This document shows, one piece after another, positions 1-64,000 of a stretch of 64,000 nt of DNA. Below the pieces are notes generated by a model that was given only the letters and a program-made list of their open reading frames with translations, was not told the origin of the DNA and ran no database searches. Within the stretch, counting starts at the first letter, position 1. The number at the start of each line of letters is the position of its first letter. The stretch comes from Flagellimonas marinaquae (GTDB lineage: Bacteria > Bacteroidota > Bacteroidia > Flavobacteriales > Flavobacteriaceae), in contig NZ_CP092415.1 of assembly GCF_023716465.1 (NCBI RefSeq), positions 1 through 64,000 on the forward strand, in the 5' to 3' direction. Position numbers and translations under genes: made by a program.

Positions 1-3
1 CAA

Positions 4-32
4 TAAGCATTTAATAACCCTATAAATGCTTA
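4..32. repeat. Inverted repeat upstream of dnaA
   Basis: Perfect 10-bp arms TAAGCATTTA (4-13) and TAAATGCTTA (23-32) are separated by 9 bases, 44 bases before the dnaA start. It could be an operator for dnaA, or the terminator of a gene beyond the left edge, although no T-run follows it. No DnaA box (TTATCCACA) is visible in these 75 bases. Confidence 0.6.
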
Positions 33-75
33 CTCTTAAATTATAAGCTAACCATTAAAACAAGGAAAAACTTCT

Positions 76-1500
76 ATGAGTGCTACTGCTAATTCCGTAT
101 GGAACAACTGTTTGGCTTTTATCCAAGATAACATCCAACCGCAGGCATTCAAAACTTGGTTTGAGCCTATAAAGCCTATTAAATTAACAGATAAGGCTTT
201 GAGCATTCAGGTTCCCAGTAAGTTTTTCTACGAATGGCTCGAAGAACACTATGTTAAGCTTTTAAAAGTTGCCATGACCAGAGAGTTGGGCAACAATGCA
301 AAGCTGATCTATGTGATAAAAATGGAAAACAAATACGGTAACAAGGAACCCTTTACGGAGCAAATCCCAAGTTCCAACCGTACCGCTGTTGGACCCCAAG
401 AATTGGATGTGCCGATCACCTCCAAAAGTCCCGAGCTAAAAAATCCATTTGTGATTCCCGGTATTAGGAACATTAAGATTGAATCCCAATTAAACCCCAA
501 CTACAATTTCGATAATTTCCTCGAAGGAGATTCCAACCGTTTGGCCCGTTCCGCGGGTATGGCCGTGGCCAACAAACCCGGGGGAACTTCCTTCAACCCA
601 TTGTTGGTTTTTGGGGGAGTGGGATTAGGGAAAACACATTTGGCCCACGCCATTGGTGTAGAAATAAAGGATAAGTACCCGGAAAAGACCGTTCTTTATA
701 TTTCTGCGGAAAAATTCACGCAACAATATATCGAATCGGTAAAAAAGAACACTCGAAACGACTTTATCCATTTTTACCAATTGATAGATGTACTTATTAT
801 AGATGATGTACAATTTCTATCCGGTAAATCTGGAACCCAGGATGTATTTTTCCACATTTTCAACCATTTGCACCAAAATGGCAAGCAGGTGATATTGACT
901 TCGGACAAAGCTCCTGTGGATATGCAGGACATTGAACAACGCTTACTCTCCCGTTTTAAATGGGGATTGTCTGCAGAATTGCAAAGTCCAGATTACGAAA
1001 CACGGGTTTCCATCTTAAAAAATAAACTCTACCGCGATGGCGTTGAAATGCCGGAAGAGATTATAGACCACGTGGCCAAAAACATCAAAACCAACATTCG
1101 CGAACTGGAAGGGGCCATTATTTCGTTGATAGCCCAATCTTCTTTCAATAAGCGGGAGGTAACTCTGGAATTGGCCCAACAGGTAGTGGACAAATTTGTA
1201 AAGAACACAAAGCGCGAAGTATCCATCGATTACATTCAAAAAGTGGTTTCGGATTATTTCGAAATGGATGTGGCCACCCTACAGTCCAAAACAAGAAAGC
1301 GACATATTGTACAGGCGAGACAGTTGGCCATGTTCTTTGCGAAAAAGTTTACTAAGGCATCTTTGGCAAGTATTGGGTCACAAATCGGAAAACGTGACCA
1401 TGCAACGGTACTCCACGCCTGTAAAACGGTGGATAACTTAGCGGAAACGGACAAGCAATTCAGAAAATATATTGAAGATCTGAACAAAAAGTTCACCTAA
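76..1500 (+). CDS. dnaA: Chromosomal replication initiator protein DnaA
   Basis: DnaA binds 9-mer boxes at the origin and uses ATP to open the duplex and load the helicase. All four domains are visible in 474 residues: domain I about 1-90 with the conserved TWFEPI motif, a short linker to about 125, and the AAA+ domain with Walker A GGVGLGKTH (180-188) and Walker B IIDDVQF (241-247). Domain IV follows with the box-binding signature GKRDHATVLHA near residue 438. Length is normal. A phosphatase gene follows after 21 bases, so the two may be cotranscribed. Its position next to the window edge suggests that the sequence was rotated to start at dnaA; this says nothing certain about where oriC is. 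Confidence 0.98.
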   Translation: MSATANSVWNNCLAFIQDNIQPQAFKTWFEPIKPIKLTDKALSIQVPSKFFYEWLEEHYVKLLKVAMTRELGNNAKLIYVIKMENKYGNKEPFTEQIPSSNRTAVGPQELDVPITSKSPELKNPFVIPGIRNIKIESQLNPNYNFDNFLEGDSNRLARSAGMAVANKPGGTSFNPLLVFGGVGLGKTHLAHAIGVEIKDKYPEKTVLYISAEKFTQQYIESVKKNTRNDFIHFYQLIDVLIIDDVQFLSGKSGTQDVFFHIFNHLHQNGKQVILTSDKAPVDMQDIEQRLLSRFKWGLSAELQSPDYETRVSILKNKLYRDGVEMPEEIIDHVAKNIKTNIRELEGAIISLIAQSSFNKREVTLELAQQVVDKFVKNTKREVSIDYIQKVVSDYFEMDVATLQSKTRKRHIVQARQLAMFFAKKFTKASLASIGSQIGKRDHATVLHACKTVDNLAETDKQFRKYIEDLNKKFT

Positions 1501-1521
1501 ACCCAACTTCACTTTCTCCTT

Positions 1522-1974
1522 ATGAAAACCAAAGTATTGATGGTCTGCCTTGGCAATATTTGCAGATCACCTTTGGCCGAAGGCGTACTGCAATCCAAGG
1601 TTGACCCCGAAAAGGTCTTTGTGGATTCGGCAGGCACGGCAGGATACCATGTGGGCAACCCTCCCGATAAACGCTCTATTGCCGTGGCCAGTAAATATGG
1701 TATAAACATACAAGACCAAAAATGCAGAAAGTTCTCCAAAAAGGATTTTTTAGAGTTCGACCACATTTACGTAATGGACCGCAGCAATTTTTCCGATGTG
1801 GCCAGTTTGGCAAGCGACCAAAAAGAAGCTGCTAAGGTAAAACTACTTTTGACCGAAGTGGAATTGGGACATATCGAAGTACCCGACCCCTACTACGGCG
1901 GGGACGATGGTTTTGAAAATGTGTACCAAATGATCGATACCGCTTGTGAGGCAATTGCGAAAAAGCTAAATTAA
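1522..1974 (+). CDS. Low-molecular-weight protein-tyrosine phosphatase
   Basis: Cytoplasmic phosphatase of the LMW-PTP fold. The P-loop CLGNICRS starts at Cys9 (nucleophile) with Arg15, matching the CX5R signature, and the general acid Asp122 sits in the DPYY loop near the C-terminus. Length, 150 residues, is typical. Family members dephosphorylate tyrosine (or arginine) on proteins, and in many bacteria act on exopolysaccharide-linked kinases. No kinase gene is nearby, so the substrate cannot be named. It lies 21 bases after dnaA and 4 bases before the next gene, consistent with an operon. Confidence 0.93.
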   Translation: MKTKVLMVCLGNICRSPLAEGVLQSKVDPEKVFVDSAGTAGYHVGNPPDKRSIAVASKYGINIQDQKCRKFSKKDFLEFDHIYVMDRSNFSDVASLASDQKEAAKVKLLLTEVELGHIEVPDPYYGGDDGFENVYQMIDTACEAIAKKLN

Positions 1975-1978
1975 ACCC

Positions 1979-2707
1979 ATGGAAGATGAAAAACCCGGTT
2001 TGGTAGTTGGCAAAATCTATTTGATCCCAACCACACTTGGAGACAATGCTCCCTTGGAAGTTTTGCCCATTTCGGTAAAAGGCACCATAGAAAGGATAGA
2101 CCACTACATTGTTGAAAATGAAAAAACTGCCCGTAGGTTCATTAAACGAGTCAGTCCTAACAAGCCACAACCCGAACTTAAGTTGCAGTTACTGAACAAG
2201 TACACCAACCCTGAAGAAATACCATCCTTTTTAGATCCCTGTATACATGGGTTCGATATTGGTGTTCTTTCCGAAGCTGGTTGTCCGGGTATTGCCGACC
2301 CAGGTGCAGATGTAGTGCGTGTGGCACACGAAAAAAGAATACAAGTAGTTCCATTGGTAGGCCCCTCCTCCATTCTAATGGCCATGATGAGCAGTGGCAT
2401 GAACGGGCAAAACTTTGCCTTTAACGGCTATTTGCCCATAGACAATGCAGAACGAAAGAAAATTTTGAAAAGTTTGGAGCGACTTTCCAGGGACAAAGGC
2501 CAATCCCAAATTTTTATGGAGACTCCCTACCGCAACAATAAAATGCTCAAGGAGCTGATAAAAACACTTCAAAAATCAACACGGTTGTGTATTGCCTGCG
2601 ATATTACGTTACCTACGGAGTTTATCGCCACCAAAACCGTACACGAATGGGGGGAAATCGATTTAGATTTAGACAAAAGACCTACCATTTATATTTTACA
2701 AGCATAA
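1979..2707 (+). CDS. RsmI-like SAM-dependent (tetrapyrrole-methylase fold) methyltransferase
   Basis: A tetrapyrrole-methylase-fold protein related to RsmI, which 2'-O-methylates 16S rRNA C1402. The start GKIYLIPTTLGDN, the loop SEAGCPGIADPGADV (about residues 96-110), PLVGPSS and the TPYRNNKM segment follow the RsmI order. At 242 residues it is shorter than E. coli RsmI (about 286) and lacks the usual C-terminal region, a form common in Bacteroidota. Whether this short form methylates the same nucleotide is not shown here. Translation starts 4 bases after the phosphatase stop, and a terminator follows immediately. Confidence 0.85.
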   Translation: MEDEKPGLVVGKIYLIPTTLGDNAPLEVLPISVKGTIERIDHYIVENEKTARRFIKRVSPNKPQPELKLQLLNKYTNPEEIPSFLDPCIHGFDIGVLSEAGCPGIADPGADVVRVAHEKRIQVVPLVGPSSILMAMMSSGMNGQNFAFNGYLPIDNAERKKILKSLERLSRDKGQSQIFMETPYRNNKMLKELIKTLQKSTRLCIACDITLPTEFIATKTVHEWGEIDLDLDKRPTIYILQA

Positions 2708-2738
2708 AAAAAGCCCCGATAATTCCGGGCTTTTTGTT
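2706..2738 (+). terminator. Rho-independent terminator after the RsmI-like gene
   Basis: AAAAAGCCC and GGGCTTTTT arms enclose a short loop and are followed by TTTTTG. It overlaps the stop region of the upstream gene and closes the dnaA-side transcription unit; it also lies at the end of the convergent gene to the right. Confidence 0.85.
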
Positions 2739-2755
2739 TCAATACGCAGTTTCAA

Positions 2756-3400
2756 TTAAACCTTGGCATTTTTTTGTTGCTTGATATTGGAAATATCATA
2801 GCCAGCAAATTTTTTCATATAGTAGGAGATGCTACTTCCGTACGCATCGGTTACATCGTTTTGCCCATAAGATCGCAGATATTTTTTTACGTTACCGGCT
2901 CCGGCCAAATGTGCCGCAGCCAATATTCCGGATTCGGTAACTTGAATGCCACCGATCGTTTTGCCTTTGAAACGTTTGATATCTCTTCGCAAAATCCATT
3001 TGTTACGGGCAATGTTGGCCTCAAAAGCCTTTTCTTGAAGTTCTGGGTTCGACAGAAAATCATCCATATCGTAAACGCCCATCAAATTTAAGGTACTACT
3101 ACCAAATTGGTACTTACCTAAATAACCCAATGTGTTTACTCTATGATATTTACCCTGGGATTCTTTGAAAGCGAGCGCTTCCTTAAAGCCATTAAAGGCT
3201 TTGCCCAAAAAAGGAGGTGTTACCTCATCCTCTTCTAAAAGTGCAATGGAGCTTTGTGGCGCAAAAATCTCCGAATTGGCCATAACCTTAAGTGAATCAG
3301 GAATTTCAACAGTTTCCTTTTTCATTACGGTGTAGGTACCAAAACTTGTCAAAACTACGATCATGGCAAGATGCAGTATAAAACCAATCCATCTTTTCAT
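2756..3400 (-). CDS. Exported lysozyme-like peptidoglycan-active protein
   Basis: A 214-residue protein with one N-terminal hydrophobic segment (about 5-22) serving as signal or anchor. The core FKESQGKYHRVNTLGYLGKYQFG resembles the catalytic-Glu region of transglycosylase/lysozyme folds, with Glu80 as the candidate acid, followed by an alanine-rich AAHLAGAGN segment also typical of that fold. Flavobacterial relatives are often labelled peptidoglycan-binding. I chose the ATG at 3400 because it directly precedes the signal segment (MKRW); an upstream in-frame start at 3439 would put 13 charged residues before it. A TATATTTG -7 element on this strand at 3456-3463 supports a start downstream of it. 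Activity is inferred. Confidence 0.75.
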   Translation of the reverse strand: MKRWIGFILHLAMIVVLTSFGTYTVMKKETVEIPDSLKVMANSEIFAPQSSIALLEEDEVTPPFLGKAFNGFKEALAFKESQGKYHRVNTLGYLGKYQFGSSTLNLMGVYDMDDFLSNPELQEKAFEANIARNKWILRRDIKRFKGKTIGGIQVTESGILAAAHLAGAGNVKKYLRSYGQNDVTDAYGSSISYYMKKFAGYDISNIKQQKNAKV

Positions 3401-3455
3401 AATGTTCTCTTTTGTGATCTCGATACATATACGTATCAAAAATCAATTTGGCCGG

Positions 3456-3463
3456 CAAATATA
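3456..3463 (-). promoter_or_regulatory. Bacteroidota -7 element (TATATTTG)
   Basis: TATATTTG on the minus strand matches the TAnnTTTG consensus. No TTG was found at the usual distance, so this is half a promoter only. It would drive the lysozyme-like gene. Confidence 0.45.
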
Positions 3464-3559
3464 GGGGGAGATATTTTAACGGGTACCCTAAAGCTCATAA
3501 AGATTTCTTAAATGAGGCTTAAAATCCGTTAAAGTGATGAATATCAACGGTAAAGAGCC

Positions 3560-4603
3560 CTATCTAAGTACCTTTTGTTGATTTAACCAACGGGTGTACT
3601 GCACTTTATTTCGGTTGTGCTGCGCCAAAGTTTTGGCAAACATGTGGTACCCAAAGTTGGAAACGTCTGCCACAAAATAGAGATAATCGTGCTTTTCTGG
3701 ATTCAAAACGGCATCTATCGAGGTAATGTCCGGCATGGTAATCGGTCCCGGTGGAACACCTGCATATTTATAGGTATTGTATGGAGAATCCATTTCCAGA
3801 TCACGAAAGAGTACTCTTTTTATAATTGTATCATAGTTACCGGTCTCTTTTTTAATGGCATAGATTACGGTAGGATCGGCCTGGAGCAACATCCCTCTTT
3901 TGATTCTGTTCAGGTAAACCCCGGCAACACGAGGTCGCTCATCCACCTTTGCGGTTTCTTTTTGTACAATGGCTGCCAAAGAAGTAACCTCGTTTGGCGT
4001 AAGACCCAAACTTTTGGCCTTTTGTAGTCGGGTATCTGTCCAAAAGCGGTCATATTCTTTTTTCATCCTGTCCCTAAAACCCTCTGCATTTGTATTCCAG
4101 AAAAATTCGTAGGTATTGGGAATATACATGGCCAACTTGGTATCTTCATCAAACCCTTGCTCTTGCAGAAAACCGGGATCATTGAATGTTTGTAACAACG
4201 ATAAGCTATCTGCCTCTATTTGCTCAGCGACCCGTCCCGCCAACAAAGCCAACGATTCTTGGTTATTAAAGGAAACCTGCACAGGAATATTGGCACTGCG
4301 CAAGGTATTGATGATGTCGTTATTGTTCATCCCTTTTTTGAGTGCATATTTTCCTGCTTTTATGTTATTGATATATCCCTTGCGTTTGGCAACAGCCTCA
4401 AAAGAAGACATATCTTTCAATAAAGGCTCAACGGAGGTGGTAACATCGGAAAACGAAGCATCCGAAGCAATGTAAACATATGCTTCGCTATTATTGAACT
4501 GTGTATTGGGGCTAAAAATGGCGCTATAAATCCGATATGCGATAAAACCACAAATTATCAGTCCAAGTATGGCCGTGGCCCAAAGTACTTTTTTAAGATT
4601 CAT
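3560..4603 (-). CDS. mltG: Endolytic transglycosylase MltG
   Basis: MltG (YceG family) cleaves nascent glycan strands in the periplasm while anchored in the inner membrane, setting glycan length. A single transmembrane helix (about residues 6-27) precedes a YceG domain. The catalytic glutamate is Glu216 in the QKETAKVDERP motif, followed by GVYLNRI, ADPTV and YAGVPPGPI, all conserved in the family. At 347 residues it has normal length. It overlaps the upstream GNAT gene by 11 bases, and dapF overlaps that, so all three are very likely one operon dealing with cell-wall precursor supply and glycan processing. Confidence 0.95.
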   Translation of the reverse strand: MNLKKVLWATAILGLIICGFIAYRIYSAIFSPNTQFNNSEAYVYIASDASFSDVTTSVEPLLKDMSSFEAVAKRKGYINNIKAGKYALKKGMNNNDIINTLRSANIPVQVSFNNQESLALLAGRVAEQIEADSLSLLQTFNDPGFLQEQGFDEDTKLAMYIPNTYEFFWNTNAEGFRDRMKKEYDRFWTDTRLQKAKSLGLTPNEVTSLAAIVQKETAKVDERPRVAGVYLNRIKRGMLLQADPTVIYAIKKETGNYDTIIKRVLFRDLEMDSPYNTYKYAGVPPGPITMPDITSIDAVLNPEKHDYLYFVADVSNFGYHMFAKTLAQHNRNKVQYTRWLNQQKVLR

Positions 4604-5126
4604 TGGTGTTGATCTTTTGAAACATTATTTCGTTTTTGAACCCTTTATGGGTCCGTATCCATTCTTTTTTGATGCCTATTTCCTTAAATCCCAACTTTTT
4701 GAACAAGTGGATACTAGCGAGATTATCTTCCAAAATATTGGCATATAATTGATGCATATCCAAAACGGAAAATGCATAATCGCACAATAGTGATAATGCC
4801 TCCGCTCCTACACCCCTGTTTCTATAACTAGGTTCGGCAATAACGATTCCGATTCCCGCCCTCCGATTTTTGGGATCAAAATCAAAAAGATCTATCAGTC
4901 CGATACATGGATCATTTTGATCGCCAATGCAAAGCCGCAGCTGTTTAACATCGTAAATATCCCTGTGGGCATTGTCCAGATAGGATTGGAGCACTTTCTT
5001 GGAATACGGTTTTAAGGTACCGCTCACCTCCCAGACCGATGTATCGTTTTCCAATTTGTACAGAAAATCCAAATCGGTAGGCTCTAGCGCGCGCAAATAA
5101 ATATGTTCTCCTTTTATATTGAGCAT
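4593..5126 (-). CDS. GNAT family N-acetyltransferase (RimJ/RimL type)
   Basis: A 177-residue acetyltransferase of the RimJ/RimL-like group. It opens with GEHIYLRALEPTDLDFLY and has the acetyl-CoA pyrophosphate-binding loop YRNRGVGAEALSLL (about residues 98-111), then the C-terminal NLASIHLFKKLGFKEIG motif seen in ribosomal-protein and antibiotic/polyamine acetyltransferases. The acceptor substrate is unknown. It overlaps dapF by 13 bases and mltG by 11, indicating translational coupling inside a wall-related operon; that is context, not proof of a wall substrate. Confidence 0.88.
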   Translation of the reverse strand: MLNIKGEHIYLRALEPTDLDFLYKLENDTSVWEVSGTLKPYSKKVLQSYLDNAHRDIYDVKQLRLCIGDQNDPCIGLIDLFDFDPKNRRAGIGIVIAEPSYRNRGVGAEALSLLCDYAFSVLDMHQLYANILEDNLASIHLFKKLGFKEIGIKKEWIRTHKGFKNEIMFQKINTNES

Positions 5127-5896
5127 ACAATGGTTCCTTTAAATACCTGTTCGGCAGGTCCTTCTAAAAAAATGTTGGTGTATTTACCGTTATGCTTTTC
5201 AAAATAAATGGTAAGATCACCTCCAATGGTCTCAATATGTATTTGTTTAGCGGCAGTCTTACCTAGCTCGAACATGGTTAGGGCCACTGCGGTGACCCCG
5301 GTTCCACAGGAATATGTTTCGTCTTCTACGCCACGTTCATAGGTTCTTACCCGAAAAGCATCTTCCCCTTTTTGTTCCACAAAATTGATATTGCTACCCG
5401 ACTCGCCATAAATACCATATCGAAGTTTCTTTCCCTCTTTGGGCACATCAAATTTTTCCAGTTCGTCAACAAGCTGCACATGGTGCGGGGAACCCGTATC
5501 CAAAAAGCTGTGGTTGGGCTTTTGATGGATTTTGTCCACATCGATCATTTTTAGCTTCACCTGGTTTCCGTTTATAGTTGCGTAATGTAGTCCATCCACT
5601 GCGTTGAACGTGGTCTCTTTTTTAAATATGCCCAGATAATGTGCAAAAGCTACCAAACATCGCCCTCCATTGCCACACATACTGCCCTCTTTGCCGTCGG
5701 CATTAAAATAAACCATTTTAAAATCCGACATATTGTCATTCTCAAGCAGCATCAAGCCATCTCCACCTATGCCAAATCTTCTATCACAAAGTTTTGAAAT
5801 CAGCTTGGTATCGTTTTTGGGGAAAATATGTTGACGATTATCGATAATTACAAAATCGTTTCCCGTTCCTTGGTATTTAAAAAAGTGCAGTTCCAT
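5114..5896 (-). CDS. dapF: Diaminopimelate epimerase
   Basis: DapF converts LL- to meso-diaminopimelate, used for lysine and for the peptidoglycan stem peptide. Both catalytic cysteines are present: Cys74 in MCGNGGRC and Cys197 in YSCGTGVTA. The N-terminal KYQGTGNDFV and GSPHHVQLV motifs fit the family, and 260 residues is normal. It is the first gene of an overlapping operon with the GNAT protein and mltG. A TATATTTG element at 5914-5921 on this strand is the likely -7 region, giving a leader of about 10-15 bases. Confidence 0.96.
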   Translation of the reverse strand: MELHFFKYQGTGNDFVIIDNRQHIFPKNDTKLISKLCDRRFGIGGDGLMLLENDNMSDFKMVYFNADGKEGSMCGNGGRCLVAFAHYLGIFKKETTFNAVDGLHYATINGNQVKLKMIDVDKIHQKPNHSFLDTGSPHHVQLVDELEKFDVPKEGKKLRYGIYGESGSNINFVEQKGEDAFRVRTYERGVEDETYSCGTGVTAVALTMFELGKTAAKQIHIETIGGDLTIYFEKHNGKYTNIFLEGPAEQVFKGTIVCSI

Positions 5897-5913
5897 GATT
5901 ATCTACAAAGGAA

Positions 5914-5921
5914 CAAATATA
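5914..5921 (-). promoter_or_regulatory. -7 element upstream of dapF
   Basis: TATATTTG on the minus strand, 18 bases before the dapF start, matches TAnnTTTG. A TTG at the standard spacing is not visible. Confidence 0.45.
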
Positions 5922-5969
5922 GGGGATTCTTTAAGGTTTTTTTTGTAGTTAAAACAGCGTTAAACCAAC

Positions 5970-5999
5970 TTGATCAAAAATTGAATTATTTTAATTTTG
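5970..5999 (+). promoter_or_regulatory. Promoter of the DegQ/HtrA gene
   Basis: TTG at 5970-5972 and TAATTTTG at 5992-5999 are separated by 19 bases, a full match to the Bacteroidota consensus TTG-N19-TAnnTTTG. The expected start of transcription is about 6005, giving a leader of about 25 bases. Confidence 0.75.
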
Positions 6000-6030
6000 A
6001 CAAAGCTAAATGTTAAATAATTATTGAATT

Positions 6031-7428
6031 ATGAAGAAAATAGCGAGTTTACTCTTGGTTTCCGTATTTGCAGGAGCAATTACCCTGGGAGCCTACAAAT
6101 TATTTTTTGAGAAGGAAAGCTATAAATGGGTCACTTCTGAACAAGAGACTCCATTTTTGTCCACTAGCAATCTAGATACTTCGGCAAGAGGTGCCGGAAT
6201 CAATGAGGTCGACTTTACCTTGGCTGCCGAAAAAACAGTGCATTCCGTGGTGCACGTTAAAAACATGACCATTAGTAGAGGCCCTTCCAGTATTGCGGAA
6301 TTCTTTTACGGCTACGAACGTCAGCAAACCCCACAGGTGGGAACAGGATCAGGGGTAATTATTTCCCCGGACGGTTATATAGTGACCAACAATCACGTAA
6401 TAGCCAATTCCAGTCAATTGGAAGTTACCTTGAACAATAACAAAACATATGAAGCTGAAGTAATCGGGACGGATGCAGATTCGGATATCGCCCTTATAAA
6501 AATTGATACGGACGATGCGCTTCCTTATTTGGCCTTTGGTGATTCCGACCATACCAAAATCGGGGAGTGGGTGCTGGCAGTAGGCAACCCGTTTAACCTT
6601 ACCTCAACCGTCACAGCGGGTATTGTTAGTGCAAAAGCCCGGTCTTTATCACCTACCAGAACACAATCCTTTATCCAGACCGATGCTGCCGTAAATCCTG
6701 GAAACAGTGGTGGTGCGTTGGTAAACACCAACGGGGACCTGATCGGAATCAATACTGCTATTACCTCTCAAACAGGTTCTTATGTTGGATATGCCTTTGC
6801 AGTACCGAGCAATATCGCCAAAAAAGTAGTGGAAGATATAATGGAGTTTGGCAATGTGCAGAAAGGACTTTTGGGCATATCGGCGGCAAATACCAAGTCC
6901 AAGGCCGCAATCGAAATGGGACTAGATCAATTGGAAGGAGTATATGTTGCAGGGGTCGAAGAAGAATCCGGTGCTGACGATGCAGGTTTGCAGGAAGGCG
7001 ACATTATTAAAAAAGTGGACAATATAGATATTCAAAAATTCTCGGAACTTACGGGGTACCTCTCCGCAAAAAGACCCGGTGATGTAGTTAGGGTAACGTT
7101 AGAGCGCGACGGTGAAAGTCTTGTAAAAAATGTTACCCTAAAAAAACAGAACAGTGTTATCCTTCCCGCAACTTCGTTCAAGGTGATGAACTTGACAAAA
7201 GAGGATAAAAAGAAATTTGGCGTATCCAAAGGCGTAAAAATAATCGATGTCCCACAAGGTTATGCCCGATACGACCTTACCAATAAAATAATTATTGAAC
7301 TGGATGGTGAGCCTATCAGCAACATAGAAGATGCCAAAGAAAAATTTGGTCAGATATCCAGATACGGTAGAACCAGTTTTACCATGATCAATGCAAATGG
7401 AGAAAAAGAACACATGATACTTCAGTAA
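6031..7428 (+). CDS. Periplasmic serine endoprotease, DegQ/HtrA family
   Basis: HtrA-type protease/chaperone for misfolded envelope proteins. An N-terminal hydrophobic segment (about 4-24) acts as signal or anchor. The trypsin-like triad is His122 (TNNHVIAN), Asp152 (DADSDIALIK) and Ser226 (NPGNSGGAL). A clear PDZ domain follows at about 275-375 (GADDAGLQEGDIIKKV), and a second, more divergent PDZ-like region occupies about 385-465. Length 465 fits DegP/DegQ. It has its own strong promoter and terminator, so it is monocistronic. No stress-sigma operator is evident. Confidence 0.94.
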   Translation: MKKIASLLLVSVFAGAITLGAYKLFFEKESYKWVTSEQETPFLSTSNLDTSARGAGINEVDFTLAAEKTVHSVVHVKNMTISRGPSSIAEFFYGYERQQTPQVGTGSGVIISPDGYIVTNNHVIANSSQLEVTLNNNKTYEAEVIGTDADSDIALIKIDTDDALPYLAFGDSDHTKIGEWVLAVGNPFNLTSTVTAGIVSAKARSLSPTRTQSFIQTDAAVNPGNSGGALVNTNGDLIGINTAITSQTGSYVGYAFAVPSNIAKKVVEDIMEFGNVQKGLLGISAANTKSKAAIEMGLDQLEGVYVAGVEEESGADDAGLQEGDIIKKVDNIDIQKFSELTGYLSAKRPGDVVRVTLERDGESLVKNVTLKKQNSVILPATSFKVMNLTKEDKKKFGVSKGVKIIDVPQGYARYDLTNKIIIELDGEPISNIEDAKEKFGQISRYGRTSFTMINANGEKEHMILQ

Positions 7429-7446
7429 ACTGAGGGTCACACTTTT

Positions 7447-7474
7447 AAAGCGTCTTTAAAAAGACGCTTTTTTT
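7447..7474 (+). terminator. Terminator after the DegQ/HtrA gene
   Basis: Perfect 11-bp arms AAAGCGTCTTT (7447-7457) and AAAGACGCTTT (7460-7470) are followed by TTTT. Confidence 0.9.
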
Positions 7475-7553
7475 ATGTCCAATAAGTTTTACGAAAACGT
7501 TTGAAATATCTAATTTTGCCGAAAATTAAACTACACAACTGTAACCATCATCC

Positions 7554-9002
7554 ATGAGCAACAACAATTCGTACGAAAAAGAGCTTGCGTTCCAAGCGGA
7601 TAGAAGAAAGGCAACCACGGAATTTATTAAAATCATTAGCGATTTATGGTACGACAAGGCCATAGAAGTCGTACTCTTTAAAAATCAGATAATCGATAAA
7701 AACGTGAGCGACATCATCAACCTGCACGAGTATGCCGGTGAATTTGTCCAAAAGCCGATGTCGATCTTTGATTCAGTAGAAATTCTTAGGGCAATCAACG
7801 ACCTCAATCTGCCTCCAGCCAAATTGGATATTGGAAAACTAACGTACGAATACAACAATAACCAAAACGCCCATTTGAACGTAAAGGCCTTTGTGATAGA
7901 TAAACTAAAGGATGCGGAATCTTCCAAGGCCATAAAACCTAAAGATGTTGTACTCTATGGATTCGGCCGCATTGGACGCCTAGTGGCCAGGGAACTTATG
8001 GCCAAAACAGGACGCGGCAGTCAGCTGCGCTTGCGTGCCATTGTGGTTCGTGGAGAATTGAACAAGGAAATCTTGGAAAAAAGAGCTGCACTTTTAAAAA
8101 CGGATTCCGTTCACGGGCCATTTACCGGAACGGTGGACATTGACGAGGAAAAGCAAGCCTTGGTGATCAATGGCACAACAGTAAGGATCATCAGTGCCAA
8201 TCAGCCGGAAGATATAGATTATACCAAATATGGCATTACCAACGCCCTGATCATCGACAACACAGGGGCCTTTAGGGACAATGTTGCCCTTTCCAGGCAT
8301 TTAAAATCCAAAGGGGCGAGCAAAGTATTGCTGACCGCTCCTGGTAAGGAAGTACCTAATATTGTTCATGGCGTAAACCATAAGGATTTTAATCCGGACA
8401 AAACCAAGATTTATTCCGCAGCGTCTTGTACGACCAACGCCATTACCCCAATTTTAAAAGTGGTGGAGGACTCTTTGGGCATTAAGAAGGGACATCTGGA
8501 AACCATACATGCCTATACCAACGACCAAAATCTGGTGGACAATATGCACAAAAAATACCGTCGTGGCCGTGCCGCCGCCCTAAACATGGTAATCACGGAA
8601 ACCGGTGCCGGCTCAGCCGTGGCCAAGGCGTTGCCCTCCTTACAAGGCAAGCTAACGTCCAACGCCATTAGAGTTCCCGTACCCAATGGATCATTGGCCA
8701 TTCTAAACTTGGAAGTAAAAAACAAGACTTCCAAAGAGGGTATAGACACCATCATAAAAAAATATGCTTTGGAAGGAGACTTGGTAGAGCAAATAAAATA
8801 CGCCCTAAGCAACGAACTCGTATCTTCGGATATAATTGGCACCACTGCTCCATCCATTTATGACAGTAATGCCACAATTGTTTCGGCAGATGGTAAAAAT
8901 GTGGTTCTATATATTTGGTATGACAATGAGTACGGGTATTCCCATCAAGTAATACGATTGGCAAAATATATCGCAAAAGTTAGGCGTTATACCTACTATT
9001 AG
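7554..9002 (+). CDS. Glyceraldehyde-3-phosphate dehydrogenase, long form
   Basis: Oxidises glyceraldehyde-3-phosphate to 1,3-bisphosphoglycerate (or the reverse) with NAD(P). The catalytic domain begins near residue 130 with the Rossmann motif GFGRIGR (136-142). Cys292 in SAASCTTNAITP is the nucleophile, and WYDNEYGYSHQV is the conserved C-terminal motif. The first roughly 125 residues are an extra helical extension absent from classical 330-residue GapA, so the enzyme is 482 residues long. This long type is widespread in flavobacteria beside a classical GapA, often thought gluconeogenic; which direction it runs here is not visible. A TAATTTTG -7 element lies at 7511-7518. Confidence 0.93.
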   Translation: MSNNNSYEKELAFQADRRKATTEFIKIISDLWYDKAIEVVLFKNQIIDKNVSDIINLHEYAGEFVQKPMSIFDSVEILRAINDLNLPPAKLDIGKLTYEYNNNQNAHLNVKAFVIDKLKDAESSKAIKPKDVVLYGFGRIGRLVARELMAKTGRGSQLRLRAIVVRGELNKEILEKRAALLKTDSVHGPFTGTVDIDEEKQALVINGTTVRIISANQPEDIDYTKYGITNALIIDNTGAFRDNVALSRHLKSKGASKVLLTAPGKEVPNIVHGVNHKDFNPDKTKIYSAASCTTNAITPILKVVEDSLGIKKGHLETIHAYTNDQNLVDNMHKKYRRGRAAALNMVITETGAGSAVAKALPSLQGKLTSNAIRVPVPNGSLAILNLEVKNKTSKEGIDTIIKKYALEGDLVEQIKYALSNELVSSDIIGTTAPSIYDSNATIVSADGKNVVLYIWYDNEYGYSHQVIRLAKYIAKVRRYTYY

Positions 9003-9110
9003 TGGATGACGAATTGTTCAAAGAACCGGTTTTCTTTTTCATAATTAGGTATATTGGCGTAATTTCGTCCCGCCCTTAATCTAAAATTTAATACGAGAAC
9101 ATTATTGAAC

Positions 9111-9719
9111 ATGAAGCAATTACGCATTTTATTCAGCCTATTTTTACTTATTCCATCATTTTTGGTCCATGCGCAGGAAGAAGAACCTCCTGTCCAAGAA
9201 GCCGACAACACCCTGAGAGGGCAGTTTGAAGAACTGGAAAGAAAGTCTGGAAATTATCGGGCCAATGGGATCCGCTATGAAGTAATCAAGCTATCCGAGC
9301 TGTACGAAACCAAAAACAATATTTTTGACTCCATTGATACGGCCAATAAAACCATAAAGGACCTGTCCGCCACTATAGATGCGAACAAGTCCGAAATCGA
9401 AGATCTAAACGAGAAATTACAGGATACCACAAACAAGCTGAACAACGTTACCGAAGAAAAGGACAGTATCTCCTTTTTTGGGGCACTGATCAGCAAAGGC
9501 ACCTATAATTTTATTTTATGGGCCATTATTTTTGGTCTTTTACTGCTATTGCTCTTTTTCATTTATCGATTCAGAAATAGTAATTTCCTTACGCAGCAAG
9601 CCAAATCCGCACTGGCCGATTTGGAAGAAGAGTACCAAAACCATAGGCGTCGCGCACTGGAACGTGAACAGAAAATTAGCCGGCAACTACAGGATGAGCT
9701 CAATAAGCAAAAAAAGTAA
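9111..9719 (+). CDS. Exported coiled-coil membrane protein upstream of trmD
   Basis: I do not recognise a characterised function. The 202-residue product has a signal peptide ending near HAQ (about residue 22) and a central heptad-rich coiled coil (about 70-120). One strong transmembrane helix follows (about 135-155), then a charged, Lys/Arg/Gln-rich C-terminal tail. Homologues next to trmD in flavobacteria tend to carry the label tRNA (guanine-N1)-methyltransferase; nothing in this sequence resembles a methyltransferase, so I regard that label as a neighbour-transfer error. The ATG at 9111 precedes the signal peptide directly; a TTG two codons upstream is less likely. Confidence 0.8.
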   Translation: MKQLRILFSLFLLIPSFLVHAQEEEPPVQEADNTLRGQFEELERKSGNYRANGIRYEVIKLSELYETKNNIFDSIDTANKTIKDLSATIDANKSEIEDLNEKLQDTTNKLNNVTEEKDSISFFGALISKGTYNFILWAIIFGLLLLLLFFIYRFRNSNFLTQQAKSALADLEEEYQNHRRRALEREQKISRQLQDELNKQKK

Positions 9720-9724
9720 ACCAT

Positions 9725-9756
9725 AAGGCTCCCTAAAATAGGAGCCTTTCTTTTTT
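9725..9756 (+). terminator. Terminator between the coiled-coil gene and trmD
   Basis: AAGGCTCC (9725-9732) pairs with GGAGCCTT (9741-9748), followed by a T-rich run. It separates trmD transcription from the upstream gene. Confidence 0.85.
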
Positions 9757-9779
9757 ATGCCCGTTAGGATAGCTTTCAT

Positions 9780-9787
9780 TACTTTTG
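9780..9787 (+). promoter_or_regulatory. -7 element of trmD
   Basis: TACTTTTG matches TAnnTTTG, 28 bases before the trmD start and just after the upstream terminator. The -33 TTG is not clear. Confidence 0.5.
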
Positions 9788-9815
9788 GCAGGAATAAACA
9801 TTCATACAAAAGTCC

Positions 9816-10490
9816 ATGCGGATAGACATTATCACAGTTCTTCCAGAGCTTTTAAAAAGTCCTTTCGAAGCATCTATTTTAAAAAGGGCCATCGAAAAAG
9901 GACTGGTAGAAGTACACATGCATAATTTAAGGGATTATACCACGGGCAATTATAAGCAAGTGGACGATTACCAATTTGGTGGTGGTGCAGGCATGGTGAT
10001 GATGATCGAGCCTATCGACAAATGCATCTCAAAACTAAAATCCGAAAGAGAGTACGACGAGATCATTTATATGACACCGGATGGCCAAACCTTGAACCAG
10101 GGAATGGCCAACCAGATATCCCTTAAAAAAAACTTGATCATACTCTGCGGACATTATAAAGGAGTGGACCAACGGGTAAGGGATTTGTTTGTAACAAAGG
10201 AAATCTCGGTGGGCGACTACGTGCTCTCCGGAGGTGAATTGGGCGCTGCCATTTTGTGCGATGCGGTGATTAGACTGCTGCCCGGTGTACTTAACGATGA
10301 AACTTCGGCGTTAACCGATACTTTTCAGGATAACTTATTGGCTCCCCCGGTCTATACCAGACCTTCAGAATACAAGGGCATGGAGGTTCCAAAGATATTG
10401 CTGAGCGGTAACTTTCCAAAGATTGAAAAATGGCGGGAAGAACAAGCATTGCAGCGCACCCGCGAAAGAAGACCTGACCTTTTGGAATAA
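9816..10490 (+). CDS. trmD: tRNA (guanine-N1-)-methyltransferase
   Basis: TrmD methylates G37 of tRNAs that read CNN/CGG-type codons, using S-adenosylmethionine and preventing +1 frameshifts. The N-terminal [14 protein letters not shown], the FGGGAGMVM segment and the trefoil-knot cofactor motif [14 protein letters not shown] are all present. 224 residues is the usual bacterial length. A small membrane-protein gene starts 6 bases downstream, and rplS follows, preserving the common trmD-rplS neighbourhood. Confidence 0.97.
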
Positions 10491-10496
10491 GATACT

Positions 10497-10820
10497 ATGG
10501 AAAATTACGATGCATATTTTATGGCCGGAGGTGCTCTCCAAATATTGGGAAAACTAATTATTGTGTTGGCGAGCGGCATTCTTTTTTCCAAGCAAAGAAA
10601 TCTGGGCACTACACTTATGCTTCTGGGCAGTGTGCTTTCCATTGTATTTTCCCTCGGCACTCTTCTCCTTACCACATTCTCGGCCCAAGCAGGACCCGAA
10701 TCGGTTATCAAAGCCAATGCGTTGGGTAGTTTGTTGACACCCCTCCCCTACATTCTCTTTGCGATCGGTTTGTTCTGGTTCTCCCTAAAGCAGGTGAAGA
10801 AACATCCCAAAAATCAATAA
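10497..10820 (+). CDS. Small multi-pass membrane protein
   Basis: A 107-residue hydrophobic protein of unknown function. Three hydrophobic stretches (about 8-28, 38-62, 77-98) predict three membrane helices, and the tail is basic (KQVKKHPKNQ). It starts 6 bases after trmD and is probably cotranscribed with it. I see no catalytic motif or family signature. Confidence 0.75.
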   Translation: MENYDAYFMAGGALQILGKLIIVLASGILFSKQRNLGTTLMLLGSVLSIVFSLGTLLLTTFSAQAGPESVIKANALGSLLTPLPYILFAIGLFWFSLKQVKKHPKNQ

Positions 10821-10844
10821 CAGGTTCAAAAAGCAAAAAACCAC

Positions 10845-10874
10845 TTGCTATTTCTAAATATTGCATTACTTTTG
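10845..10874 (+). promoter_or_regulatory. Promoter of rplS
   Basis: TTG at 10845-10847 and TACTTTTG at 10867-10874 with 19 bases between them fully match the Bacteroidota promoter. Expected transcription start is near 10880, giving a leader of about 65 bases. Confidence 0.75.
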
Positions 10875-10944
10875 CAATCTCAAAATCAACCTCTGACGAA
10901 ATCCGTGAAAGTTGGTCTTGTCCAAAACAATTAAAAAGACAAAA

Positions 10945-11295
10945 ATGGAATCCTTAGTAAAATTTGTTGAAGACGAATTTGTTCCAAAAAAAGAATTTCC
11001 AAAATTTTCAGCTGGTGATACCATCACTGTTTATTACGAAATCAAGGAAGGTGAAAAAACACGTACCCAGTTCTTTAAAGGTGTTGTGATCCAACGAAGA
11101 GGAAGTGGCGCCACAGAAACTTTCACCATTCGTAAAATGTCCGGTACCGTTGGGGTGGAAAGAATTTTCCCAGTGAACATGCCTGCTTTGCAAAGAATTG
11201 AAGTAAACAAAAAAGGTAAAGTACGTAGATCAAGAATCTTCTACTTTAGAGGTCTTACCGGTAAAAAGGCCCGTATTAAAGAGATCAAGGGATAA
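10945..11295 (+). CDS. rplS: 50S ribosomal protein L19
   Basis: L19 sits at the 30S-50S interface. The conserved run FSAGDTITVYYEI, FKGVVIQRRG, ETFTIRKMSG and GVERIFPVNMP defines the family. The ATG at 10945 (MESLVKF) fits the usual L19 start; an upstream in-frame TTG at 10912 would add 11 residues not seen in the family. The product is 116 residues, with a basic C-terminal tail (KKARIKEIKG). It has its own promoter and terminator. Confidence 0.97.
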   Translation: MESLVKFVEDEFVPKKEFPKFSAGDTITVYYEIKEGEKTRTQFFKGVVIQRRGSGATETFTIRKMSGTVGVERIFPVNMPALQRIEVNKKGKVRRSRIFYFRGLTGKKARIKEIKG

Positions 11296-11317
11296 TCCAT
11301 ATTCCGTACAACATGAA

Positions 11318-11345
11318 AAAGCACCTGTTACAGGTGCTTTTTTTA
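11318..11345 (+). terminator. Terminator of rplS
   Basis: Perfect arms AAAGCACCTG (11318-11327) and CAGGTGCTTT (11331-11340) with a TTA loop, followed by TTTT. Confidence 0.92.
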
Positions 11346-11402
11346 TGAACAATTGTTAATAACCACGGTTCATATCGTGTTGATTTTTAATCGTTTAAAA
11401 AG

Positions 11403-11433
11403 TTGCGCGATACAAATTTTCCCTCTACTTTAG
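11403..11433 (+). promoter_or_regulatory. Candidate promoter of an RNA gene
   Basis: TTG at 11403-11405 and TACTTTAG at 11426-11433 are separated by 20 bases; the -7 element has one mismatch to TAnnTTTG. It sits after the rplS terminator and about 345 bases before the next strong terminator, with no reading frame of note between. Confidence 0.5.
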
Positions 11434-11438
11434 ACAAA

Positions 11439-11815
11439 GATATGATTGGGATACCATCACAATGATATCTATTTAAAGTTGACGTTCTTTAAAACTATGT
11501 ATTCCCTTTTAATTGGTAACACTACTGATCACAAAAGGATTTTCGATTGGAGGAAAGCTTAGGCAATTCTTCAACGGAAAAAGTAAATTTTATGTGCGAA
11601 TGAAAGAGCAATTTTTCATTTTGATAAAATTTAGGAATGCCATAGTATCACTTTGCAGCATGTAGTTAATTGAAAAATTAGAAGCATGGCAGAGTAAACG
11701 TCGAAGGGACTTAAAAAATGTAATCTAACAGATTACGACAGTTTTGGCAACAGAACAAATTTTTGGTCCTATCTGAAAGCCATATCCTTCTTAAAAAAGA
11801 GGATATGGCTTTTGT
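11439..11815 (+). ncRNA. Candidate structured non-coding RNA, family unknown
   Basis: The 624-base gap between rplS and the isocitrate dehydrogenase gene has no credible reading frame but has a promoter-like site, hairpins and its own terminator. Hairpins seen: about 11439-11470 (10-base arms with one mismatch, right at the expected start), ATGAAA/TTTCAT near 11600-11620, and a perfect 7-bp stem with an AAC loop at 11720-11736. A roughly 375-base transcript would result. The segments GGAGGAAAGC and AACAGAACAAA faintly recall RNase P RNA, but the surrounding conserved bases do not match. It also does not look like tmRNA. A 6S-type RNA is possible. This is inference from layout. Confidence 0.45.
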
Positions 11816-11818
11816 TTT
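11776..11818 (+). terminator. Strong terminator in the rplS-icd gap
   Basis: Perfect 12-bp arms AAAGCCATATCC (11776-11787) and GGATATGGCTTT (11801-11812), extended by further A-T/G-T pairs, followed by T-rich TTTGTTTTT. It cannot belong to rplS, which already has a terminator at 11318-11345. Confidence 0.9.
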
Positions 11819-11886
11819 TAATAAATTCACAACAAAAGAACCTACTTTTTACTCTTTTCCATTCGTACTTCAACGTCCATAAATCG

Positions 11887-11894
11887 TATATTTG
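11887..11894 (+). promoter_or_regulatory. -7 element of the isocitrate dehydrogenase gene
   Basis: TATATTTG, a perfect TAnnTTTG match, ends 25 bases before the start codon. The -33 TTG is absent or degenerate. Confidence 0.5.
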
Positions 11895-11919
11895 CAACCG
11901 CTCAAACAAATTCAGATAA

Positions 11920-14142
<2,223 letters not shown>

Positions 14143-14162
14143 AAACAACATATAAACATACA

Positions 14163-14198
14163 AAAGGGTGATCTGATTAAGGTCACCCTTTTATTTTT
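14163..14198 (+). terminator. Terminator of icd
   Basis: AAAGGGTGA and TCACCCTTT form a 9-bp stem around a short loop, followed by TATTTTTG. Confidence 0.88.
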
Positions 14199-14284
14199 GT
14201 GGTGGGATATGTTAAAAAACCCGAGTTCACCATTTTCATTTTTCTTCTTTTGTGGAAATGTGTACTTTTAAAAAAACCAATCGA

Positions 14285-16684
14285 ATGCCCAGACATTTAC
14301 TTGCACTATTGCTCGCCCTGTTTGGGCATTTTTTTGTGCTCCAAGCCCAACAGCGCTACACACTGAGCGGTACAATTTCCGAAGCTACCAGTAACGAGAC
14401 CCTGATCGGAGTAACCGTGGCCATTTCCGAGCTCAAAACCGGTACGACCACAAACGAATATGGTTTTTATTCCATCACCCTGCCCAAAGGGCAGTACCAG
14501 GTAATCGTTAGTTATCTCGGTTTTCAAGAAGTAATAGCGACCATAAATCTCGACCAAAATCGGAAGCAGGACTTTAATCTTTTTGAAAAAGCCGAAGAAT
14601 TAGAGGAAGTTGTGGTCACGGAAGATGTAGAACGACTGGATATCCGTAAACCACAAATGAGCGTGACCACTTTGGCCGCAAAGACCATAAAGCAAGTGCC
14701 CGTGGTACTTGGCGAGGCAGATGTTATAAAATCCTTGGTGTTGTTGCCCGGGGTCACAAATGCCGGTGAAGCCTCTTCCGGATTTAATGTACGCGGTGGG
14801 GCCGCCGACCAAAATCTGATTTTATTGGATGAGGCGACCGTTTTTAACTCTTCCCACCTTTTCGGGTTCTTCTCCGTTTTTAATCCGGATGCCATTAAGG
14901 ATGTCAAGCTTTTTAAAGGAGGAATTCCCGCTAGGTATGGTGGTAGGGTCTCATCCGTACTCGATATTTTTCAGAAAGAGGGTAATAGTAAAGATTTAAA
15001 AGTAAACGGAGGTATCGGTGCGGTAGCCAGTCGATTGCTCGTGGAAGGACCCATCCAAAAAGATAGAGCAGCCTTTTTAATTGGCGGTAGAGCTTCGTAC
15101 GCCCATTTGTTCTTGCCCTTGTTCGACATCAACAGCAAGGCATACTTTTATGATCTGAACGCAAAAATCAATCACAGAATAAACGAAAACAACAACATAT
15201 TCCTATCCGGGTACTTTGGCCGCGACCTTTTTAATGTAAACGAGCGATTTGTTAATGTCTATGGGAATGCCGTCGGAAATTTACGCTGGAACCATTTGTT
15301 CTCCGACAAACTGTTCTCCAATCTTTCTTTGATCTATTCCGATTATTATTATGGTTTAGAGCTTGATTTTGTGGGGTTTGAATGGGATTCGGGCATTCGT
15401 AACTTTAACATTAAATATGACCTCAAACACTACTTGAACGACAAGTTTCAATTAAATTATGGTGTGAACGGTATTTACTATGTGTTCAATCCCGGAAAAA
15501 TTGTACCCAACAGTCCCGACTCAGGCATTCTGGAAGAACAGTTGACCAAAAAATATGCAAATGAAAATGCTGCATATATCGACGTAGAACAAAAAATAAC
15601 AAACAACCTAAGTATACAATATGGGCTAAGGGCCAGCCAATTCAATCGTTTTGGACAAGATGAATTTTACGTATACGAGAACAACAACCCAGTTGAATTT
15701 GACCCTTTTACCCTTACTTACCGTGAAGGGGAGGCAATAGATACGATTAGTCCCGGGCGAGGAGAAAACCTCAAGACCTTTTTTAATCTGGAGCCCAGAA
15801 TTTCCATGTCCTATTCGTTCAAGGAAAAAAACTCCATTAAAGCAAGTTACACCCGATTGGCCCAGTATCTGCACTTGTTATCCAATACCAACTCCCCTAC
15901 ACCCTTGGATGTTTGGACACCAAGTGGCCCTTTTGTAAAGCCGCAATTGCTGGATCAATACGCCGTGGGATATTTTAGAAATATAAAAAATGGTGAATAC
16001 AGTTTGGAGACCGAAGCATTTTATAAGGACATCCAAAACAGGATAGATTATATAGATGGAGCCAACCTTATTGCGAACAAGGCTATAGAAAGGGTAATAC
16101 TGAACGGAGAGGCAAGGGCATACGGATTAGAGGTCCTGTTCCGAAAAAATGAAGGACGGTTCAAGGGTTGGCTGGCCTATACACTCTCCAAATCGGAACA
16201 AAGAACCCCTGGCAGGGAGCTAGGGTTCGATTCTGGACGTTCCAATCTGGAGACCGGAATCAATTTTGGGGATTGGTACAATACTCCGTATGACAAAACC
16301 CACGACCTTTCCGTTTACGGAAGCTTTGACCTAAACGAAAAATGGAATATCAATGCCAATTTTGTTTATCAAACAGGGCAACCTACCAACTATCCCATTG
16401 GTCAGTTCGAGTTTGAAGGTGTAAATGTTCCCTATTACGGTTTGCGCAATAAAGAACGGTTACCGGATTATCATCGATTGGATATTTCCGCCACCCTAAC
16501 ACCCAAACGGAACAGCCGCAAGAAAATACAATCCGAATGGGTATTTAGTATTTATAATGCCTACAGCCGTAAAAATGCGGCATCCATCAATTTTAGGGAA
16601 AATGAGGATACTGGACGTAACGAAGCCGTTCGTACCGCTATTTTTGGCATAGTTCCGTCCGTAACCTATAATTTTAAATTCTAG
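14285..16684 (+). CDS. TonB-dependent outer-membrane receptor with carboxypeptidase-regulatory domain
   Basis: Outer-membrane active importer energised by TonB. A signal peptide ends near LQAQ; a carboxypeptidase-regulatory-like beta-sandwich follows (about 25-105, with TLSGTISEATSNETLIGV), then the plug (about 125-230, with VRGGAADQNLILLDEATVF) and a long beta-barrel ending in phenylalanine (YNFKF). I preferred the ATG at 14285 directly before the signal peptide; GTG at 14252 or ATG at 14258 would add 9-11 residues, and a TTCTTTTG element at 14245-14252 fits the later start. A DUF4249 lipoprotein gene follows after 4 bases, a pairing common in Bacteroidota. The ligand is unknown. Confidence 0.92.
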   Translation: MPRHLLALLLALFGHFFVLQAQQRYTLSGTISEATSNETLIGVTVAISELKTGTTTNEYGFYSITLPKGQYQVIVSYLGFQEVIATINLDQNRKQDFNLFEKAEELEEVVVTEDVERLDIRKPQMSVTTLAAKTIKQVPVVLGEADVIKSLVLLPGVTNAGEASSGFNVRGGAADQNLILLDEATVFNSSHLFGFFSVFNPDAIKDVKLFKGGIPARYGGRVSSVLDIFQKEGNSKDLKVNGGIGAVASRLLVEGPIQKDRAAFLIGGRASYAHLFLPLFDINSKAYFYDLNAKINHRINENNNIFLSGYFGRDLFNVNERFVNVYGNAVGNLRWNHLFSDKLFSNLSLIYSDYYYGLELDFVGFEWDSGIRNFNIKYDLKHYLNDKFQLNYGVNGIYYVFNPGKIVPNSPDSGILEEQLTKKYANENAAYIDVEQKITNNLSIQYGLRASQFNRFGQDEFYVYENNNPVEFDPFTLTYREGEAIDTISPGRGENLKTFFNLEPRISMSYSFKEKNSIKASYTRLAQYLHLLSNTNSPTPLDVWTPSGPFVKPQLLDQYAVGYFRNIKNGEYSLETEAFYKDIQNRIDYIDGANLIANKAIERVILNGEARAYGLEVLFRKNEGRFKGWLAYTLSKSEQRTPGRELGFDSGRSNLETGINFGDWYNTPYDKTHDLSVYGSFDLNEKWNINANFVYQTGQPTNYPIGQFEFEGVNVPYYGLRNKERLPDYHRLDISATLTPKRNSRKKIQSEWVFSIYNAYSRKNAASINFRENEDTGRNEAVRTAIFGIVPSVTYNFKF

Positions 16685-16688
16685 TGAT

Positions 16689-17582
16689 ATGAAAAGGATT
16701 ATAACATACATTTTTATCACTTTAATTATTGGCGCTTGCGAAGACCCCATCGATGTGGATCTACCCGAAGTGGAAGCACGACTGGTAGTTGATGGACTTT
16801 TACGTGTTGACAAAAGTGAAGAATTTGTGGACGTAAGGATCACCATGCGCGAAACCAGTCAGTTTTTTGATGAGAACCAACCCACACAAGTGGAAAATGC
16901 AGTGATAAGTTATGGGGTTCTAACAGACGAAGGATTATTTGAAACGCTATCTTTTTGCAACCTGACCGAGGAAGCACCGGGTACAGGAGTATATGTTCCA
17001 GACCCAAATTTTACAACAGATCAGCGAATTAGGACTGCCTCGGCAGAGCCAGGTGTTGTGTTTATCCTACAGCTTACACACAAGGACAGGAAGTACTTTG
17101 CGCAGACGGAATATGCACATACGGTGCCCATAGACAATTTGGAACAGGGTATGGACACATTTATAGATGAAGATGAAACCGAAATAAAGGTAACATTCAC
17201 CGATGATGGTACTAAGGACAATTACTATGTGTTCGATTTTATGTACAATGAGTTTTTGGTGATCGAAGATGAATTCTTCCAAGGTCAACAATTTGAATTC
17301 TCCTATTTCTACGATGATGAAATTTCTGCCGGCGACGAGGTAACCGTGAGTATTCTAGGCTCTACAGAGGAATTCTACAACTACATGGATTTGGTTCTTG
17401 AGCAGACCCAGAACGATGGTGGGGTTTTTCAAACTCCGGTGGCAACGGTTCGTGGCAATGTGTTCGATATTACCGGACTGGACAATATCACTATTTTGGA
17501 TAATGTGGAACGGCCCAACGACTATGCGCTGGGTTTCTTTGCCGTGGCACAGGAATATACTTCGAGCCTTATTGTCCAATAG
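16689..17582 (+). CDS. DUF4249 family lipoprotein, receptor partner
   Basis: A 297-residue exported lipoprotein: a short signal peptide ends in IIGAC, so Cys17 is the lipidation site. The opening CEDPIDVDLPEVEARLVVDG is the DUF4249 signature. Family members are encoded directly after TonB receptors, as here (4-base gap), and probably sit on the outer-membrane surface or periplasmic face as an accessory of the receptor. The remainder is acidic and beta-rich. Substrate and exact role are not visible. Confidence 0.88.
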   Translation: MKRIITYIFITLIIGACEDPIDVDLPEVEARLVVDGLLRVDKSEEFVDVRITMRETSQFFDENQPTQVENAVISYGVLTDEGLFETLSFCNLTEEAPGTGVYVPDPNFTTDQRIRTASAEPGVVFILQLTHKDRKYFAQTEYAHTVPIDNLEQGMDTFIDEDETEIKVTFTDDGTKDNYYVFDFMYNEFLVIEDEFFQGQQFEFSYFYDDEISAGDEVTVSILGSTEEFYNYMDLVLEQTQNDGGVFQTPVATVRGNVFDITGLDNITILDNVERPNDYALGFFAVAQEYTSSLIVQ

Positions 17583-17586
17583 CATT

Positions 17587-18906
17587 TTAGAGCAGTACAT
17601 CGAGGATCAAAATCATTAAAATACCGATTACACCTTGAATGAGTGTACCCAAAGTATGACCTCTCAGGGCTGTTTTTACGTTCATATTGGAAAATTGAGA
17701 AACCACCCAAAAATAGCTGTCGTTTATATGCGAAACTGTCATGGCCCCAGCGCCTATGGCCAAAACTGTGAGTGCTTTTTCCGTTATGGAAATCAAACCA
17801 AAGGTCTCCAATAAAGGTGCTATAATTGCGGATGTGGTAATTATGGCAACAGTGGACGAGCCCTGGGCTGTTTTGAGCACCGCTGCAATCACAAAAGCTA
17901 TCAGCAGACCACCAATACCGCTACTGGACTCCAAATTTATGATAGAAGCAATGTCCATAGTCCTTAAAATGGCTCCAAATGCACCTCCGGCCCCAGTAAT
18001 CAGCACTATGGACCCTGCTTGCCTAAACGCTTCGGGAACCCAATCTTTTTTTTGTTCTGACGAAAATTTACTGCCTAGCGCAAAGGCAAAAATTACCCCG
18101 ACCAACAATGCAATTACGGGACTCCCTATAAAATCAAAAGTAAAAAACACCCACCCTTCCCCCAACGGTCTTGTTGGGTAGTTCACAATGGAATTCATAG
18201 CGATCAAAACAATAGGCACCAATAAAGGCAGGAAAGCTCTATATGGTTTTATAGTAGCGCCAAGCTCGCTTTTTTCCACCACTTGCTCCTTATGCTCCTC
18301 CTCGTTCAAAGTTTTTCCTATAAACCGCGCCCAAACGTAACCAGAGATAGAAACAGGGACCGCAACCAAAAGCCCTAGAATTAAAACTGTACCTAAATCA
18401 GCTTCTAAAATGGCGGCAGCGGCCAAGGGTCCCGGTGTTGGCGGCACAAATACGTGCGCCGAATACAATCCGGTCGCCAACGCAATGGCAAATACCAAAG
18501 CAGGGATACCAGTTTTTTTACTTATGGCCTTGTTCAAAGATGAAAGTATTATGTATCCCGAATCACAATAAACAGGAATGGATATTACGAATCCCGCCAA
18601 ATTAATTGCCAAAGGAGACCTTTTAAGCCCGATTACTTTTAAAATACTATTGGCCAAAATCTGGGTACTTCCGGTTTTTTCCAAATAAATCCCTATTACG
18701 GTTCCAAAAGCGATCACCAAACCTATGCCCGAAAGTGTTTTCCCGAAACCTTCCGCCATGGTCGACATTATTTCTTGAGGTGCGATCCCCAACAAAAAAC
18801 CAGAGGCCACCGCAGCAATGGTCAAAGAGAAAATTGGGTGCATTTTAAATTTTACGGTGGCAATAATGATAAAAAGGACGACAACTCCGAGAATTAGTAG
18901 CTCCAT
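17587..18906 (-). CDS. GntP family gluconate:H+ symporter
   Basis: Inner-membrane permease of the GntP family (gluconate and related sugar acids, proton-coupled). 439 residues with about 12 hydrophobic helices; typical segments are AFGTVIGIYLEKTGS, PVYCDSGYIILSSLNKAI, FVPPTPGPLAAA and GAMTVSHINDSYFWVV. No gluconate kinase, dehydratase or regulator is next to it, so the substrate is assigned by family only. It is convergent with the receptor operon, with 4 bases between the stops and no clear terminator. Confidence 0.9.
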   Translation of the reverse strand: MELLILGVVVLFIIIATVKFKMHPIFSLTIAAVASGFLLGIAPQEIMSTMAEGFGKTLSGIGLVIAFGTVIGIYLEKTGSTQILANSILKVIGLKRSPLAINLAGFVISIPVYCDSGYIILSSLNKAISKKTGIPALVFAIALATGLYSAHVFVPPTPGPLAAAAILEADLGTVLILGLLVAVPVSISGYVWARFIGKTLNEEEHKEQVVEKSELGATIKPYRAFLPLLVPIVLIAMNSIVNYPTRPLGEGWVFFTFDFIGSPVIALLVGVIFAFALGSKFSSEQKKDWVPEAFRQAGSIVLITGAGGAFGAILRTMDIASIINLESSSGIGGLLIAFVIAAVLKTAQGSSTVAIITTSAIIAPLLETFGLISITEKALTVLAIGAGAMTVSHINDSYFWVVSQFSNMNVKTALRGHTLGTLIQGVIGILMILILDVLL

Positions 18907-18964
18907 GCTTAATTTATTGGTTCGATATCCTTTAAATATAAGCTAATATTCCTACTTTGGTACC

Positions 18965-19201
18965 ATGAGGCATACGAACAAGGAACTTCTGGTAAAAGGA
19001 ATAAAATCGTTTGGTTACACTGTACTGGCCATGTTCATGGGACCTGTTTTAATTTATCAGGCCTTTAAGAATGAAGGGCATCCATTCTACTGGCCTGTTT
19101 TAATTTTAGGTGCCCTCTTTGCCATTTTGGCCATTTATTTGGGATTTAGATCGGTAGGCATTGTAATGGAAGCCATATTTGGAAAAAAGCCCAAAGATTA
19201 A
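18965..19201 (+). CDS. DUF6095 family small membrane protein
   Basis: A 78-residue protein with two membrane helices (about 14-32 and 40-62) and a basic N-terminus (MRHTNKELLVKGIK). It matches the small flavobacterial family I know as DUF6095; function unknown. Its stop TAA overlaps the stop of the convergent DUF4294 gene through the palindrome TTAA. Confidence 0.78.
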   Translation: MRHTNKELLVKGIKSFGYTVLAMFMGPVLIYQAFKNEGHPFYWPVLILGALFAILAIYLGFRSVGIVMEAIFGKKPKD

Positions 19202-19917
19202 TTCTCTGCACTTGGTGGTGTGTTTTTCCATTTATTGGTCAATTGGGCATAATCGTAATCCAAAACTGATTTTTGTCGCTCCAATCGACTGGCAGCAAAA
19301 GCCCTTTGCAAAATATCCTCGATTAAATAATCCTCGTGGACAATTTCTGGCCTAAACTCTTCCTTTAAACTGATTTTGAACAAACTTGCTGTGGTATTGT
19401 ACCAAAAGGCCCGCCAACCGTTACGCAGTTCTTTAACCAAATCAAAGGCTGTTGTCCCGGTTTGACGGTGTATCAACTTTACCAGAATTTGACCTTCGGT
19501 CCGGGTCAACTTTTTTAATTCTTCGGAAAATTCCCCTTCTATATATTTTTGGACCTTTCGGGTATAACGTCTTTGGTGTTTCCGTTTTTTGATGTGCTGT
19601 AGGCTATCGTTCAACTCCACCAATCGTTCAGCGGCCAATTTAGCGTATGGATACACTTTTAAGGTTTTTCTTCGAAGAATGTAATATCTGAGTTTATCCT
19701 TTTGGTCGGCGAATTCCAGTTTACCAAAAATATAAACTTCGTCCAAGGCAATTGAACTCATTAAAATAGAGTCCCCTTCAAATCGGACATAGTAGTCATC
19801 AAAAGCATCATTTACCGTGGAATCCAACGGTACCATAAGGGAATCCTTTGCAGGCTCCTGAGCAAACCCAAGAGCCGTAATTGCCATAAAAACAAAAAGT
19901 AAGCAGTTACGCAGCAT
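19198..19917 (-). CDS. DUF4294 family exported protein
   Basis: A 239-residue protein of the DUF4294 family, function unknown. A signal peptide ends near GFAQ (about residue 19). The conserved core runs from about 40 to 215 and includes KDKLRYYILRRKTLKVYPYAKLAAERL and TGQTAFDL-like RQTGTTAFDLVKEL followed by RAFWYNTTASLF. A minus-strand TACTTTTG at 19943-19950 is its likely -7 element. It is convergent with, and overlaps by 4 bases, the DUF6095 gene. Confidence 0.85.
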   Translation of the reverse strand: MLRNCLLFVFMAITALGFAQEPAKDSLMVPLDSTVNDAFDDYYVRFEGDSILMSSIALDEVYIFGKLEFADQKDKLRYYILRRKTLKVYPYAKLAAERLVELNDSLQHIKKRKHQRRYTRKVQKYIEGEFSEELKKLTRTEGQILVKLIHRQTGTTAFDLVKELRNGWRAFWYNTTASLFKISLKEEFRPEIVHEDYLIEDILQRAFAASRLERQKSVLDYDYAQLTNKWKNTPPSAEN

Positions 19918-19942
19918 AAGATTTTTTACTCAATAGTCTTGC

Positions 19943-19950
19943 CAAAAGTA
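19943..19950 (-). promoter_or_regulatory. -7 element of the DUF4294 gene
   Basis: TACTTTTG on the minus strand, 25 bases before the start codon, matches TAnnTTTG; the -33 part is not seen. Confidence 0.45.
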
Positions 19951-20019
19951 AGGATAAAGGTATGATATGGTTATTAAATAAAAGTGAATATTCTTATTTT
20001 TGTAGACTAAATCATATTC

Positions 20020-21108
20020 ATGGCAAAGAATAATATCATCAACGAAAAATCCCTCGAATTTCTAGAAAAATATTTAAACAACGCCTCTCCCACCGGATAC
20101 GAATGGGAAGGTCAAAAAATCTGGATGGATTACTTAAAACCTTATGTGGACGAGTTTATTACGGACACTTACGGCACTGCCGTTGGGGTAATCAATCCAG
20201 ATGCCAAATATAGAGTGGTTATAGAAGGACACTCTGATGAAATTTCTTGGTACGTTAATTATATTACTGAGGAAGGTTTGCTCTACGTTATCCGAAATGG
20301 AGGAAGCGACCACCAAATAGCACCATCGAAATGGGTGAACATCCACACCAAAAATGGTATTGTAAAAGGTGTTTTTGGATGGCCTGCCATCCACACCAGG
20401 AACAAAGCCAAGGAGGAGCCTCCAAAATTGGACAACATTTTTATCGATATAGGTGCCAAGAACAAGGAGGAAGTGGAAAAAATGGGCGTTCATGTTGGTT
20501 GCGTGATCACTTACCCGGACCAATTCCATATATTGAACAAGGACAAGTTTGTTTGTAGGGCCTTGGACAACCGTATGGGCGGATTTATGATTGCCGAAGT
20601 GGCCCGTTTGCTCAAAGAGAACAAAAAAGAACTTCCTTTTGGATTGTACATTACCAATTCGGTACAAGAGGAAATTGGACTACGTGGTGCAGAAATGATT
20701 ACACAGACCATAAAACCCAATGTTGCAATCGTTACAGATGTTTGCCACGACACCACTACCCCAATGATCAATAAAAAGACGGAAGGAGAAACAAAGATCG
20801 GCGACGGTCCGGTGGTTTCGTATGCTCCAGCGGTACAGAACAAACTTCGTGAGCGTATTTTGGAAACTGCAGAAGCCCATAAAATACCCTTCCAGCGAAA
20901 TGCCTCTTCCCGCTTTACGGGTACGGATACCGATGCCTTTGCCTACAGCAATGGCGGTGTTGCCTCCGCCTTGATCTCACTTCCGTTGCGCTATATGCAC
21001 ACTACAGTGGAAACGGTACATAAGGACGATGTGGAAAACGTAATCCGCTTGATTTACGAAACATTGTTGAATATAAAAGATGGGGAAACTTTTAGTTATT
21101 TTGATTAA
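20020..21108 (+). CDS. M42 family metallopeptidase (glutamyl aminopeptidase-like)
   Basis: Cytoplasmic co-catalytic zinc aminopeptidase of the M42 (TET/FrvX) family. Candidate metal and catalytic residues are in EGHSDEI (about 67-73), CRALDNRMGG, the QEEIGLRGA motif (general base and ligand), VTDVCHD, and the C-terminal MHTTVETVHKDD. 362 residues is normal, and such enzymes form dodecamers that trim peptides. The promoter element TATTTTTG lies at 19995-20002. It is followed by a strong terminator. Confidence 0.93.
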   Translation: MAKNNIINEKSLEFLEKYLNNASPTGYEWEGQKIWMDYLKPYVDEFITDTYGTAVGVINPDAKYRVVIEGHSDEISWYVNYITEEGLLYVIRNGGSDHQIAPSKWVNIHTKNGIVKGVFGWPAIHTRNKAKEEPPKLDNIFIDIGAKNKEEVEKMGVHVGCVITYPDQFHILNKDKFVCRALDNRMGGFMIAEVARLLKENKKELPFGLYITNSVQEEIGLRGAEMITQTIKPNVAIVTDVCHDTTTPMINKKTEGETKIGDGPVVSYAPAVQNKLRERILETAEAHKIPFQRNASSRFTGTDTDAFAYSNGGVASALISLPLRYMHTTVETVHKDDVENVIRLIYETLLNIKDGETFSYFD

Positions 21109-21144
21109 CTGAACCCCATCCATATTTTCAGCTAATAAAATTCT

Positions 21145-21180
21145 GTCACCCTGAAACATTTTCGGGGTGACTTTTTTTTA
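21145..21180 (+). terminator. Terminator of the M42 peptidase gene
   Basis: A 12-bp stem (21145-21156 with 21160-21171; one G-T pair) with a CAT loop, followed by a run of T. Confidence 0.92.
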
Positions 21181-21192
21181 TCTTTAGGTAAT

Positions 21193-21741
21193 ATGGATGA
21201 GCGCATCGACATTTTGGACGAACATGGAAAACCAACGGGGAAATCCTGTTTAAAATCGGAAGCCCATCAAAAAGGGCTTTTGCATCCTACCGTCCATGTT
21301 TGGTTATACACTATAGATGGTCGTATTTTGATACAGCAACGGGGGAAAAACAAGGCCACCCATCCTTTACTTTGGGATGTTTCGGTCGCAGGGCATGTTT
21401 CCGCTGGCGAGAATGTTGTTGCTGCGGCCATAAGGGAAGTTAGGGAAGAAATAGGCCTGACCATAAACGAAACTGACCTGAAATCCCTGGGAACTTTTAA
21501 AGCTGTACATAAAATTTCCGAGGATTTTATCGATGCCGAGCTGCATCACATTTACTTGTGCCAACTCAAATCACCACTGGACCAACTTGTTAAACAAAAA
21601 AACGAAGTAGAAAATTTGGCCCTGATACCCCTGTTCAAGTTTGCCGAAGAAACTTGGGGACTGGCCTCCGTGGGTAAATATGTCCCACACGGACCTACCT
21701 ATTACAAAACCATTGTACAAGAAATAAAAAAAAGAGTCTAG
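21193..21741 (+). CDS. Nudix hydrolase, IPP-isomerase-like subgroup
   Basis: A 182-residue Nudix protein. The Nudix box GX5EX7REUXEEXGU is complete in GHVSAGENVVAAAIREVREE plus IGL. The opening MDERIDILDEHGKPTG and the VHVWLYTIDGRILIQQRG segment resemble the YfcD/isopentenyl-diphosphate-isomerase-like group. The substrate, some nucleoside or isoprenoid diphosphate, is not determinable. Its TAG stop shares the palindrome CTAG with the stop of the convergent hisS. Confidence 0.9.
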   Translation: MDERIDILDEHGKPTGKSCLKSEAHQKGLLHPTVHVWLYTIDGRILIQQRGKNKATHPLLWDVSVAGHVSAGENVVAAAIREVREEIGLTINETDLKSLGTFKAVHKISEDFIDAELHHIYLCQLKSPLDQLVKQKNEVENLALIPLFKFAEETWGLASVGKYVPHGPTYYKTIVQEIKKRV

Positions 21742-23120
21742 TTTAAAATATCCTTGGCAAACTTCGCCACAGCATCAATAGCATAAGCTTTATGCCCGCC
21801 GCTCTTCATTTCTTTAACCACAAAAGCATTTGTGTTCAATTCTTCTTCACCCAAAAGAATTACATATGGCACTCCTCTTTTATCTGCGTATTTAAATTGT
21901 TTCTGTACTTTGGTATCCGTAGGGTACAAATCCGCTCGTACGCCATTTCTACGTAGATCCGCCACCAATTGTAGAGCAGCTTGCGCTTCTTTTTTACCAA
22001 AGTTGAGGCACAGTACATCCAAAGATGTGTCCAAACTGTCCGGAAACAAGCCCAACTCCTCCATAACCAAATAAATACGGTCCAATCCGAAAGAAATACC
22101 AACGCCGCTCACATCTTTTAGTCCAAAAATACCGGTAAGGTCATCGTAACGGCCGCCACCGCCAATGGAACCCATTTTTACCCCTTTCGGCGCTGCAACT
22201 TCGAAAATGGCGCCTGTATAATAATTGAGACCACGGGCAAGGGTTACGTCCAACTTAAGCTTGGCCGATTGCAATCCCAGCAGGTCCACCGTTGCAATAA
22301 TTTCTTCCAGTTCTGACACACCGAGCATGCCAATTTCGGAATCAGCAAGAATGGCTTTTAGCTTTTCCAATTGCTCGGCTGCGGTCCCCGACATATCGAA
22401 CAAGGGCTGTGCTTTGGCAATAGCAGCTTCGGAAATGCCTTTCTGCAACATCTCCGCCTTTACCTTCTCCTCGCCTATTTTGTCCAATTTATCCAATGCC
22501 ACCGTAAAGTCGACCAACAAATGTTTGGCCCCAATGATCTCTGCGATTCCGGATAAAATTTTTCTGTTGTTTATTTTGATGGTAGCTCCTTCTAATCCCA
22601 AATCCGTAAAAACGGCATCGTAAAGTTGAACAAACTCTACTTCCTGAAGCAGGGAATTGGCCCCAACCACATCGGCATCGCACTGGTAAAACTCACGAAA
22701 ACGCCCTTTTTGTGGTCGGTCCGCACGCCACACAGGCTGGATTTGATAACGCTTGAAAGGGAAATCTATCTCGTTCTGGTGCATTACCACATACCGGGCA
22801 AACGGCACCGTAAGATCGTAGCGGAGTGCTTTTTCCGAGATTTTCGGCGTCAAGGTTGCTGAATTCTTGGAGCTGTAGGTAACATCATCCACTTTGGAGA
22901 TAAAATCGCCAGAATTCAAGATTTTAAATATCAAACGGTCCCCTTCATCCCCATATTTGCCCATCAAAGTATCATAATTCTCAAAAGATGGGGTCTCTAT
23001 CGGTTGAAAACCATAGGTTTCGAAATGCTTTTTAATGGTATGGATAATATAGTTGCGCTTGGCCACTTCTGCCGGTGAAAAATCTCTGGTTCCCTTTGGG
23101 ATGGATGGTTTTTTTGCCAT
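21738..23120 (-). CDS. hisS: Histidyl-tRNA synthetase
   Basis: Class II synthetase that charges tRNA-His. The start KGTRDFSPAEVAKRNYI, motif 2 QPVWRADRPQKGRFREFYQC, GGGRYDDLTGIFG and motif 3 GVGISFGLDRIYLVM are all present. A C-terminal anticodon-binding domain covers about 370-460. 460 residues is normal. A TATATTTG -7 element lies at 23140-23147 on this strand. The stop overlaps the Nudix stop by 4 bases, and no terminator is visible. Confidence 0.97.
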   Translation of the reverse strand: MAKKPSIPKGTRDFSPAEVAKRNYIIHTIKKHFETYGFQPIETPSFENYDTLMGKYGDEGDRLIFKILNSGDFISKVDDVTYSSKNSATLTPKISEKALRYDLTVPFARYVVMHQNEIDFPFKRYQIQPVWRADRPQKGRFREFYQCDADVVGANSLLQEVEFVQLYDAVFTDLGLEGATIKINNRKILSGIAEIIGAKHLLVDFTVALDKLDKIGEEKVKAEMLQKGISEAAIAKAQPLFDMSGTAAEQLEKLKAILADSEIGMLGVSELEEIIATVDLLGLQSAKLKLDVTLARGLNYYTGAIFEVAAPKGVKMGSIGGGGRYDDLTGIFGLKDVSGVGISFGLDRIYLVMEELGLFPDSLDTSLDVLCLNFGKKEAQAALQLVADLRRNGVRADLYPTDTKVQKQFKYADKRGVPYVILLGEEELNTNAFVVKEMKSGGHKAYAIDAVAKFAKDILN

Positions 23121-23139
23121 GTGGTATTAAATTCTCGTG

Positions 23140-23147
23140 CAAATATA
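23140..23147 (-). promoter_or_regulatory. -7 element of hisS
   Basis: TATATTTG on the minus strand, 19 bases before the hisS start; -33 TTG not seen. Confidence 0.45.
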
Positions 23148-23258
23148 CGGTGTTAAAAAATTTATTCTTCATTGGAGAATTAGACAAAACTTCAAATTTA
23201 AAATCCTTTTCCAAAAACTATATGAATTGAAAATAAGCATCCATCAAATCAAACCACT

Positions 23259-23278
23259 CATCTATCAATTGACAGATG
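23259..23278. promoter_or_regulatory. 20-bp near-perfect palindrome, candidate operator
   Basis: CATCTATCAATTGACAGATG is self-complementary apart from one base pair. It lies 54 bases before the collagen-like lipoprotein gene, where a regulator could bind; the function is inferred only from symmetry and position. Confidence 0.4.
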
Positions 23279-23332
23279 TAAAATGAGAGAATTTGTTTTC
23301 TCTTTGAACCTTTAACTGTTAAACCATACAAC

Positions 23333-23932
23333 ATGAAAACTTCAAAAATTTTATTTTTCAGCTGCTTAATTGTCAGCACTTTATTATTTTCTTGCTCTGG
23401 CGAAGATGGAGAACAAGGAATTCAAGGTGAAGATGGCGAACAAGGGATCCAAGGTGAAGTAGGACCTCAGGGGGAACAAGGACCTCAGGGGGAACAAGGA
23501 GAAAATGGCAATGCCAATGTAACCAAGCTAGAGTTCGATATTACACAAGCTGATGGCGGGGCAATCAGTATTGAAGTTCCTGAATTTACAACCGAGGCAT
23601 TACAAAATCATGTTTTGTTAGTTTATTTAGAAGTTTCCGAGTTAGAGAAGAGTTCTTTTTACCATTTACCAGGCACAATTATAGGTCTGGATATTAGGCT
23701 AGAGTACCAATATACCGAAGGTCTATTTGGATTGATTGCATATAATATAGATGGAACTCCTACCGCTTTTCCAGAATGGGCAGAAAATATATCCGCTATC
23801 TTGCACATTGCAATGGTTGAGATCAACTCGGATTCTATGGCCGGTAAAAATTCCGCAACCAATAATTTAAAAAGTGCCGGAATAGATGTTGCCAATTACC
23901 ACGAAGTAATGGAATTTTATGGATTGGAATAA
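23333..23932 (+). CDS. Collagen-like lipoprotein
   Basis: A 199-residue exported lipoprotein: the signal peptide ends in LFSC with Cys21 as lipid site. Residues 23 to about 61 are 13 uninterrupted Gly-X-Y triplets, rich in Glu, Gln and Asp (GEDGEQGIQG repeated, then GPQGEQ repeated), able to form a collagen-like triple helix. The C-terminal ~135 residues form an unassigned, acidic globular domain. It is probably a trimeric surface stalk carrying a head domain. It stands alone, with a palindrome upstream and a strong terminator downstream. Confidence 0.85.
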   Translation: MKTSKILFFSCLIVSTLLFSCSGEDGEQGIQGEDGEQGIQGEVGPQGEQGPQGEQGENGNANVTKLEFDITQADGGAISIEVPEFTTEALQNHVLLVYLEVSELEKSSFYHLPGTIIGLDIRLEYQYTEGLFGLIAYNIDGTPTAFPEWAENISAILHIAMVEINSDSMAGKNSATNNLKSAGIDVANYHEVMEFYGLE

Positions 23933-23964
23933 GTTTTGATTAAACACCAAACTATGCAACCGAA

Positions 23965-23998
23965 AACAAAGGGCGGCCAAAATTGGCCGCCCTTTGTT
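23965..23998. terminator. Strong hairpin terminator after the collagen-like gene
   Basis: Perfect 16-bp arms AACAAAGGGCGGCCAA (23965-23980) and its complement (23983-23998) with an AA loop. The T-run is short, but the stem is very stable and could act in both directions between convergent genes. Confidence 0.85.
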
Positions 23999-24085
23999 AC
24001 TATATTATATCCCATTCTGGGTTGTTAAAACCAATTCTTATATATGGTTAGGTTTAATCTTTAATAATTAAGTTCCGCTTCGCAA

Positions 24086-24559
24086 TCAATGTTCCCTGAT
24101 CTGCTCGAACCATTGGTACAGTTCTCCTTTAGTGATTACTGCCCCTTGCTTGATGAGTTCAAATTTATCGACATTCTTATCCTCGCCATAAGCTTTGGAA
24201 GCTGACAGGTATTCCACAAAGTCGGATTGGTAATTTCTTTTGAACCAACCAAAACCTACCTCGGTCCGAAGGTCGATTTCGGGATTAAGAATCTTCACAG
24301 AAAATAACTTCATTTCCTTATCCGTCAAGTGAAATAAATGCATGTGCCTTTCGGAAATGTTCTCCAAATACTCCACCTTGTTCAGAACACCTTCCCATAT
24401 TAAATCGCTGAAAACATCAATCTCTTCTTCAGCCACATCGGGTTTCTCCTCTTTAATGGTCTTCCATTCGTCTGCGGTTATGGATTGTGTTGCCAAAAAG
24501 TTGATAAATTCCGGGTGCAGTTCTTCCAGTTGTTCCTTAGAAAGTCTTTTATATTTCAT
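24086..24559 (-). CDS. DUF6495 family protein
   Basis: A 157-residue cytoplasmic acidic protein of a flavobacterial family I know as DUF6495; function unknown. Conserved-looking segments are MKYKRLSKEQLEELHPEFI, FLATQSITADEW and RNYQSDFVEYL. I chose the ATG at 24559; longer in-frame starts run through an upstream terminator and have no family support. A perfect TATTTTTG -7 element ends only 4 bases before this ATG, so the mRNA is probably leaderless. Confidence 0.8.
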   Translation of the reverse strand: MKYKRLSKEQLEELHPEFINFLATQSITADEWKTIKEEKPDVAEEEIDVFSDLIWEGVLNKVEYLENISERHMHLFHLTDKEMKLFSVKILNPEIDLRTEVGFGWFKRNYQSDFVEYLSASKAYGEDKNVDKFELIKQGAVITKGELYQWFEQIREH

Positions 24560-24563
24560 GCTG

Positions 24564-24571
24564 CAAAAATA
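24564..24571 (-). promoter_or_regulatory. -7 element abutting the DUF6495 start
   Basis: TATTTTTG on the minus strand matches TAnnTTTG; only CAGC separates it from the ATG, which places the transcription start at or next to the start codon. It overlaps the T-run of the upstream gene's terminator. Confidence 0.5.
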
Positions 24572-24600
24572 AAAAAGGCTACGCAATAGCGCAGCCTTTA
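24572..24600 (-). terminator. Terminator of the Oar-like receptor gene
   Basis: On the minus strand AAAGGCTGCGC pairs with GCGTAGCCTTT (one mismatch) around a TATT loop, followed by TTTTTT. Confidence 0.85.
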
Positions 24601-24619
24601 CACTGTATTTCTGCAATAG

Positions 24620-27600
24620 TTAGTTAAATATATAGCGAACTCCAAATTGAGCCTGCCATCTGGACAACAAGCTTGTATCCGAGCTAAAGGTATCAGTAAA
24701 GTTCGTATCAAAAGTATATGTCGGAACATTGTTCTCGTCAACAGTAACTCCCAAAACCTGTTGATTTTGCGGAATTTCAACAATTCCCCAGTCAGAGCTG
24801 ATCAAGTTTCCAATATTAAGAACATCAACACTTAATTGAATGGTATTTTTGTTGGTAATCTTAATATCTTGGAGAATTTTCATGTCCCATCTACCTCTCC
24901 AAGGAGCCAACGCTCCATATCTTTCGGCATATTCCCCTCGATTATCGCTTAAATAATCATCTTGTTGAATAAATTGTTCAAAGGCTTGGGCCTGATCGGC
25001 ACTGGCAAAGTTCATTTGGCCAATTTCCGATGCAGTGGGTATATATAGAAGATCGTTTATGGCCGAACCATCGTTGTTGATATCTCCTCCATAAATATAG
25101 TTGAACCTTCCTCCTTGCGCGTACTCATAAAACGCGGAAATGGTGGTCCCTGTTTTAAAAGCCTTTGAAATAACTCCCACAAATCTATGGGTATCGCCAT
25201 ACCTCGAGTAGGACAATACATCATCATTGGCATTACCGGAAATTGCATTGGCCACAAAAGCATCTCCTGTTATTTCCGCTTCAATGGAATTAACATCCTT
25301 TGAATTTAGGTAACTATAGGCCAAACTCGTGTACAAGCCATTATCAAAAGTTTTCTGTGCCTTGAGGACTGCGTTCCAAATTCTACCTTTATCGGAATTG
25401 GAGAATACATAAGCATTGTTGATCAAATCACTGTCGGCGTAAACTGGCCTTGTATCCACTCCTTGCAATGTTTCAGATGGTTCCGTCAAGCCCCAGTTTT
25501 GTACGTGCGGGCCGTTTACATCTTTGGAATATGAAAGGTCGGCAGTAAGAATCAATCCACTGTCGAATCTATAATCTGCACCCAAGCTAGTTCTCCATAC
25601 TTGCGGCCATTTAAAATCCGGGTCTACTACTTGATAAAAGAAAACATTTGGATTTGCTATTTGATTGCCCAACCAAACAAAAGGGAAACGTCCTGTAAAC
25701 ACACCAGTTCCTCCTCTTAACTGAAGGGTATTGTCCCCATTTACATCCCAATTAAATCCTAGGCGAGGCGATACCAACCACTGATCCGTGGGCATTTTAG
25801 TGGAGTCAAAAAACACGGTCTCCCCATTATTAGGGTTAACATAGGGAATATCGGGAACATAGGCAGGGGCAACATTGATCACATCCTGAGCTTTTCTAGA
25901 AGAATCAAAATAAAGAGGACGATCAAAACGCACTCCATAAGTCAATTTAAAATTCTCCGTGGCATTCCATTCATCCTGCAAATAAAAAGCCAATTGCCCC
26001 ACATTGGTTTCGGCCAGAGCCCATCCATTAAGGTTTCCCTCTCCATTTGCTTCCAAAGAATTGTTCGCTGCTATGGCTGCATTAAATGCACCTTGATAGA
26101 AAGCTACGAGATCGGCTTCGTTGGACGGATCTCTAAAATCTGCTATGGAGCCCGTTGGAAAAAAGACACCTTGAGCACCATAGGCGCCTAAATTAAATGA
26201 GTTATCGAACTCGAACCTTTCAAAGGAAAATCCGATTGTAAAGGTATGATCCCCTTCAAAAAAGTTGAGGTTGTTGGTAAGCTGAAACACCTTTTGATCC
26301 AAACGGTTATTAATGGAAAAAGGTTCATGACCTGCAATGATATAGTTAGAACTCCCATTTTCATCCAATAGTGTAATGGTTGGTGCCGGTGTGGATTTTG
26401 GATTTCGGAAATCATCAAAATGGGTGTATCCCACCTGTAATTTATTGATTGCTTGATCGGATAATGTAGAATTTAACTCCAGTTGAACCGAACGAATTTT
26501 ATTATTGATTTCATAACCAGCATTTTCAAATTGCAATGTGGTTAGATTTGGCCCTCTGAACCCCAAAGCGGTCGGATGTGCGGGCTTTTCTTTGGAGGCG
26601 TTCAAGAAGTTGTAGATAATTGCCAATCTATTGTTTTCGTTTATGTTCCAATCCAACTTGAATATGCCTTTGGTCGATTCTTGATCAAAATTAAACCCTT
26701 CAAAACTTCCTGGATCGTAGAACTGCCCGTCTCCAATGGTTACCTGGCTTAAAATATTGGAAACCAATTCAAAATCCGAGGCCAACACTCGAGATTCATT
26801 TATTCCTCCTGTACCTCTATTTGGAACAAAACCTGCACTTCCCAAATCCGTCCTATCGTCTTTTTCAAAGTTGGCAAAGAAGAATAACTTGTTTTTTACA
26901 ATGGGGCCACCTATGCTGATTCCGTATTGAGACTGGCTTAGGTCTGCCTTGAACACATCATCGCCCTTTACTTTACCTCCGGTAAGGTCCTCGTTACGGT
27001 AGAAACCATAAACGGTTCCATAGAACTCATTTGTACCACTTTTGGTTACGGCATTTACGGAGGCTCCCGTAAATCCGGATTGGGTAACATCATACGGAGC
27101 AATGCTTACTTGGATTTGGTCTATGGCATCGATGGAAATCGGATTGGCGTCCGTTTGCCCTCCTGGTTGCGCAGCATCCAGCCCAAAGGGGTTATTAAAT
27201 ATGGCCCCATCCAGTGAAAAGTTATTGAATTGATCATTTCTTCCTCCAAACGAACCGGCACTGGCAGTGGGCTCCAATCGGGTAAAATCGTTTGTCGACC
27301 TTGAAATTGTAGGCAAACGGGTCAGCTCCCTTCGTCCTACACTGGTTTCTGCACCTGTCCGGTCACTACCAAAGGTACCTCCCCTATCCGATACCACCAC
27401 CACTTCTTCCAATTGTTGACTATCGGATACCAAATTGACATTAAGGTTGAATGTTTTACCGAGAGATAAAAAAACATCATTTTGCGACTCTGCTTTAAAT
27501 CCAACATAAGAAATGGAAACCTCATAAGGTCCTCCTACTCTTAAATTAAGGAGGTTAAAGCGTCCTTCCTCGTTGGTTATGGCTCCATAACGTGTGCCAG

Positions 27601-27751
27601 TCGGTGTGTGCACGGCCACCACATTTGCACCCAATAAGGGCACACCCTGATCATCCGAAACTGTTCCTCGAATATTGGATGTGGTAACCTGTGAAAAAGC
27701 AGAAGTGGATACCAATAAAAAAAGCAGTCCAAAGAGTTGAATTTTATTCAT
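24620..27751 (-). CDS. Oar-like TonB-dependent receptor
   Basis: A 1043-residue outer-membrane protein. A signal peptide ends near SAFSQ (about 21); the carboxypeptidase-regulatory domain follows (about 25-110, TSNIRGTVSDDQGVPLLGAN), then a plug (about 125-250) and a barrel. The plug segments NNFSLDGAIFNNPFGLD, SIDAIDQIQVSIAPYDVTQ and NAVTKSGTNEFYGT are typical of the Oar/OmpA-like receptor group described in myxobacteria and flavobacteria. The last residue after the barrel is Asn in RYIFN. The ligand is unknown; Oar-type proteins have been linked to protein or protease export and to peptide uptake. A TATGTTTG -7 element lies at 27781-27788. Confidence 0.92.
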   Translation of the reverse strand: MNKIQLFGLLFLLVSTSAFSQVTTSNIRGTVSDDQGVPLLGANVVAVHTPTGTRYGAITNEEGRFNLLNLRVGGPYEVSISYVGFKAESQNDVFLSLGKTFNLNVNLVSDSQQLEEVVVVSDRGGTFGSDRTGAETSVGRRELTRLPTISRSTNDFTRLEPTASAGSFGGRNDQFNNFSLDGAIFNNPFGLDAAQPGGQTDANPISIDAIDQIQVSIAPYDVTQSGFTGASVNAVTKSGTNEFYGTVYGFYRNEDLTGGKVKGDDVFKADLSQSQYGISIGGPIVKNKLFFFANFEKDDRTDLGSAGFVPNRGTGGINESRVLASDFELVSNILSQVTIGDGQFYDPGSFEGFNFDQESTKGIFKLDWNINENNRLAIIYNFLNASKEKPAHPTALGFRGPNLTTLQFENAGYEINNKIRSVQLELNSTLSDQAINKLQVGYTHFDDFRNPKSTPAPTITLLDENGSSNYIIAGHEPFSINNRLDQKVFQLTNNLNFFEGDHTFTIGFSFERFEFDNSFNLGAYGAQGVFFPTGSIADFRDPSNEADLVAFYQGAFNAAIAANNSLEANGEGNLNGWALAETNVGQLAFYLQDEWNATENFKLTYGVRFDRPLYFDSSRKAQDVINVAPAYVPDIPYVNPNNGETVFFDSTKMPTDQWLVSPRLGFNWDVNGDNTLQLRGGTGVFTGRFPFVWLGNQIANPNVFFYQVVDPDFKWPQVWRTSLGADYRFDSGLILTADLSYSKDVNGPHVQNWGLTEPSETLQGVDTRPVYADSDLINNAYVFSNSDKGRIWNAVLKAQKTFDNGLYTSLAYSYLNSKDVNSIEAEITGDAFVANAISGNANDDVLSYSRYGDTHRFVGVISKAFKTGTTISAFYEYAQGGRFNYIYGGDINNDGSAINDLLYIPTASEIGQMNFASADQAQAFEQFIQQDDYLSDNRGEYAERYGALAPWRGRWDMKILQDIKITNKNTIQLSVDVLNIGNLISSDWGIVEIPQNQQVLGVTVDENNVPTYTFDTNFTDTFSSDTSLLSRWQAQFGVRYIFN

Positions 27752-27780
27752 AACGAGTTAGTTATTAGTTTGTTCGATTA

Positions 27781-27788
27781 CAAACATA
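27781..27788 (-). promoter_or_regulatory. -7 element of the Oar-like receptor gene
   Basis: TATGTTTG on the minus strand matches TAnnTTTG, 29 bases before the start. No TTG at standard distance. Confidence 0.45.
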
Positions 27789-27953
27789 GATAAAAAAAGT
27801 GCTGGCCGACCATAACTCTTTATGATTTATTAACGAAAATTTAAACATTAAAATCCTACTTTTTAACAATTCAATGTTCGAAAATGCTGCTCTATCCGCT
27901 ATGTTGACCTTAAAATATCAAACAGGCCATTATTGGGATACATTGATCAAAAT

Positions 27954-27983
27954 AAAAAAGCCCTCCAAAATAGGAGGGCTTTA
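27954..27983 (-). terminator. Terminator of the rpsF-rpsR-rplI operon
   Basis: AAAGCCCTCC and GGAGGGCTTT form a perfect 10-bp stem around TATTTT; on the minus strand it is followed by a long T-run. Confidence 0.92.
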
Positions 27984-28003
27984 ATAGTATTATAATCTGA
28001 AGT

Positions 28004-28456
28004 TTATTTTGCTTCCGCAACCACTTCAAAAGGGAATTCTACAATAACTTCCCTGTGCAATCTGATAATGGCTTCGTAAGGACCAACTCTTTTGACAGCT
28101 CCACCTTTAATATTGATGAATTTTTTGTCAATTTGGTGCCCTTCTTTGTCCAAGGCAGCGGCAAGATCTATGTTGGTTACAGATCCGAACAATTTGTCGC
28201 CTGCACCAACTTTTGCAGCAATTTTGATTTCCAATTGCTTCAACGCATTGGCAACCTTGGTTGCTTCATCTATTACCTTTTTCTCCTTGTGAGCTCTTTG
28301 TTTTAGGTTTTCTGCCAAAACTTTTTTGGCAGAAGGTGTAGCCAAATCGGCCAAACCTTGAGGGATAAGGTAGTTTCTGCCGTAACCGTTCTTTACGGTA
28401 ACGATATCATCCTTAAATCCCAAATCCTGTACATCTTCTTTTAGAATAAGTTCCAT
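28004..28456 (-). CDS. rplI: 50S ribosomal protein L9
   Basis: L9 binds 23S rRNA and reaches over the small subunit. The N-terminal domain KEDVQDLGFKDDIVTVKNGYGRNYLIPQG (about 6-34) is the family signature; a long helix and a C-terminal rRNA-binding domain follow. 150 residues is normal. Last gene of the rpsF-rpsR-rplI operon, 13 bases after rpsR. The ssb or priB gene found between these in some bacteria is absent. Confidence 0.97.
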   Translation of the reverse strand: MELILKEDVQDLGFKDDIVTVKNGYGRNYLIPQGLADLATPSAKKVLAENLKQRAHKEKKVIDEATKVANALKQLEIKIAAKVGAGDKLFGSVTNIDLAAALDKEGHQIDKKFINIKGGAVKRVGPYEAIIRLHREVIVEFPFEVVAEAK

Positions 28457-28469
28457 TCTCTGGTGTTTT

Positions 28470-28766
28470 TTATTTCAACATATCGCCAACATACGGCATT
28501 AACGCTAGGTGACGGGCACGTTTTACGGCCTGTGCCACTTTTCTTTGGTATTTCAATGAAGTACCTGTAAGTCTTCTTGGAAGCAATTTACCTTGCTCGT
28601 TTACCAATTTCATCAAAAAATCCGGGTCTTTATAGTCTATGTACTTAATACCAGATTTTTTGAACCTACAATACTTTTTTTGCTTGCTGGTCTCAATATT
28701 AAGCGGGGTCAAATATCTGATTTCCCCGTCTTTTTTTGATTTTGCTTGTTGCTCTATAGATGCCAT
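28470..28766 (-). CDS. rpsR: 30S ribosomal protein S18
   Basis: S18 binds with S6 on the platform of the small subunit. The conserved [22 protein letters not shown] and [29 protein letters not shown] segments identify it. 98 residues, with an N-terminal extension ([15 protein letters not shown]) typical of Bacteroidota. It starts 4 bases after rpsF. Confidence 0.97.
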
Positions 28767-28770
28767 ACCC

Positions 28771-29109
28771 TTATGCCTTTGCTTTTAATTTAGTTCTTCT
28801 TTTTTCCGCCCAAGCAATAGCGTGCTTGTCCAATTTAACGGTCAAAAAACGCATAACGCGCTCATCTCTTCTAAATTCCAATTCGTAAGGTCCAATGGCT
28901 TCGCCAGGTGCTTGGAATTCGAACAAGTGGTAAAATCCACTTTTTTTGTGCTGAATGGGATAGGCCAATTTTTTAAGTCCCCAATCTTCTTTGGAGACCA
29001 TTTTGGCACCATTCTTAATCAAGAAATCCTCGAATTTCTTGACTGTTTCCTCTATCTGCGTTTCAGACAGAACGGGATTCAAAATGAAAACAGTTTCGTA
29101 ATGGTTCAT
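28771..29109 (-). CDS. rpsF: 30S ribosomal protein S6
   Basis: First gene of the rpsF-rpsR-rplI operon. [21 protein letters not shown] opens the S6 fold; [20 protein letters not shown] and [19 protein letters not shown] complete it. 112 residues is normal. A full Bacteroidota promoter lies just upstream, with a short predicted leader of about 17 bases. Confidence 0.97.
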
Positions 29110-29132
29110 TATACTATATTTTTAAAGGAGCG

Positions 29133-29163
29133 CAAAATTAAGAATAATTCTTTCCTCTTGCAA
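29133..29163 (-). promoter_or_regulatory. Promoter of the rpsF-rpsR-rplI operon
   Basis: On the minus strand TTG (29161-29163) is followed after 20 bases by TAATTTTG (29133-29140), a full consensus match. Transcription should start near 29127, 18 bases before rpsF. Confidence 0.75.
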
Positions 29164-29344
29164 GAAAACCAAAAAAACTTCGTTTAAGTACAAGAGTTAT
29201 CAACACTGTTAAACCTAGTAAACCTAAATAACACATATGGTAATTTACACAACAAAATAGACCATGTTTACATCTTTTGTTGCTCCTAAACGTCTTTTTT
29301 GTGTACTTTGCCGATGATTTAAAACCCTACAAATCACCCCATTC

Positions 29345-30037
29345 ATGAAATTAAAAAGTATAATTGTAGACGATTCCTCCATGCAGCGCATGGCCGTGGC
29401 AAAATTGGTCAACAATCATCCACATTTGGCCTTGGTTGCCGAGTACAGCAACGCCATTGAAGCCAAAAATGGTTTAAAAAACCACGATATCGATCTTATC
29501 TTCTTAGATGTTGAGATGCCGATCATAAGTGGATTTGACCTTTTAGAGGCCCTAGAGAACCCTCCACAGGTAATTCTGATCACTGGAAAACCTGATTATG
29601 CACTGAAAGCGTTTGACTACGACGTAACCGATTACCTTCACAAACCCATAACTTTGGCCCGTTTTGAAGCTTCCGTAAAAAGAGCCGTTGCCAAATACGA
29701 GCAAATGAACCGGGTGGAAGAAGATGAAGAACACATTTTTGTAAAGAGCAACCTTAAAAAACGTAAGGTTATCTTAAACGACATTAAATGGATAGAGGCA
29801 CTGGGAGATTACATTAAATTGGTGACAGATGAAGCCAATATCGTAATTCTATCCACCATGAAATCTTTTGAAAAGCAATTGCCTGCCGAAAAATTTCTAC
29901 GTATCCATAAATCTTATATTGTGAATCTCGAGAAGATAGAAAAATTCAACAGTAAGAACGTTGAAGTAGGGGGCAGACAGATTCCTTTGAGCAGAAATAA
30001 GAAAACAGAGCTCGCCGAAGCACTGGCAAACGTATAA
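29345..30037 (+). CDS. LytTR family response regulator (orphan)
   Basis: A 230-residue two-component regulator. The receiver domain (1-118) has the acidic pair Asp9-Asp10, phospho-acceptor Asp55 in LIFLDVEMP, a Thr in LITGK and Lys in YLHKPI. The LytTR DNA-binding domain covers about 130-228 (RKVILNDIKWIEALGDYIKL, FLRIHKSYIVNLEKIEKF). No histidine kinase lies next to it. Promoter-like TTG near 29277-29282 and TACTTTG at 29304-29310 lie upstream. It converges on priA with 2 bases between stops. Target genes are unknown. Confidence 0.93.
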   Translation: MKLKSIIVDDSSMQRMAVAKLVNNHPHLALVAEYSNAIEAKNGLKNHDIDLIFLDVEMPIISGFDLLEALENPPQVILITGKPDYALKAFDYDVTDYLHKPITLARFEASVKRAVAKYEQMNRVEEDEEHIFVKSNLKKRKVILNDIKWIEALGDYIKLVTDEANIVILSTMKSFEKQLPAEKFLRIHKSYIVNLEKIEKFNSKNVEVGGRQIPLSRNKKTELAEALANV

Positions 30038-30039
30038 TC

Positions 30040-32496
30040 TTATATGTGGTCCACATTGTAGACCAATCTGATACTTTTATACTTAGAAATAGCATTAAAG
30101 GATTTTTCAATTCTTTTAATGCTATTTTTTGTTTGGGCCAATGGTTGTTTTCTTGGTATTTTTATCAATATATTTTTAAGATAGTCCCTTCGTATACGAG
30201 CTACAGGTGGGTATTCCGGCCCTAAAATCTGAGTTCCGAGCACATTGCGCAAAGAGCCTGCCATCCAATCCGCGGCCTCGTTCAGTTTATTAAAGTCCTT
30301 ATCCTTCAAGGTTATTTTTATGAGCCTCACCAAGGGCGGATACTTAAACTGTTCCCTCTCGTAAAACTGTTCTTGGAACATTTTATCATAATTATTCGTA
30401 GTTACCTGCTGCAATATTTGATGATAAGGGTTGTACGTCTGAATCAATACTTTACCGCGCTTTTTGGTACGCCCTGCCCTACCCGCCACTTGGGTCAACA
30501 TTTGAAAACTACGCTCGTGGGCCCTATAGTCGGGAAAATTGAGCATGGAATCCGCATTCATTATACCTACAAGGCTTACATTTCTAAAATCCAAACCCTT
30601 GGTCACCATTTGTGTTCCCACCAAAATATCCATCTCCTGATTCTCAAAAGATGAGATTATTTTCTCGTATGCGTATTTTCCACGCGTTGTATCCAGATCC
30701 ATGCGGCCAACGGAAACATCTGGAAACAACTGACCCAATTCTTGCTGAATCTGTTCCGTACCAAAGCCCTTTTTATCCAAAGTTGGGCTCCCACAAGCCA
30801 AGCACGCTTGCTGCAAGGCCATGTGATAACCACAATAGTGACAGCGAAGTTGGTTTCTGTGCTGATGATAGGTCAGGCTAACGTCGCAATTGGGGCATTG
30901 GGCCACATGCCCGCAAGTGGTACACTCCACTACCGGAGCGAATCCCCTTCGGTTTTGAAAAAGAATAATCTGCTCCCCCTCTTCCAGCGCTTCCTCGATG
31001 GCCTTTATAAGCGTTTCCGAAAAATGACCTTTCATTCGGCGTTTTCTGGTAGCCTCCTTAATATCCACCAAATTGATATCGGGCATTAAAACATCGCCAA
31101 ATCTATGTGCCATGGATGCATACCCATATTTTGCTGTCTTAGCATTGTACATGCTCTCTATACTCGGAGTGGCAGAACCTAGAACAATATTTGCACTATG
31201 CAATGCCGCGAGCACAACGGCCGCATCCCTGGCTTGATATCTTGGTGCCGGGTCGAATTGCTTAAAAGAATTCTCGTGCTCCTCGTCCACGACCACCAAT
31301 CCCAAATTGGTAAAGGGCAAAAAAAGTGAAGAACGTGCTCCAATTACGATTCGAGCTTTTTCTGCATCATTCAATACATTGTTCCATACCTCCACCCTTT
31401 CGTGAATGCTATATTTTGAATGATATACGGATACCTGATGGCCAAAATATTGCTGTAATCGGTTGATCAATTGGGAGGTCAGAGCAATTTCAGGAAGTAA
31501 ATACAGCGCTTGCTTTCCTTCATCCAGACATTTTTGGATGAGTTTTACATACACCTCTGTTTTTCCTGAAGAAGTTACCCCGTGCAACAATACGGGTTTT
31601 TCTTCGTCGAACCCATGCTGTATATCGTCTAGGGCCCGATGTTGATGCTCGTTCAATTCAATAGCTCCAACATCACCCGATCGCCCATCGAACTCCACCC
31701 GATCTTTTCGGATATGGTATTCTTCCAGAATATTTTTATCGATCAAGGCTTTGATTACCGAACGGGAACCCCCGCTCTCCTTTTCCAGTTCCGAAATAGG
31801 TATGGGTTTGGCGCTTTTGGCCCTTAATTGAAATAAAGAAAGTACCACTTGGCTCTGCTTGGGAGCCCTGTTTAGATCGTTCAGCAGTTCGGACAGTTGT
31901 TCTTCGCCTTCAAATTGCTCGGCGAGCTTAACATAGCGTACCAATTTAGGTCTGTATTGTTCGTATAGTTCTTCTTTTTGAAGCACAATACCTTTGTGCA
32001 CCATGGCATTGACTATTTTCAACACATTTTTTTTATCCAGGATATCGCTGACCTCGGAGATTTTCAATGCGGTTTGATGTTGAAGTGCTTCGTAGATCAA
32101 AAACTCGTCATCGGTGAGTTGCAATTCGTCTACCTTTGCATTTTTGTTGGGCAAAATTAGGGTTTCGCTTTCCAACAAAAAGGCACTGGGCAGGGCGCTC
32201 CGAACAACTTCGCCCAACGTGCACATATAATAATTGGCCACCCATTCCCAATGCTTCAACTGCACTTTGTCCACTACGGGCCGTTCGTCCAGAATTTGAT
32301 AAATTTCTTTGGGTTCGTAGGCTTCTGGGGCATGGGTATGCACTTTGTAGGCCAATGCGGTGTATATCTTGGTCTTGCCAAAAGGTACGGCAACTCGCAT
32401 TCCCGCTTGAATAAAATCGGCTTCTGCTTCCGATATTTTATAGGTGAAAAGCTTTTCCAAAGGAATTGGCAAAACTACCTCTAAAAAATACTCCAT
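30040..32496 (-). CDS. priA: Primosomal protein N', replication restart helicase PriA
   Basis: PriA recognises collapsed forks and reloads the replisome. An N-terminal fork-binding domain covers about 1-200. The helicase follows with Walker A HGVTSSGKTEV, DEEH, and the zinc-binding cysteines of CTTCGHVAQCPNC, RCHYCGYH and CLACGSP. C-terminal helicase motifs include GTQMVTKGLDF and QVAGRAGR. 818 residues is typical for Bacteroidota. It is the last gene of a tight four-gene operon (nadC-yihY-DUF2147-priA), 3 bases after the DUF2147 stop. Confidence 0.97.
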   Translation of the reverse strand: MEYFLEVVLPIPLEKLFTYKISEAEADFIQAGMRVAVPFGKTKIYTALAYKVHTHAPEAYEPKEIYQILDERPVVDKVQLKHWEWVANYYMCTLGEVVRSALPSAFLLESETLILPNKNAKVDELQLTDDEFLIYEALQHQTALKISEVSDILDKKNVLKIVNAMVHKGIVLQKEELYEQYRPKLVRYVKLAEQFEGEEQLSELLNDLNRAPKQSQVVLSLFQLRAKSAKPIPISELEKESGGSRSVIKALIDKNILEEYHIRKDRVEFDGRSGDVGAIELNEHQHRALDDIQHGFDEEKPVLLHGVTSSGKTEVYVKLIQKCLDEGKQALYLLPEIALTSQLINRLQQYFGHQVSVYHSKYSIHERVEVWNNVLNDAEKARIVIGARSSLFLPFTNLGLVVVDEEHENSFKQFDPAPRYQARDAAVVLAALHSANIVLGSATPSIESMYNAKTAKYGYASMAHRFGDVLMPDINLVDIKEATRKRRMKGHFSETLIKAIEEALEEGEQIILFQNRRGFAPVVECTTCGHVAQCPNCDVSLTYHQHRNQLRCHYCGYHMALQQACLACGSPTLDKKGFGTEQIQQELGQLFPDVSVGRMDLDTTRGKYAYEKIISSFENQEMDILVGTQMVTKGLDFRNVSLVGIMNADSMLNFPDYRAHERSFQMLTQVAGRAGRTKKRGKVLIQTYNPYHQILQQVTTNNYDKMFQEQFYEREQFKYPPLVRLIKITLKDKDFNKLNEAADWMAGSLRNVLGTQILGPEYPPVARIRRDYLKNILIKIPRKQPLAQTKNSIKRIEKSFNAISKYKSIRLVYNVDHI

Positions 32497-32499
32497 AAA

Positions 32500-32949
32500 T
32501 TATTCCTCGATTACCCTGTGCCATGTTTGTGTACGGTACAAAAAGGCTAAATATCCACGTACTTTTAGCCTATTTTTGTTCTCCTCGTCCAACCAGACCT
32601 TAGCTTTAAAAGTCATAGCTTTTTCAGGGTCGAAAAGGGTATCCCCTTTATATATGCCCTTGCTGTTCTTTTCAAAATCCTCCATGATCTTCATTCCAAG
32701 AACGGGCTTGTCCTTTCTTTCTCCTTCACATTTTGTGCACCTTGCATCTTTTTTGCCCTCTTCCAATATTTTTACCACTTTAGCGTGCATCAACCCATCT
32801 TCCTCGTAAATTTCGATGATTGCCTTGTTTACCCCATTTCGATCATCGATAGTTTTCCATTTACCAAAAACTGTTTGCGATAGGGTTATCTGGCAGCAGA
32901 GAAAACACACCAAACCGATCCATTTATTGTATGTCCTTCTGTTTTTCAT
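32500..32949 (-). CDS. DUF2147 family exported protein
   Basis: A 149-residue exported protein of DUF2147, a lipocalin-like beta-barrel family of unknown role. The signal region (about 10-26) ends near TLSQ; the mature part opens with VFGKWKTIDDRNGVNKAIIEIYE. A CTKCEGERKDKPVLGMKIM segment carries a CxxC pair, which fits DUF2147. It overlaps the upstream yihY stop by 26 bases, so the two are translationally coupled. Confidence 0.88.
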   Translation of the reverse strand: MKNRRTYNKWIGLVCFLCCQITLSQTVFGKWKTIDDRNGVNKAIIEIYEEDGLMHAKVVKILEEGKKDARCTKCEGERKDKPVLGMKIMEDFEKNSKGIYKGDTLFDPEKAMTFKAKVWLDEENKNRLKVRGYLAFLYRTQTWHRVIEE

Positions 32950-33904
32950 GTCTTTTTTTTAATGAGTTGAGGGTTGCGTTCAGTTCAAAGCCCAATAATA
33001 AGATATTGGAATTTAACCAAATAAACACCATTAATATCAATAATCCACCCAAAGCACCATAGAGTTCGTTGTAACGAGCAAATTTTTCAACATAAATTCC
33101 GAACAGATAGGACGTCAATAAAAATAAAAGGGTGGTCATTAACGCACCTGCGGAAAAAAATCGGGCTTGCCTGCCTTCTGCCGTTCCAAAATAGTAAAGT
33201 ATGGCCGTTGTGAAATAAGAAAGACTAAGAAAAAACAATATTTTGGCTACCTGTATTCCAATGGTGTCGCCTTTTTCCACATCATAGCCCAATGTTTTTC
33301 CTAAATATTCACTGGTGTATTCGACAATGTAGAATTCAAAATACACAAAGGCAACAGCACCTACGATCAATAAAATGGAAAGAATCAACCCAACCATCAG
33401 GGCATACGCATATTGACGAAAAAAATTACGCGTCAACTCCACATGATAGGAGTTCTCAAATCCTCCAAATATGGCATTCACACCGTTGGCCATCAAAAAG
33501 ATGGACAATATAAATGCAGAAGACAATAACCCCCCTTGTTTTTGATCTTTGATCTGTTGATAGATTTCTCCGAAATAATCGCTCGTTGCCGATGGGAGAA
33601 AAGACTCCAAAAAGTCCAAAAACTGGGCGTCGAAATTCTCATTGCCCACACTTACGTATGGAATAATAAAGGGAATCATAGTTACCAAAAAAATCAGCAG
33701 GGGAAACAAAGCAAGAAAAATACTGAAGGCGATGGAACTGGCCCTCGAGGAAAGTGCTCCTTTGACAATTCCCATCAAATACATTTCGATCAAATCATAG
33801 AAGGAGAGGCCCTCAAAAGCTTTGAGCTTAATCTTTTTCAATACCTGTACAATCCAATTGACCACGGGTATCTTCTCCAACTGCTCTTCTATGGCTGCAG
33901 ACAT
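32924..33904 (-). CDS. YihY/BrkB family inner-membrane protein
   Basis: A 326-residue integral membrane protein of the YihY (formerly ribonuclease BN) family. About six hydrophobic helices follow an N-terminal amphipathic region (MSAAIEEQLEKIPVVNWIVQ). Characteristic segments are KGALSSRASSIAFSIFLALFP, NGVNAIFGGFENSYHV, and GALGGLLILMVFIWLNSNILLLGFELN. The old RNase BN name was an error in the family's history; function is uncertain. It starts where nadC ends. Confidence 0.9.
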   Translation of the reverse strand: MSAAIEEQLEKIPVVNWIVQVLKKIKLKAFEGLSFYDLIEMYLMGIVKGALSSRASSIAFSIFLALFPLLIFLVTMIPFIIPYVSVGNENFDAQFLDFLESFLPSATSDYFGEIYQQIKDQKQGGLLSSAFILSIFLMANGVNAIFGGFENSYHVELTRNFFRQYAYALMVGLILSILLIVGAVAFVYFEFYIVEYTSEYLGKTLGYDVEKGDTIGIQVAKILFFLSLSYFTTAILYYFGTAEGRQARFFSAGALMTTLLFLLTSYLFGIYVEKFARYNELYGALGGLLILMVFIWLNSNILLLGFELNATLNSLKKRHEKQKDIQ

Positions 33905-34762
33905 TTAAACGGCTTTTAAACTTAGGTCCATGTTGTGTACGGAATGGGTCAAGGCTCCCGAAGAAATATAATTTACGCCGCATTCGGCATATTTTCTCAG
34001 GGTTTCCATTGTTATACCTCCGGAAGATTCCGTAAGACATTTATTTCCTATTCTTTTGACCGCTTCGCGGGTTTGATCGTAATCAAAATTATCTAAGAGT
34101 ATTCTGTAGACCCCTTCGGATTTTAATATCTCGTCCACCTCCTCTAAATTTCTGGCCTCCACGATAATTTTAAGGTCCTTTCCTGTTTCTTTAAGGTAAT
34201 CCCTTGTTTTTTGAATGGCATTGGTAATACCTCCAGAAAAATCGATGTGGTTGTCCTTGAGCATGATCATATCGTAGAGGGCAAACCGATGGTTTTCTCC
34301 CCCTCCTATCTTTACTGCCCATTTTTCTAGGGCCCTAATCCCCGGGGTAGTTTTTCGTGTGTCCAGAATTTTGGTGCCCGTACTTTCCAAAATACTTACA
34401 TATCCTTTTGTTTTTGTGGCAATGGCGCTCATACGTTGCATGGCATTGAGCACCAAGCGTTCGGCCTTTAGAATGCTTTGCGAGTTTCCTTCCACATAAA
34501 AAACGACATCTCCGTATTTAACGGGGGTGCCGTCCTCCAACAAAATTTCCGTTTTCAGTTGTGGGTCTACATAGGTAAAGACTTTTTTTGCAAATTCCAC
34601 ACCTGCAATAATACCTTGGTCTTTTACAAGGAGTTTGGCCTTTCCTTTTGCAGTTGAGGGAATACAGGCCAAGGAACTGTGGTCTCCGTCGCCAACGTCT
34701 TCCCTAACGGCATTGGCAATGATCAGATCTAGTTCTTTTTGAAATTGTGCTTCGGAAATCAT
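33905..34762 (-). CDS. nadC: Nicotinate-nucleotide diphosphorylase (carboxylating)
   Basis: NadC makes nicotinate mononucleotide from quinolinate and PRPP in NAD synthesis. The catalytic region TRKTTPGIRALEKWAV followed by GGGENHRFALYDMIMLKDNH (about 135-175) is diagnostic, and SSGGITMETLRKYAECGVNYISSGALTHS closes the barrel. 285 residues is normal. First gene of the nadC-yihY-DUF2147-priA operon. nadA and nadB are not in this window. Confidence 0.97.
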   Translation of the reverse strand: MISEAQFQKELDLIIANAVREDVGDGDHSSLACIPSTAKGKAKLLVKDQGIIAGVEFAKKVFTYVDPQLKTEILLEDGTPVKYGDVVFYVEGNSQSILKAERLVLNAMQRMSAIATKTKGYVSILESTGTKILDTRKTTPGIRALEKWAVKIGGGENHRFALYDMIMLKDNHIDFSGGITNAIQKTRDYLKETGKDLKIIVEARNLEEVDEILKSEGVYRILLDNFDYDQTREAVKRIGNKCLTESSGGITMETLRKYAECGVNYISSGALTHSVHNMDLSLKAV

Positions 34763-34844
34763 TCAATTGGGATTTTAACGAAAATAATAAAAACATTGTT
34801 CCTTGTCCATGTACAAACCATGCTTAATTTTATGAGGAATGGAT

Positions 34845-34852
34845 TATTTTTG
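34845..34852 (+). promoter_or_regulatory. -7 element abutting rlmH
   Basis: TATTTTTG matches TAnnTTTG and ends 3 bases before the rlmH ATG, so transcription would start at about the start codon. No clear -33 TTG is present. Confidence 0.5.
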
Positions 34853-34855
34853 GGC

Positions 34856-35329
34856 ATGCAGATTACTTTGATCGCCATAGGAAAAACCGATAAGTCTGAA
34901 CTTGAAGAACTTATAGCCATATACGAAAAACGGTTGAAGCATTATATCAAGTTTCAAATGAATATTATTCCAGATATAAAAAACAGAAAAAATCTTTCGG
35001 AACCCCAGCAAAAAGAAAAAGAGGGCGAACTTATCCTTGGTCAATTGCAACCTACGGACACCTTGATCCTTCTTGATGAAAAAGGAAAACAATACACCTC
35101 TGTTGATTTTGCCCAGTTCTTGCAGAAAAAGATGAACAGTGGCATTAAAAATCTTGTGTTGGCCATTGGTGGACCTTATGGTTTCAGCGATGCCGTTTAT
35201 TCCAAAAGCGCCGGAAAAATCAGTTTATCCAAAATGACGTTTTCCCATCAAATGGTGCGATTGTTCGTAGTTGAACAAATTTATCGGGGGTTCACCATTC
35301 TCAGGAACGAACCCTATCACCACCAATAA
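34856..35329 (+). CDS. rlmH: 23S rRNA (pseudouridine(1915)-N3)-methyltransferase
   Basis: RlmH is an SPOUT methyltransferase acting on pseudouridine 1915 of helix 69 in assembled ribosomes. The start MQITLIAIGKTDKSELEELI, the knot motif VLAIGGPYGFSD and the C-terminal FSHQMVRLFVVEQIYRGFTI plus LRNEPYHH are diagnostic. 157 residues from the ATG at 34856 matches the family; an in-frame extension back to 34739 overlaps nadC and has no family support. The -7 element 3 bases upstream suggests a leaderless mRNA. Its stop abuts the stop of the convergent serine-pathway fusion gene. Confidence 0.95.
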   Translation: MQITLIAIGKTDKSELEELIAIYEKRLKHYIKFQMNIIPDIKNRKNLSEPQQKEKEGELILGQLQPTDTLILLDEKGKQYTSVDFAQFLQKKMNSGIKNLVLAIGGPYGFSDAVYSKSAGKISLSKMTFSHQMVRLFVVEQIYRGFTILRNEPYHHQ

Positions 35330-37222
35330 TTAATATAAAACCCTAAACTTAATGGTGTTCTCGATTTTCTTGAGCGCCTTGATCACTTCCTTATTGTATT
35401 CTTTGTCCAAATCGGTGATCACGTAACCAACTTCGCTATCTGTAGACAGATATTGTCCAGAAATATTGAGTCCATATTGTGCCAACACTTCGTTTATCTT
35501 GGCCATTATTCCGGGAACATTCCGGTGTATATGTAAAAATCGATGGACTCCATTTTGTTTAGGCAACCTAATATTCGGGAAGTTAACCGCATCTACGGTA
35601 TTTCCAGAATTTATGTAATCCATTATTTTGTTGGGCACAAAATCGGCAATATCTCGTTGTGCTTCTTCGGTGCTACCACCAATATGAGGGGTTAGGATTA
35701 CGTTGGACAATCCTTGCAATGGTGTTTTAAAGCTTCCATTACTACGTGGCTCGGATGGGTAAACATCTATCGCCGCTCCGCCCAATTTTCCACTTTCCAG
35801 TGCATCGGCCAAAGCTTCTATATCCACTACGAACCCTCTGGAAAGATTAATAAGTTTGGCTCCATCTTTCATTTGGTCGATTTCACGCTTACCTATAAAA
35901 TTTTTATTGGCCTTGTTATCATCTACATGCAGGGTAACAACATCCGAAACATTGAGCAAACTCTCCAAGGTGTCACATTTTACTGCGTTACCCAATGCCA
36001 GCTGATCGTTAACATCGTAGTAATACACCTTCATCCCCATGGCTTCTGCCAAAACGGACATTTGTTTTCCTATATTCCCGTAACCAACTATACCTAAATT
36101 TTTTCCACGTACTTCTTGCGAACCGGCTGCGGTTTTGTTCCACTCGCCATTATGGATTTCCGTACTTCTGGGAAAAATGCTCCGCATGAGCATAATGGTC
36201 TGTCCAATGGCCAGTTCCACTACGGAACGGGTATTGCTGTACGGTGCATTGAAGACCACTACGCCTTTCTTTTTGCTGTATTCCAAATCGATTTGGGTGG
36301 TTCCGATACAAAAAGCTCCGACCACCAATAACTTATCGGCGGCATCCAACACTTTTTGGGTAACCTGTGTCTTGGACCTAATTCCTAGTACATGCACCCC
36401 TTTGATTCGCTCGATGAGGTCTTCTTCGGATAAACTGGTCTTGATCAGTTCCACTGAAAACCCTTCTTCCGATAGGTTTTCGAATGCAGCCGGGTGGACA
36501 TTTTCCAATAAAAGGATCTTGATTCTGTTCTTGGGGTATGATAAGTTTCTTGGCAAATCGTTCACAAATAAAAATTCATCTAGGTTAGGTGCTACGTGGT
36601 CGGCATTATTGGCAGCCTTTTCTCGATGCACATTTTCGGTATAGGCGAAAAATTTATGGGCTATCCCGGCCTCGCGCATTACATAATCGCTATAGCCGTC
36701 GCCGATCACCTGGACCTCGCCATCTAAATCCAAGTTTTTTAAACATTCTATTTTTCCGTTGTGGGTGGCAAGCACGTTGGTTTCGTCGAAACCTGTTATA
36801 TTGCCAGCTTCATCAAAAGTAAAGGTGTTTGCAAACACTCTTTCGGATGGAATGTTGTATTCTTTAACAATTGGGTCTATAAATTCCTTGAACCCGCAGG
36901 AGATTACATAAATATCTTCGGAATATTCATAAAAAAACTGCTTGTTGGCTTCTATGGATTTGGAAATTTTCTGACGCAGTTCGGTCACCAAATCTTCTAG
37001 ATCTTTTTTGTTCGCATCCAGCAATCGGATTCTGCGTTCCAACGATTCCGTAAAAGATATGTCGCCATCGATCCCCAAATTGGTGATTTTTTGGATTTCC
37101 GACACTATTTCATCTCTCTTTGGATTTCCTTGCAGTGTCATTTCCGCCAAAACATCCAACGCCTCAACCCTTGTGAGGGTACTATCAAAATCGAACACAT
37201 ATTTGCGCCCTGTCTCTACCAT
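35330..37222 (-). CDS. SerB-SerA fusion: phosphoserine phosphatase-like HAD domain + D-3-phosphoglycerate dehydrogenase
   Basis: Two serine-biosynthesis activities appear in one chain of 630 residues. Residues 1 to about 225 are a HAD hydrolase of the SerB type, with the nucleophile motif DFDST (Asp11, Asp13), ISCGF, and VIGDGYSDYVMREAG. Residues about 235-545 are 3-phosphoglycerate dehydrogenase with GIVGYGNIGKQMSVLA (NAD loop), NLSRGFVVD and LTPHIGGSTEEAQ. A final ACT domain (about 555-630) opens with FLHIHRNVPGIMAKI. SerA carries out step one and SerB step three of serine synthesis; serC is not nearby. The ATG at 37222 is preferred to a TTG four codons upstream. Confidence 0.92.
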   Translation of the reverse strand: MVETGRKYVFDFDSTLTRVEALDVLAEMTLQGNPKRDEIVSEIQKITNLGIDGDISFTESLERRIRLLDANKKDLEDLVTELRQKISKSIEANKQFFYEYSEDIYVISCGFKEFIDPIVKEYNIPSERVFANTFTFDEAGNITGFDETNVLATHNGKIECLKNLDLDGEVQVIGDGYSDYVMREAGIAHKFFAYTENVHREKAANNADHVAPNLDEFLFVNDLPRNLSYPKNRIKILLLENVHPAAFENLSEEGFSVELIKTSLSEEDLIERIKGVHVLGIRSKTQVTQKVLDAADKLLVVGAFCIGTTQIDLEYSKKKGVVVFNAPYSNTRSVVELAIGQTIMLMRSIFPRSTEIHNGEWNKTAAGSQEVRGKNLGIVGYGNIGKQMSVLAEAMGMKVYYYDVNDQLALGNAVKCDTLESLLNVSDVVTLHVDDNKANKNFIGKREIDQMKDGAKLINLSRGFVVDIEALADALESGKLGGAAIDVYPSEPRSNGSFKTPLQGLSNVILTPHIGGSTEEAQRDIADFVPNKIMDYINSGNTVDAVNFPNIRLPKQNGVHRFLHIHRNVPGIMAKINEVLAQYGLNISGQYLSTDSEVGYVITDLDKEYNKEVIKALKKIENTIKFRVLY

Positions 37223-37432
37223 GATTCGCTTCAAAAAAATTAAGGCATAAAATTAAACATTAATTCCATCCTTGTAATTGGAAGTTATCAAAAACCTTAC
37301 ACTTTTACGGATAAATCAAAAATCCATTACGATTTGTTTTAAATGCTACCCAAAAACCATCATTTTGCAGTTATGTGCAAATCAAAGTCCAGCTCTCAGT
37401 AACCTAAAGGTCAAAAAGTGGCTGTATCCTAA

Positions 37433-37885
37433 TCAGAACCATCGCCGGGTTAATTTACAGTAGAAACGGTACTCCTTACCAAACTTTTGTTGGAGCATAT
37501 CTTCTTCCGGTTGTATTTGAAAATGGTTCATATAGGACACAAAACCAGCCGACACAAGGGTATTAAAAGCATTGCCCAGCCAAAGGCCTAAAGCCAATAG
37601 TAGTAGCAAAAGCCCCAAATACATAGGGTTCCTGCTAAAATTGTAAACCCCTTTGGTCATCAACCTGCTGGTTTTTTGAGGGTGCATGGGATCCAAACTT
37701 GTTTTTCCCGTCCAAAATTGCAACACGGCCAATAATCCTACTATTACTCCTAAGACAAAAAGTATCCAAGCCAGTTGGTTCCTGCCAAAAAAATCAAACT
37801 CACCTACTGGCAAAAACCTATCCAGAAGGAACATTGTCCCTCCAAAAATCAACATCACCAAAGCTGGCGGTACTTTTAATTTCAT
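37433..37885 (-). CDS. Isoprenylcysteine carboxyl methyltransferase-like membrane protein
   Basis: A 150-residue membrane protein of the ICMT/PEMT (phospholipid methyltransferase) superfamily. Three to four hydrophobic helices are visible. The SAM-binding signature GVYNFSRNPMYLGLLLLL (about 80-97) and the C-terminal EEDMLQQKFGKEYRFYCKLTRRWF (Glu-Glu and aromatic/basic motif) are typical. Bacterial members have varied or unknown substrates; protein prenylcysteine is unlikely here. It is divergent from rdgB. Confidence 0.85.
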   Translation of the reverse strand: MKLKVPPALVMLIFGGTMFLLDRFLPVGEFDFFGRNQLAWILFVLGVIVGLLAVLQFWTGKTSLDPMHPQKTSRLMTKGVYNFSRNPMYLGLLLLLLALGLWLGNAFNTLVSAGFVSYMNHFQIQPEEDMLQQKFGKEYRFYCKLTRRWF

Positions 37886-37911
37886 ACAAATAACTTAAAA
37901 TCCGAAATTAC

Positions 37912-37919
37912 TACTTTTG
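37912..37919 (+). promoter_or_regulatory. -7 element of rdgB
   Basis: TACTTTTG matches TAnnTTTG, 25 bases before the rdgB start codon; no clear -33 element. Confidence 0.45.
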
Positions 37920-37944
37920 AAACTCAAAATAGAGACCTTTTGAT

Positions 37945-38526
37945 TTGAAACTAGTTTTTGCCACACATAACGACCATAAGCTGAAAGAAGTTCAGCAATT
38001 GCTTCCGAAAAATATCCAACTACTGTCATTAAAAGATATTGATTGTTTTGACGAAATTCCCGAGACGGGGGATACATTGGAAGAAAACGCCAAAATTAAG
38101 GCAGATCACATTACCCAAACCTATGGTTTGAACTGTTTCTCGGATGATACCGGCCTACTTGTGGATGCATTAAATGGAGCTCCCGGAGTATACTCGGCCA
38201 GATATGCGGGGGGACAAAAAGATGCCTCGGACAATATGCAGAAATTGTTAAACGAGTTGAACGGAAAAAATAATCGGAAAGCACATTTTAAGACCGTAGT
38301 ACATCTTAATCTAAATGGAGAAGTCCACGCTTTTGAAGGAACGGTCGAAGGCGTCATAACGGATAGAGAACAAGGAAAAGGAGGGTTTGGCTACGACCCC
38401 ATCTTTAAACCAAATGGATTCGATAAAACCTTTGGCGAACTGCCTTCCGATGTAAAAAACTCCATTAGTCACCGTGGTAGGGCGATTCGAAAATTGGTGG
38501 AATTCTTAAAAAAGAACGCCACTTAG
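37945..38526 (+). CDS. rdgB: Non-canonical purine NTP pyrophosphatase (RdgB/HAM1)
   Basis: Hydrolyses ITP, dITP and XTP to monophosphates, keeping deaminated purines out of nucleic acids. The start KLVFATHNDHKLKEVQQLLP, the SDDTGLLVDALNGAPGVYSARYAG metal/substrate region, GFGYDPIF and SHRGRAIRKL are diagnostic. 193 residues is normal. The start codon is TTG (37945): the family alignment begins exactly at MKLVFATHN and no upstream ATG is in frame close by. Confidence 0.95.
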   Translation: MKLVFATHNDHKLKEVQQLLPKNIQLLSLKDIDCFDEIPETGDTLEENAKIKADHITQTYGLNCFSDDTGLLVDALNGAPGVYSARYAGGQKDASDNMQKLLNELNGKNNRKAHFKTVVHLNLNGEVHAFEGTVEGVITDREQGKGGFGYDPIFKPNGFDKTFGELPSDVKNSISHRGRAIRKLVEFLKKNAT

Positions 38527-38527
38527 G

Positions 38528-38556
38528 TTGTAGCGATCAAAATAAGTGTACCTTTG
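38528..38556 (+). promoter_or_regulatory. Promoter of the DEAD-box helicase gene
   Basis: TTG at 38528-38530 and TACCTTTG at 38549-38556 with 18 bases between match the consensus. Transcription should start near 38562, leaving a leader of about 108 bases before the ATG at 38671. Confidence 0.7.
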
Positions 38557-38561
38557 CCGCT

Positions 38562-38670
38562 TTATTAACGCCGCCGGTATGGGCAAGGTGTTGTGATGGG
38601 CTTGAACGGGAAATACTATAATCGCTCTATACAACACAAACATATTTGCGATTAAAGGTATTACACCGCT
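38562..38670 (+). promoter_or_regulatory. Long 5' leader of the DEAD-box helicase mRNA
   Basis: About 108 bases, unusually long beside the 10-30 base leaders of neighbouring genes, and locally GC-rich (AACGCCGCCGGTATGGGC) with two ATGGGC copies. Cold-shock helicase mRNAs often carry regulatory leaders; that this one does so is inference. Confidence 0.4.
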
Positions 38671-40425
38671 ATGACAAAATTTGAAGCCTTGGGGTTGGAC
38701 AAACCCCTATTGGATGCTATTTCCGACCTTGGATTTGAATCCCCCTCCGAAGTACAAGAAAAATCAATCCCAATTTTATTGGAGCAGGAAACCGATTTGG
38801 TTGCCCTGGCCCAAACAGGAACTGGAAAAACTGCTGCATTTGGATTTCCTATGATCCAGAAGATCCAATCGGACAGCAGGACCACTCAAGGATTGATCCT
38901 CTCCCCTACACGTGAGCTCTGCTTGCAGATAACGAACGAATTAAAACTATACTCCAAATACATAAAAGGACTCAATGTGGTGGCCATTTACGGTGGCGCA
39001 AGCATTACCGAACAGGCCCGACAGATAAAAAGAGGTGCACAGATCGTTGTAGCTACCCCTGGCCGTATGAAGGACATGATCGGCCGAAATATGGTGGACA
39101 TTTCCAAAATTGATTATTGTGTTCTGGATGAAGCCGATGAAATGCTGAACATGGGCTTCTATGAAGATATTAAGGACATTTTATCCAACACCCCGCAAGA
39201 AAAGCTAACATGGCTCTTTTCGGCAACCATGCCAAAAGAAGTGGCAACCATTGCCAAAAAGTTCATGTACAAACCTGTGGAAATTACAGTTGGTTCCAAA
39301 AATGCCGGAGCTTCCACAGTACAGCACGAATATTATGTTGTTGGAGGCCGTGATCGTTATGCAGCCCTAAAACGTTTGGCCGATGCCAATCCAGGTATCT
39401 TCTCCGTAGTTTTCTGTAGAACCAAAAGGGATACACAACGTGTTGCGGAAAAATTGATTGAGGACGGTTACAATGCCGGAGCACTACATGGTGATTTGAG
39501 CCAGAACCAACGGGATCTGGTCATGAACTCGTTCCGAAAAAAACAAGTACAGATGTTGGTAGCTACCGATGTTGCCGCGCGTGGAATTGATGTTGACGAT
39601 GTAACCCACGTTATCAACTACCAGTTACCCGATGAAATAGAGACCTATACCCACCGTAGTGGTCGAACGGGACGCGCCGGCAAATCCGGAATCTCCATGG
39701 TAATTGTGACCCGCTCGGAGTTGAGAAAGATCAAGGCGATAGAGAAAAAAATACAACAGGATTTTATCTCCAAAAAAATTCCCGATGGTATTGAAATCTG
39801 TGAGATACAATTATACCATTTGGCCAATAAGATCAAAGAAACCAAGGTCAATCAAGAAATTGACAGTTATTTGCCCGCCATCAACGATGTTTTGGAAGGG
39901 ATAGATCGCGAAGAACTCATCAAAAAAATATTCTCGGTAGAGTTTACCCAATTCTACAACTATTACAGTAAGACCAAAGATCTAAACACCCAGGATTCCG
40001 GAAGGGAGAAAGGTGGGGCGTCCGGGGATATTCCGTCCGAAGGATCCGTACGATACTTTATCAATGTTGGTGAACGCGATGGTTATGATTGGATGAGCTT
40101 GAAAGACTTCCTAAGAGATACCTTGAACTTGGAAAAAGAAGACGTCTATAATGTGGACACCAAGGATTCTTTCTCCTTTTTCAACACCGATGCACAACTT
40201 ACCGAGTTTATTCTTCAAACCTTTACAGACTTTAAACTGGAAGGACGTTTTATAAATGTTGAAGTGTCCAAAAACCCGGGCGGTGGCGGCGGAAAAGGAG
40301 GTAAAAAACGTCGCAATCGAAAAGGCGGCGGCAGTAGCCGAAGAGGAGGCAACAAGTCCTACAAAGGAGGAAAAAAAGGAGGGTACGGCAAAAAAGGAGG
40401 CAAGAAAAAACAGGGCTTTTATTAG
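38671..40425 (+). CDS. DEAD-box ATP-dependent RNA helicase, DeaD/CsdA-like
   Basis: A 584-residue RNA helicase. The Q-motif region FEALGLDKPLLDAI is followed by Walker A AQTGTGKTAAF, PTREL, DEADEML, SAT (FSATMPK), and HRSGRTGRAGKSG. After the two RecA domains (to about 370) a linker leads to a DbpA-type RNA-binding domain (about 455-540, FINVGERDGYDWMSLKDFLR). The tail is a basic, Gly/Lys/Arg-rich extension (about 545-584, GGGKGGKKRRN and GGYGKKGGKKK). Likely roles are ribosome assembly and cold adaptation. It has its own promoter and a long leader. Confidence 0.95.
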   Translation: MTKFEALGLDKPLLDAISDLGFESPSEVQEKSIPILLEQETDLVALAQTGTGKTAAFGFPMIQKIQSDSRTTQGLILSPTRELCLQITNELKLYSKYIKGLNVVAIYGGASITEQARQIKRGAQIVVATPGRMKDMIGRNMVDISKIDYCVLDEADEMLNMGFYEDIKDILSNTPQEKLTWLFSATMPKEVATIAKKFMYKPVEITVGSKNAGASTVQHEYYVVGGRDRYAALKRLADANPGIFSVVFCRTKRDTQRVAEKLIEDGYNAGALHGDLSQNQRDLVMNSFRKKQVQMLVATDVAARGIDVDDVTHVINYQLPDEIETYTHRSGRTGRAGKSGISMVIVTRSELRKIKAIEKKIQQDFISKKIPDGIEICEIQLYHLANKIKETKVNQEIDSYLPAINDVLEGIDREELIKKIFSVEFTQFYNYYSKTKDLNTQDSGREKGGASGDIPSEGSVRYFINVGERDGYDWMSLKDFLRDTLNLEKEDVYNVDTKDSFSFFNTDAQLTEFILQTFTDFKLEGRFINVEVSKNPGGGGGKGGKKRRNRKGGGSSRRGGNKSYKGGKKGGYGKKGGKKKQGFY

Positions 40426-40500
40426 TTAATTCTATATTAAATGGCACGTCTCTGCTATTTATTTTTCTTTGTTTAGTACTTTTATAGCTACAAAGATTGC

Positions 40501-41280
40501 ATGAGAAGATTACTACTTATACTATTGTCCCTAATCCCACTACTTGGTTTTTCTCAAATTGAAGATGATGAAAACCAAGTAGTAAAGGAGTTTTCCGCAA
40601 CGGTGATCAATGCCCAGACCGAGTTTCCTTTAGAAAGTGTGCACGTGGTCAACCTTAATCAGGTCAAGGGTACCATTACCAATCCTGAAGGTAAGTTTAC
40701 CATTCCTGCTGCAGTGAACGATACTTTGTATTTTTCCTACTTGGGCTTTAAGACCCAAAAAGTAAGGGTGACCAACGATATGATCCGTTTTGGGAATACC
40801 GAGATTGCGTTGACAGAGCTTGCCTACGCCCTTGAAGAGGTTATTGTAACCCCATACCAACTAACAGGCTATTTGGAAATTGACGTAAAAAATCTGCCGA
40901 TCAACAATGCATACCAATACAGTATTTCTGGACTAAACACCAGCTACGAGGCAGGAAACAAAAGTCCTAGTGCAGTTACCAAGGTGTTGGGTGCTATTTT
41001 AAATCCTGCAGACCTGCTCAGAAATCTGTTTGGTAAAAAACCGCGGCAAATGCGAAAGCTCCGCCAAATTAAAGAAGATGACAACATTCGGGACCTGCTG
41101 GCTTCAAAATTCGATAGAGAAACACTAACCGAACTTCTTCAATTGGAAAAAGTCGATATCGAGGACATACTCAACAATTGCAATTATTCAAAATCCTTTA
41201 TAAAAACAGCAAACGACCTTCAAATTTTGGACGCAATTTCCAGCTGCTACGAGGAATACAAAGTCCTAAACAGGAACTAA
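40501..41280 (+). CDS. Exported carboxypeptidase-like regulatory domain protein
   Basis: A 259-residue exported protein. The signal peptide ends near GFSQ (about 19). A carboxypeptidase-regulatory-like domain occupies about 28-115 (FSATVINAQTEFPLESVHVVNLNQVKG, YFSYLGFKTQKVRV, EEVIVTPYQLTGYLEID), the same module that caps TonB receptors, but no plug or barrel follows. The C-terminal ~140 residues are helical and charged. It may be a periplasmic accessory of some receptor; no receptor gene is adjacent. Confidence 0.85.
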   Translation: MRRLLLILLSLIPLLGFSQIEDDENQVVKEFSATVINAQTEFPLESVHVVNLNQVKGTITNPEGKFTIPAAVNDTLYFSYLGFKTQKVRVTNDMIRFGNTEIALTELAYALEEVIVTPYQLTGYLEIDVKNLPINNAYQYSISGLNTSYEAGNKSPSAVTKVLGAILNPADLLRNLFGKKPRQMRKLRQIKEDDNIRDLLASKFDRETLTELLQLEKVDIEDILNNCNYSKSFIKTANDLQILDAISSCYEEYKVLNRN

Positions 41281-41378
41281 TCAAGCGCTTAAACCAATAA
41301 TCTGGAAACAACTATACCACGATAAATAATTTTTATCTTTACGTATAGAATTTCTAGCTTTAAACAAAATTCCGGTTC

Positions 41379-43061
41379 ATGAAAAAATTGCTTGTTGTTT
41401 TGTCTATACTATCCCTATTTACTGGCTGCAAAAAGACTCAAAAAAAGCAGCAAGCCCCGCCAACAATTGTAAAGGAAACAACCAAGAAAGAAGCTCCTTT
41501 TGTATGGGAAGGTGCCAACGTGTACTTTTTGCTCACCGACCGTTTCAACAACGGAAATCCCAATAACGATGTAAATTTTGATAGAACCGAAGAGACTGGA
41601 GTGCTACGAGGCTTTGAGGGAGGTGATATCGTAGGAATTACCCAAAAAATAGAAGAAGGTTACTTTACCGATTTGGGCATAAATGCCATCTGGTTTACCC
41701 CGGTAGTGGAACAAATTCATGGAGCGACCGACGAGGGAACGGGAAATACGTATGGTTATCACGGCTATTGGGCCAAGGACTGGACTTCAGTAGACCCGAA
41801 TTTTGGCACTAAAAAAGACCTGGAAAATTTAGTAAAGACCGCCCATAAACATGGAATCCGAATTCTTTTGGATGTAGTTCTGAACCATACCGGACCTGTA
41901 ACCGAAAAGGATCCTGTTTGGCCTGATGATTGGGTGAGAACCGGACCCAACTGTGAGTTTACAACATACGAGAACACCACCGCATGCACCTTGGTGGAAA
42001 ACTTACCGGATATATTAACAGAGTCCGATACCGCTGTGGAATTGCCCGACGCGCTTTTGGCCAAATGGAAAAAAGAAGGCAGGCTGAGCAAAGAGCTTGA
42101 TGAACTTCAATTATTTTTTGAGCGCACCGGATATCCCCGTGCGCCCCGTTATTATATTATCAAATGGCTTACGGACTACATCAACGACCTAGGAATTGAT
42201 GGTTTTAGAGTGGACACTGTAAAACACGTAAACGAAAATGCTTGGACCGATCTGTATACCGAGGCTTCCTACGCTTTTGAAACATGGAAGAAAAAACACC
42301 AAGATCAAATCTTGGACGACAATCCATTTTACATGGTCGGGGAAGTATACAATTACGGAGTCTCCGGAGGTCGCGAGTTCGATTTTGGAAATAAAAAGGT
42401 AGACTTTTTTGATCACGGGTTTAAAAGCCTCATCAATTTTGAGCTAAAAAATGATGCGGACAACAACTACGAGACCATTTTTAAAAAGTACAACAAATTG
42501 CTCAACACCAAACTTAAGGGCAAAAGTGTACTTAATTATTTAACATCGCATGACGATGGGGCCCCTTACGACAAGGACCGAACCAAGCCGTACCGATCCG
42601 CCAATGTACTTTTATTGACCCCAGGGGCATCCCAGGTGTATTATGGGGATGAAACAGCAAGAAGCCTTACCATTGAAGGAACACAGGGAGACGCCACCCT
42701 TCGCTCGTTTATGAATTGGGAGGATTTGGACAGTATTCCCGAGACACAGAAAATACATGAACACTGGCAAAAATTGGGCAGGTTCAGAAACAATCACCCT
42801 GCTGTAGGTGCCGGCAAACACAACCGATTGTCAAAATCCCCTTATGTATTTTCCAGAACCTACATAAATGGGGATTACAAGGATAAAGTGGCAATAGGAT
42901 TGGATTTGCCCAAAGGAAAAAAGTCACTTTCTGTAAAAGGTTTCTTTGGCGATGGCACCAAATTGTTCGACACTTACTCCGAAACCGAAGTAATCGTAAC
43001 CAATGGAAAAGTAGTTTTGGACAACGATTTTGACATTGCCCTGCTCGAACTTATAGAATAA
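41379..43061 (+). CDS. GH13 alpha-amylase family lipoprotein
   Basis: A surface or periplasmic alpha-glucan hydrolase. The signal peptide ends in LFTGC, so Cys17 is lipidated. GH13 regions are complete: DVVLNHTG (about 165-172), GFRVD with nucleophile Asp279, the acid/base Glu322 in MVGEVYNY, and SHDD (His391, Asp392). An Asp/Asn-rich calcium-site-like segment RFNNGNPNNDVNF opens the catalytic domain. A small beta domain closes the protein (about 480-560). 560 residues. No Sus-type receptor, regulator or other glycosidase is adjacent, so it appears to be a stand-alone starch or maltodextrin enzyme. Confidence 0.93.
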   Translation: MKKLLVVLSILSLFTGCKKTQKKQQAPPTIVKETTKKEAPFVWEGANVYFLLTDRFNNGNPNNDVNFDRTEETGVLRGFEGGDIVGITQKIEEGYFTDLGINAIWFTPVVEQIHGATDEGTGNTYGYHGYWAKDWTSVDPNFGTKKDLENLVKTAHKHGIRILLDVVLNHTGPVTEKDPVWPDDWVRTGPNCEFTTYENTTACTLVENLPDILTESDTAVELPDALLAKWKKEGRLSKELDELQLFFERTGYPRAPRYYIIKWLTDYINDLGIDGFRVDTVKHVNENAWTDLYTEASYAFETWKKKHQDQILDDNPFYMVGEVYNYGVSGGREFDFGNKKVDFFDHGFKSLINFELKNDADNNYETIFKKYNKLLNTKLKGKSVLNYLTSHDDGAPYDKDRTKPYRSANVLLLTPGASQVYYGDETARSLTIEGTQGDATLRSFMNWEDLDSIPETQKIHEHWQKLGRFRNNHPAVGAGKHNRLSKSPYVFSRTYINGDYKDKVAIGLDLPKGKKSLSVKGFFGDGTKLFDTYSETEVIVTNGKVVLDNDFDIALLELIE

Positions 43062-43064
43062 AAT

Positions 43065-43445
43065 CTATTGTCTGGAGTGAAGGGCCAACCGGTTGCCCTC
43101 GGTATCGCTAAACAAGGCCATATAACCAATGTCCGGGCTTATCTGTGTTTTGTTCTGTAATATTTTGCCCCCGGCATCCTCGATACGGCCCAGTTCGTTG
43201 TTTACATCCGCACTGGAAAAGTAAATAAGCACACCATGGGTTTCGCTAGGTGTGTACCAATCTTTATTTTGAATGAGCGACCCGGAAGATCCCTGTTTAC
43301 CCTCGGTCCGCGGAAACCAGCCCATTTTGGTTCCGCCAAGGTCCTGTAATTGTATCTCGATCTGAAAGACAGTATCATAAAATTTTTTCGCCCGATCCAT
43401 ATCCGTTACCGGTATTTCGAACCAGCCCACCAAATTATTTTCCAT
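43065..43445 (-). CDS. VOC family (glyoxalase/bleomycin-resistance-fold) protein
   Basis: A 126-residue vicinal-oxygen-chelate fold protein. The beta-alpha-beta pattern WFEIPVTDMDRAKKFYDTVFQIEI at the N-terminus and PDIGYMALFSDTEGNRLALHS at the C-terminus are typical of the family's two half-sites. Substrate is not inferable. It lies 3 bases after an SRPBCC gene on the same strand, probably cotranscribed. Confidence 0.88.
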   Translation of the reverse strand: MENNLVGWFEIPVTDMDRAKKFYDTVFQIEIQLQDLGGTKMGWFPRTEGKQGSSGSLIQNKDWYTPSETHGVLIYFSSADVNNELGRIEDAGGKILQNKTQISPDIGYMALFSDTEGNRLALHSRQ

Positions 43446-43448
43446 ATG

Positions 43449-43976
43449 CTATTGATTTTCCAAAATCTCTTTAAGGCTTGCCAATCCTTCTTCAAAATCC
43501 TTTCCCACAGCTTTGTCCATATTCATGAACAACATCATAATGCTCATCGGGAATTTGTTCTTTCCTGAAAATCCCCAGACCACCTTGGTGATATCAGCCT
43601 CTATTTCTTTGGTGGTAATATATGCATCCGCAGTGGATTTAAATGGCTTTAAGAACCTGAGTTCACTTTCTATACGTTCACCATCGACTATTTTGGTAAT
43701 CTCCTGCTCCCCTTCCCCTACTTCTTTATTTCCATTCCAATAATTGGTTGCCCCTACTTCACCATCCGTTCCAGTAAACTCTTTTTGCATATTGGGATCT
43801 TTTTTGCCCCATGGAGACCATTCATCTTGATTTTTCAAGAATTTTAAATACTCAAAAACAACAGCCTTGGGCCTGTGAATTTCTATGGATCGGGAAACAT
43901 CGTAATTTTTAGGTGCGATCATGGCAAGAATACCGATCAAAAGCACCAAAGCGAGGAGGATATATAATAGCAACAT
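43449..43976 (-). CDS. SRPBCC family (polyketide cyclase-like) membrane-anchored protein
   Basis: A 175-residue START/SRPBCC-fold protein with an N-terminal transmembrane anchor (about 2-22). The fold opens with SRSIEIHRPKAVVFEYLKFL and includes WSPWGKKDPNMQKEFTGTDG, a pattern common in the polyketide-cyclase-type subgroup. A hydrophobic ligand is likely from the fold, but none can be named. The VOC gene follows after 3 bases. Confidence 0.85.
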   Translation of the reverse strand: MLLLYILLALVLLIGILAMIAPKNYDVSRSIEIHRPKAVVFEYLKFLKNQDEWSPWGKKDPNMQKEFTGTDGEVGATNYWNGNKEVGEGEQEITKIVDGERIESELRFLKPFKSTADAYITTKEIEADITKVVWGFSGKNKFPMSIMMLFMNMDKAVGKDFEEGLASLKEILENQ

Positions 43977-44018
43977 AACTGTAATTGATTGATTTACAAT
44001 TAAAAGTACAAAATTATT

Positions 44019-44672
44019 TTACGTGTTCCGGTATCTTTTAATGATTCCCTCAACATCTTTGATGGATTTTTTGGTCCAGTCCAACCGCTTATCGAGAACT
44101 TCCATAGGGGTTAATTGCCAATCAAGATTGGAACTGCGTACTTTTTGCGCCAGTTCTTGAATAATTATAGCGGCGGAAACAGAAACATTTAGGCTTTCTG
44201 AAAATCCGACCATGGGTATTTTTAAAAACCCATCCGCCCGTTGCATAACCTCTTTGGACAACCCCTCCCGTTCTGTTCCAAAAAAAATGGCCGATTTTTT
44301 TTGCGGAAAGAAATCATGAAGCAGTGATGAATCGTCATGTGGAGTGGTTGCTACAATCTGATACCCTTCATTCTTCAGTTTAGAGATACAATCCGTTGTG
44401 GTTTGATATCGGTTCACATCCACCCATTGTTCGGCGCCCATGGCAATATTTTTGTCCATCCGTTTTCCAAAACGATCTTCCACCACATGTAGATCCTGGA
44501 TCCCAAAAACATCGCAACTTCTTAAGATTGCACTAGTATTGTGCAACTGGTAAACATCTTCAACCGCTACGGTAATGTGTCGGGTCCTTTTTTGCAATAC
44601 ATCACAAAAACGCTGTTTACGTTCTTCGGTAAGGTACCCTTCCAGATAGTTTAGCAATTCATGGTCAAACAT
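44019..44672 (-). CDS. TrmH/SpoU family RNA 2'-O-methyltransferase
   Basis: A 217-residue SPOUT methyltransferase. The three SpoU motifs are present: NTSAILRSCDVFGI (about 45-58), AIFFGTEREGLSKE (about 137-150) and IPMVGFSESLNVSVSAAI. Length and the N-terminal LEGYLTEERKQRFCDVLQKR resemble TrmH, which methylates G18 of tRNA; rRNA targets cannot be excluded. It stands alone with no clear promoter or terminator. Confidence 0.9.
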   Translation of the reverse strand: MFDHELLNYLEGYLTEERKQRFCDVLQKRTRHITVAVEDVYQLHNTSAILRSCDVFGIQDLHVVEDRFGKRMDKNIAMGAEQWVDVNRYQTTTDCISKLKNEGYQIVATTPHDDSSLLHDFFPQKKSAIFFGTEREGLSKEVMQRADGFLKIPMVGFSESLNVSVSAAIIIQELAQKVRSSNLDWQLTPMEVLDKRLDWTKKSIKDVEGIIKRYRNT

Positions 44673-44842
44673 AAAACCAAGATAGCAAAAAATGGAAATT
44701 TGGGCTTTTAATGCCTTACAAACGCTTCAATTCTATGAATATTGAGGGCACTGTATAATTCGTCAAAATTGATAGTTCAAGGTTCGCATCTGATATTTTA
44801 TTTATATTTTCATTTCCATTGAATATAAACAACGCGCTCTAT

Positions 44843-45427
44843 ATGAAAAATGCACCTATTGTTTTAATTCCGATTGTACTTGCGCTAGCATCTTGTTTGG
44901 ACTCTAAACAAAAGAAAAGAGATTCATCTTTAGATATGGATGCCTTCCATACCGTGACCGTTAAAGGGAATTACAGTGTTGACATACCTAGATTTATGAC
45001 AACCACTACAGGTCTGAACGAAGAAGCTTCATTACAATACCAAAGCCTACTCAACGAAGCTTACCTTTTGATCATTGATGAACCCAAATCTGGATTTAAG
45101 CAAGTTTATGAGGATTTAGGACAATACGATAAAAATCTATCCCTTTTGGAAAACTACAGACAGGCCAGGCTACAAATCCTTTCCAGAACCACAAAAGTAA
45201 ACAGTAAGACCAACCCAAAACCATTTAAAATCAACAACTTGAATTCAATATACCAAGAAGTTGACGCTACATTGAGAAATGTGGACAACGAAATCTCATA
45301 TTTTATAACATTTGTAGAAGGAAACGATCATGTATATATGATAATGGCATGGACTTTAAATAGCAAAAAACAAGAGCACAAAAAAACCTTTAAAACGATT
45401 GCCGAATCGTTTAAACTTATTCACTGA
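44843..45427 (+). CDS. Hypothetical lipoprotein
   Basis: I do not recognise a named family. 194 residues; the signal peptide ends in LASC (Cys18), marking a lipoprotein. The mature part has GNYSVDIPRFMTTTTGLNEEASLQYQ at its start and alternating strands and helices; the whole recalls PsbP/DUF1795-like stress lipoproteins that bind the membrane-facing side, a weak comparison. The ATG at 44843 directly precedes the signal peptide; an in-frame TTG at 44819 would add 8 residues. Confidence 0.75.
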   Translation: MKNAPIVLIPIVLALASCLDSKQKKRDSSLDMDAFHTVTVKGNYSVDIPRFMTTTTGLNEEASLQYQSLLNEAYLLIIDEPKSGFKQVYEDLGQYDKNLSLLENYRQARLQILSRTTKVNSKTNPKPFKINNLNSIYQEVDATLRNVDNEISYFITFVEGNDHVYMIMAWTLNSKKQEHKKTFKTIAESFKLIH

Positions 45428-45546
45428 TTCTGAGCCTGTACTCCGTGCATTTCATCTGATTTTTCATACTTTCTACCTACTGTCAGTTAGTTTCAATAGC
45501 TGATTTATCTACATTTGGGAAATTAATGTTCAATACACTTAGCCCC

Positions 45547-46314
45547 ATGAAGAAACATTTACCCCTGAAGTTTACATCTTTATTTTTATTTCTTTTAACC
45601 CTCATAGCCTGTAGTTCAGAAGACGGCACCAACGGACTGGATGGCAGAGATGGCATTGATGGACTAGATGGAGAAAACGGTTTAAATAGTTTAGTAAATA
45701 CTGCGGTTGAAGACCCCGGTACTAATTGTGCAAATGGAGGCTTTCGATTGGATTTTGGTTTGGACATCAATAGTAATGGAACACTGGAGGCGAGCGAGGT
45801 TACCTCTTCCCAATATGTTTGTAACACTGAATCATCAACAGGACTCAACAGTCTTATTAATACCGAAATCGAACTACCCGGAGAAAATTGCTCCAATGGA
45901 GGATATAAATTGGATGTTGGTTTGGATAGTAATTCAAATGGCACTTTGGACAATGATGAGGTGACCACCTCCGAATACCTTTGCAATGGCGACGCCAGTG
46001 ATTTTTCTTATCAAAGTTATGCTTCTCTAATAAGCCAATCGGGCACCAATGACCCTACCGAACAAGTCCTGGAAAACAACATCAACATCACTATTACTTG
46101 GACACGGGAGGCTCAGGGCATTTACACAGGAACACTCGATAGCCCTATCGACATTAGTAAAACCGTTATCTTTTTCAGCACCCCAACCACCCATACAAGT
46201 GTTAGGGGAACTTTGGAAAGTACTACGGAAATAAGATTGGAGCTCCAAAACGGAATAAACGTTTTTGCGGACAATTTTGATAACCTCTCCTTTGAACTAA
46301 GGGAATACGAATAA
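45547..46314 (+). CDS. Lipoprotein with short collagen-like stretch and two DUF7151-like repeats
   Basis: A 255-residue exported lipoprotein (LIAC, Cys22). Six Gly-X-Y triplets (GTNGLDGRDGIDGLDGEN) follow the anchor, then two copies of a ~48-residue repeat, each starting LNSL(V/I)NT and ending (Q/E)YVCN or YLCN. Each repeat has two cysteines and an EF-hand-like loop (DINSNGTLEASE; DSNSNGTLDNDE), so calcium binding is plausible. I believe the repeat is catalogued as DUF7151. The C-terminal ~110 residues are an unassigned beta-rich domain. The ATG at 45547 precedes the signal directly. The next gene is another exported repeat protein. Confidence 0.82.
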   Translation: MKKHLPLKFTSLFLFLLTLIACSSEDGTNGLDGRDGIDGLDGENGLNSLVNTAVEDPGTNCANGGFRLDFGLDINSNGTLEASEVTSSQYVCNTESSTGLNSLINTEIELPGENCSNGGYKLDVGLDSNSNGTLDNDEVTTSEYLCNGDASDFSYQSYASLISQSGTNDPTEQVLENNINITITWTREAQGIYTGTLDSPIDISKTVIFFSTPTTHTSVRGTLESTTEIRLELQNGINVFADNFDNLSFELREYE

Positions 46315-46359
46315 AATACATTACAACGTCAATACCACTTTGTACTAACACAATAAAAC

Positions 46360-47538
46360 ATGAAAAAGTTAACCCCACTTTACACCGTATTCGCTCTATT
46401 GCTTGGTGCAATTGCATACGGGCAAAACTCTTTCCCTGCGTCCGGCACTGTTGGAATTGGGACATTAACCCCCGACACGAATTATGCCATGGATATTAAC
46501 GGCTCTTTAAATGCCACGGAAATAAACGTAACCAACCTATTGGTTGGCGGAAGCCCTATGCAAAGCTCTCCATGGAACCTGAACGGAAATAATATATTTT
46601 ATTCAAGTGGAAATGTAGGTATAGGCACCAATACCCCTAGTTACGAATTGGATATTGCAGGTACACTTAACGCGACCAATATTTTGGTCAACGGTACTCC
46701 TTTGGAAAATTCCAGTTCACCTTGGACAACCACTGGCAGTGATATTTCATTTACCACGGGAGATGTGGACGTTGCTACCTTGAACGCCACGGAAATCCTA
46801 TTGAACGGAACCCCGCTTGAAAACAACGAATCACCTTGGACAACCACCGGCGGTGATATTTCATTTACCACGGGAGATGTGGATGTTGCTACCTTGAACG
46901 CCACAGAAATCGTATTGAACGGAACCACATTGGTTTCTTCTCCATGGACTGTTTCTGGCAACGACCTCTCATATACATCTGGAAATATTGGCATTGGAAC
47001 TGCTGCTTCAGGATATGCTTTGGATGTGGCAGGTACGATCAATGCCACCAACTTTTTGGTAAATGGGTCACCTTTGTCTTCTGGCTCTTCACCATGGACC
47101 ACATCCGGCAATGACATTTCCTATGCAACTGGAAATGTGGGAATCGGAACCTCCAACACACAAGGATATATGTTTGCCGTAGCTGGAAGCATGGTCGCCG
47201 AATCTGTTAAAGTGGAACTTGAGGGAAATTGGCCGGATTTTGTGTTTGAAAAAAATTACACTCTTTTAAGTTTAAAAGAAGTTGAAGCATTTATCAATAA
47301 GAATGGACATCTACCCAATGTTCCAAGTGCCGAAGAGGTAAAAAACAATGGTATAGATCTTGGGGAAATGGACGCAACTTTGTTGCAAAAAATCGAAGAG
47401 CTCACCCTACATTCCATTCAGCAGCAAAAAGAAATAGAAAGCTTAAAAGAAATTAACCAAAAGCTATCCGATCAGAATAAAGTACTCTTATCGCTACAGG
47501 AAAGATTAGCAAAGTTGGAGTCAGTAAAACAGGAGTAA
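46360..47538 (+). CDS. Exported repeat protein with tail-fibre-like stalk and C-terminal coiled coil
   Basis: A 392-residue exported protein. The signal peptide ends near AYGQ (about 21). Residues about 30-265 are tandem beta repeats with recurring (N/T)VGIGT, LDIAGT(L/I)NATN, and SSPWTT.GNDISF segments; two DNA copies about 114 bases (38 residues) apart are almost identical (46717 and 46831). The last ~130 residues contain YTLLSLKEVEAFINKNGHLPNVPSAEEV followed by a coiled coil (about 335-392). This layout resembles Bacteroidota surface proteins with a phage tail-fibre-like trimeric stalk. No phage genes are present. Function (adhesion or matrix) is inference. Confidence 0.82.
   Translation: MKKLTPLYTVFALLLGAIAYGQNSFPASGTVGIGTLTPDTNYAMDINGSLNATEINVTNLLVGGSPMQSSPWNLNGNNIFYSSGNVGIGTNTPSYELDIAGTLNATNILVNGTPLENSSSPWTTTGSDISFTTGDVDVATLNATEILLNGTPLENNESPWTTTGGDISFTTGDVDVATLNATEIVLNGTTLVSSPWTVSGNDLSYTSGNIGIGTAASGYALDVAGTINATNFLVNGSPLSSGSSPWTTSGNDISYATGNVGIGTSNTQGYMFAVAGSMVAESVKVELEGNWPDFVFEKNYTLLSLKEVEAFINKNGHLPNVPSAEEVKNNGIDLGEMDATLLQKIEELTLHSIQQQKEIESLKEINQKLSDQNKVLLSLQERLAKLESVKQE
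46717..46938 (+). repeat. 114-bp tandem coding repeat
   Basis: Two nearly identical 114-base units, starting at 46717 and 46831, encode SSPWTTTGSDISFTTGDVDV and its sister copy, followed by ATLNATEI(L/V)LNGT. The high DNA identity suggests recent duplication or ongoing homogenisation. Confidence 0.85.
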
Positions 47539-47560
47539 AATAACACATCGTTAAACATAA

Positions 47561-47588
47561 AAAGGGCCGCAGATAGCGGCCCTTTTTT
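47561..47588. terminator. Bidirectional terminator between the repeat protein gene and carB
   Basis: Perfect arms AAAGGGCCGC (47561-47570) and GCGGCCCTTT (47576-47585), loop AGATA, with A-rich and T-rich flanks, so it can serve both convergent genes. Confidence 0.9.
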
Positions 47589-47607
47589 ATTCTCGATCAG
47601 TAATGAA

Positions 47608-50460
47608 TTACTTGCTCAAATACATTTTCCTTCTGGAATATAGGTTATAGAACTCATCATCTTTTAAACTGTCGATGAACAAAATACTCTCTCCTGTACT
47701 TTTCATCTCGGGACCCAGATTTTTATTTACGTTAGGGAACTTATTAAAAGAGAAAACGGGCTGCTTAATGGCATAGCCTTCCAATTGTGGATTAAAATTG
47801 AAGTCCTTCACCTTTTTATCTCCCAACATTACTTTTGTGGCATAATTCACATAAGGCTCTTTGTATGCCTTGGCAATAAATGGTACTGTACGCGACGCCC
47901 TAGGGTTCGCTTCTATAATATAAACCGTATCATCCTTTACAGCAAACTGAATATTGATCAAACCAACGGTATTAAGTGCCAACGCAATTTTTTTGGTATG
48001 ATCTTTTATTTGTTGCATCACAAACTCGCCTAAATTAAAGGGTGGCAATGTTGCATTGGAATCACCTGAATGGATTCCACAAGGTTCAATATGCTCCATA
48101 ATCCCAATAATGTACACATCCTCACCGTCGCAAATGGCATCTGCCTCTGCCTCGATAGCGCCATCCAAGTAATGATCCAACAGCAGCTTGTTGTTCGGTA
48201 TCTTGCGCAACAAGTCCACCACATGGGCTTCCAGTTCCTCTTTATTGATCACAATTTTCATTCCTTGGCCACCCAATACATAAGAAGGCCTTACCAATAA
48301 TGGGAATTTCAATTCCTCGGCCAAATCCAAAGCTTCGTCCGCTGTTTCGGCCACGCCAAATTTCGGGTAAGGAATATCGTTGTTCTTCAGCAGGGTGGAA
48401 AAACTACCTCTATCCTCGGCCAAGTCGAGGGACTGGAAGCTGGTTCCGATGATGTTGATACCATACTTGTCCAGTTTCTCGGCAAGTTTGAGCGCGGTCT
48501 GTCCGCCCAACTGCACAATTACGCCTTCTGGCTTTTCGTGAAGGATAATATCGTAAATATGCTCCCAGAACACGGGTTCAAAGTAGAGTTTATCCGCGGT
48601 ATCAAAATCGGTGGAAACGGTTTCCGGGTTGCAATTGATCATAATGGTCTCGTAACCGCATTCGGCAGCCGCCAAAACTCCGTGTACACAGCAGTAGTCG
48701 AACTCGATTCCTTGTCCTATTCGATTGGGACCAGACCCTAAAACAACAATCTTTTTCTTGTCGGTCACCACACTATCATTGGCCATGTAGCGTTCTCCGG
48801 TCGGTGTTTCGATTTCTTCTTCGAAAGTAGAGTAATAATAAGGTGTTACCGCTTTAAACTCCGCAGCACAGGTATCCACCAGTTTGTATACTCGGTTGAT
48901 GTTCAAGTCCATACGTTTGCTGTGCACTTCGCTTTCCCAGCAATCCAACATGTGGGCAATCTGTCTGTCCGCAAAACCTTTTTGTTTTGCTTCCAACAAC
49001 AGTGCTTTTGGCAAGCTTTCTATGGTGTATTTTGATATTTCCATCTCCAAGAAGTGCAATTCCTCGTATTGTTTAAGGAACCACATATCTATCTTGGTAA
49101 TCTCGTGGATACGTTTTAATGGTATTCCCAGTTGAATGGCGTCATAGATTACAAAAACCCTATCCCAGCTGGGTACACGTAATTTCTCAATGATGGTTTC
49201 GTAATCTTTGTATCCTTTACCATCGGCTCCCAGACCATTACGCTTAATCTCCAAGGATTGTGTAGCCTTGTGTAGGGCTTCTTGGAAGGAACGCCCAATT
49301 CCCATCACCTCTCCTACCGACTTCATCTGGAGTCCCAAGGTTCTGTCAGAACCTTCGAATTTGTCAAAGTTCCAGCGTGGTATTTTTACGATTACGTAGT
49401 CCAATGTTGGTTCGAACAAAGCTGAAGTCGACTTGGTAATCTGGTTGTCCAACTCATCCAACGAATAACCAATGGCCAATTTAGCAGCGATTTTTGCAAT
49501 CGGATACCCCGTGGCCTTGGATGCCAACGCAGAGGAACGGGAAACCCTCGGGTTAATTTCAATGGCTATAATGTCTTCTTTTTCGTCCGGGCTAACGGCA
49601 AACTGTACGTTACATCCACCGGCAAAATCCCCAATGCTGCGCATCATATGGATGGCCATATCACGCATTCGTTGAAACGTCCTGTCCGATAGGGTCATAG
49701 CGGGAGCCACCGTAATGGAATCCCCTGTGTGGATACCCATCGGATCCATATTCTCGATAGTACAGATGATGACTACGTTGTCGTTTTTGTCACGGAGCAG
49801 TTCCAATTCATATTCCTTCCACCCCATTAGGGCCTTATCGATCATCACTTCGTGAATTGGGGACACTTCCAACCCATGGCTCAGTTGACCATCAAAATCC
49901 TCCGGGTCGTGAACTATGGCCGCACCTGCTCCACCAAGGGTAAAAGAAGCTCTTATTACCAATGGAAATCCAAATTCTTGGGCAATTTCCTTTCCTTTTA
50001 GGAACGAGGTCGCCGAGGCCTGGGGAGGCATGCCTATTCCAATTTTCAGCATTAATTCCCTAAACTTTTCTCGGTCTTCGGTTATGTTGATGGCATCAAT
50101 GTCAACCCCGATGATTTCCACTCCAAAATCTTCCCATATCCCTTTATCATCTGCTTCGATACAAAGATTCAGCGCTGTTTGCCCGCCCATAGTCGGTAAA
50201 ACCGCATCAATATTGGGATGTTTTTTAAGTATTTCGATTATCGACTTAGTGGTCAACGGTTTAAGGTAAACATGATCTGCCATAGCTGGGTCCGTCATAA
50301 TGGTGGCGGGGTTGCTATTTATCAAAATGGTTTCTATACCATCTTCCCGTAGGGAGCGAAGTGCTTGGGAACCGGAATAATCGAACTCACATGCCTGACC
50401 GATGATGATCGGACCAGAACCAATAATCAGAATGGAATTTAAATCTTTTCTTTTGGGCAT
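47608..50460 (-). CDS. carB: Carbamoyl-phosphate synthase large subunit, lacking the MGS domain
   Basis: CarB makes carbamoyl phosphate for pyrimidine and arginine synthesis, with CarA supplying ammonia. Both synthetase halves are present: the first opens with ILIIGSGPIIIGQACEFDYS and carries an ATP-grasp domain, and the second begins with IVVLGSGPNRIGQGIEFDYC near residue 560 with its own ATP-grasp. The protein ends at residue 950, shortly after LGPEMKSTGES, where other CarB proteins (about 1070 residues) continue into the allosteric MGS-like domain. That domain is missing, with no frameshift debris downstream. The ATG at 50460 precedes the conserved start; a TTG 13 codons upstream is less likely. 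carA is not in the window. Confidence 0.95.
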   Translation of the reverse strand: MPKRKDLNSILIIGSGPIIIGQACEFDYSGSQALRSLREDGIETILINSNPATIMTDPAMADHVYLKPLTTKSIIEILKKHPNIDAVLPTMGGQTALNLCIEADDKGIWEDFGVEIIGVDIDAINITEDREKFRELMLKIGIGMPPQASATSFLKGKEIAQEFGFPLVIRASFTLGGAGAAIVHDPEDFDGQLSHGLEVSPIHEVMIDKALMGWKEYELELLRDKNDNVVIICTIENMDPMGIHTGDSITVAPAMTLSDRTFQRMRDMAIHMMRSIGDFAGGCNVQFAVSPDEKEDIIAIEINPRVSRSSALASKATGYPIAKIAAKLAIGYSLDELDNQITKSTSALFEPTLDYVIVKIPRWNFDKFEGSDRTLGLQMKSVGEVMGIGRSFQEALHKATQSLEIKRNGLGADGKGYKDYETIIEKLRVPSWDRVFVIYDAIQLGIPLKRIHEITKIDMWFLKQYEELHFLEMEISKYTIESLPKALLLEAKQKGFADRQIAHMLDCWESEVHSKRMDLNINRVYKLVDTCAAEFKAVTPYYYSTFEEEIETPTGERYMANDSVVTDKKKIVVLGSGPNRIGQGIEFDYCCVHGVLAAAECGYETIMINCNPETVSTDFDTADKLYFEPVFWEHIYDIILHEKPEGVIVQLGGQTALKLAEKLDKYGINIIGTSFQSLDLAEDRGSFSTLLKNNDIPYPKFGVAETADEALDLAEELKFPLLVRPSYVLGGQGMKIVINKEELEAHVVDLLRKIPNNKLLLDHYLDGAIEAEADAICDGEDVYIIGIMEHIEPCGIHSGDSNATLPPFNLGEFVMQQIKDHTKKIALALNTVGLINIQFAVKDDTVYIIEANPRASRTVPFIAKAYKEPYVNYATKVMLGDKKVKDFNFNPQLEGYAIKQPVFSFNKFPNVNKNLGPEMKSTGESILFIDSLKDDEFYNLYSRRKMYLSK

Positions 50461-50495
50461 TTTCTTAAGGGGTTTCTCGGTTATCTGCTTATATG

Positions 50496-50532
50496 TCAAA
50501 AAAAAGGTGTTACCTAGAAAAGTAACACCTTT
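50496..50532 (-). terminator. Terminator of rpmH
   Basis: AAAGGTGTTAC (50503-50513) and GTAACACCTTT (50522-50532) are perfect 11-bp arms; on the minus strand they are followed by a run of T ending just inside the carB leader. Confidence 0.9.
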
Positions 50533-50555
50533 AATTTAAATAATAAATACTATCA

Positions 50556-50714
50556 TTATTTTTTATGTCTTGGCTCAGAGGAAACAGTTAATCTTTTTCT
50601 TCCTTTGGCTCTTCTTCTCGCAAGAACTTTTCTACCATTGGCAGTCGCCATGCGCTCCCTAAAACCATGCTTGTTTCTTCTCTTCCTTTTGGATGGTTGA
50701 TACGTTCTTTTCAT
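50556..50714 (-). CDS. rpmH: 50S ribosomal protein L34
   Basis: A 52-residue, very basic protein. It reads [18 protein letters not shown], then [18 protein letters not shown] and KGRKRLTVS, the full L34 pattern. In many bacteria rpmH lies next to dnaA; here it is about 50 kb away, upstream of carB. It has its own full promoter and terminator. The gene is short and easily missed by length-limited gene calling. Confidence 0.96.
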
Positions 50715-50775
50715 TTCCGAACTGTTTTATGGATTTGTTGATGGGAAGTTACTCTTCCCTAAAAAATTCTGGGCG

Positions 50776-50805
50776 CAAATATACAAAGACTTTTTACTTT
50801 GGCAA
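50776..50805 (-). promoter_or_regulatory. Promoter of rpmH
   Basis: On the minus strand TTG (50803-50805) is followed after 19 bases by TATATTTG (50776-50783), a perfect consensus. Transcription should start near 50770, about 56 bases before the ATG. Confidence 0.78.
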
Positions 50806-50838
50806 GCCCAAACTTAAAATATTTAATTAAGTTTTTAG

Positions 50839-50846
50839 TACTTTTG
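50839..50846 (+). promoter_or_regulatory. -7 element of the TPR-like membrane protein gene
   Basis: TACTTTTG matches TAnnTTTG, 36 bases before the start at 50882; the -33 TTG is absent. Confidence 0.45.
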
Positions 50847-50881
50847 CCTGCGTTTAACTAAAGGTAAAAACTCTAGACCAC

Positions 50882-51397
50882 ATGTTCAATAAAAATATCA
50901 AGCTCGTTATTGCCGTTCTTATTATAGCCTATGCCGTATTTCAGTTTATTGAGGGCAATATTGGCAATGGAATTGCACTGATCTTGCTCTCCCTTGTTTT
51001 CATTTTTCTTTATTTCCGGAACGAGTTCATTCTTTTGGCGTTTCTTAAAATGAGAAAACAGGATTTGGACGGTGTACAGGGCTGGTTGGATAAAATTAAG
51101 AACCCGGAATCTGCATTGATAAAAAAGCAAGTGGGATATTACAATTATTTGCACGGTATCATCTACTCCCAGAAAAATCTGACCCAGGCCGAAAAATACT
51201 TTAAAAAGGCCCTAAAATTTGGTTTGACCATGGATTACGATGTGGCCATGACCAAATTGAGCTTGGCCGGTATTGCCATGCAAAAGCGCAGAAAGCGTGA
51301 AGCGACACAATTGTTGCAAGAAGCCAAAAAATTGGATAAAAACAATATGCTTACCGATCAAATCAAAATGATGCAGCAGCAGATGAAAAAGATTTAA
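50882..51397 (+). CDS. Membrane protein with TPR-like helices (DUF2892-like N-terminus)
   Basis: A 171-residue protein. Two N-terminal membrane helices (about 6-24 and 28-46) are joined by the Gly-rich IEGNIGNGIAL turn, similar to DUF2892. The cytoplasmic remainder has tetratricopeptide-like helix pairs (YYNYLHGIIYSQKNLTQAEKYFKKALKFG, about 97-125) and ends with a Gln/Met/Lys-rich helix. Role unknown; TPR segments suggest protein-protein contacts at the inner membrane. Confidence 0.82.
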   Translation: MFNKNIKLVIAVLIIAYAVFQFIEGNIGNGIALILLSLVFIFLYFRNEFILLAFLKMRKQDLDGVQGWLDKIKNPESALIKKQVGYYNYLHGIIYSQKNLTQAEKYFKKALKFGLTMDYDVAMTKLSLAGIAMQKRRKREATQLLQEAKKLDKNNMLTDQIKMMQQQMKKI

Positions 51398-51559
51398 TTT
51401 TTACTTTATCTTTTTTTTTTGGTGGTATTGCACACTTGATTTGGGATGCCTCCGCTCCATGATTTGTTATTAAAAGGCCCCTTAAAAATTTCTGTATTTC
51501 GAATGCATCTTTTTTAAAGTTCTATCGTCTATTAAGTGAACCATAAAATTCATTCACTT

Positions 51560-51664
51560 ATGAAAACAGGTAAATCTTGTAATTGCAATTGCGAACCTTG
51601 TAACAACGGAAGATGTTCAGATTGTACATGCAACAACTGTACGTGCACCAATTGTAATTGTTAA
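51560..51664 (+). CDS. Small metallothionein-like cysteine-rich peptide
   Basis: A 34-residue reading frame with 11 cysteines (positions 7, 9, 11, 14, 19, 22, 24, 27, 29, 32, 34). The spacing C-x-C-x-C-x2-C-x4-C-x2-C-x-C-x2-C-x-C-x2-C-x-C is that of metal-thiolate cluster proteins. There are no aromatic residues and no histidine. The second half is a five-residue repeat (CTCNN, CTCTN, CNC). It starts at an ATG and has a TAA stop. It is followed after 52 bases by an ECF sigma factor with its own cysteine tail. I infer a cytoplasmic metal-binding peptide (Cu(I), Zn or Cd) under control of that sigma factor. It is shorter than known bacterial metallothioneins (about 50 residues), so no family name is claimed. 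Confidence 0.72.
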   Translation: MKTGKSCNCNCEPCNNGRCSDCTCNNCTCTNCNC

Positions 51665-51670
51665 ACCAAG

Positions 51671-51702
51671 AATCAGCTTGAATTATGATGTTCAAGCTGA
51701 TT
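51671..51702 (+). promoter_or_regulatory. 12-bp perfect hairpin between the metallothionein-like and sigma genes
   Basis: Arms AATCAGCTTGAA (51671-51682) and TTCAAGCTGATT (51691-51702) are fully complementary with an 8-base loop, followed by the T-rich GTTTATCTTT. It begins 6 bases after the first stop and ends 14 bases before the sigma ATG. It could be a leaky terminator/attenuator or an mRNA stability hairpin that makes much peptide mRNA and little sigma mRNA. Confidence 0.7.
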
Positions 51703-51716
51703 GTTTATCTTTAAGT

Positions 51717-52256
51717 ATGACCACAACACAGATTTGGGAGACATATTCACAAGACATCAAACGTTTTATTCTCAGTAAAACCAAAGATGAAACTGTTGCA
51801 AATGATATTTTACAAGACACCTTTATAAAGGTACACACCAAGCTGCACACCCTAAAAGATGGCAACAAGCTAAAATCTTGGTTGTTTTCCGTAGCGCGAT
51901 ATACTTTAATGGATTATTTAAAAACCAGTAAAGTAAAAATTGAATTTAATGATTTTGATACAGAGGATGTTCCTGAAACCCATGAACATACCGAAAAAGA
52001 TTGTTTAAGAGGTATTTTAGTTAATCTAACTAAAAAATACAGAGAACCTATCTTTTTGGCCGATATAATGGGCTTAAAACAAAAAGAGGTTGCAAAAAAA
52101 TTAAGTTTACCGTTACCCACCGTAAAATCGCAAATACAACGTGGACGACAAAAAATTGCCGAAGGCTTTATGGATTGTTGTGGTTACGAAATGAGTGAAC
52201 AAGGCTATCTAGTAGGCCAATTACAGGACAAAGAGGATTGCAAAATTTGCAAGTAG
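51717..52256 (+). CDS. ECF-type RNA polymerase sigma factor, SigZ-like, with C-terminal cysteine tail
   Basis: A 179-residue sigma factor. Region 2 (about 5-70) has DETVANDILQDTFIKVHTKL and KSWLFSVARYTLMDYLK; region 4 (about 97-150) has LRGILVNLTKKYREPIFLAD and the recognition helix LPLPTVKSQIQRGRQKI. After region 4 the tail MDCCGYEMSEQGYLVGQL plus DKEDCKICK carries Cys154, Cys155, Cys175 and Cys178. The linker has HEHTEKDC (His89, His91, Cys96). These could bind a metal directly, as the cysteine-rich domain of myxobacterial CorE does; no anti-sigma gene is adjacent. The ATG at 51717 is preferred to a TTG at 51678 inside the hairpin. The gene is AT-rich: 51901-51960 has only 10 G/C of 60. Confidence 0.88.
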   Translation: MTTTQIWETYSQDIKRFILSKTKDETVANDILQDTFIKVHTKLHTLKDGNKLKSWLFSVARYTLMDYLKTSKVKIEFNDFDTEDVPETHEHTEKDCLRGILVNLTKKYREPIFLADIMGLKQKEVAKKLSLPLPTVKSQIQRGRQKIAEGFMDCCGYEMSEQGYLVGQLQDKEDCKICK

Positions 52257-52369
52257 ACCCGAATAAAACTATTCTTTTGTTTTGCTTTGGAGTGTTAGGT
52301 ATTGAGATAGATAACCCCAAACAAAAAGCAATTTACCAGTGTAACCAAAAATATTAGGGCCAATACCAA

Positions 52370-53338
52370 TTACTTCCCCACATTCCCCACTCGGTAATAT
52401 CCTTTGTTCGGTATTTCTATGGTGTACTTTTTGCGGGAAACATTGTTTAAATGAGGTTCGCGCAACCAAGGGTTGTGTCGTTTTAATATCTTATAGTTTA
52501 TTTCGTACTGTTCTGCGAAATCCGCCCAATTGGATACCGCAGTATCAATTTCAACGGTAAAAGTGGGCACCTTTTCGTACATATCGTCCTGATCTAACTG
52601 AAAACCATATTTCTCTGGATGGGATAGAATTTCTTTAATGGCCAAAATGCGGAACACATAGCGGCCTGTCTCCTGCCCCAACAATAGATCGTAATAATCG
52701 TCCACTTGTTGAATATCCATATATTTTTGAACCCCGGCAGGTCCGGCATTGTACGCGGCAGCGGTAAGGGTCCAGCTACCAAAACGATTTTTCCATTTGT
52801 TTAAATAGTCGCAAGCGACCTGAGTCGCTTTTTCCACATGATAGCGTTCATCCACATTGGAATTGACCTCCAGACCGTACTCCTTGCCCGTGGCGCGCAT
52901 TATCTGCCAAAAACCGGTAGCCCCTGCTGGGGAAACTACATTTTGCAAACCACTTTCGGCCACGGCCAAATATTTAAAGTCATCCGGGATTCCGTTCTTT
53001 TTAAGAATGGGTTCAATGATTGGAAAGTATTTGTTGGCCCTTTTCATCAATAAAAGGGCATTGGATTGCCAATAGGTGTTCACCAAAAACTCCCGGTCCA
53101 CGCGCTCCATGATCTCTGGATCTTCCTGTGGAACCGCTTCTCCGGCAAAATTCAGGTCCTCAGGGATTTCAATGGCGCTTATTTGATATGTATCCGCAAC
53201 ATTTTTGTCCGATTCCGTTGTTTCAACTTCTTGCAATTCTGGTTTATCATCCACTTCATTCGACTGCACGGCAAAAATCAAAGTGCTCACTACGGCCATT
53301 AATCCAATAAAGGCCAATATGTTTTTTACTTGTTTCAT
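52370..53338 (-). CDS. Membrane-bound lytic transglycosylase (MltD-like, SLT domain)
   Basis: A 322-residue periplasmic murein hydrolase. An N-terminal hydrophobic segment (about 5-23) is a signal or anchor. The SLT (GH23) domain covers about 95-245: the catalytic Glu is in AVAESGLQNVVSPAGATGFW, followed by QIMRATGKEYGLEVNSNVDER and NAGPAGVQKYM. The C-terminal WADFAEQYEINYKILKRHNPW region is one LysM-like module (about 265-310), fewer than in E. coli MltD. It cleaves the MurNAc-GlcNAc bond; stand-alone gene. Confidence 0.93.
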   Translation of the reverse strand: MKQVKNILAFIGLMAVVSTLIFAVQSNEVDDKPELQEVETTESDKNVADTYQISAIEIPEDLNFAGEAVPQEDPEIMERVDREFLVNTYWQSNALLLMKRANKYFPIIEPILKKNGIPDDFKYLAVAESGLQNVVSPAGATGFWQIMRATGKEYGLEVNSNVDERYHVEKATQVACDYLNKWKNRFGSWTLTAAAYNAGPAGVQKYMDIQQVDDYYDLLLGQETGRYVFRILAIKEILSHPEKYGFQLDQDDMYEKVPTFTVEIDTAVSNWADFAEQYEINYKILKRHNPWLREPHLNNVSRKKYTIEIPNKGYYRVGNVGK

Positions 53339-53387
53339 GTCTTCCCTAATTTATTATCAATGTAAAGATACTATTATATAGACGAAA

Positions 53388-54050
53388 TTATTCCAAAATA
53401 ATTGTGGAGAGGTGCTCATTGAACCAACGAGCACGGTGAATGATCATGGTATGTGTGCCATTTTTTACCAAAATGCAGTCCTTTATATGGGATGGTGGAA
53501 AAACTGCATCTTTCTCCCCTTGAATATGAACCGTATTTTTTAGCGGAGTTTCCTGTTTCCAGTTCACAATTTGATCAATGGACCAATCAATATAATATTT
53601 GTCGCGAACAGACAGATATTTTTCGTACAAGTGCAAACGCTTGGTCACGGTTTCGCCAAAGGCATATTTGGCCAACAATTCCACATTGTTCACCAAACCC
53701 GTTGGTAGCAGTTTGTGGACTTTGGTGTACTTGGCAAAAATCATTCTTTTAGGTAGCTCGTGCTTACTTTTTACCGACGATACCACGATCAGCTTTCGTA
53801 CGGGCATGATCTTGGCCATCTCTTGTACCAACATACCACCAAATGAAACCCCCAACAAAACTGGGTTGGGTTCGTTTATTTTTTTGCACATTTTTTTGGC
53901 ATATGCTTCCAAATCCATTCCTTTTTCGGGCACGAACCACTCCAAGGTATGGCAAGTAAATTGGTCTTCCGGAAGCTTGATCCCCTCAAAAATCGAAGAA
54001 TTGGCAGCCATTCCTGGCATTAGGTAGACATGGGTTTTGTTATCGGTCAT
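53388..54050 (-). CDS. Alpha/beta hydrolase
   Basis: A 220-residue alpha/beta-hydrolase-fold protein. The nucleophile elbow is GVSFGG (Ser about 72), in the context NPVLLGVSFGGMLVQEMAK, the oxyanion region is near YLMPGMAANSSIFEG, and the catalytic His is in GTHTMIIHRA near the C-terminus. No signal peptide, so cytoplasmic. The esterase or thioesterase substrate is unknown. Confidence 0.87.
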   Translation of the reverse strand: MTDNKTHVYLMPGMAANSSIFEGIKLPEDQFTCHTLEWFVPEKGMDLEAYAKKMCKKINEPNPVLLGVSFGGMLVQEMAKIMPVRKLIVVSSVKSKHELPKRMIFAKYTKVHKLLPTGLVNNVELLAKYAFGETVTKRLHLYEKYLSVRDKYYIDWSIDQIVNWKQETPLKNTVHIQGEKDAVFPPSHIKDCILVKNGTHTMIIHRARWFNEHLSTIILE

Positions 54051-54097
54051 AGTACACCAAATATCGATAAGGACTAGGAAATTAGCAATATTTTCAC

Positions 54098-54105
54098 TAC
54101 TTTTG
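54098..54105 (+). promoter_or_regulatory. -7 element of the GNAT-like gene
   Basis: TACTTTTG matches TAnnTTTG and would give a leader of about 100 bases before the ATG at 54213; -33 TTG not evident. Confidence 0.45.
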
Positions 54106-54167
54106 TAGCCCTTTTGCAGCCGACCCCACCTAACCGATACAATATTTATATGATGGGGGAATTAGAG

Positions 54168-54181
54168 ATACCTTAAGGTAT
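54168..54181. promoter_or_regulatory. 14-bp perfect palindrome in the leader of the GNAT-like gene
   Basis: ATACCTTAAGGTAT is fully self-complementary and lies 31 bases before the start codon, downstream of the -7 element. Operator or mRNA hairpin; role inferred from position. Confidence 0.4.
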
Positions 54182-54212
54182 TTCTGCGAGTCATTAAAAA
54201 AACAAGTTCTAT

Positions 54213-54506
54213 ATGACAACATTGGAAATCACTGACAATAGTTTCCTACGCCAATTTGAAACTACCGTCAATGGGCATTTAGCCAAAATTGAGTACTCTT
54301 CACAAGAGCGTAAAGTATTTTTGACCAAACTGGTTATTCCGGAAGAAATTACAAAAGAAGGCTTTAAAGAGGATTTTATTAAAGCTGTATTGAACGAAAT
54401 CCAAGAGAAAAATCTAAGAGTTGTGCCTACAAGTCCGCAAATTGCAGGTTTCTTAAGAAAAAACAGGCAGTACAAGGAAATGTTGCCCGTAGGTATCCGA
54501 ATCTGA
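54213..54506 (+). CDS. Small GNAT-like (YidJ-type) protein, possibly non-catalytic
   Basis: A 97-residue protein resembling the small GNAT group (Acetyltransf_CG/YidJ). The C-terminal RVVPTSPQIAGFLRKNRQYKEML matches that group's VVP-C/S-P...YLRRHPEY motif. The family's acetyl-CoA loop (R/Q-x-x-G-x-G/A) should fall about residues 46-56, but the sequence there is PEEITKEGFKEDF with no such loop. It may therefore be a scaffold or have changed cofactor binding. It is followed by a terminator and has a leader of about 100 bases. Confidence 0.72.
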   Translation: MTTLEITDNSFLRQFETTVNGHLAKIEYSSQERKVFLTKLVIPEEITKEGFKEDFIKAVLNEIQEKNLRVVPTSPQIAGFLRKNRQYKEMLPVGIRI

Positions 54507-54530
54507 TTTGATCAATGATCAAAAACATCC

Positions 54531-54557
54531 AAGCCTCCTTTTTTAGGAGGTTTTTTT
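54531..54557. terminator. Terminator between the GNAT-like gene and mtaB
   Basis: AAGCCTCCT and AGGAGGTTT pair through about 9 bases (one G-T) around TTTTT, followed by a T-run on the plus strand. It also lies at the 3' end of mtaB on the other strand. Confidence 0.8.
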
Positions 54558-55884
54558 ACGCCACAATCTCACTGGAAACAAACTTGAAGCGAACCAGTCC
54601 ATCCGCGTCGATATCTTCTAACTCTACTTGGTGCAAGGTGTTCACCAAAGCAGGGTCCCAAGGAGCCTTTACCTTGATGTAGTTTTCGGTAAATCCATGA
54701 ATATAGCCTTTCTTGTTCTCCCCTTCGAACAGTACGGTCCGTACAGTACCCAATTGGCTCTCGTAAAAAGCCCTTCTTTTTTTGGCAGACAGTCCCCTTA
54801 ACATTTTACTCCGTTTGTTGCGTACCTTTTTGGGCACCACATCTTCCATTTCGGCCGCTACTGTATTGTCCCTTTCAGAATAGGTAAATACATGCAGGTA
54901 AGAAATATCCAAATCGTTCAAAAAGTGATAGGTTTCCAAGAAGTGTTCGTCCGTTTCCCCAGGGAACCCAACGATCACATCTACACCAATACAGGCGTGG
55001 GGCATAGCAGATTTGATGCGTTTCACCCTATCCACATACAAATTGGACAAATATCGACGTCGCATCTTCTTTAAAATATCGTCGCTCCCACTCTGCAAAG
55101 GCACATGAAAATGGGGAACGAAGGAGTTGCTCTGTGCAACAAAATCGATAGTCTCGTTCTTTAACAAGTTTGGTTCTATGGAAGATATGCGCAATCTATG
55201 GATGCCATTGATGGTATCCAACGCTTTTACCAAATCCAAAAAGGTATGCTCATGCTTTTTATTGCCAAACTCACCTTTCCCGTAGTCGCCAATATTTACC
55301 CCGGTAAGTACGATCTCCTTAATATCCTGCGAGGCTATTTTTTTGGCGTTGTTCAATACATTGCTCAATGTATCGCTGCGCGAAATGCCGCGTGCCAAGG
55401 GAATAGTACAATAGGTACATTTGTAATCGCAGCCGTCCTGCACCTTTAAAAAGGCACGTGTGCGGTCGCCAATGGCGTAGCTCCCCACATAAAAATCGGC
55501 ATCTTCGATTTCACAAGAGTGCACTTCGCCCTTATCGTTCTTGGTAAGGTCGTTCAAATAGTCCGTGATCTTGAACTTTTCCGTTGCACCCAGTACCAAA
55601 TCAACACCATCCACCTCGGCCAATTCTTCTGGTTTTAACTGGGCGTAACAGCCCACAGCCGCTACAAAAGCATCGGGATTCGACTTTTGGGCCTGTTTTA
55701 CAATAGTTTTAAAGCGTTTATCCGCATTTTCCGTTACCGAACAGGTATTGATTACGTATACATCTGCTTCATCCGAAAAGTCCACACGCTGAAAATCCTC
55801 CTTTTCAAAACCTCTGGCAATTGTAGAAGTTTCGGAGAAATTGAGTTTACAACCCAATGTGTAAAATGCGACCTTTTTGCTCAT
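54556..55884 (-). CDS. mtaB: tRNA (N6-L-threonylcarbamoyladenosine(37)-C2)-methylthiotransferase
   Basis: MtaB is a radical-SAM methylthiotransferase that converts t6A37 to ms2t6A37 in tRNA. Cluster cysteines of the N-terminal UPF0004 domain are Cys12, Cys48 and Cys79 (TLGCKLNFSE, NTCSVTE, VGCYAQ). The radical-SAM triplet is Cys152, Cys156, Cys159 in DGCDYKCTYC. A TRAM-like C-terminal domain covers about 375-440. 442 residues fits MtaB rather than MiaB or RimO. A minus-strand TATCTTTG at 55910-55917 is the likely -7 element. Confidence 0.95.
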   Translation of the reverse strand: MSKKVAFYTLGCKLNFSETSTIARGFEKEDFQRVDFSDEADVYVINTCSVTENADKRFKTIVKQAQKSNPDAFVAAVGCYAQLKPEELAEVDGVDLVLGATEKFKITDYLNDLTKNDKGEVHSCEIEDADFYVGSYAIGDRTRAFLKVQDGCDYKCTYCTIPLARGISRSDTLSNVLNNAKKIASQDIKEIVLTGVNIGDYGKGEFGNKKHEHTFLDLVKALDTINGIHRLRISSIEPNLLKNETIDFVAQSNSFVPHFHVPLQSGSDDILKKMRRRYLSNLYVDRVKRIKSAMPHACIGVDVIVGFPGETDEHFLETYHFLNDLDISYLHVFTYSERDNTVAAEMEDVVPKKVRNKRSKMLRGLSAKKRRAFYESQLGTVRTVLFEGENKKGYIHGFTENYIKVKAPWDPALVNTLHQVELEDIDADGLVRFKFVSSEIVA

Positions 55885-55909
55885 TTGCCTGCCTTACTTT
55901 TAGGGGGCG

Positions 55910-55917
55910 CAAAGATA
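55910..55917 (-). promoter_or_regulatory. -7 element of mtaB
   Basis: TATCTTTG on the minus strand matches TAnnTTTG, 26 bases before mtaB; -33 TTG not at the standard distance. Confidence 0.45.
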
Positions 55918-55931
55918 ACGATTTGTTGTGA

Positions 55932-55961
55932 GTTATCGAAAATGATCGCATTGTTGATAAC
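55932..55961. promoter_or_regulatory. 30-bp imperfect palindrome with DnaA-box-like arms
   Basis: GTTATC (55932-55937) and GATAAC (55956-55961) frame an imperfect palindrome with 11 of 15 positions paired. The right arm read on the minus strand is TTATCAACA, one base from the DnaA box TTATCCACA. It lies in the divergent promoter gap between mtaB and the amidohydrolase gene. Operator or DnaA site; both are inference. Confidence 0.35.
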
Positions 55962-56060
55962 CCAACTGTAAAATGCCCGCTGTCAACTGTTTACTGCCTA
56001 CCAAAAAATAGAAAAAAACATAAAATTAGTTAACTTGAACCATAAACTAAAATCAACTCA

Positions 56061-58106
56061 ATGAAAATCAGATTACTTCTAATAGGATTGATCGTATTGA
56101 CCTCCTATTCTTGTAAAACCGAAACCAACTCATCCTTGGCAGATCATCAAGGAGAAGAAAATTATTCCGTGATCATAAGCGATACCAAAGTTGGGTACCT
56201 AAAAGTGAATACCATTGGAGATACCATTAATATAGATTACGACTATAAGAACAATGGCCGTGGACCAACAATAAAAGAGACCCTTGTCCTCGACTCCAAA
56301 GGCTTCCCGGTTAGCTGGGAAGTAACAGGTAACACCACATTTGGAAATGCAGTGAACGAAAAATTCTCCATGGAGGGCGATGGTGCTTCATGGACCGACG
56401 CCACCGGTTCGGGCAATACCGTTTTAGATACCCCAACGCTTTATGTAAACCAATTTGGCAGCCCGTACACCGCAGTCTTGGCAGCTCGATTATTGATGGA
56501 TGCACCCAATAACACCTTACCCGTGCTTCCTGCCGGTAATCTTACTTTGACCAAAATGGAAGAGGTAAATGTACCGAATGCATCAGGTGACGGTGAATTG
56601 GCCTTGACCACCTATGCCCTATCCGGTGCCGAAATGAATCCATCTTACTTTATTGTGGATGAAAACAACAAATTCTTCGCCGCTATCTCACCACGATATA
56701 TTGTAATCAGGGATGGATACGAAGCCGAAGAAAAAAGTTTAAGGGAACTTGCCGAAAACTATTCTGCAGAACGCTACGAAAAGCTACAAAAAGAATTTGC
56801 CCACAACTACACTAAAAAGGTACGCATTGCCAATGTTAAGGTTTTTGATCCTAAAACATTGTCTTTGACCGACCCTGTATCCGTTGTGGTGGAAGATGAA
56901 AAAATCACGACCATAGAAGCTGCAGATGCGACTGGCGACAACGAAGTTCTTATCCAAGGAAACGGTGGAACCCTAGTTCCTGGATTATATGAAATGCACG
57001 CCCACACGGGGGACAATGGTGCCTTATTGAATGTTTTGGCCGGAGTTACCTCTTTCAGAGATATGGGCAACAACACCGAAGTACTTAGCAACCTTATCGA
57101 TAAAATCAATTCTGGTGAATTGGCAGGTCCACGGATAACCCGACTCGGATTCATCGAAGGAAAAAGTCCATACAGTAGCAATAACGGTATTTTGGTGGAA
57201 ACAAAAGAGGAAGCCTTGGCCGCAGTGGACAGTTACGACAGCCTTGGCTTTTATGGTATAAAACTGTACAATAGTATGAACGGCGAATGGGCGCCTGCCA
57301 TTGTAGAAAAAGCACACGATCAAGGCTTGTTCGTTACAGGACATGTTCCTGCATTTTCCAATGCCAACGATATGCTAAGAGCAGGCTACGACGAGATGAC
57401 GCACATTAACCAAACCATGCTTGGATGGGTACTGGAACCCGAAGAAGACACCCGGACCCTATTGCGACTCACCGCCATGAAACGCTTTCCCCAATTGGAT
57501 TTGAACAGCGATAAAGTACAGGAAACCTTGGACCTGTTCGTGGCCAACCAAACAGCAATGGACCCCACATTGTCCATACATGAACGCCTAATGCTCTCAC
57601 GGAACGGCGAAGTTACGCCTGGCGCCTTGGATTATGTGGACCACATGCCGCCCAATGAACAGCGAAGCCTAAAAGTAGCCCTGGCTCAAATTGCCGACGA
57701 TCAAGAGGATAAGGCCTACCGGGATGCCTACGATAAAATTGTGGAAACACTAAAATTAATGAAAGATAAAGGAATACTCATTGTTCCTGGAACCGATTTG
57801 GGCGGTGCATTTAACTTACATCGCGAACTAGAGCTCTATACTGAGCAATTGGGCTATACTCCCGCCGAAGTACTTAAACTTGCCAGCTATGATATGGCAC
57901 AATACCTAGGGCATGAAAGTTTGGGAAGCATAGAAGTTGGTAAATTGGCCGATTTCTTCCTAGTGCCCGGAAACCCTGTGGAAAATATCAAGGCCGTAAA
58001 AAGTATCGCCATGGTATCTCGCGGAGGAACAATTTACTACCCCTCCGAGGTATATCCCGCCTTTGGCATAACCCCGTTTACCGAAAAGCCCCAGATTTCG
58101 GAATAA
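56061..58106 (+). CDS. Exported amidohydrolase-family lipoprotein with N-terminal extra domain
   Basis: A 681-residue metal-dependent hydrolase of the imidazolonepropionase-like group. The signal ends in TSYSC (Cys18), marking a lipoprotein. Residues about 30-250 form a separate, unassigned beta-rich domain. The amidohydrolase domain begins near residue 254 (RIANVKVFDP) with the metal motif His313-Ala-His315 (EMHAH), then GHVPAF, a TH pair (EMTHINQ) and GTDLGGAF; it ends with GSIEVGKLADFFLVPGNP. The substrate is unknown; peptidase (Xaa-Pro type) or amidase activities occur in the group. A second amidohydrolase gene follows. Confidence 0.88.
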   Translation: MKIRLLLIGLIVLTSYSCKTETNSSLADHQGEENYSVIISDTKVGYLKVNTIGDTINIDYDYKNNGRGPTIKETLVLDSKGFPVSWEVTGNTTFGNAVNEKFSMEGDGASWTDATGSGNTVLDTPTLYVNQFGSPYTAVLAARLLMDAPNNTLPVLPAGNLTLTKMEEVNVPNASGDGELALTTYALSGAEMNPSYFIVDENNKFFAAISPRYIVIRDGYEAEEKSLRELAENYSAERYEKLQKEFAHNYTKKVRIANVKVFDPKTLSLTDPVSVVVEDEKITTIEAADATGDNEVLIQGNGGTLVPGLYEMHAHTGDNGALLNVLAGVTSFRDMGNNTEVLSNLIDKINSGELAGPRITRLGFIEGKSPYSSNNGILVETKEEALAAVDSYDSLGFYGIKLYNSMNGEWAPAIVEKAHDQGLFVTGHVPAFSNANDMLRAGYDEMTHINQTMLGWVLEPEEDTRTLLRLTAMKRFPQLDLNSDKVQETLDLFVANQTAMDPTLSIHERLMLSRNGEVTPGALDYVDHMPPNEQRSLKVALAQIADDQEDKAYRDAYDKIVETLKLMKDKGILIVPGTDLGGAFNLHRELELYTEQLGYTPAEVLKLASYDMAQYLGHESLGSIEVGKLADFFLVPGNPVENIKAVKSIAMVSRGGTIYYPSEVYPAFGITPFTEKPQISE

Positions 58107-58128
58107 ACTAATTATTTATAAGTTTCAA

Positions 58129-58158
58129 GGCCAGTGGGACAATCTCACTGGCTTTTTT
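58129..58158 (+). terminator. Terminator of the first amidohydrolase gene
   Basis: GCCAGTGGGA (58130-58139) pairs with TCTCACTGGC (58143-58152; one G-T) around CAA, followed by TTTTTT. Confidence 0.9.
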
Positions 58159-58290
58159 CTGCAGCAGGTCCCAAAATTTTAAACTAACCACCGGAATAGA
58201 TACAAATTCCATTATTTTTTTGTTACTTGTAAATACTTCCCCCGCATACATGGGCATTGAAACACATTGCCTCATAGCTATACCTAAATT

Positions 58291-59175
58291 ATGCACAAAA
58301 TGAGAAAAATGGTAATGGCACTACTGCTGCCACTCTTTGCTTTCGCTCAAAACTATGGACCGCCTATTATTGATATGCACCTACACGATTATACCCCACA
58401 GACATATTTCGTGGCCCCGGCCCGTGATGGTGTTTTCTCGCCCAAAGATTATGAAACCTTCAAAACTGAGCTAATTAAGGCCTTAAAAGAAAACAACATT
58501 ACAAAAGCTGTTGTAAGCACTATTGGGGGAGCCAACACCTTGGATGATGAAGGCATTTTGATTCCTGGCTACTACACCAACTCTCCGCCAAAAGACACTG
58601 TGGCCTTCAAAGCATTGATAACCTCTGGCAAACTCAAAGTCTTTGGGGAAATAGGCGCTGTTTATGATGGTTACACCCTATCCGACCCCGAGTTTGAACC
58701 CTATTTGGACATTTGTGAGCGCTACGATATTCCCGTTGCAGTGCATACGGGTGGCGGTCCTTCCGATATTACGACCCGATGCTGTCCCAACTTTAGATTA
58801 AAATTGGGAGACCCTCTTACCTTGGAAGATGTTCTGGCCAAACACCCAAATCTACGTATCTATTTGATGCATGCCGGAGAGGTGTTTTATGAAAACGCTC
58901 TTCGTCTAATGCTACAATATTCTCAACTATATTCGGATTTGGGAGTGATATTATGGGTGGATGAACAACCAAAGGACTATGCAGAACAATTTTTACGTAA
59001 AGCCAAAAAATATGGCCTTATCGATAGGGTTATGTACGGCTCGGACCAAATGGTGTGGCCACATGCCATTAAAAAAAGTATCGACCAATTGAACAGTTAC
59101 GATTTCTTGACCGAAAACGATAAAAGAAAAATTTTCTACGAAAACGCAGTACGTTTTTTACAATTGGAGGAGTAG
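58291..59175 (+). CDS. Exported amidohydrolase family protein
   Basis: A 294-residue exported TIM-barrel hydrolase (amidohydrolase_2 type). The signal peptide ends near AFAQ (about 19). Metal and catalytic candidates are IIDMHLHDY (HxH), AVHTGGG, YLMHAGE and MYGSDQMVW, in the correct order for this superfamily. Members act as decarboxylases, lactonases or amidases; the substrate is not inferable. It is separated from the first amidohydrolase by a terminator, so coregulation is not certain. Confidence 0.88.
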   Translation: MHKMRKMVMALLLPLFAFAQNYGPPIIDMHLHDYTPQTYFVAPARDGVFSPKDYETFKTELIKALKENNITKAVVSTIGGANTLDDEGILIPGYYTNSPPKDTVAFKALITSGKLKVFGEIGAVYDGYTLSDPEFEPYLDICERYDIPVAVHTGGGPSDITTRCCPNFRLKLGDPLTLEDVLAKHPNLRIYLMHAGEVFYENALRLMLQYSQLYSDLGVILWVDEQPKDYAEQFLRKAKKYGLIDRVMYGSDQMVWPHAIKKSIDQLNSYDFLTENDKRKIFYENAVRFLQLEE

Positions 59176-59529
59176 GTATTTGACACCTACATTTTAAACC
59201 ATCCTATCTTATTAAAGCTATCTTGAACAGCATGGCTAGGTCCGCCGGCAGAAAGAAACAATAATCATGACCTTAACATTTTAATTTGAACCCTCGCCAA
59301 CAGGTATATATCCCCTAACACCATCCTATTCACCAAGCTAAATTCAATTTTAGACTATTTAGGACATCCATGTAACTTGTGGTCAATCTATCAGCCTGTT
59401 AAAAATAACGGTGCTGTTGTTTAAAGAGCCCTATACCAACCCTGCTTTTTTTTAATTTTAAAGCGTTAGGAACACCGGTTACCTCCGACAACATAGGTGT
59501 TGATCATCAATCAAAAAAACAGATATACA
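59176..59529. other. Intergenic stretch without recognisable gene
   Basis: 354 bases between the second amidohydrolase and the DUF1080-like gene. A weak GTAGGT/ACCTAC hairpin spans the upstream stop codon. No open frame over about 12 codons from an ATG, tRNA or terminator with a T-run was seen, apart from a T-rich run near 59446-59460. Confidence 0.6.
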
Positions 59530-60609
59530 ATGAAACTTTCACGTATCCCATTGATAATTGGCGCGTTACTCTTTATGCGTCCGATAAATGCCCAAACTAC
59601 ACAAAATATCCCTTTACATCCCGATTATTGGACTCCGGCCCAAGGAAGCTCGGTAAATTTTGAAAATTTTGATGGTAAAGAGACCATTATAGTCAACGGC
59701 ACTGCTTTTGCCAAAGGATTCGAATTTTCCAACGGCGTTATGGAAATGGAAGTGTACGCCAACCAAAAACGTAGCTTTGCGGGCGTAGTCTTCCGTAAAT
59801 CAGAAGGAAATTTTGAAGAGGTGTACATGCGAATGCACAAGTCGAGGCAAGTGGATGCGGTACAATACACCCCTACCTACAACAACGAGAGCAACTGGCA
59901 GTTGTATCCTGAATTTCAAGCGAATGTCGCCTTTAAGACCAAAGGTTGGAATCTGTTCCGGATAGAGGTCGAAGATTTAGGCGCCACCTTGTTTATCAAT
60001 GGTGAAGAGGTGATGCGGATAGATCGATTAAGATCCGGCAATTTAACAGGGGAAATTGGTCTTTTTGCCCTATTCGGAAATAGGTTCGCCAACTTAAAAA
60101 TTACCAAAACCGGTGAGGCTGTGGTTAAAGAGCCATATCCTATACTAACTCCCGAGAAAGGTATTATAGGCGAATGGGACGTAACTGAGGCCCAACCTTA
60201 CATAGATGGCGAAATACGCTTCGAAGATTTTGAAAATGCGAAGACCACCACTGTTTACACTGAGCAATCTGGCATATTGCCCATTTCCAAATATTTGGCA
60301 AAGCCTACATCGGGCAACTTTGAACGCAACCAAGAAGCTTATACAGTAGCATCGGCAACCATAGCGGTGGATAACGCCCAGACCCGCTTATTCTCGTTTG
60401 ATTTTAGCGATAAAATCATTGTGTATTTAAATGGGGAAGCCATTTTTTATGGCAATAATGCCTTCAGGTCAAAAAACAATCAGTTTCAAGGGCATTTAGG
60501 CCTAACTGCCAACAAAATTCCGCTTAAACTTAAAAAGGGGTTTAACACCCTGCACTGTGTGGTTATCGATAGAGCCAATGGTTGGGGACTAACGGGAAAG
60601 TTGGAATAA
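59530..60609 (+). CDS. Exported protein with concanavalin-like (DUF1080-type) domain
   Basis: A 359-residue exported protein. The signal peptide ends near INAQ (about 21). Residues about 25-205 form a laminin-G/DUF1080-like jelly roll (GVMEMEVYANQKRSFAGVVFRK, RIEVEDLGATLFINGEEVMRI, EIGLFALFGNRFANLKI). The last ~150 residues are a second beta-rich domain with IVYLNGEAIFYGNNAF and KGFNTLHCVVIDRANGWGL, like accessory domains in Bacteroidota hydrolases. Relatives act on or bind carbohydrates; no catalytic residues are obvious. The ATG at 59530 precedes the signal directly; an in-frame TTG at 59497 is less likely. Confidence 0.8.
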   Translation: MKLSRIPLIIGALLFMRPINAQTTQNIPLHPDYWTPAQGSSVNFENFDGKETIIVNGTAFAKGFEFSNGVMEMEVYANQKRSFAGVVFRKSEGNFEEVYMRMHKSRQVDAVQYTPTYNNESNWQLYPEFQANVAFKTKGWNLFRIEVEDLGATLFINGEEVMRIDRLRSGNLTGEIGLFALFGNRFANLKITKTGEAVVKEPYPILTPEKGIIGEWDVTEAQPYIDGEIRFEDFENAKTTTVYTEQSGILPISKYLAKPTSGNFERNQEAYTVASATIAVDNAQTRLFSFDFSDKIIVYLNGEAIFYGNNAFRSKNNQFQGHLGLTANKIPLKLKKGFNTLHCVVIDRANGWGLTGKLE

Positions 60610-60612
60610 GGA

Positions 60613-61788
60613 TTAAAAATTCCGCCATTTTTGGGTCAACTCAAAGACATGTTCCAAAATTTTGGCCTCGGTCCCGTTGAACTCCATATTGCGACGTTTC
60701 ATCATGGCCTCGGCCACCTCAAATGCCTTATTGGTCCTAAAAGTGGTGTAGCCCGATGCACCTCCCCAACTAAAACTTGGGATAAAGTTTCTAGGAAAAC
60801 CACTCCCGAAAATATTGGCGCTTACGCCTACCACAGTTCCGGTATTGAACATTACATTGATACCACATTTGGAATGGTCGCCCATCATTAAGCCACAAAA
60901 CTGAAGCCCTGTTTTTTCAAAGCCTTCTATTTTGTAGTTCCACAGGCGTACAGGTGCGTAGTTGTTCTTTAGATTGGAGGTGTTGGTATCCGCCCCAATA
61001 TTGCACCACTCCCCCAATACCGAATTGCCCAAAAAGCCATCGTGTCCTTTGTTGGAGTTGGCGAACAACACGGCATTGTTCACTTCCCCACCTAATTTAC
61101 TTCCTGGCCCCGCGGTTACGGCACCATAAATTTTTGCTCCCATTTTTAAGATGGCGTTATCGCAGAGTGCCAATCCTCCACGAACGGTACAACCTTCCAT
61201 CATTAAAGCGTTTTTGCCAATATATATGGGGCCGGTGGAAGCATTCAAAATACAGAAATCCACTACAGCGCCTTCCTCTATAAATATATTTTCAGGGTTT
61301 TTAACTTGGTTGGTATCGGGTATGGGCTCACTTTTTCTGCCTTTGGTAACCAAATCGAAATCAGATTGGAGGACAACCGCATTATTGGAAAAGATATCCC
61401 ATGTTTTCCGAATGGCCAAAACACTACCAGTAAACGGTACAGCGATATAACTGGAAGCCTCAAATTGCATTTCGGGCCTATCGGTTACATAGGCAATATA
61501 CCCATCGTTATCCATAAGCACCTCCCCCATTTTAAGTTTTTGAACAGCCTGCACCAAGGCACTGTTCGGAAGATAACTCCCATTGATCACTATATTTTGA
61601 TCATTAGTCCTTAAAGGAAACTTTTCGGACAGGTAATCTTCGGTTCGAAAACTAACTGGGGCCTTTAACCATTTTTCCCATTTTTCGGCTATGGTCAAAA
61701 TACCTATACGGATTCCAGCTACGGGACGCGTTAAGGTAAAGGGGAACAGGTCTTCGCGGTGGTTACCGTCAGAAAGGATATAGTTCAT
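60613..61788 (-). CDS. GlmU-like sugar nucleotidyltransferase/acyltransferase-fold protein
   Basis: A 391-residue protein with a divergent N-terminal nucleotidyltransferase-like region (about 1-160; opens NYILSDGNHREDLFPFTLTRPVAG) and a C-terminal left-handed beta-helix (about 170-345, hexapeptide repeats such as IYIGKNALMMEGCTVRGGLALCDNAILKMG). This is the putative sugar-nucleotidyltransferase family of Bacteroidota related to GlmU. The consensus GxGTRM nucleotide motif of true GlmU is not visible, so it may be a partial or altered enzyme. The L31 gene lies upstream on the same strand but has its own terminator. Confidence 0.82.
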   Translation of the reverse strand: MNYILSDGNHREDLFPFTLTRPVAGIRIGILTIAEKWEKWLKAPVSFRTEDYLSEKFPLRTNDQNIVINGSYLPNSALVQAVQKLKMGEVLMDNDGYIAYVTDRPEMQFEASSYIAVPFTGSVLAIRKTWDIFSNNAVVLQSDFDLVTKGRKSEPIPDTNQVKNPENIFIEEGAVVDFCILNASTGPIYIGKNALMMEGCTVRGGLALCDNAILKMGAKIYGAVTAGPGSKLGGEVNNAVLFANSNKGHDGFLGNSVLGEWCNIGADTNTSNLKNNYAPVRLWNYKIEGFEKTGLQFCGLMMGDHSKCGINVMFNTGTVVGVSANIFGSGFPRNFIPSFSWGGASGYTTFRTNKAFEVAEAMMKRRNMEFNGTEAKILEHVFELTQKWRNF

Positions 61789-61810
61789 TGCTCAGCTTTG
61801 AATAATGTAA

Positions 61811-61848
61811 AAATAAAAAACGCCCTCGAAAACCATCGAGAGCGTCCA
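61811..61848 (-). terminator. Terminator of rpmE
   Basis: On the minus strand CGCTCTCGA pairs with TCGAGGGCG (one G-T) and is followed by TTTTTTATTTTT. Confidence 0.9.
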
Positions 61849-61871
61849 TATATTTCGTTGAAAAGTTCGAC

Positions 61872-62141
61872 CTACTCGGCCTTCTTCTCTTCTTTCTTGA
61901 ATTTTTTGTACTTGTTCTTGAACTTATCGATTCTACCAGCGGTATCTACCAATTTAGTCTTACCAGTGTAGTACGGGTGCGAAGTTCTTGAAATTTCCAA
62001 TTTTACCAAAGGATATTCAACACCATCCACAGTGATGGTTTCTTTCGCTTCAGCAGTGGACTTTGTAATAAAAACATCCTCGTTGGACATGTCTTTAAAA
62101 GCAACCAATCTATAGTTTTCTGGGTGTATATCTTTTCTCAT
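61872..62141 (-). CDS. rpmE2: 50S ribosomal protein L31 type B
   Basis: A 89-residue L31 protein. MRKDIHPENYRLVAFKDMSN, LVKLEISRTSHPYYTGKTKL and VDTAGRIDKFKNKYKKF fit the family. The zinc-binding CxxC of type A L31 is absent, so this is the cysteine-free type B form. The C-terminal tail is Lys/Glu-rich. It has a full promoter and its own terminator. Confidence 0.96.
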   Translation of the reverse strand: MRKDIHPENYRLVAFKDMSNEDVFITKSTAEAKETITVDGVEYPLVKLEISRTSHPYYTGKTKLVDTAGRIDKFKNKYKKFKKEEKKAE

Positions 62142-62176
62142 CGTCTTAAATGCTTAATCTCAGAATTTTCAGGGTG

Positions 62177-62206
62177 CAAATTTAATGATTTCTTTGATAT
62201 TGCCAA
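62177..62206 (-). promoter_or_regulatory. Promoter of rpmE2
   Basis: On the minus strand TTG (62204-62206) is followed after 19 bases by TAAATTTG (62177-62184), a full consensus match; transcription should start near 62171, about 30 bases before the ATG. Confidence 0.77.
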
Positions 62207-62300
62207 CTTTAAATCACTAAAAAAATAAAAGTAAATTTATATGTAACAAATTTAGGCAATATTGCACTAACCAACTATAATCAAAACAAATTTTAAAAAA

Positions 62301-62822
62301 ATGGAAGAACAACAAGTTAAAACGGGAAAATTTGCACTTAACTATGGGCTTTTGTTAGGTGCTATTTTTGTGGTGTTCGGCATAATGCTCTACACCCAAA
62401 AAATGCATTACGAGATGAGCACCGCGGTAATGGTAATCTCCATTGTACTCATGGCAGCTGCTATATTTATTGCCGTAAACTCCTTTAAAAAGGCCAACGG
62501 CGGATACTTGGCCATTTCAGAAGCTTTAAAGGTTGCTGTTGGAGTGGCCCTGGTAGGCACCATATTGTCCCTTGCATATCAATATGTTCTAACAAATTTT
62601 ATTGAACCCGACTTTATGGACAAGGCCATGGAAATTGCAAAGCCCAAGGCCATGGCCCAAAACCCGAACATGACCGAGGAACAATGGGAGCAAGGTGTGG
62701 AAATGCAAAAAAGCTTTGCTTGGATACAATATCCCGTTGGGTTGATCATTAACTGTGTGATCGGATTGATTATCGGTCTCATTACCGGATTGATCTTGAA
62801 AAAGTCCAAAGCGGAATACTAA
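62301..62822 (+). CDS. DUF4199 family membrane protein
   Basis: A 173-residue inner-membrane protein of DUF4199, function unknown. Four hydrophobic helices (about 12-32, 40-58, 75-95, 140-165) and a Gly-rich C-terminal helix (GLIIGLITGLILKK) fit the family. A hydrophilic loop (about 100-135) lies between helices 3 and 4. A glycosyltransferase gene starts 42 bases later with its own -7 element. Confidence 0.87.
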   Translation: MEEQQVKTGKFALNYGLLLGAIFVVFGIMLYTQKMHYEMSTAVMVISIVLMAAAIFIAVNSFKKANGGYLAISEALKVAVGVALVGTILSLAYQYVLTNFIEPDFMDKAMEIAKPKAMAQNPNMTEEQWEQGVEMQKSFAWIQYPVGLIINCVIGLIIGLITGLILKKSKAEY

Positions 62823-62834
62823 AACAAAAAATGC

Positions 62835-62842
62835 TACTTTTG
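62835..62842 (+). promoter_or_regulatory. -7 element of the glycosyltransferase gene
   Basis: TACTTTTG matches TAnnTTTG, 22 bases before the ATG at 62865; no TTG at standard spacing. Confidence 0.45.
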
Positions 62843-62864
62843 GAGGGAATTCCAGAATCGAACA

Positions 62865-63812
62865 ATGCAGATTTCCATTGTAATTCCTTTACTTAACGAG
62901 CAAGAATCGCTAATAGAACTTCATGATTGGATTGTGCAAGTGATGCAATCCAATCATTTTTCTTATGAAATCATCTTTATTGATGATGGCAGTACCGATG
63001 GTTCTTGGAAAACTATTTCCGAACTGTCCGAGCAAAACAAAAATGTAAAAGGGATACGTTTCCTTAAAAATTTTGGCAAATCGCAGGCACTGCACGCCGG
63101 GTTCAAAGCCACCGCAGGCGATGTAGTGATAACTATGGACGCCGACCTACAGGACAACCCAGAAGAAATTCCGGATATGTACCGAATGATCACCCAAGAA
63201 GGGCGCCATGTGGTATCGGGCTGGAAAAAGAAACGGTACGATTCGGTTATCACCAAAAACATACCCTCCAAACTCTTTAATTGGGCAGCCCGGAAAACCT
63301 CCGGTGTAAAACTGCACGATTTTAACTGTGGCCTCAAGGCCTTTAACCAAAATGTGGTAAAGACCATCGAAGTCTCTGGGGAAATGCACCGCTACATTCC
63401 TGTATTGGCCAAAAATGCAGGCTTCTCGGACATTACCGAAAAAGTGGTACAGCATCAAGCCCGAAAATATGGTTCCACTAAATTTGGGGCAGAACGCTTT
63501 ATTAATGGTTTTTTGGATTTGATTACCATTTGGTTCGTATCAAAGTTTGGTCGAAGGCCCATGCATCTTTTTGGAGCCTTGGGGGTGCTCATGTTCTTTG
63601 TCGGGTTTGGTTTTTCCCTGTATTTGGGGATCGATAAACTATTCTTGAACCCGACCGGACGTTTAATTACCCAAAGACCGCAGTTTTACATTGCTTTAAC
63701 AGCAATGATCATTGGAACACAACTTTTTTTGGCCGGTTTTATCGGAGAGATCATGGTGAGGTCACGAAAAAATGACACCCGTTACAATATCTCCGATAAA
63801 ATTAACCTTTAA
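62865..63812 (+). CDS. GT2 family glycosyltransferase (ArnC/GtrB/DPM1-like)
   Basis: A 315-residue membrane glycosyltransferase. The GT-A domain (1 to about 230) has VVIPLLNEQESL-like ISIVIPLLNEQESLIELHDW, FIDDGSTDGSWKTI, the metal-binding DADLQDNPEEIPDM and a GLKAFNQNV segment. Two C-terminal membrane helices (about 232-252 and 270-290) anchor it. This layout is that of enzymes that charge polyprenyl phosphate with a sugar (ArnC, GtrB, DPM1). The sugar is not inferable. The next gene begins 58 bases downstream. Confidence 0.92.
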   Translation: MQISIVIPLLNEQESLIELHDWIVQVMQSNHFSYEIIFIDDGSTDGSWKTISELSEQNKNVKGIRFLKNFGKSQALHAGFKATAGDVVITMDADLQDNPEEIPDMYRMITQEGRHVVSGWKKKRYDSVITKNIPSKLFNWAARKTSGVKLHDFNCGLKAFNQNVVKTIEVSGEMHRYIPVLAKNAGFSDITEKVVQHQARKYGSTKFGAERFINGFLDLITIWFVSKFGRRPMHLFGALGVLMFFVGFGFSLYLGIDKLFLNPTGRLITQRPQFYIALTAMIIGTQLFLAGFIGEIMVRSRKNDTRYNISDKINL

Positions 63813-63870
63813 GCCATTTTCAAACCTTATAAACTTTGTATTTTTAAAGAAGCAAACAATTCTAAACACT

Positions 63871-64000
63871 ATGGATTCCATTACAAAGACAGCACAGACT
63901 TGGTTGACCGATTTTTTTGACAACGACACAAAAAAAGAGATCAAACACCTTATGGAAAAAAATCCAGAAGAGCTCAAAGAGCGCTTTTATAAGGATTTAG
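63871..64000 (+). CDS. Phospho-sugar mutase (phosphoglucomutase/phosphomannomutase family), N-terminal part
   Basis: Only the first 43 codons lie in the window; the frame is open at the edge. It starts with an ATG and reads MDSITKTAQTWLTDFFDN, then KKEIKHLMEKNPEELKERFY and KDL. This matches the opening of the long (about 570-residue) phospho-sugar mutases of flavobacteria, where a GTGGMRG motif normally follows shortly. The catalytic serine lies beyond the edge, so the assignment rests on the N-terminal pattern. Confidence 0.7.
   Translation, partial: MDSITKTAQTWLTDFFDNDTKKEIKHLMEKNPEELKERFYKDL

Follow-up and report, generated by a model that had tools for sequence, protein, structure and literature searches.

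In Flagellimonas marinaquae, a gene for a 34-residue peptide with 11 cysteines stands directly in front of a gene for an ECF sigma factor. What does such a pair do, and does one gene control the other? A first-pass annotation of the window, by which we mean the whole stretch of 64,000 nucleotides that was analysed, proposed a module in which the sigma factor responds to metal, or to thiol redox, and governs both the peptide and itself. Both genes are real and lie on the same strand, with the peptide gene first. The span assigned to them, 51560 to 52256, has the correct start and end, but the functional unit begins further upstream, at the predicted promoter. The features of the locus are as follows.

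50882-51397, + strand (same strand as the module): TPR-like protein, named from its reading frame
51504-51531, + strand: predicted ECF-type promoter, composed of T, the -35 box GCATC (51505-51509), a T-tract, a 16-base spacer and the -10 region CGTCTA (51526-51531)
51532-51559, + strand: short leader with TGAAC...TAAAA-like conserved blocks ahead of the peptide ATG, from position frequencies in 102 unique sequences
51560-51664, + strand: metallothionein-like peptide gene, 34 aa, 11 Cys
51671-51702, + strand: intergenic hairpin of 13 pairs, a candidate attenuator or terminator between the peptide and sigma genes
51717-52256, + strand: ECF sigma factor gene, 179 aa, from Pfam matches, invariant columns and an AlphaFold2 model
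52370-53338, - strand (opposite to the module): MltD-like lytic transglycosylase, named from its reading frame

The flanking genes have no apparent connection with metals, and we assign them no role. On reading of the open reading frames, no anti-sigma-like frame was seen among the adjacent genes. An Rfam search of 51300-52400 gave no riboswitch or known RNA at E ≤ 0.1.

The cysteine-rich peptide and its pairing with the sigma gene

The peptide, MKTGKSCNCNCEPCNNGRCSDCTCNNCTCTNCNC, has its cysteines in the spacing C-x-C-x-C-x2-C-x4-C-x2-C-x-C-x2-C-x-C-x2-C-x-C. This frame is not a product of chance, because the best open stretch in 60 first-order Markov windows of equal length never surpassed 7 Cys per 30 residues, as against 11 in the real window. 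Small size, high cysteine content and conserved C-x-C and C-x-x-C arrays, by which metallothioneins are recognized, are all found in the peptide. A density of C-x-C and C-x2-C pairs of this kind is typical of metal clusters, and the peptide is probably metal-sequestering. In these respects it resembles the bacterial metallothioneins SmtA/BmtA of PF02069 and MymT. Unlike them, it contains no histidine, matches none of the Pfam and NCBIfam models at E ≤ 1, those of the known bacterial metallothionein families included, and, when its profile was compared with solved structures, had no relative at E ≤ 1.

Absence of the small frame beside homologous sigma genes, or loss of its cysteines in relatives, had been named beforehand as findings that would speak against a module. 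Both the pairing and the cysteines persist in relatives. In all of the 80 named loci, those kept of 215 found, an 11-Cys peptide is encoded within 1.2 kb ahead of the sigma gene. These loci belong to Winogradskyella, Tenacibaculum, Polaribacter, Mesoflavibacter, Tamlana, Bizionia, Lacinutrix and Lutibacter, and the others to less well named Flavobacteriaceae or Bacteroidia. In all 29 best non-self relatives the peptide gene likewise comes just before the sigma gene, here on its strand; one of these loci (L034) is decayed. In this decaying copy the peptide is cut to 9 Cys and the sigma frame is broken by two stops, and the promoter is retained. The window, the 29 relatives and the 80 named loci give 110 loci; the collections partly overlap and hold 104 unique DNA sequences. 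The 11 cysteines are retained with identical spacing in 109 of the 110, L034 being the exception. This invariance is partly by construction, because cysteines were required by the pattern used in the search; what does not depend on the construction is that 109 of 110 sigma loci satisfy the pattern. Both TGT and TGC are used at every cysteine position among the 104 unique sequences. The median dN/dS of the peptide gene is 0.17 (186 usable of 600 sampled pairs, the other 414 being excluded for a dS that was zero, 2 or more, or not computable).

The spread of the pair was surveyed in 299 genomes of the same family, the window's genome included. Sigma relatives at E ≤ 1e-30 were found in 45 of them, and a peptide profile, run independently on the same genomes, matched in 47. 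All 36 genomes with a sigma factor of the window's clade (clade A) also have the peptide; the sigma factor is at least 41% identical to that of the window in 35 of them and 34% identical in G057. A match to the peptide profile without such a sigma factor occurs in 11 genomes, and a weaker sigma factor (34-39% identity) without a match to the 11-Cys profile in 9. At one locus with neither sigma gene nor promoter motif (L207), the 11-Cys peptide (1719-1817) lies near a frame for a His-rich, CDF-like exporter (2802-3686), named from its letters. At another sigma-less locus (L202) the peptide, at 2005-2103, has two further frames as neighbors, which we take to be a carbonic anhydrase and a SulP transporter.

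A near-invariant promoter motif

The predicted promoter before the peptide ATG reads TGCATCTTTT...GTCTA. The pattern GCATC-N16-NGTC stands ahead of the peptide in 108 of the 110 loci; in L169 one base of GTCT is changed, and in L126 no motif lies within the stretch read. When the spacer was left free in the search, it was always 16 (29 of 29 in the best-relative set, window included, and 78 of 80 named loci). Positions outside the pattern are also nearly fixed among 102 unique sequences: T precedes GCATC in 98%, the subsequent T-tract is kept in 92-100%, and GTC is followed by T in 100% and then by A in 93%. No copy of the motif was found between the peptide and sigma genes in 31 loci, and one locus (L015) has a loose copy at another place in the locus. 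In the leader, TGAAC lies 6 nt after GTCT and is followed by an A-rich block conserved in clade A; similar letters occur in the sister clade (clade B).

By the counts obtained, the presence of the motif tracks the sigma gene. Of the 11 loci with the peptide only, 10 were fetched and none of these has the motif; L203 and L206 among them have lost cysteines. The 70 congeners, none with a clade-A sigma factor, gave 3 motif matches against 2 control matches, which is the control level; two of the three fall within long frames, L318 being the exception. Among the 299 genomes of the family survey there were 51 matches to the strict motif against 10 control matches. The strict motif is at the module in 32 of the 36 module genomes, and 19 matches are elsewhere. 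Fourteen of these 19 were inspected: 12 lie inside genes and reflect chance, one stands before a CDF gene in a module genome, and one precedes a short frame close to a distant sigma gene. The exact motif has a single occurrence in the genome from which the window comes. Allowing up to 2 mismatches gave 7 matches and 14 control matches, so that only the module itself stands out, and no other gene of this genome has a convincing motif.

Predicted targets in relatives

A whole-genome motif search was made in 50 of the 80 named module genomes. The motif was present in 45 of these. Its 60 matches comprise 45 at the module and 15 at other places, and the control gave 2. Of the 15 further matches, one (L254) is inside a gene and 14 are followed, at 11-37 nt, by an ATG of the same orientation. 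The 14 motif-bearing genes encode four CDF exporters, one heavy-metal P-type ATPase, one RND pump of the CusA/CzcA family, three TonB-dependent receptors of 717 residues each and five DUF3703 proteins. Family searches confirmed all four CDFs, the ATPase and the RND pump, along with two receptors out of three and two DUF3703 proteins out of five; the rest are named by sequence likeness. The family survey adds a CDF gene in the module genome G083, with the motif 23 nt upstream. These target matches are not fully independent, because the five DUF3703 genes stand directly before the module and the CDF and TonB matches come from few related genera.

The predicted targets bear on the metal. The ATPase scores 501.9 against a cut-off of 313.5 for the Cd family and 378.4 against 397 for the Cu family, and is thus above the former and below the latter. 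The CDF proteins tested exceed only the general CDF cut-off and not that of any metal-specific model; therefore the metal is not fixed by name. The Cd-family score of the ATPase and the CDF matches would point to Zn/Cd/Co rather than Cu. Since the window's genome has no other convincing motif, this link to metal is borrowed from relatives.

Twenty-five of the 80 named loci, L242-L246 among them, have a DUF3703-like gene in the same orientation just ahead of the module. GCATC-N16-NGTC precedes this gene in 19 of the 25, seven times in its strict form, and six lack the motif. A literature search for the word DUF3703 found no paper. TonB receptors are usually importers, and one group of them (L247, L249, L251 and L292, of which L249 and L292 are named by likeness only) is a predicted target in two sigma clades, which is odd for a detoxification regulon.

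The sigma factor

The sigma factor contains only regions 2 and 4, as ECF sigma factors do (PF04542, 40.2 against a cut-off of 24 bits; PF08281, 45.9 against 25.7 bits), and its best matches in sequence and fold are ECF sigma factors. It had been labelled SigZ-type, which is only approximate: the SigZ models (TIGR02959, NF007215) are its best NCBIfam matches and cover nearly the full length, but both scores are under the curated cut-offs (152.3 against 168.65 and 167 against 212 bits), so it is not assigned to the SigZ equivalog, and a metal-module context is outside the definition of that family.

Candidate metal ligands in the sigma factor had also been suggested. Five cysteines (C96, C154, C155, C175 and C178) and one histidine (H91) are invariant in 47 aligned clade-A sequences. 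The same five cysteines are invariant across both clades (19 sequences), and the invariance of H91 holds in the clade-A set only. C96 lies near H91 in the region of the sigma2-sigma4 linker, at the start of the sigma4 part after the linker. The C-terminal extension holds the C154-C155 pair and C175-x2-C178. An AlphaFold2 model from a 47-row alignment (mean pLDDT 78.7, pTM 0.50) has ordinary sigma2 and sigma4 helices and a disordered linker (74-88). The model makes the C-terminal extension short, with two small paired strands, and its confidence there is moderate to low (pLDDT 76-58 by block). The sigma factor may itself bind metal, and metal rather than thiol redox may be its signal.

Hairpin and origin of the module

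A hairpin between the two genes had been noted as one of 12 bp. It is present and terminator-like, with 13 pairs, and the stretch that holds it has a folding energy of -19 kcal/mol, compared with -7.4 on average for shuffled sequences (z -5.2). Among the homologous gaps of 35-130 nt, 101 of 103 fold at z ≤ -2 (60 shuffles each), with differing stem sequences; of the 110 loci, four with gaps of 2-10 nt and three with gaps over 130 nt were left out of this count. The hairpin may attenuate or terminate transcription and in this way determine how much peptide is made relative to sigma factor. Attenuation is not essential, because the four loci with gaps of 2-10 nt have no room for a hairpin.

In the window's genome the module is likely to have arrived horizontally, because its G+C content is low (33.7%, against 41.4% for the window) and its sigma factor sits beside those of L009-L011 in the tree. 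Sigma matches at E ≤ 1e-25 occur in 14 of 71 genomes of the genus; besides the genome of the window these are 13 with 30-35% identity, and the clade-A sigma factor is absent from the congeners. The interval 51398-52369 between the TPR and MltD genes is a variable site among congeners. It could be measured in 6 of 12 congener loci: L310 has 34 bp, and five more have 587-1408 bp, the first 400 bases of which were seen; the stretches from the other six loci do not extend to the MltD gene. Carriage on plasmids was considered and set aside: 30 plasmid records match the sigma factor at E ≤ 1e-10, all under 60% identity.

Related sigma clades in the phylum

Nine loci with a more distant sigma factor (L193-L197, L199-L201 and L038) have, at the corresponding position, a gene for another peptide, which contains 12 Cys. 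Here the -35 box is GTATC, and GTATC-N16-NGTC precedes the 12-Cys peptide in 9 of 9 loci. The stricter TGTATCYTTT-N13-GTCTMC is present in six of them and is the sole such match in each of those genomes. One further genome, G226 (L198), has a sister-type sigma factor with no Cys-rich frame near, and its only motif stands before a frame that resembles, by likeness, the start of a TonB receptor. In a midpoint-rooted tree of 71 sigma factors, those with 11-Cys partners form one clade (34 leaves, support 0.91) and those with 12-Cys partners another (15 leaves, support 0.98), and those with a downstream Cys-rich frame are not a single clade. The tree omits L034, L290 and L198 (misread), and three genomes enter it twice.

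A survey of the phylum found a sigma relative at E ≤ 1e-25 in 50 of 395 genomes, the window's included. Twenty-nine non-self loci were fetched, three of them already in the family survey. The 11-Cys peptide lies upstream in four, a 12-Cys peptide upstream in six and a Cys-rich frame downstream in four; in the other 15 no Cys-rich frame lies closer than about 1.5 kb. Among the 12-Cys loci, L269 and L271 show neither a GTATC nor a GCATC motif. Four loci from other Bacteroidota (L274, L276, L277 and L278) show the reversed order, with the sigma gene followed by a frame of 8-11 Cys, and in L274 a GCATC-N15-CGTCT-type motif precedes both the sigma gene and the Cys-rich frame. In L041, from the same genus as the window, the sigma gene is followed by a GCATC-N15-CGTCTA motif and then by a 7-Cys frame.

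Discussion

The idea of a metal-response module gains support from the conserved pairing, the near-invariant promoter that tracks the sigma gene, and the occurrence of the motif before metal-export genes in relatives. We consider it probable that the pair is an autoregulated sigma-metallothionein module for heavy-metal response, activated by Zn, Cd or Co. Both the identity of the metal and the direction of the response we infer from sequence comparison. A surplus of a soft divalent metal, most likely Zn or Cd and perhaps Co, would bind a cysteine site formed by the C-terminal extension and the linker of the sigma factor. Without metal the sigma factor would be inactive, and an anti-sigma factor would not be needed. 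The active sigma factor would direct RNA polymerase to TGCATCTTTT-N-GTCTA, resulting in strong transcription of the peptide gene. The hairpin would end or slow most transcripts after the peptide gene, and read-through would yield more sigma factor as a positive feedback. The peptide, acting as a metallothionein, would sequester the metal and remove the signal as a negative feedback. In several relatives the regulon of the same sigma factor would extend to metal exporters (CDF, P-type ATPase and RND), to a TonB-dependent receptor and to a DUF3703 protein; the window's genome would offer it no clear target besides itself.

The cysteines of the two proteins might instead sense disulfide or oxidant stress, with the peptide as a thiol buffer and not a metal store. 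The cysteine pairs could make disulfides, and frames taken to be OsmC-like lie just upstream in 18 of the 80 named loci. However, none of the 15 further motif matches stands before an OsmC-like gene, the predicted targets in relatives are metal exporters and not thioredoxin or peroxidase genes, and the density of C-x-C and C-x2-C pairs is that of metal clusters. A disulfide link has been suggested in ECF57 sigma factors (PMC8999054), and even so we regard a thiol-redox signal as improbable. Copper as the signal, with the peptide as a Cu(I) thionein, would bring the module closest in mechanism to Myxococcus CorE, a copper-dependent ECF sigma factor (PMC3107203). The CC pair of the window's sigma factor, however, resembles that of the Cd/Zn sensor CorE2 (PMC9023288). 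Cys-only clusters are able to bind Cu(I) and the RND target falls in the joint CusA/CzcA family, but the CDF transporters and the ATPase, over the Cd-family and under the Cu-family cut-off, point to Zn/Cd/Co, and we give copper little credence.

The two genes might also be neighbors with no regulatory link that were inherited together on a single mobile segment, while some other factor uses the promoter. The module does lie in a variable interval between two conserved genes, its G+C content is low, and its distribution is patchy. Against this, the pairing holds through one sigma clade down to about 41% identity with the window's sigma factor, the motif is lacking where there is no sigma gene, and the two sigma clades have different -35 boxes. 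We consider a mere neighborhood very unlikely.

The heavy-metal response module may belong to something wider, although we put this forward only tentatively, as a joint reading that we think rather doubtful: two-gene homeostats across the phylum, in which a metallothionein replaces the anti-sigma factor and serves its partner sigma factor as output and off-switch alike. It is jointly conceivable, at the same low expectation, that the peptide takes metal from the cysteine site of the sigma factor, perhaps by direct contact. The third part of this reading, no more firmly held, is that sigma clades have co-evolved with differing thioneins and -35 boxes, the exporter regulon being an optional extension.

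CorE and CorE2 of Myxococcus xanthus (ECF238, formerly ECF44) are precedents for Cys-dependent, metal-responsive ECF sigma factors (PMC9023288 and PMC8999054). Like the window's sigma factor, beside which no anti-sigma-like frame was seen, they lack an anti-sigma factor; they also share with it a cysteine-rich C-terminal extension, a linker cysteine and metal-efflux targets, which here are predicted in relatives (PMC8999054, PMC3107203 and PMC9023288). C174 of the CC pair sets the Cd/Zn specificity of CorE2 (PMC9023288), and we propose that the module may work like CorE2. The extension differs in spacing (CC-x19-C-x2-C, against CC-x3-C-x2-C-x-C in CorE/CorE2). The linker C-x-C by which the CorE group is recognized is absent, clade A having the single C96 and clade B a C-C; the window's sigma factor is therefore not a member of that group. 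Also unlike CorE and CorE2, window-type sigma genes have a constant small thionein-like gene in front, and the word metallothionein does not occur in PMC3107203, PMC8999054 and PMC9023288. OrbS of Burkholderia cenocepacia (ECF243) likewise has an on-board C-terminal cysteine metal sensor, as we propose here, but is inhibited by Fe(II) and serves iron acquisition (PMC9023288). Here a sigma factor is seemingly in charge, whereas other metallothioneins have regulators of other kinds: RicR, a CsoR homolog, controls MymT (PMC10141476), and AzuR, a member of the SmtB/ArsR family, controls Anabaena NmtA (PMC8790569). The pairing had been thought undescribed. No description was found among the titles and abstract openings listed in a literature search outside the main ECF reclassification and CorE2 papers, and none is reported in the available text of PMC8999054, PMC8103513, PMC10141476, PMC3107203, PMC9723704, PMC9023288 and PMC12119571.

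In conclusion, the novelty lies in the thionein-like peptide as a constant partner, in the promoter, in the predicted regulon and in the distribution over the Bacteroidota. Because the module is about 750 bp long and apparently mobile, it could act as a compact metal biosensor part. The predicted regulon gives a functional lead, metal response, for DUF3703 proteins and for one group of TonB receptors. If our reading is true, this would be, to our knowledge, the first bacterial metallothionein family under its own sigma factor, and the Bacteroidota would have a dedicated, apparently anti-sigma-free family of metal-sensing sigma factors with a defined promoter, peptide and predicted regulon.
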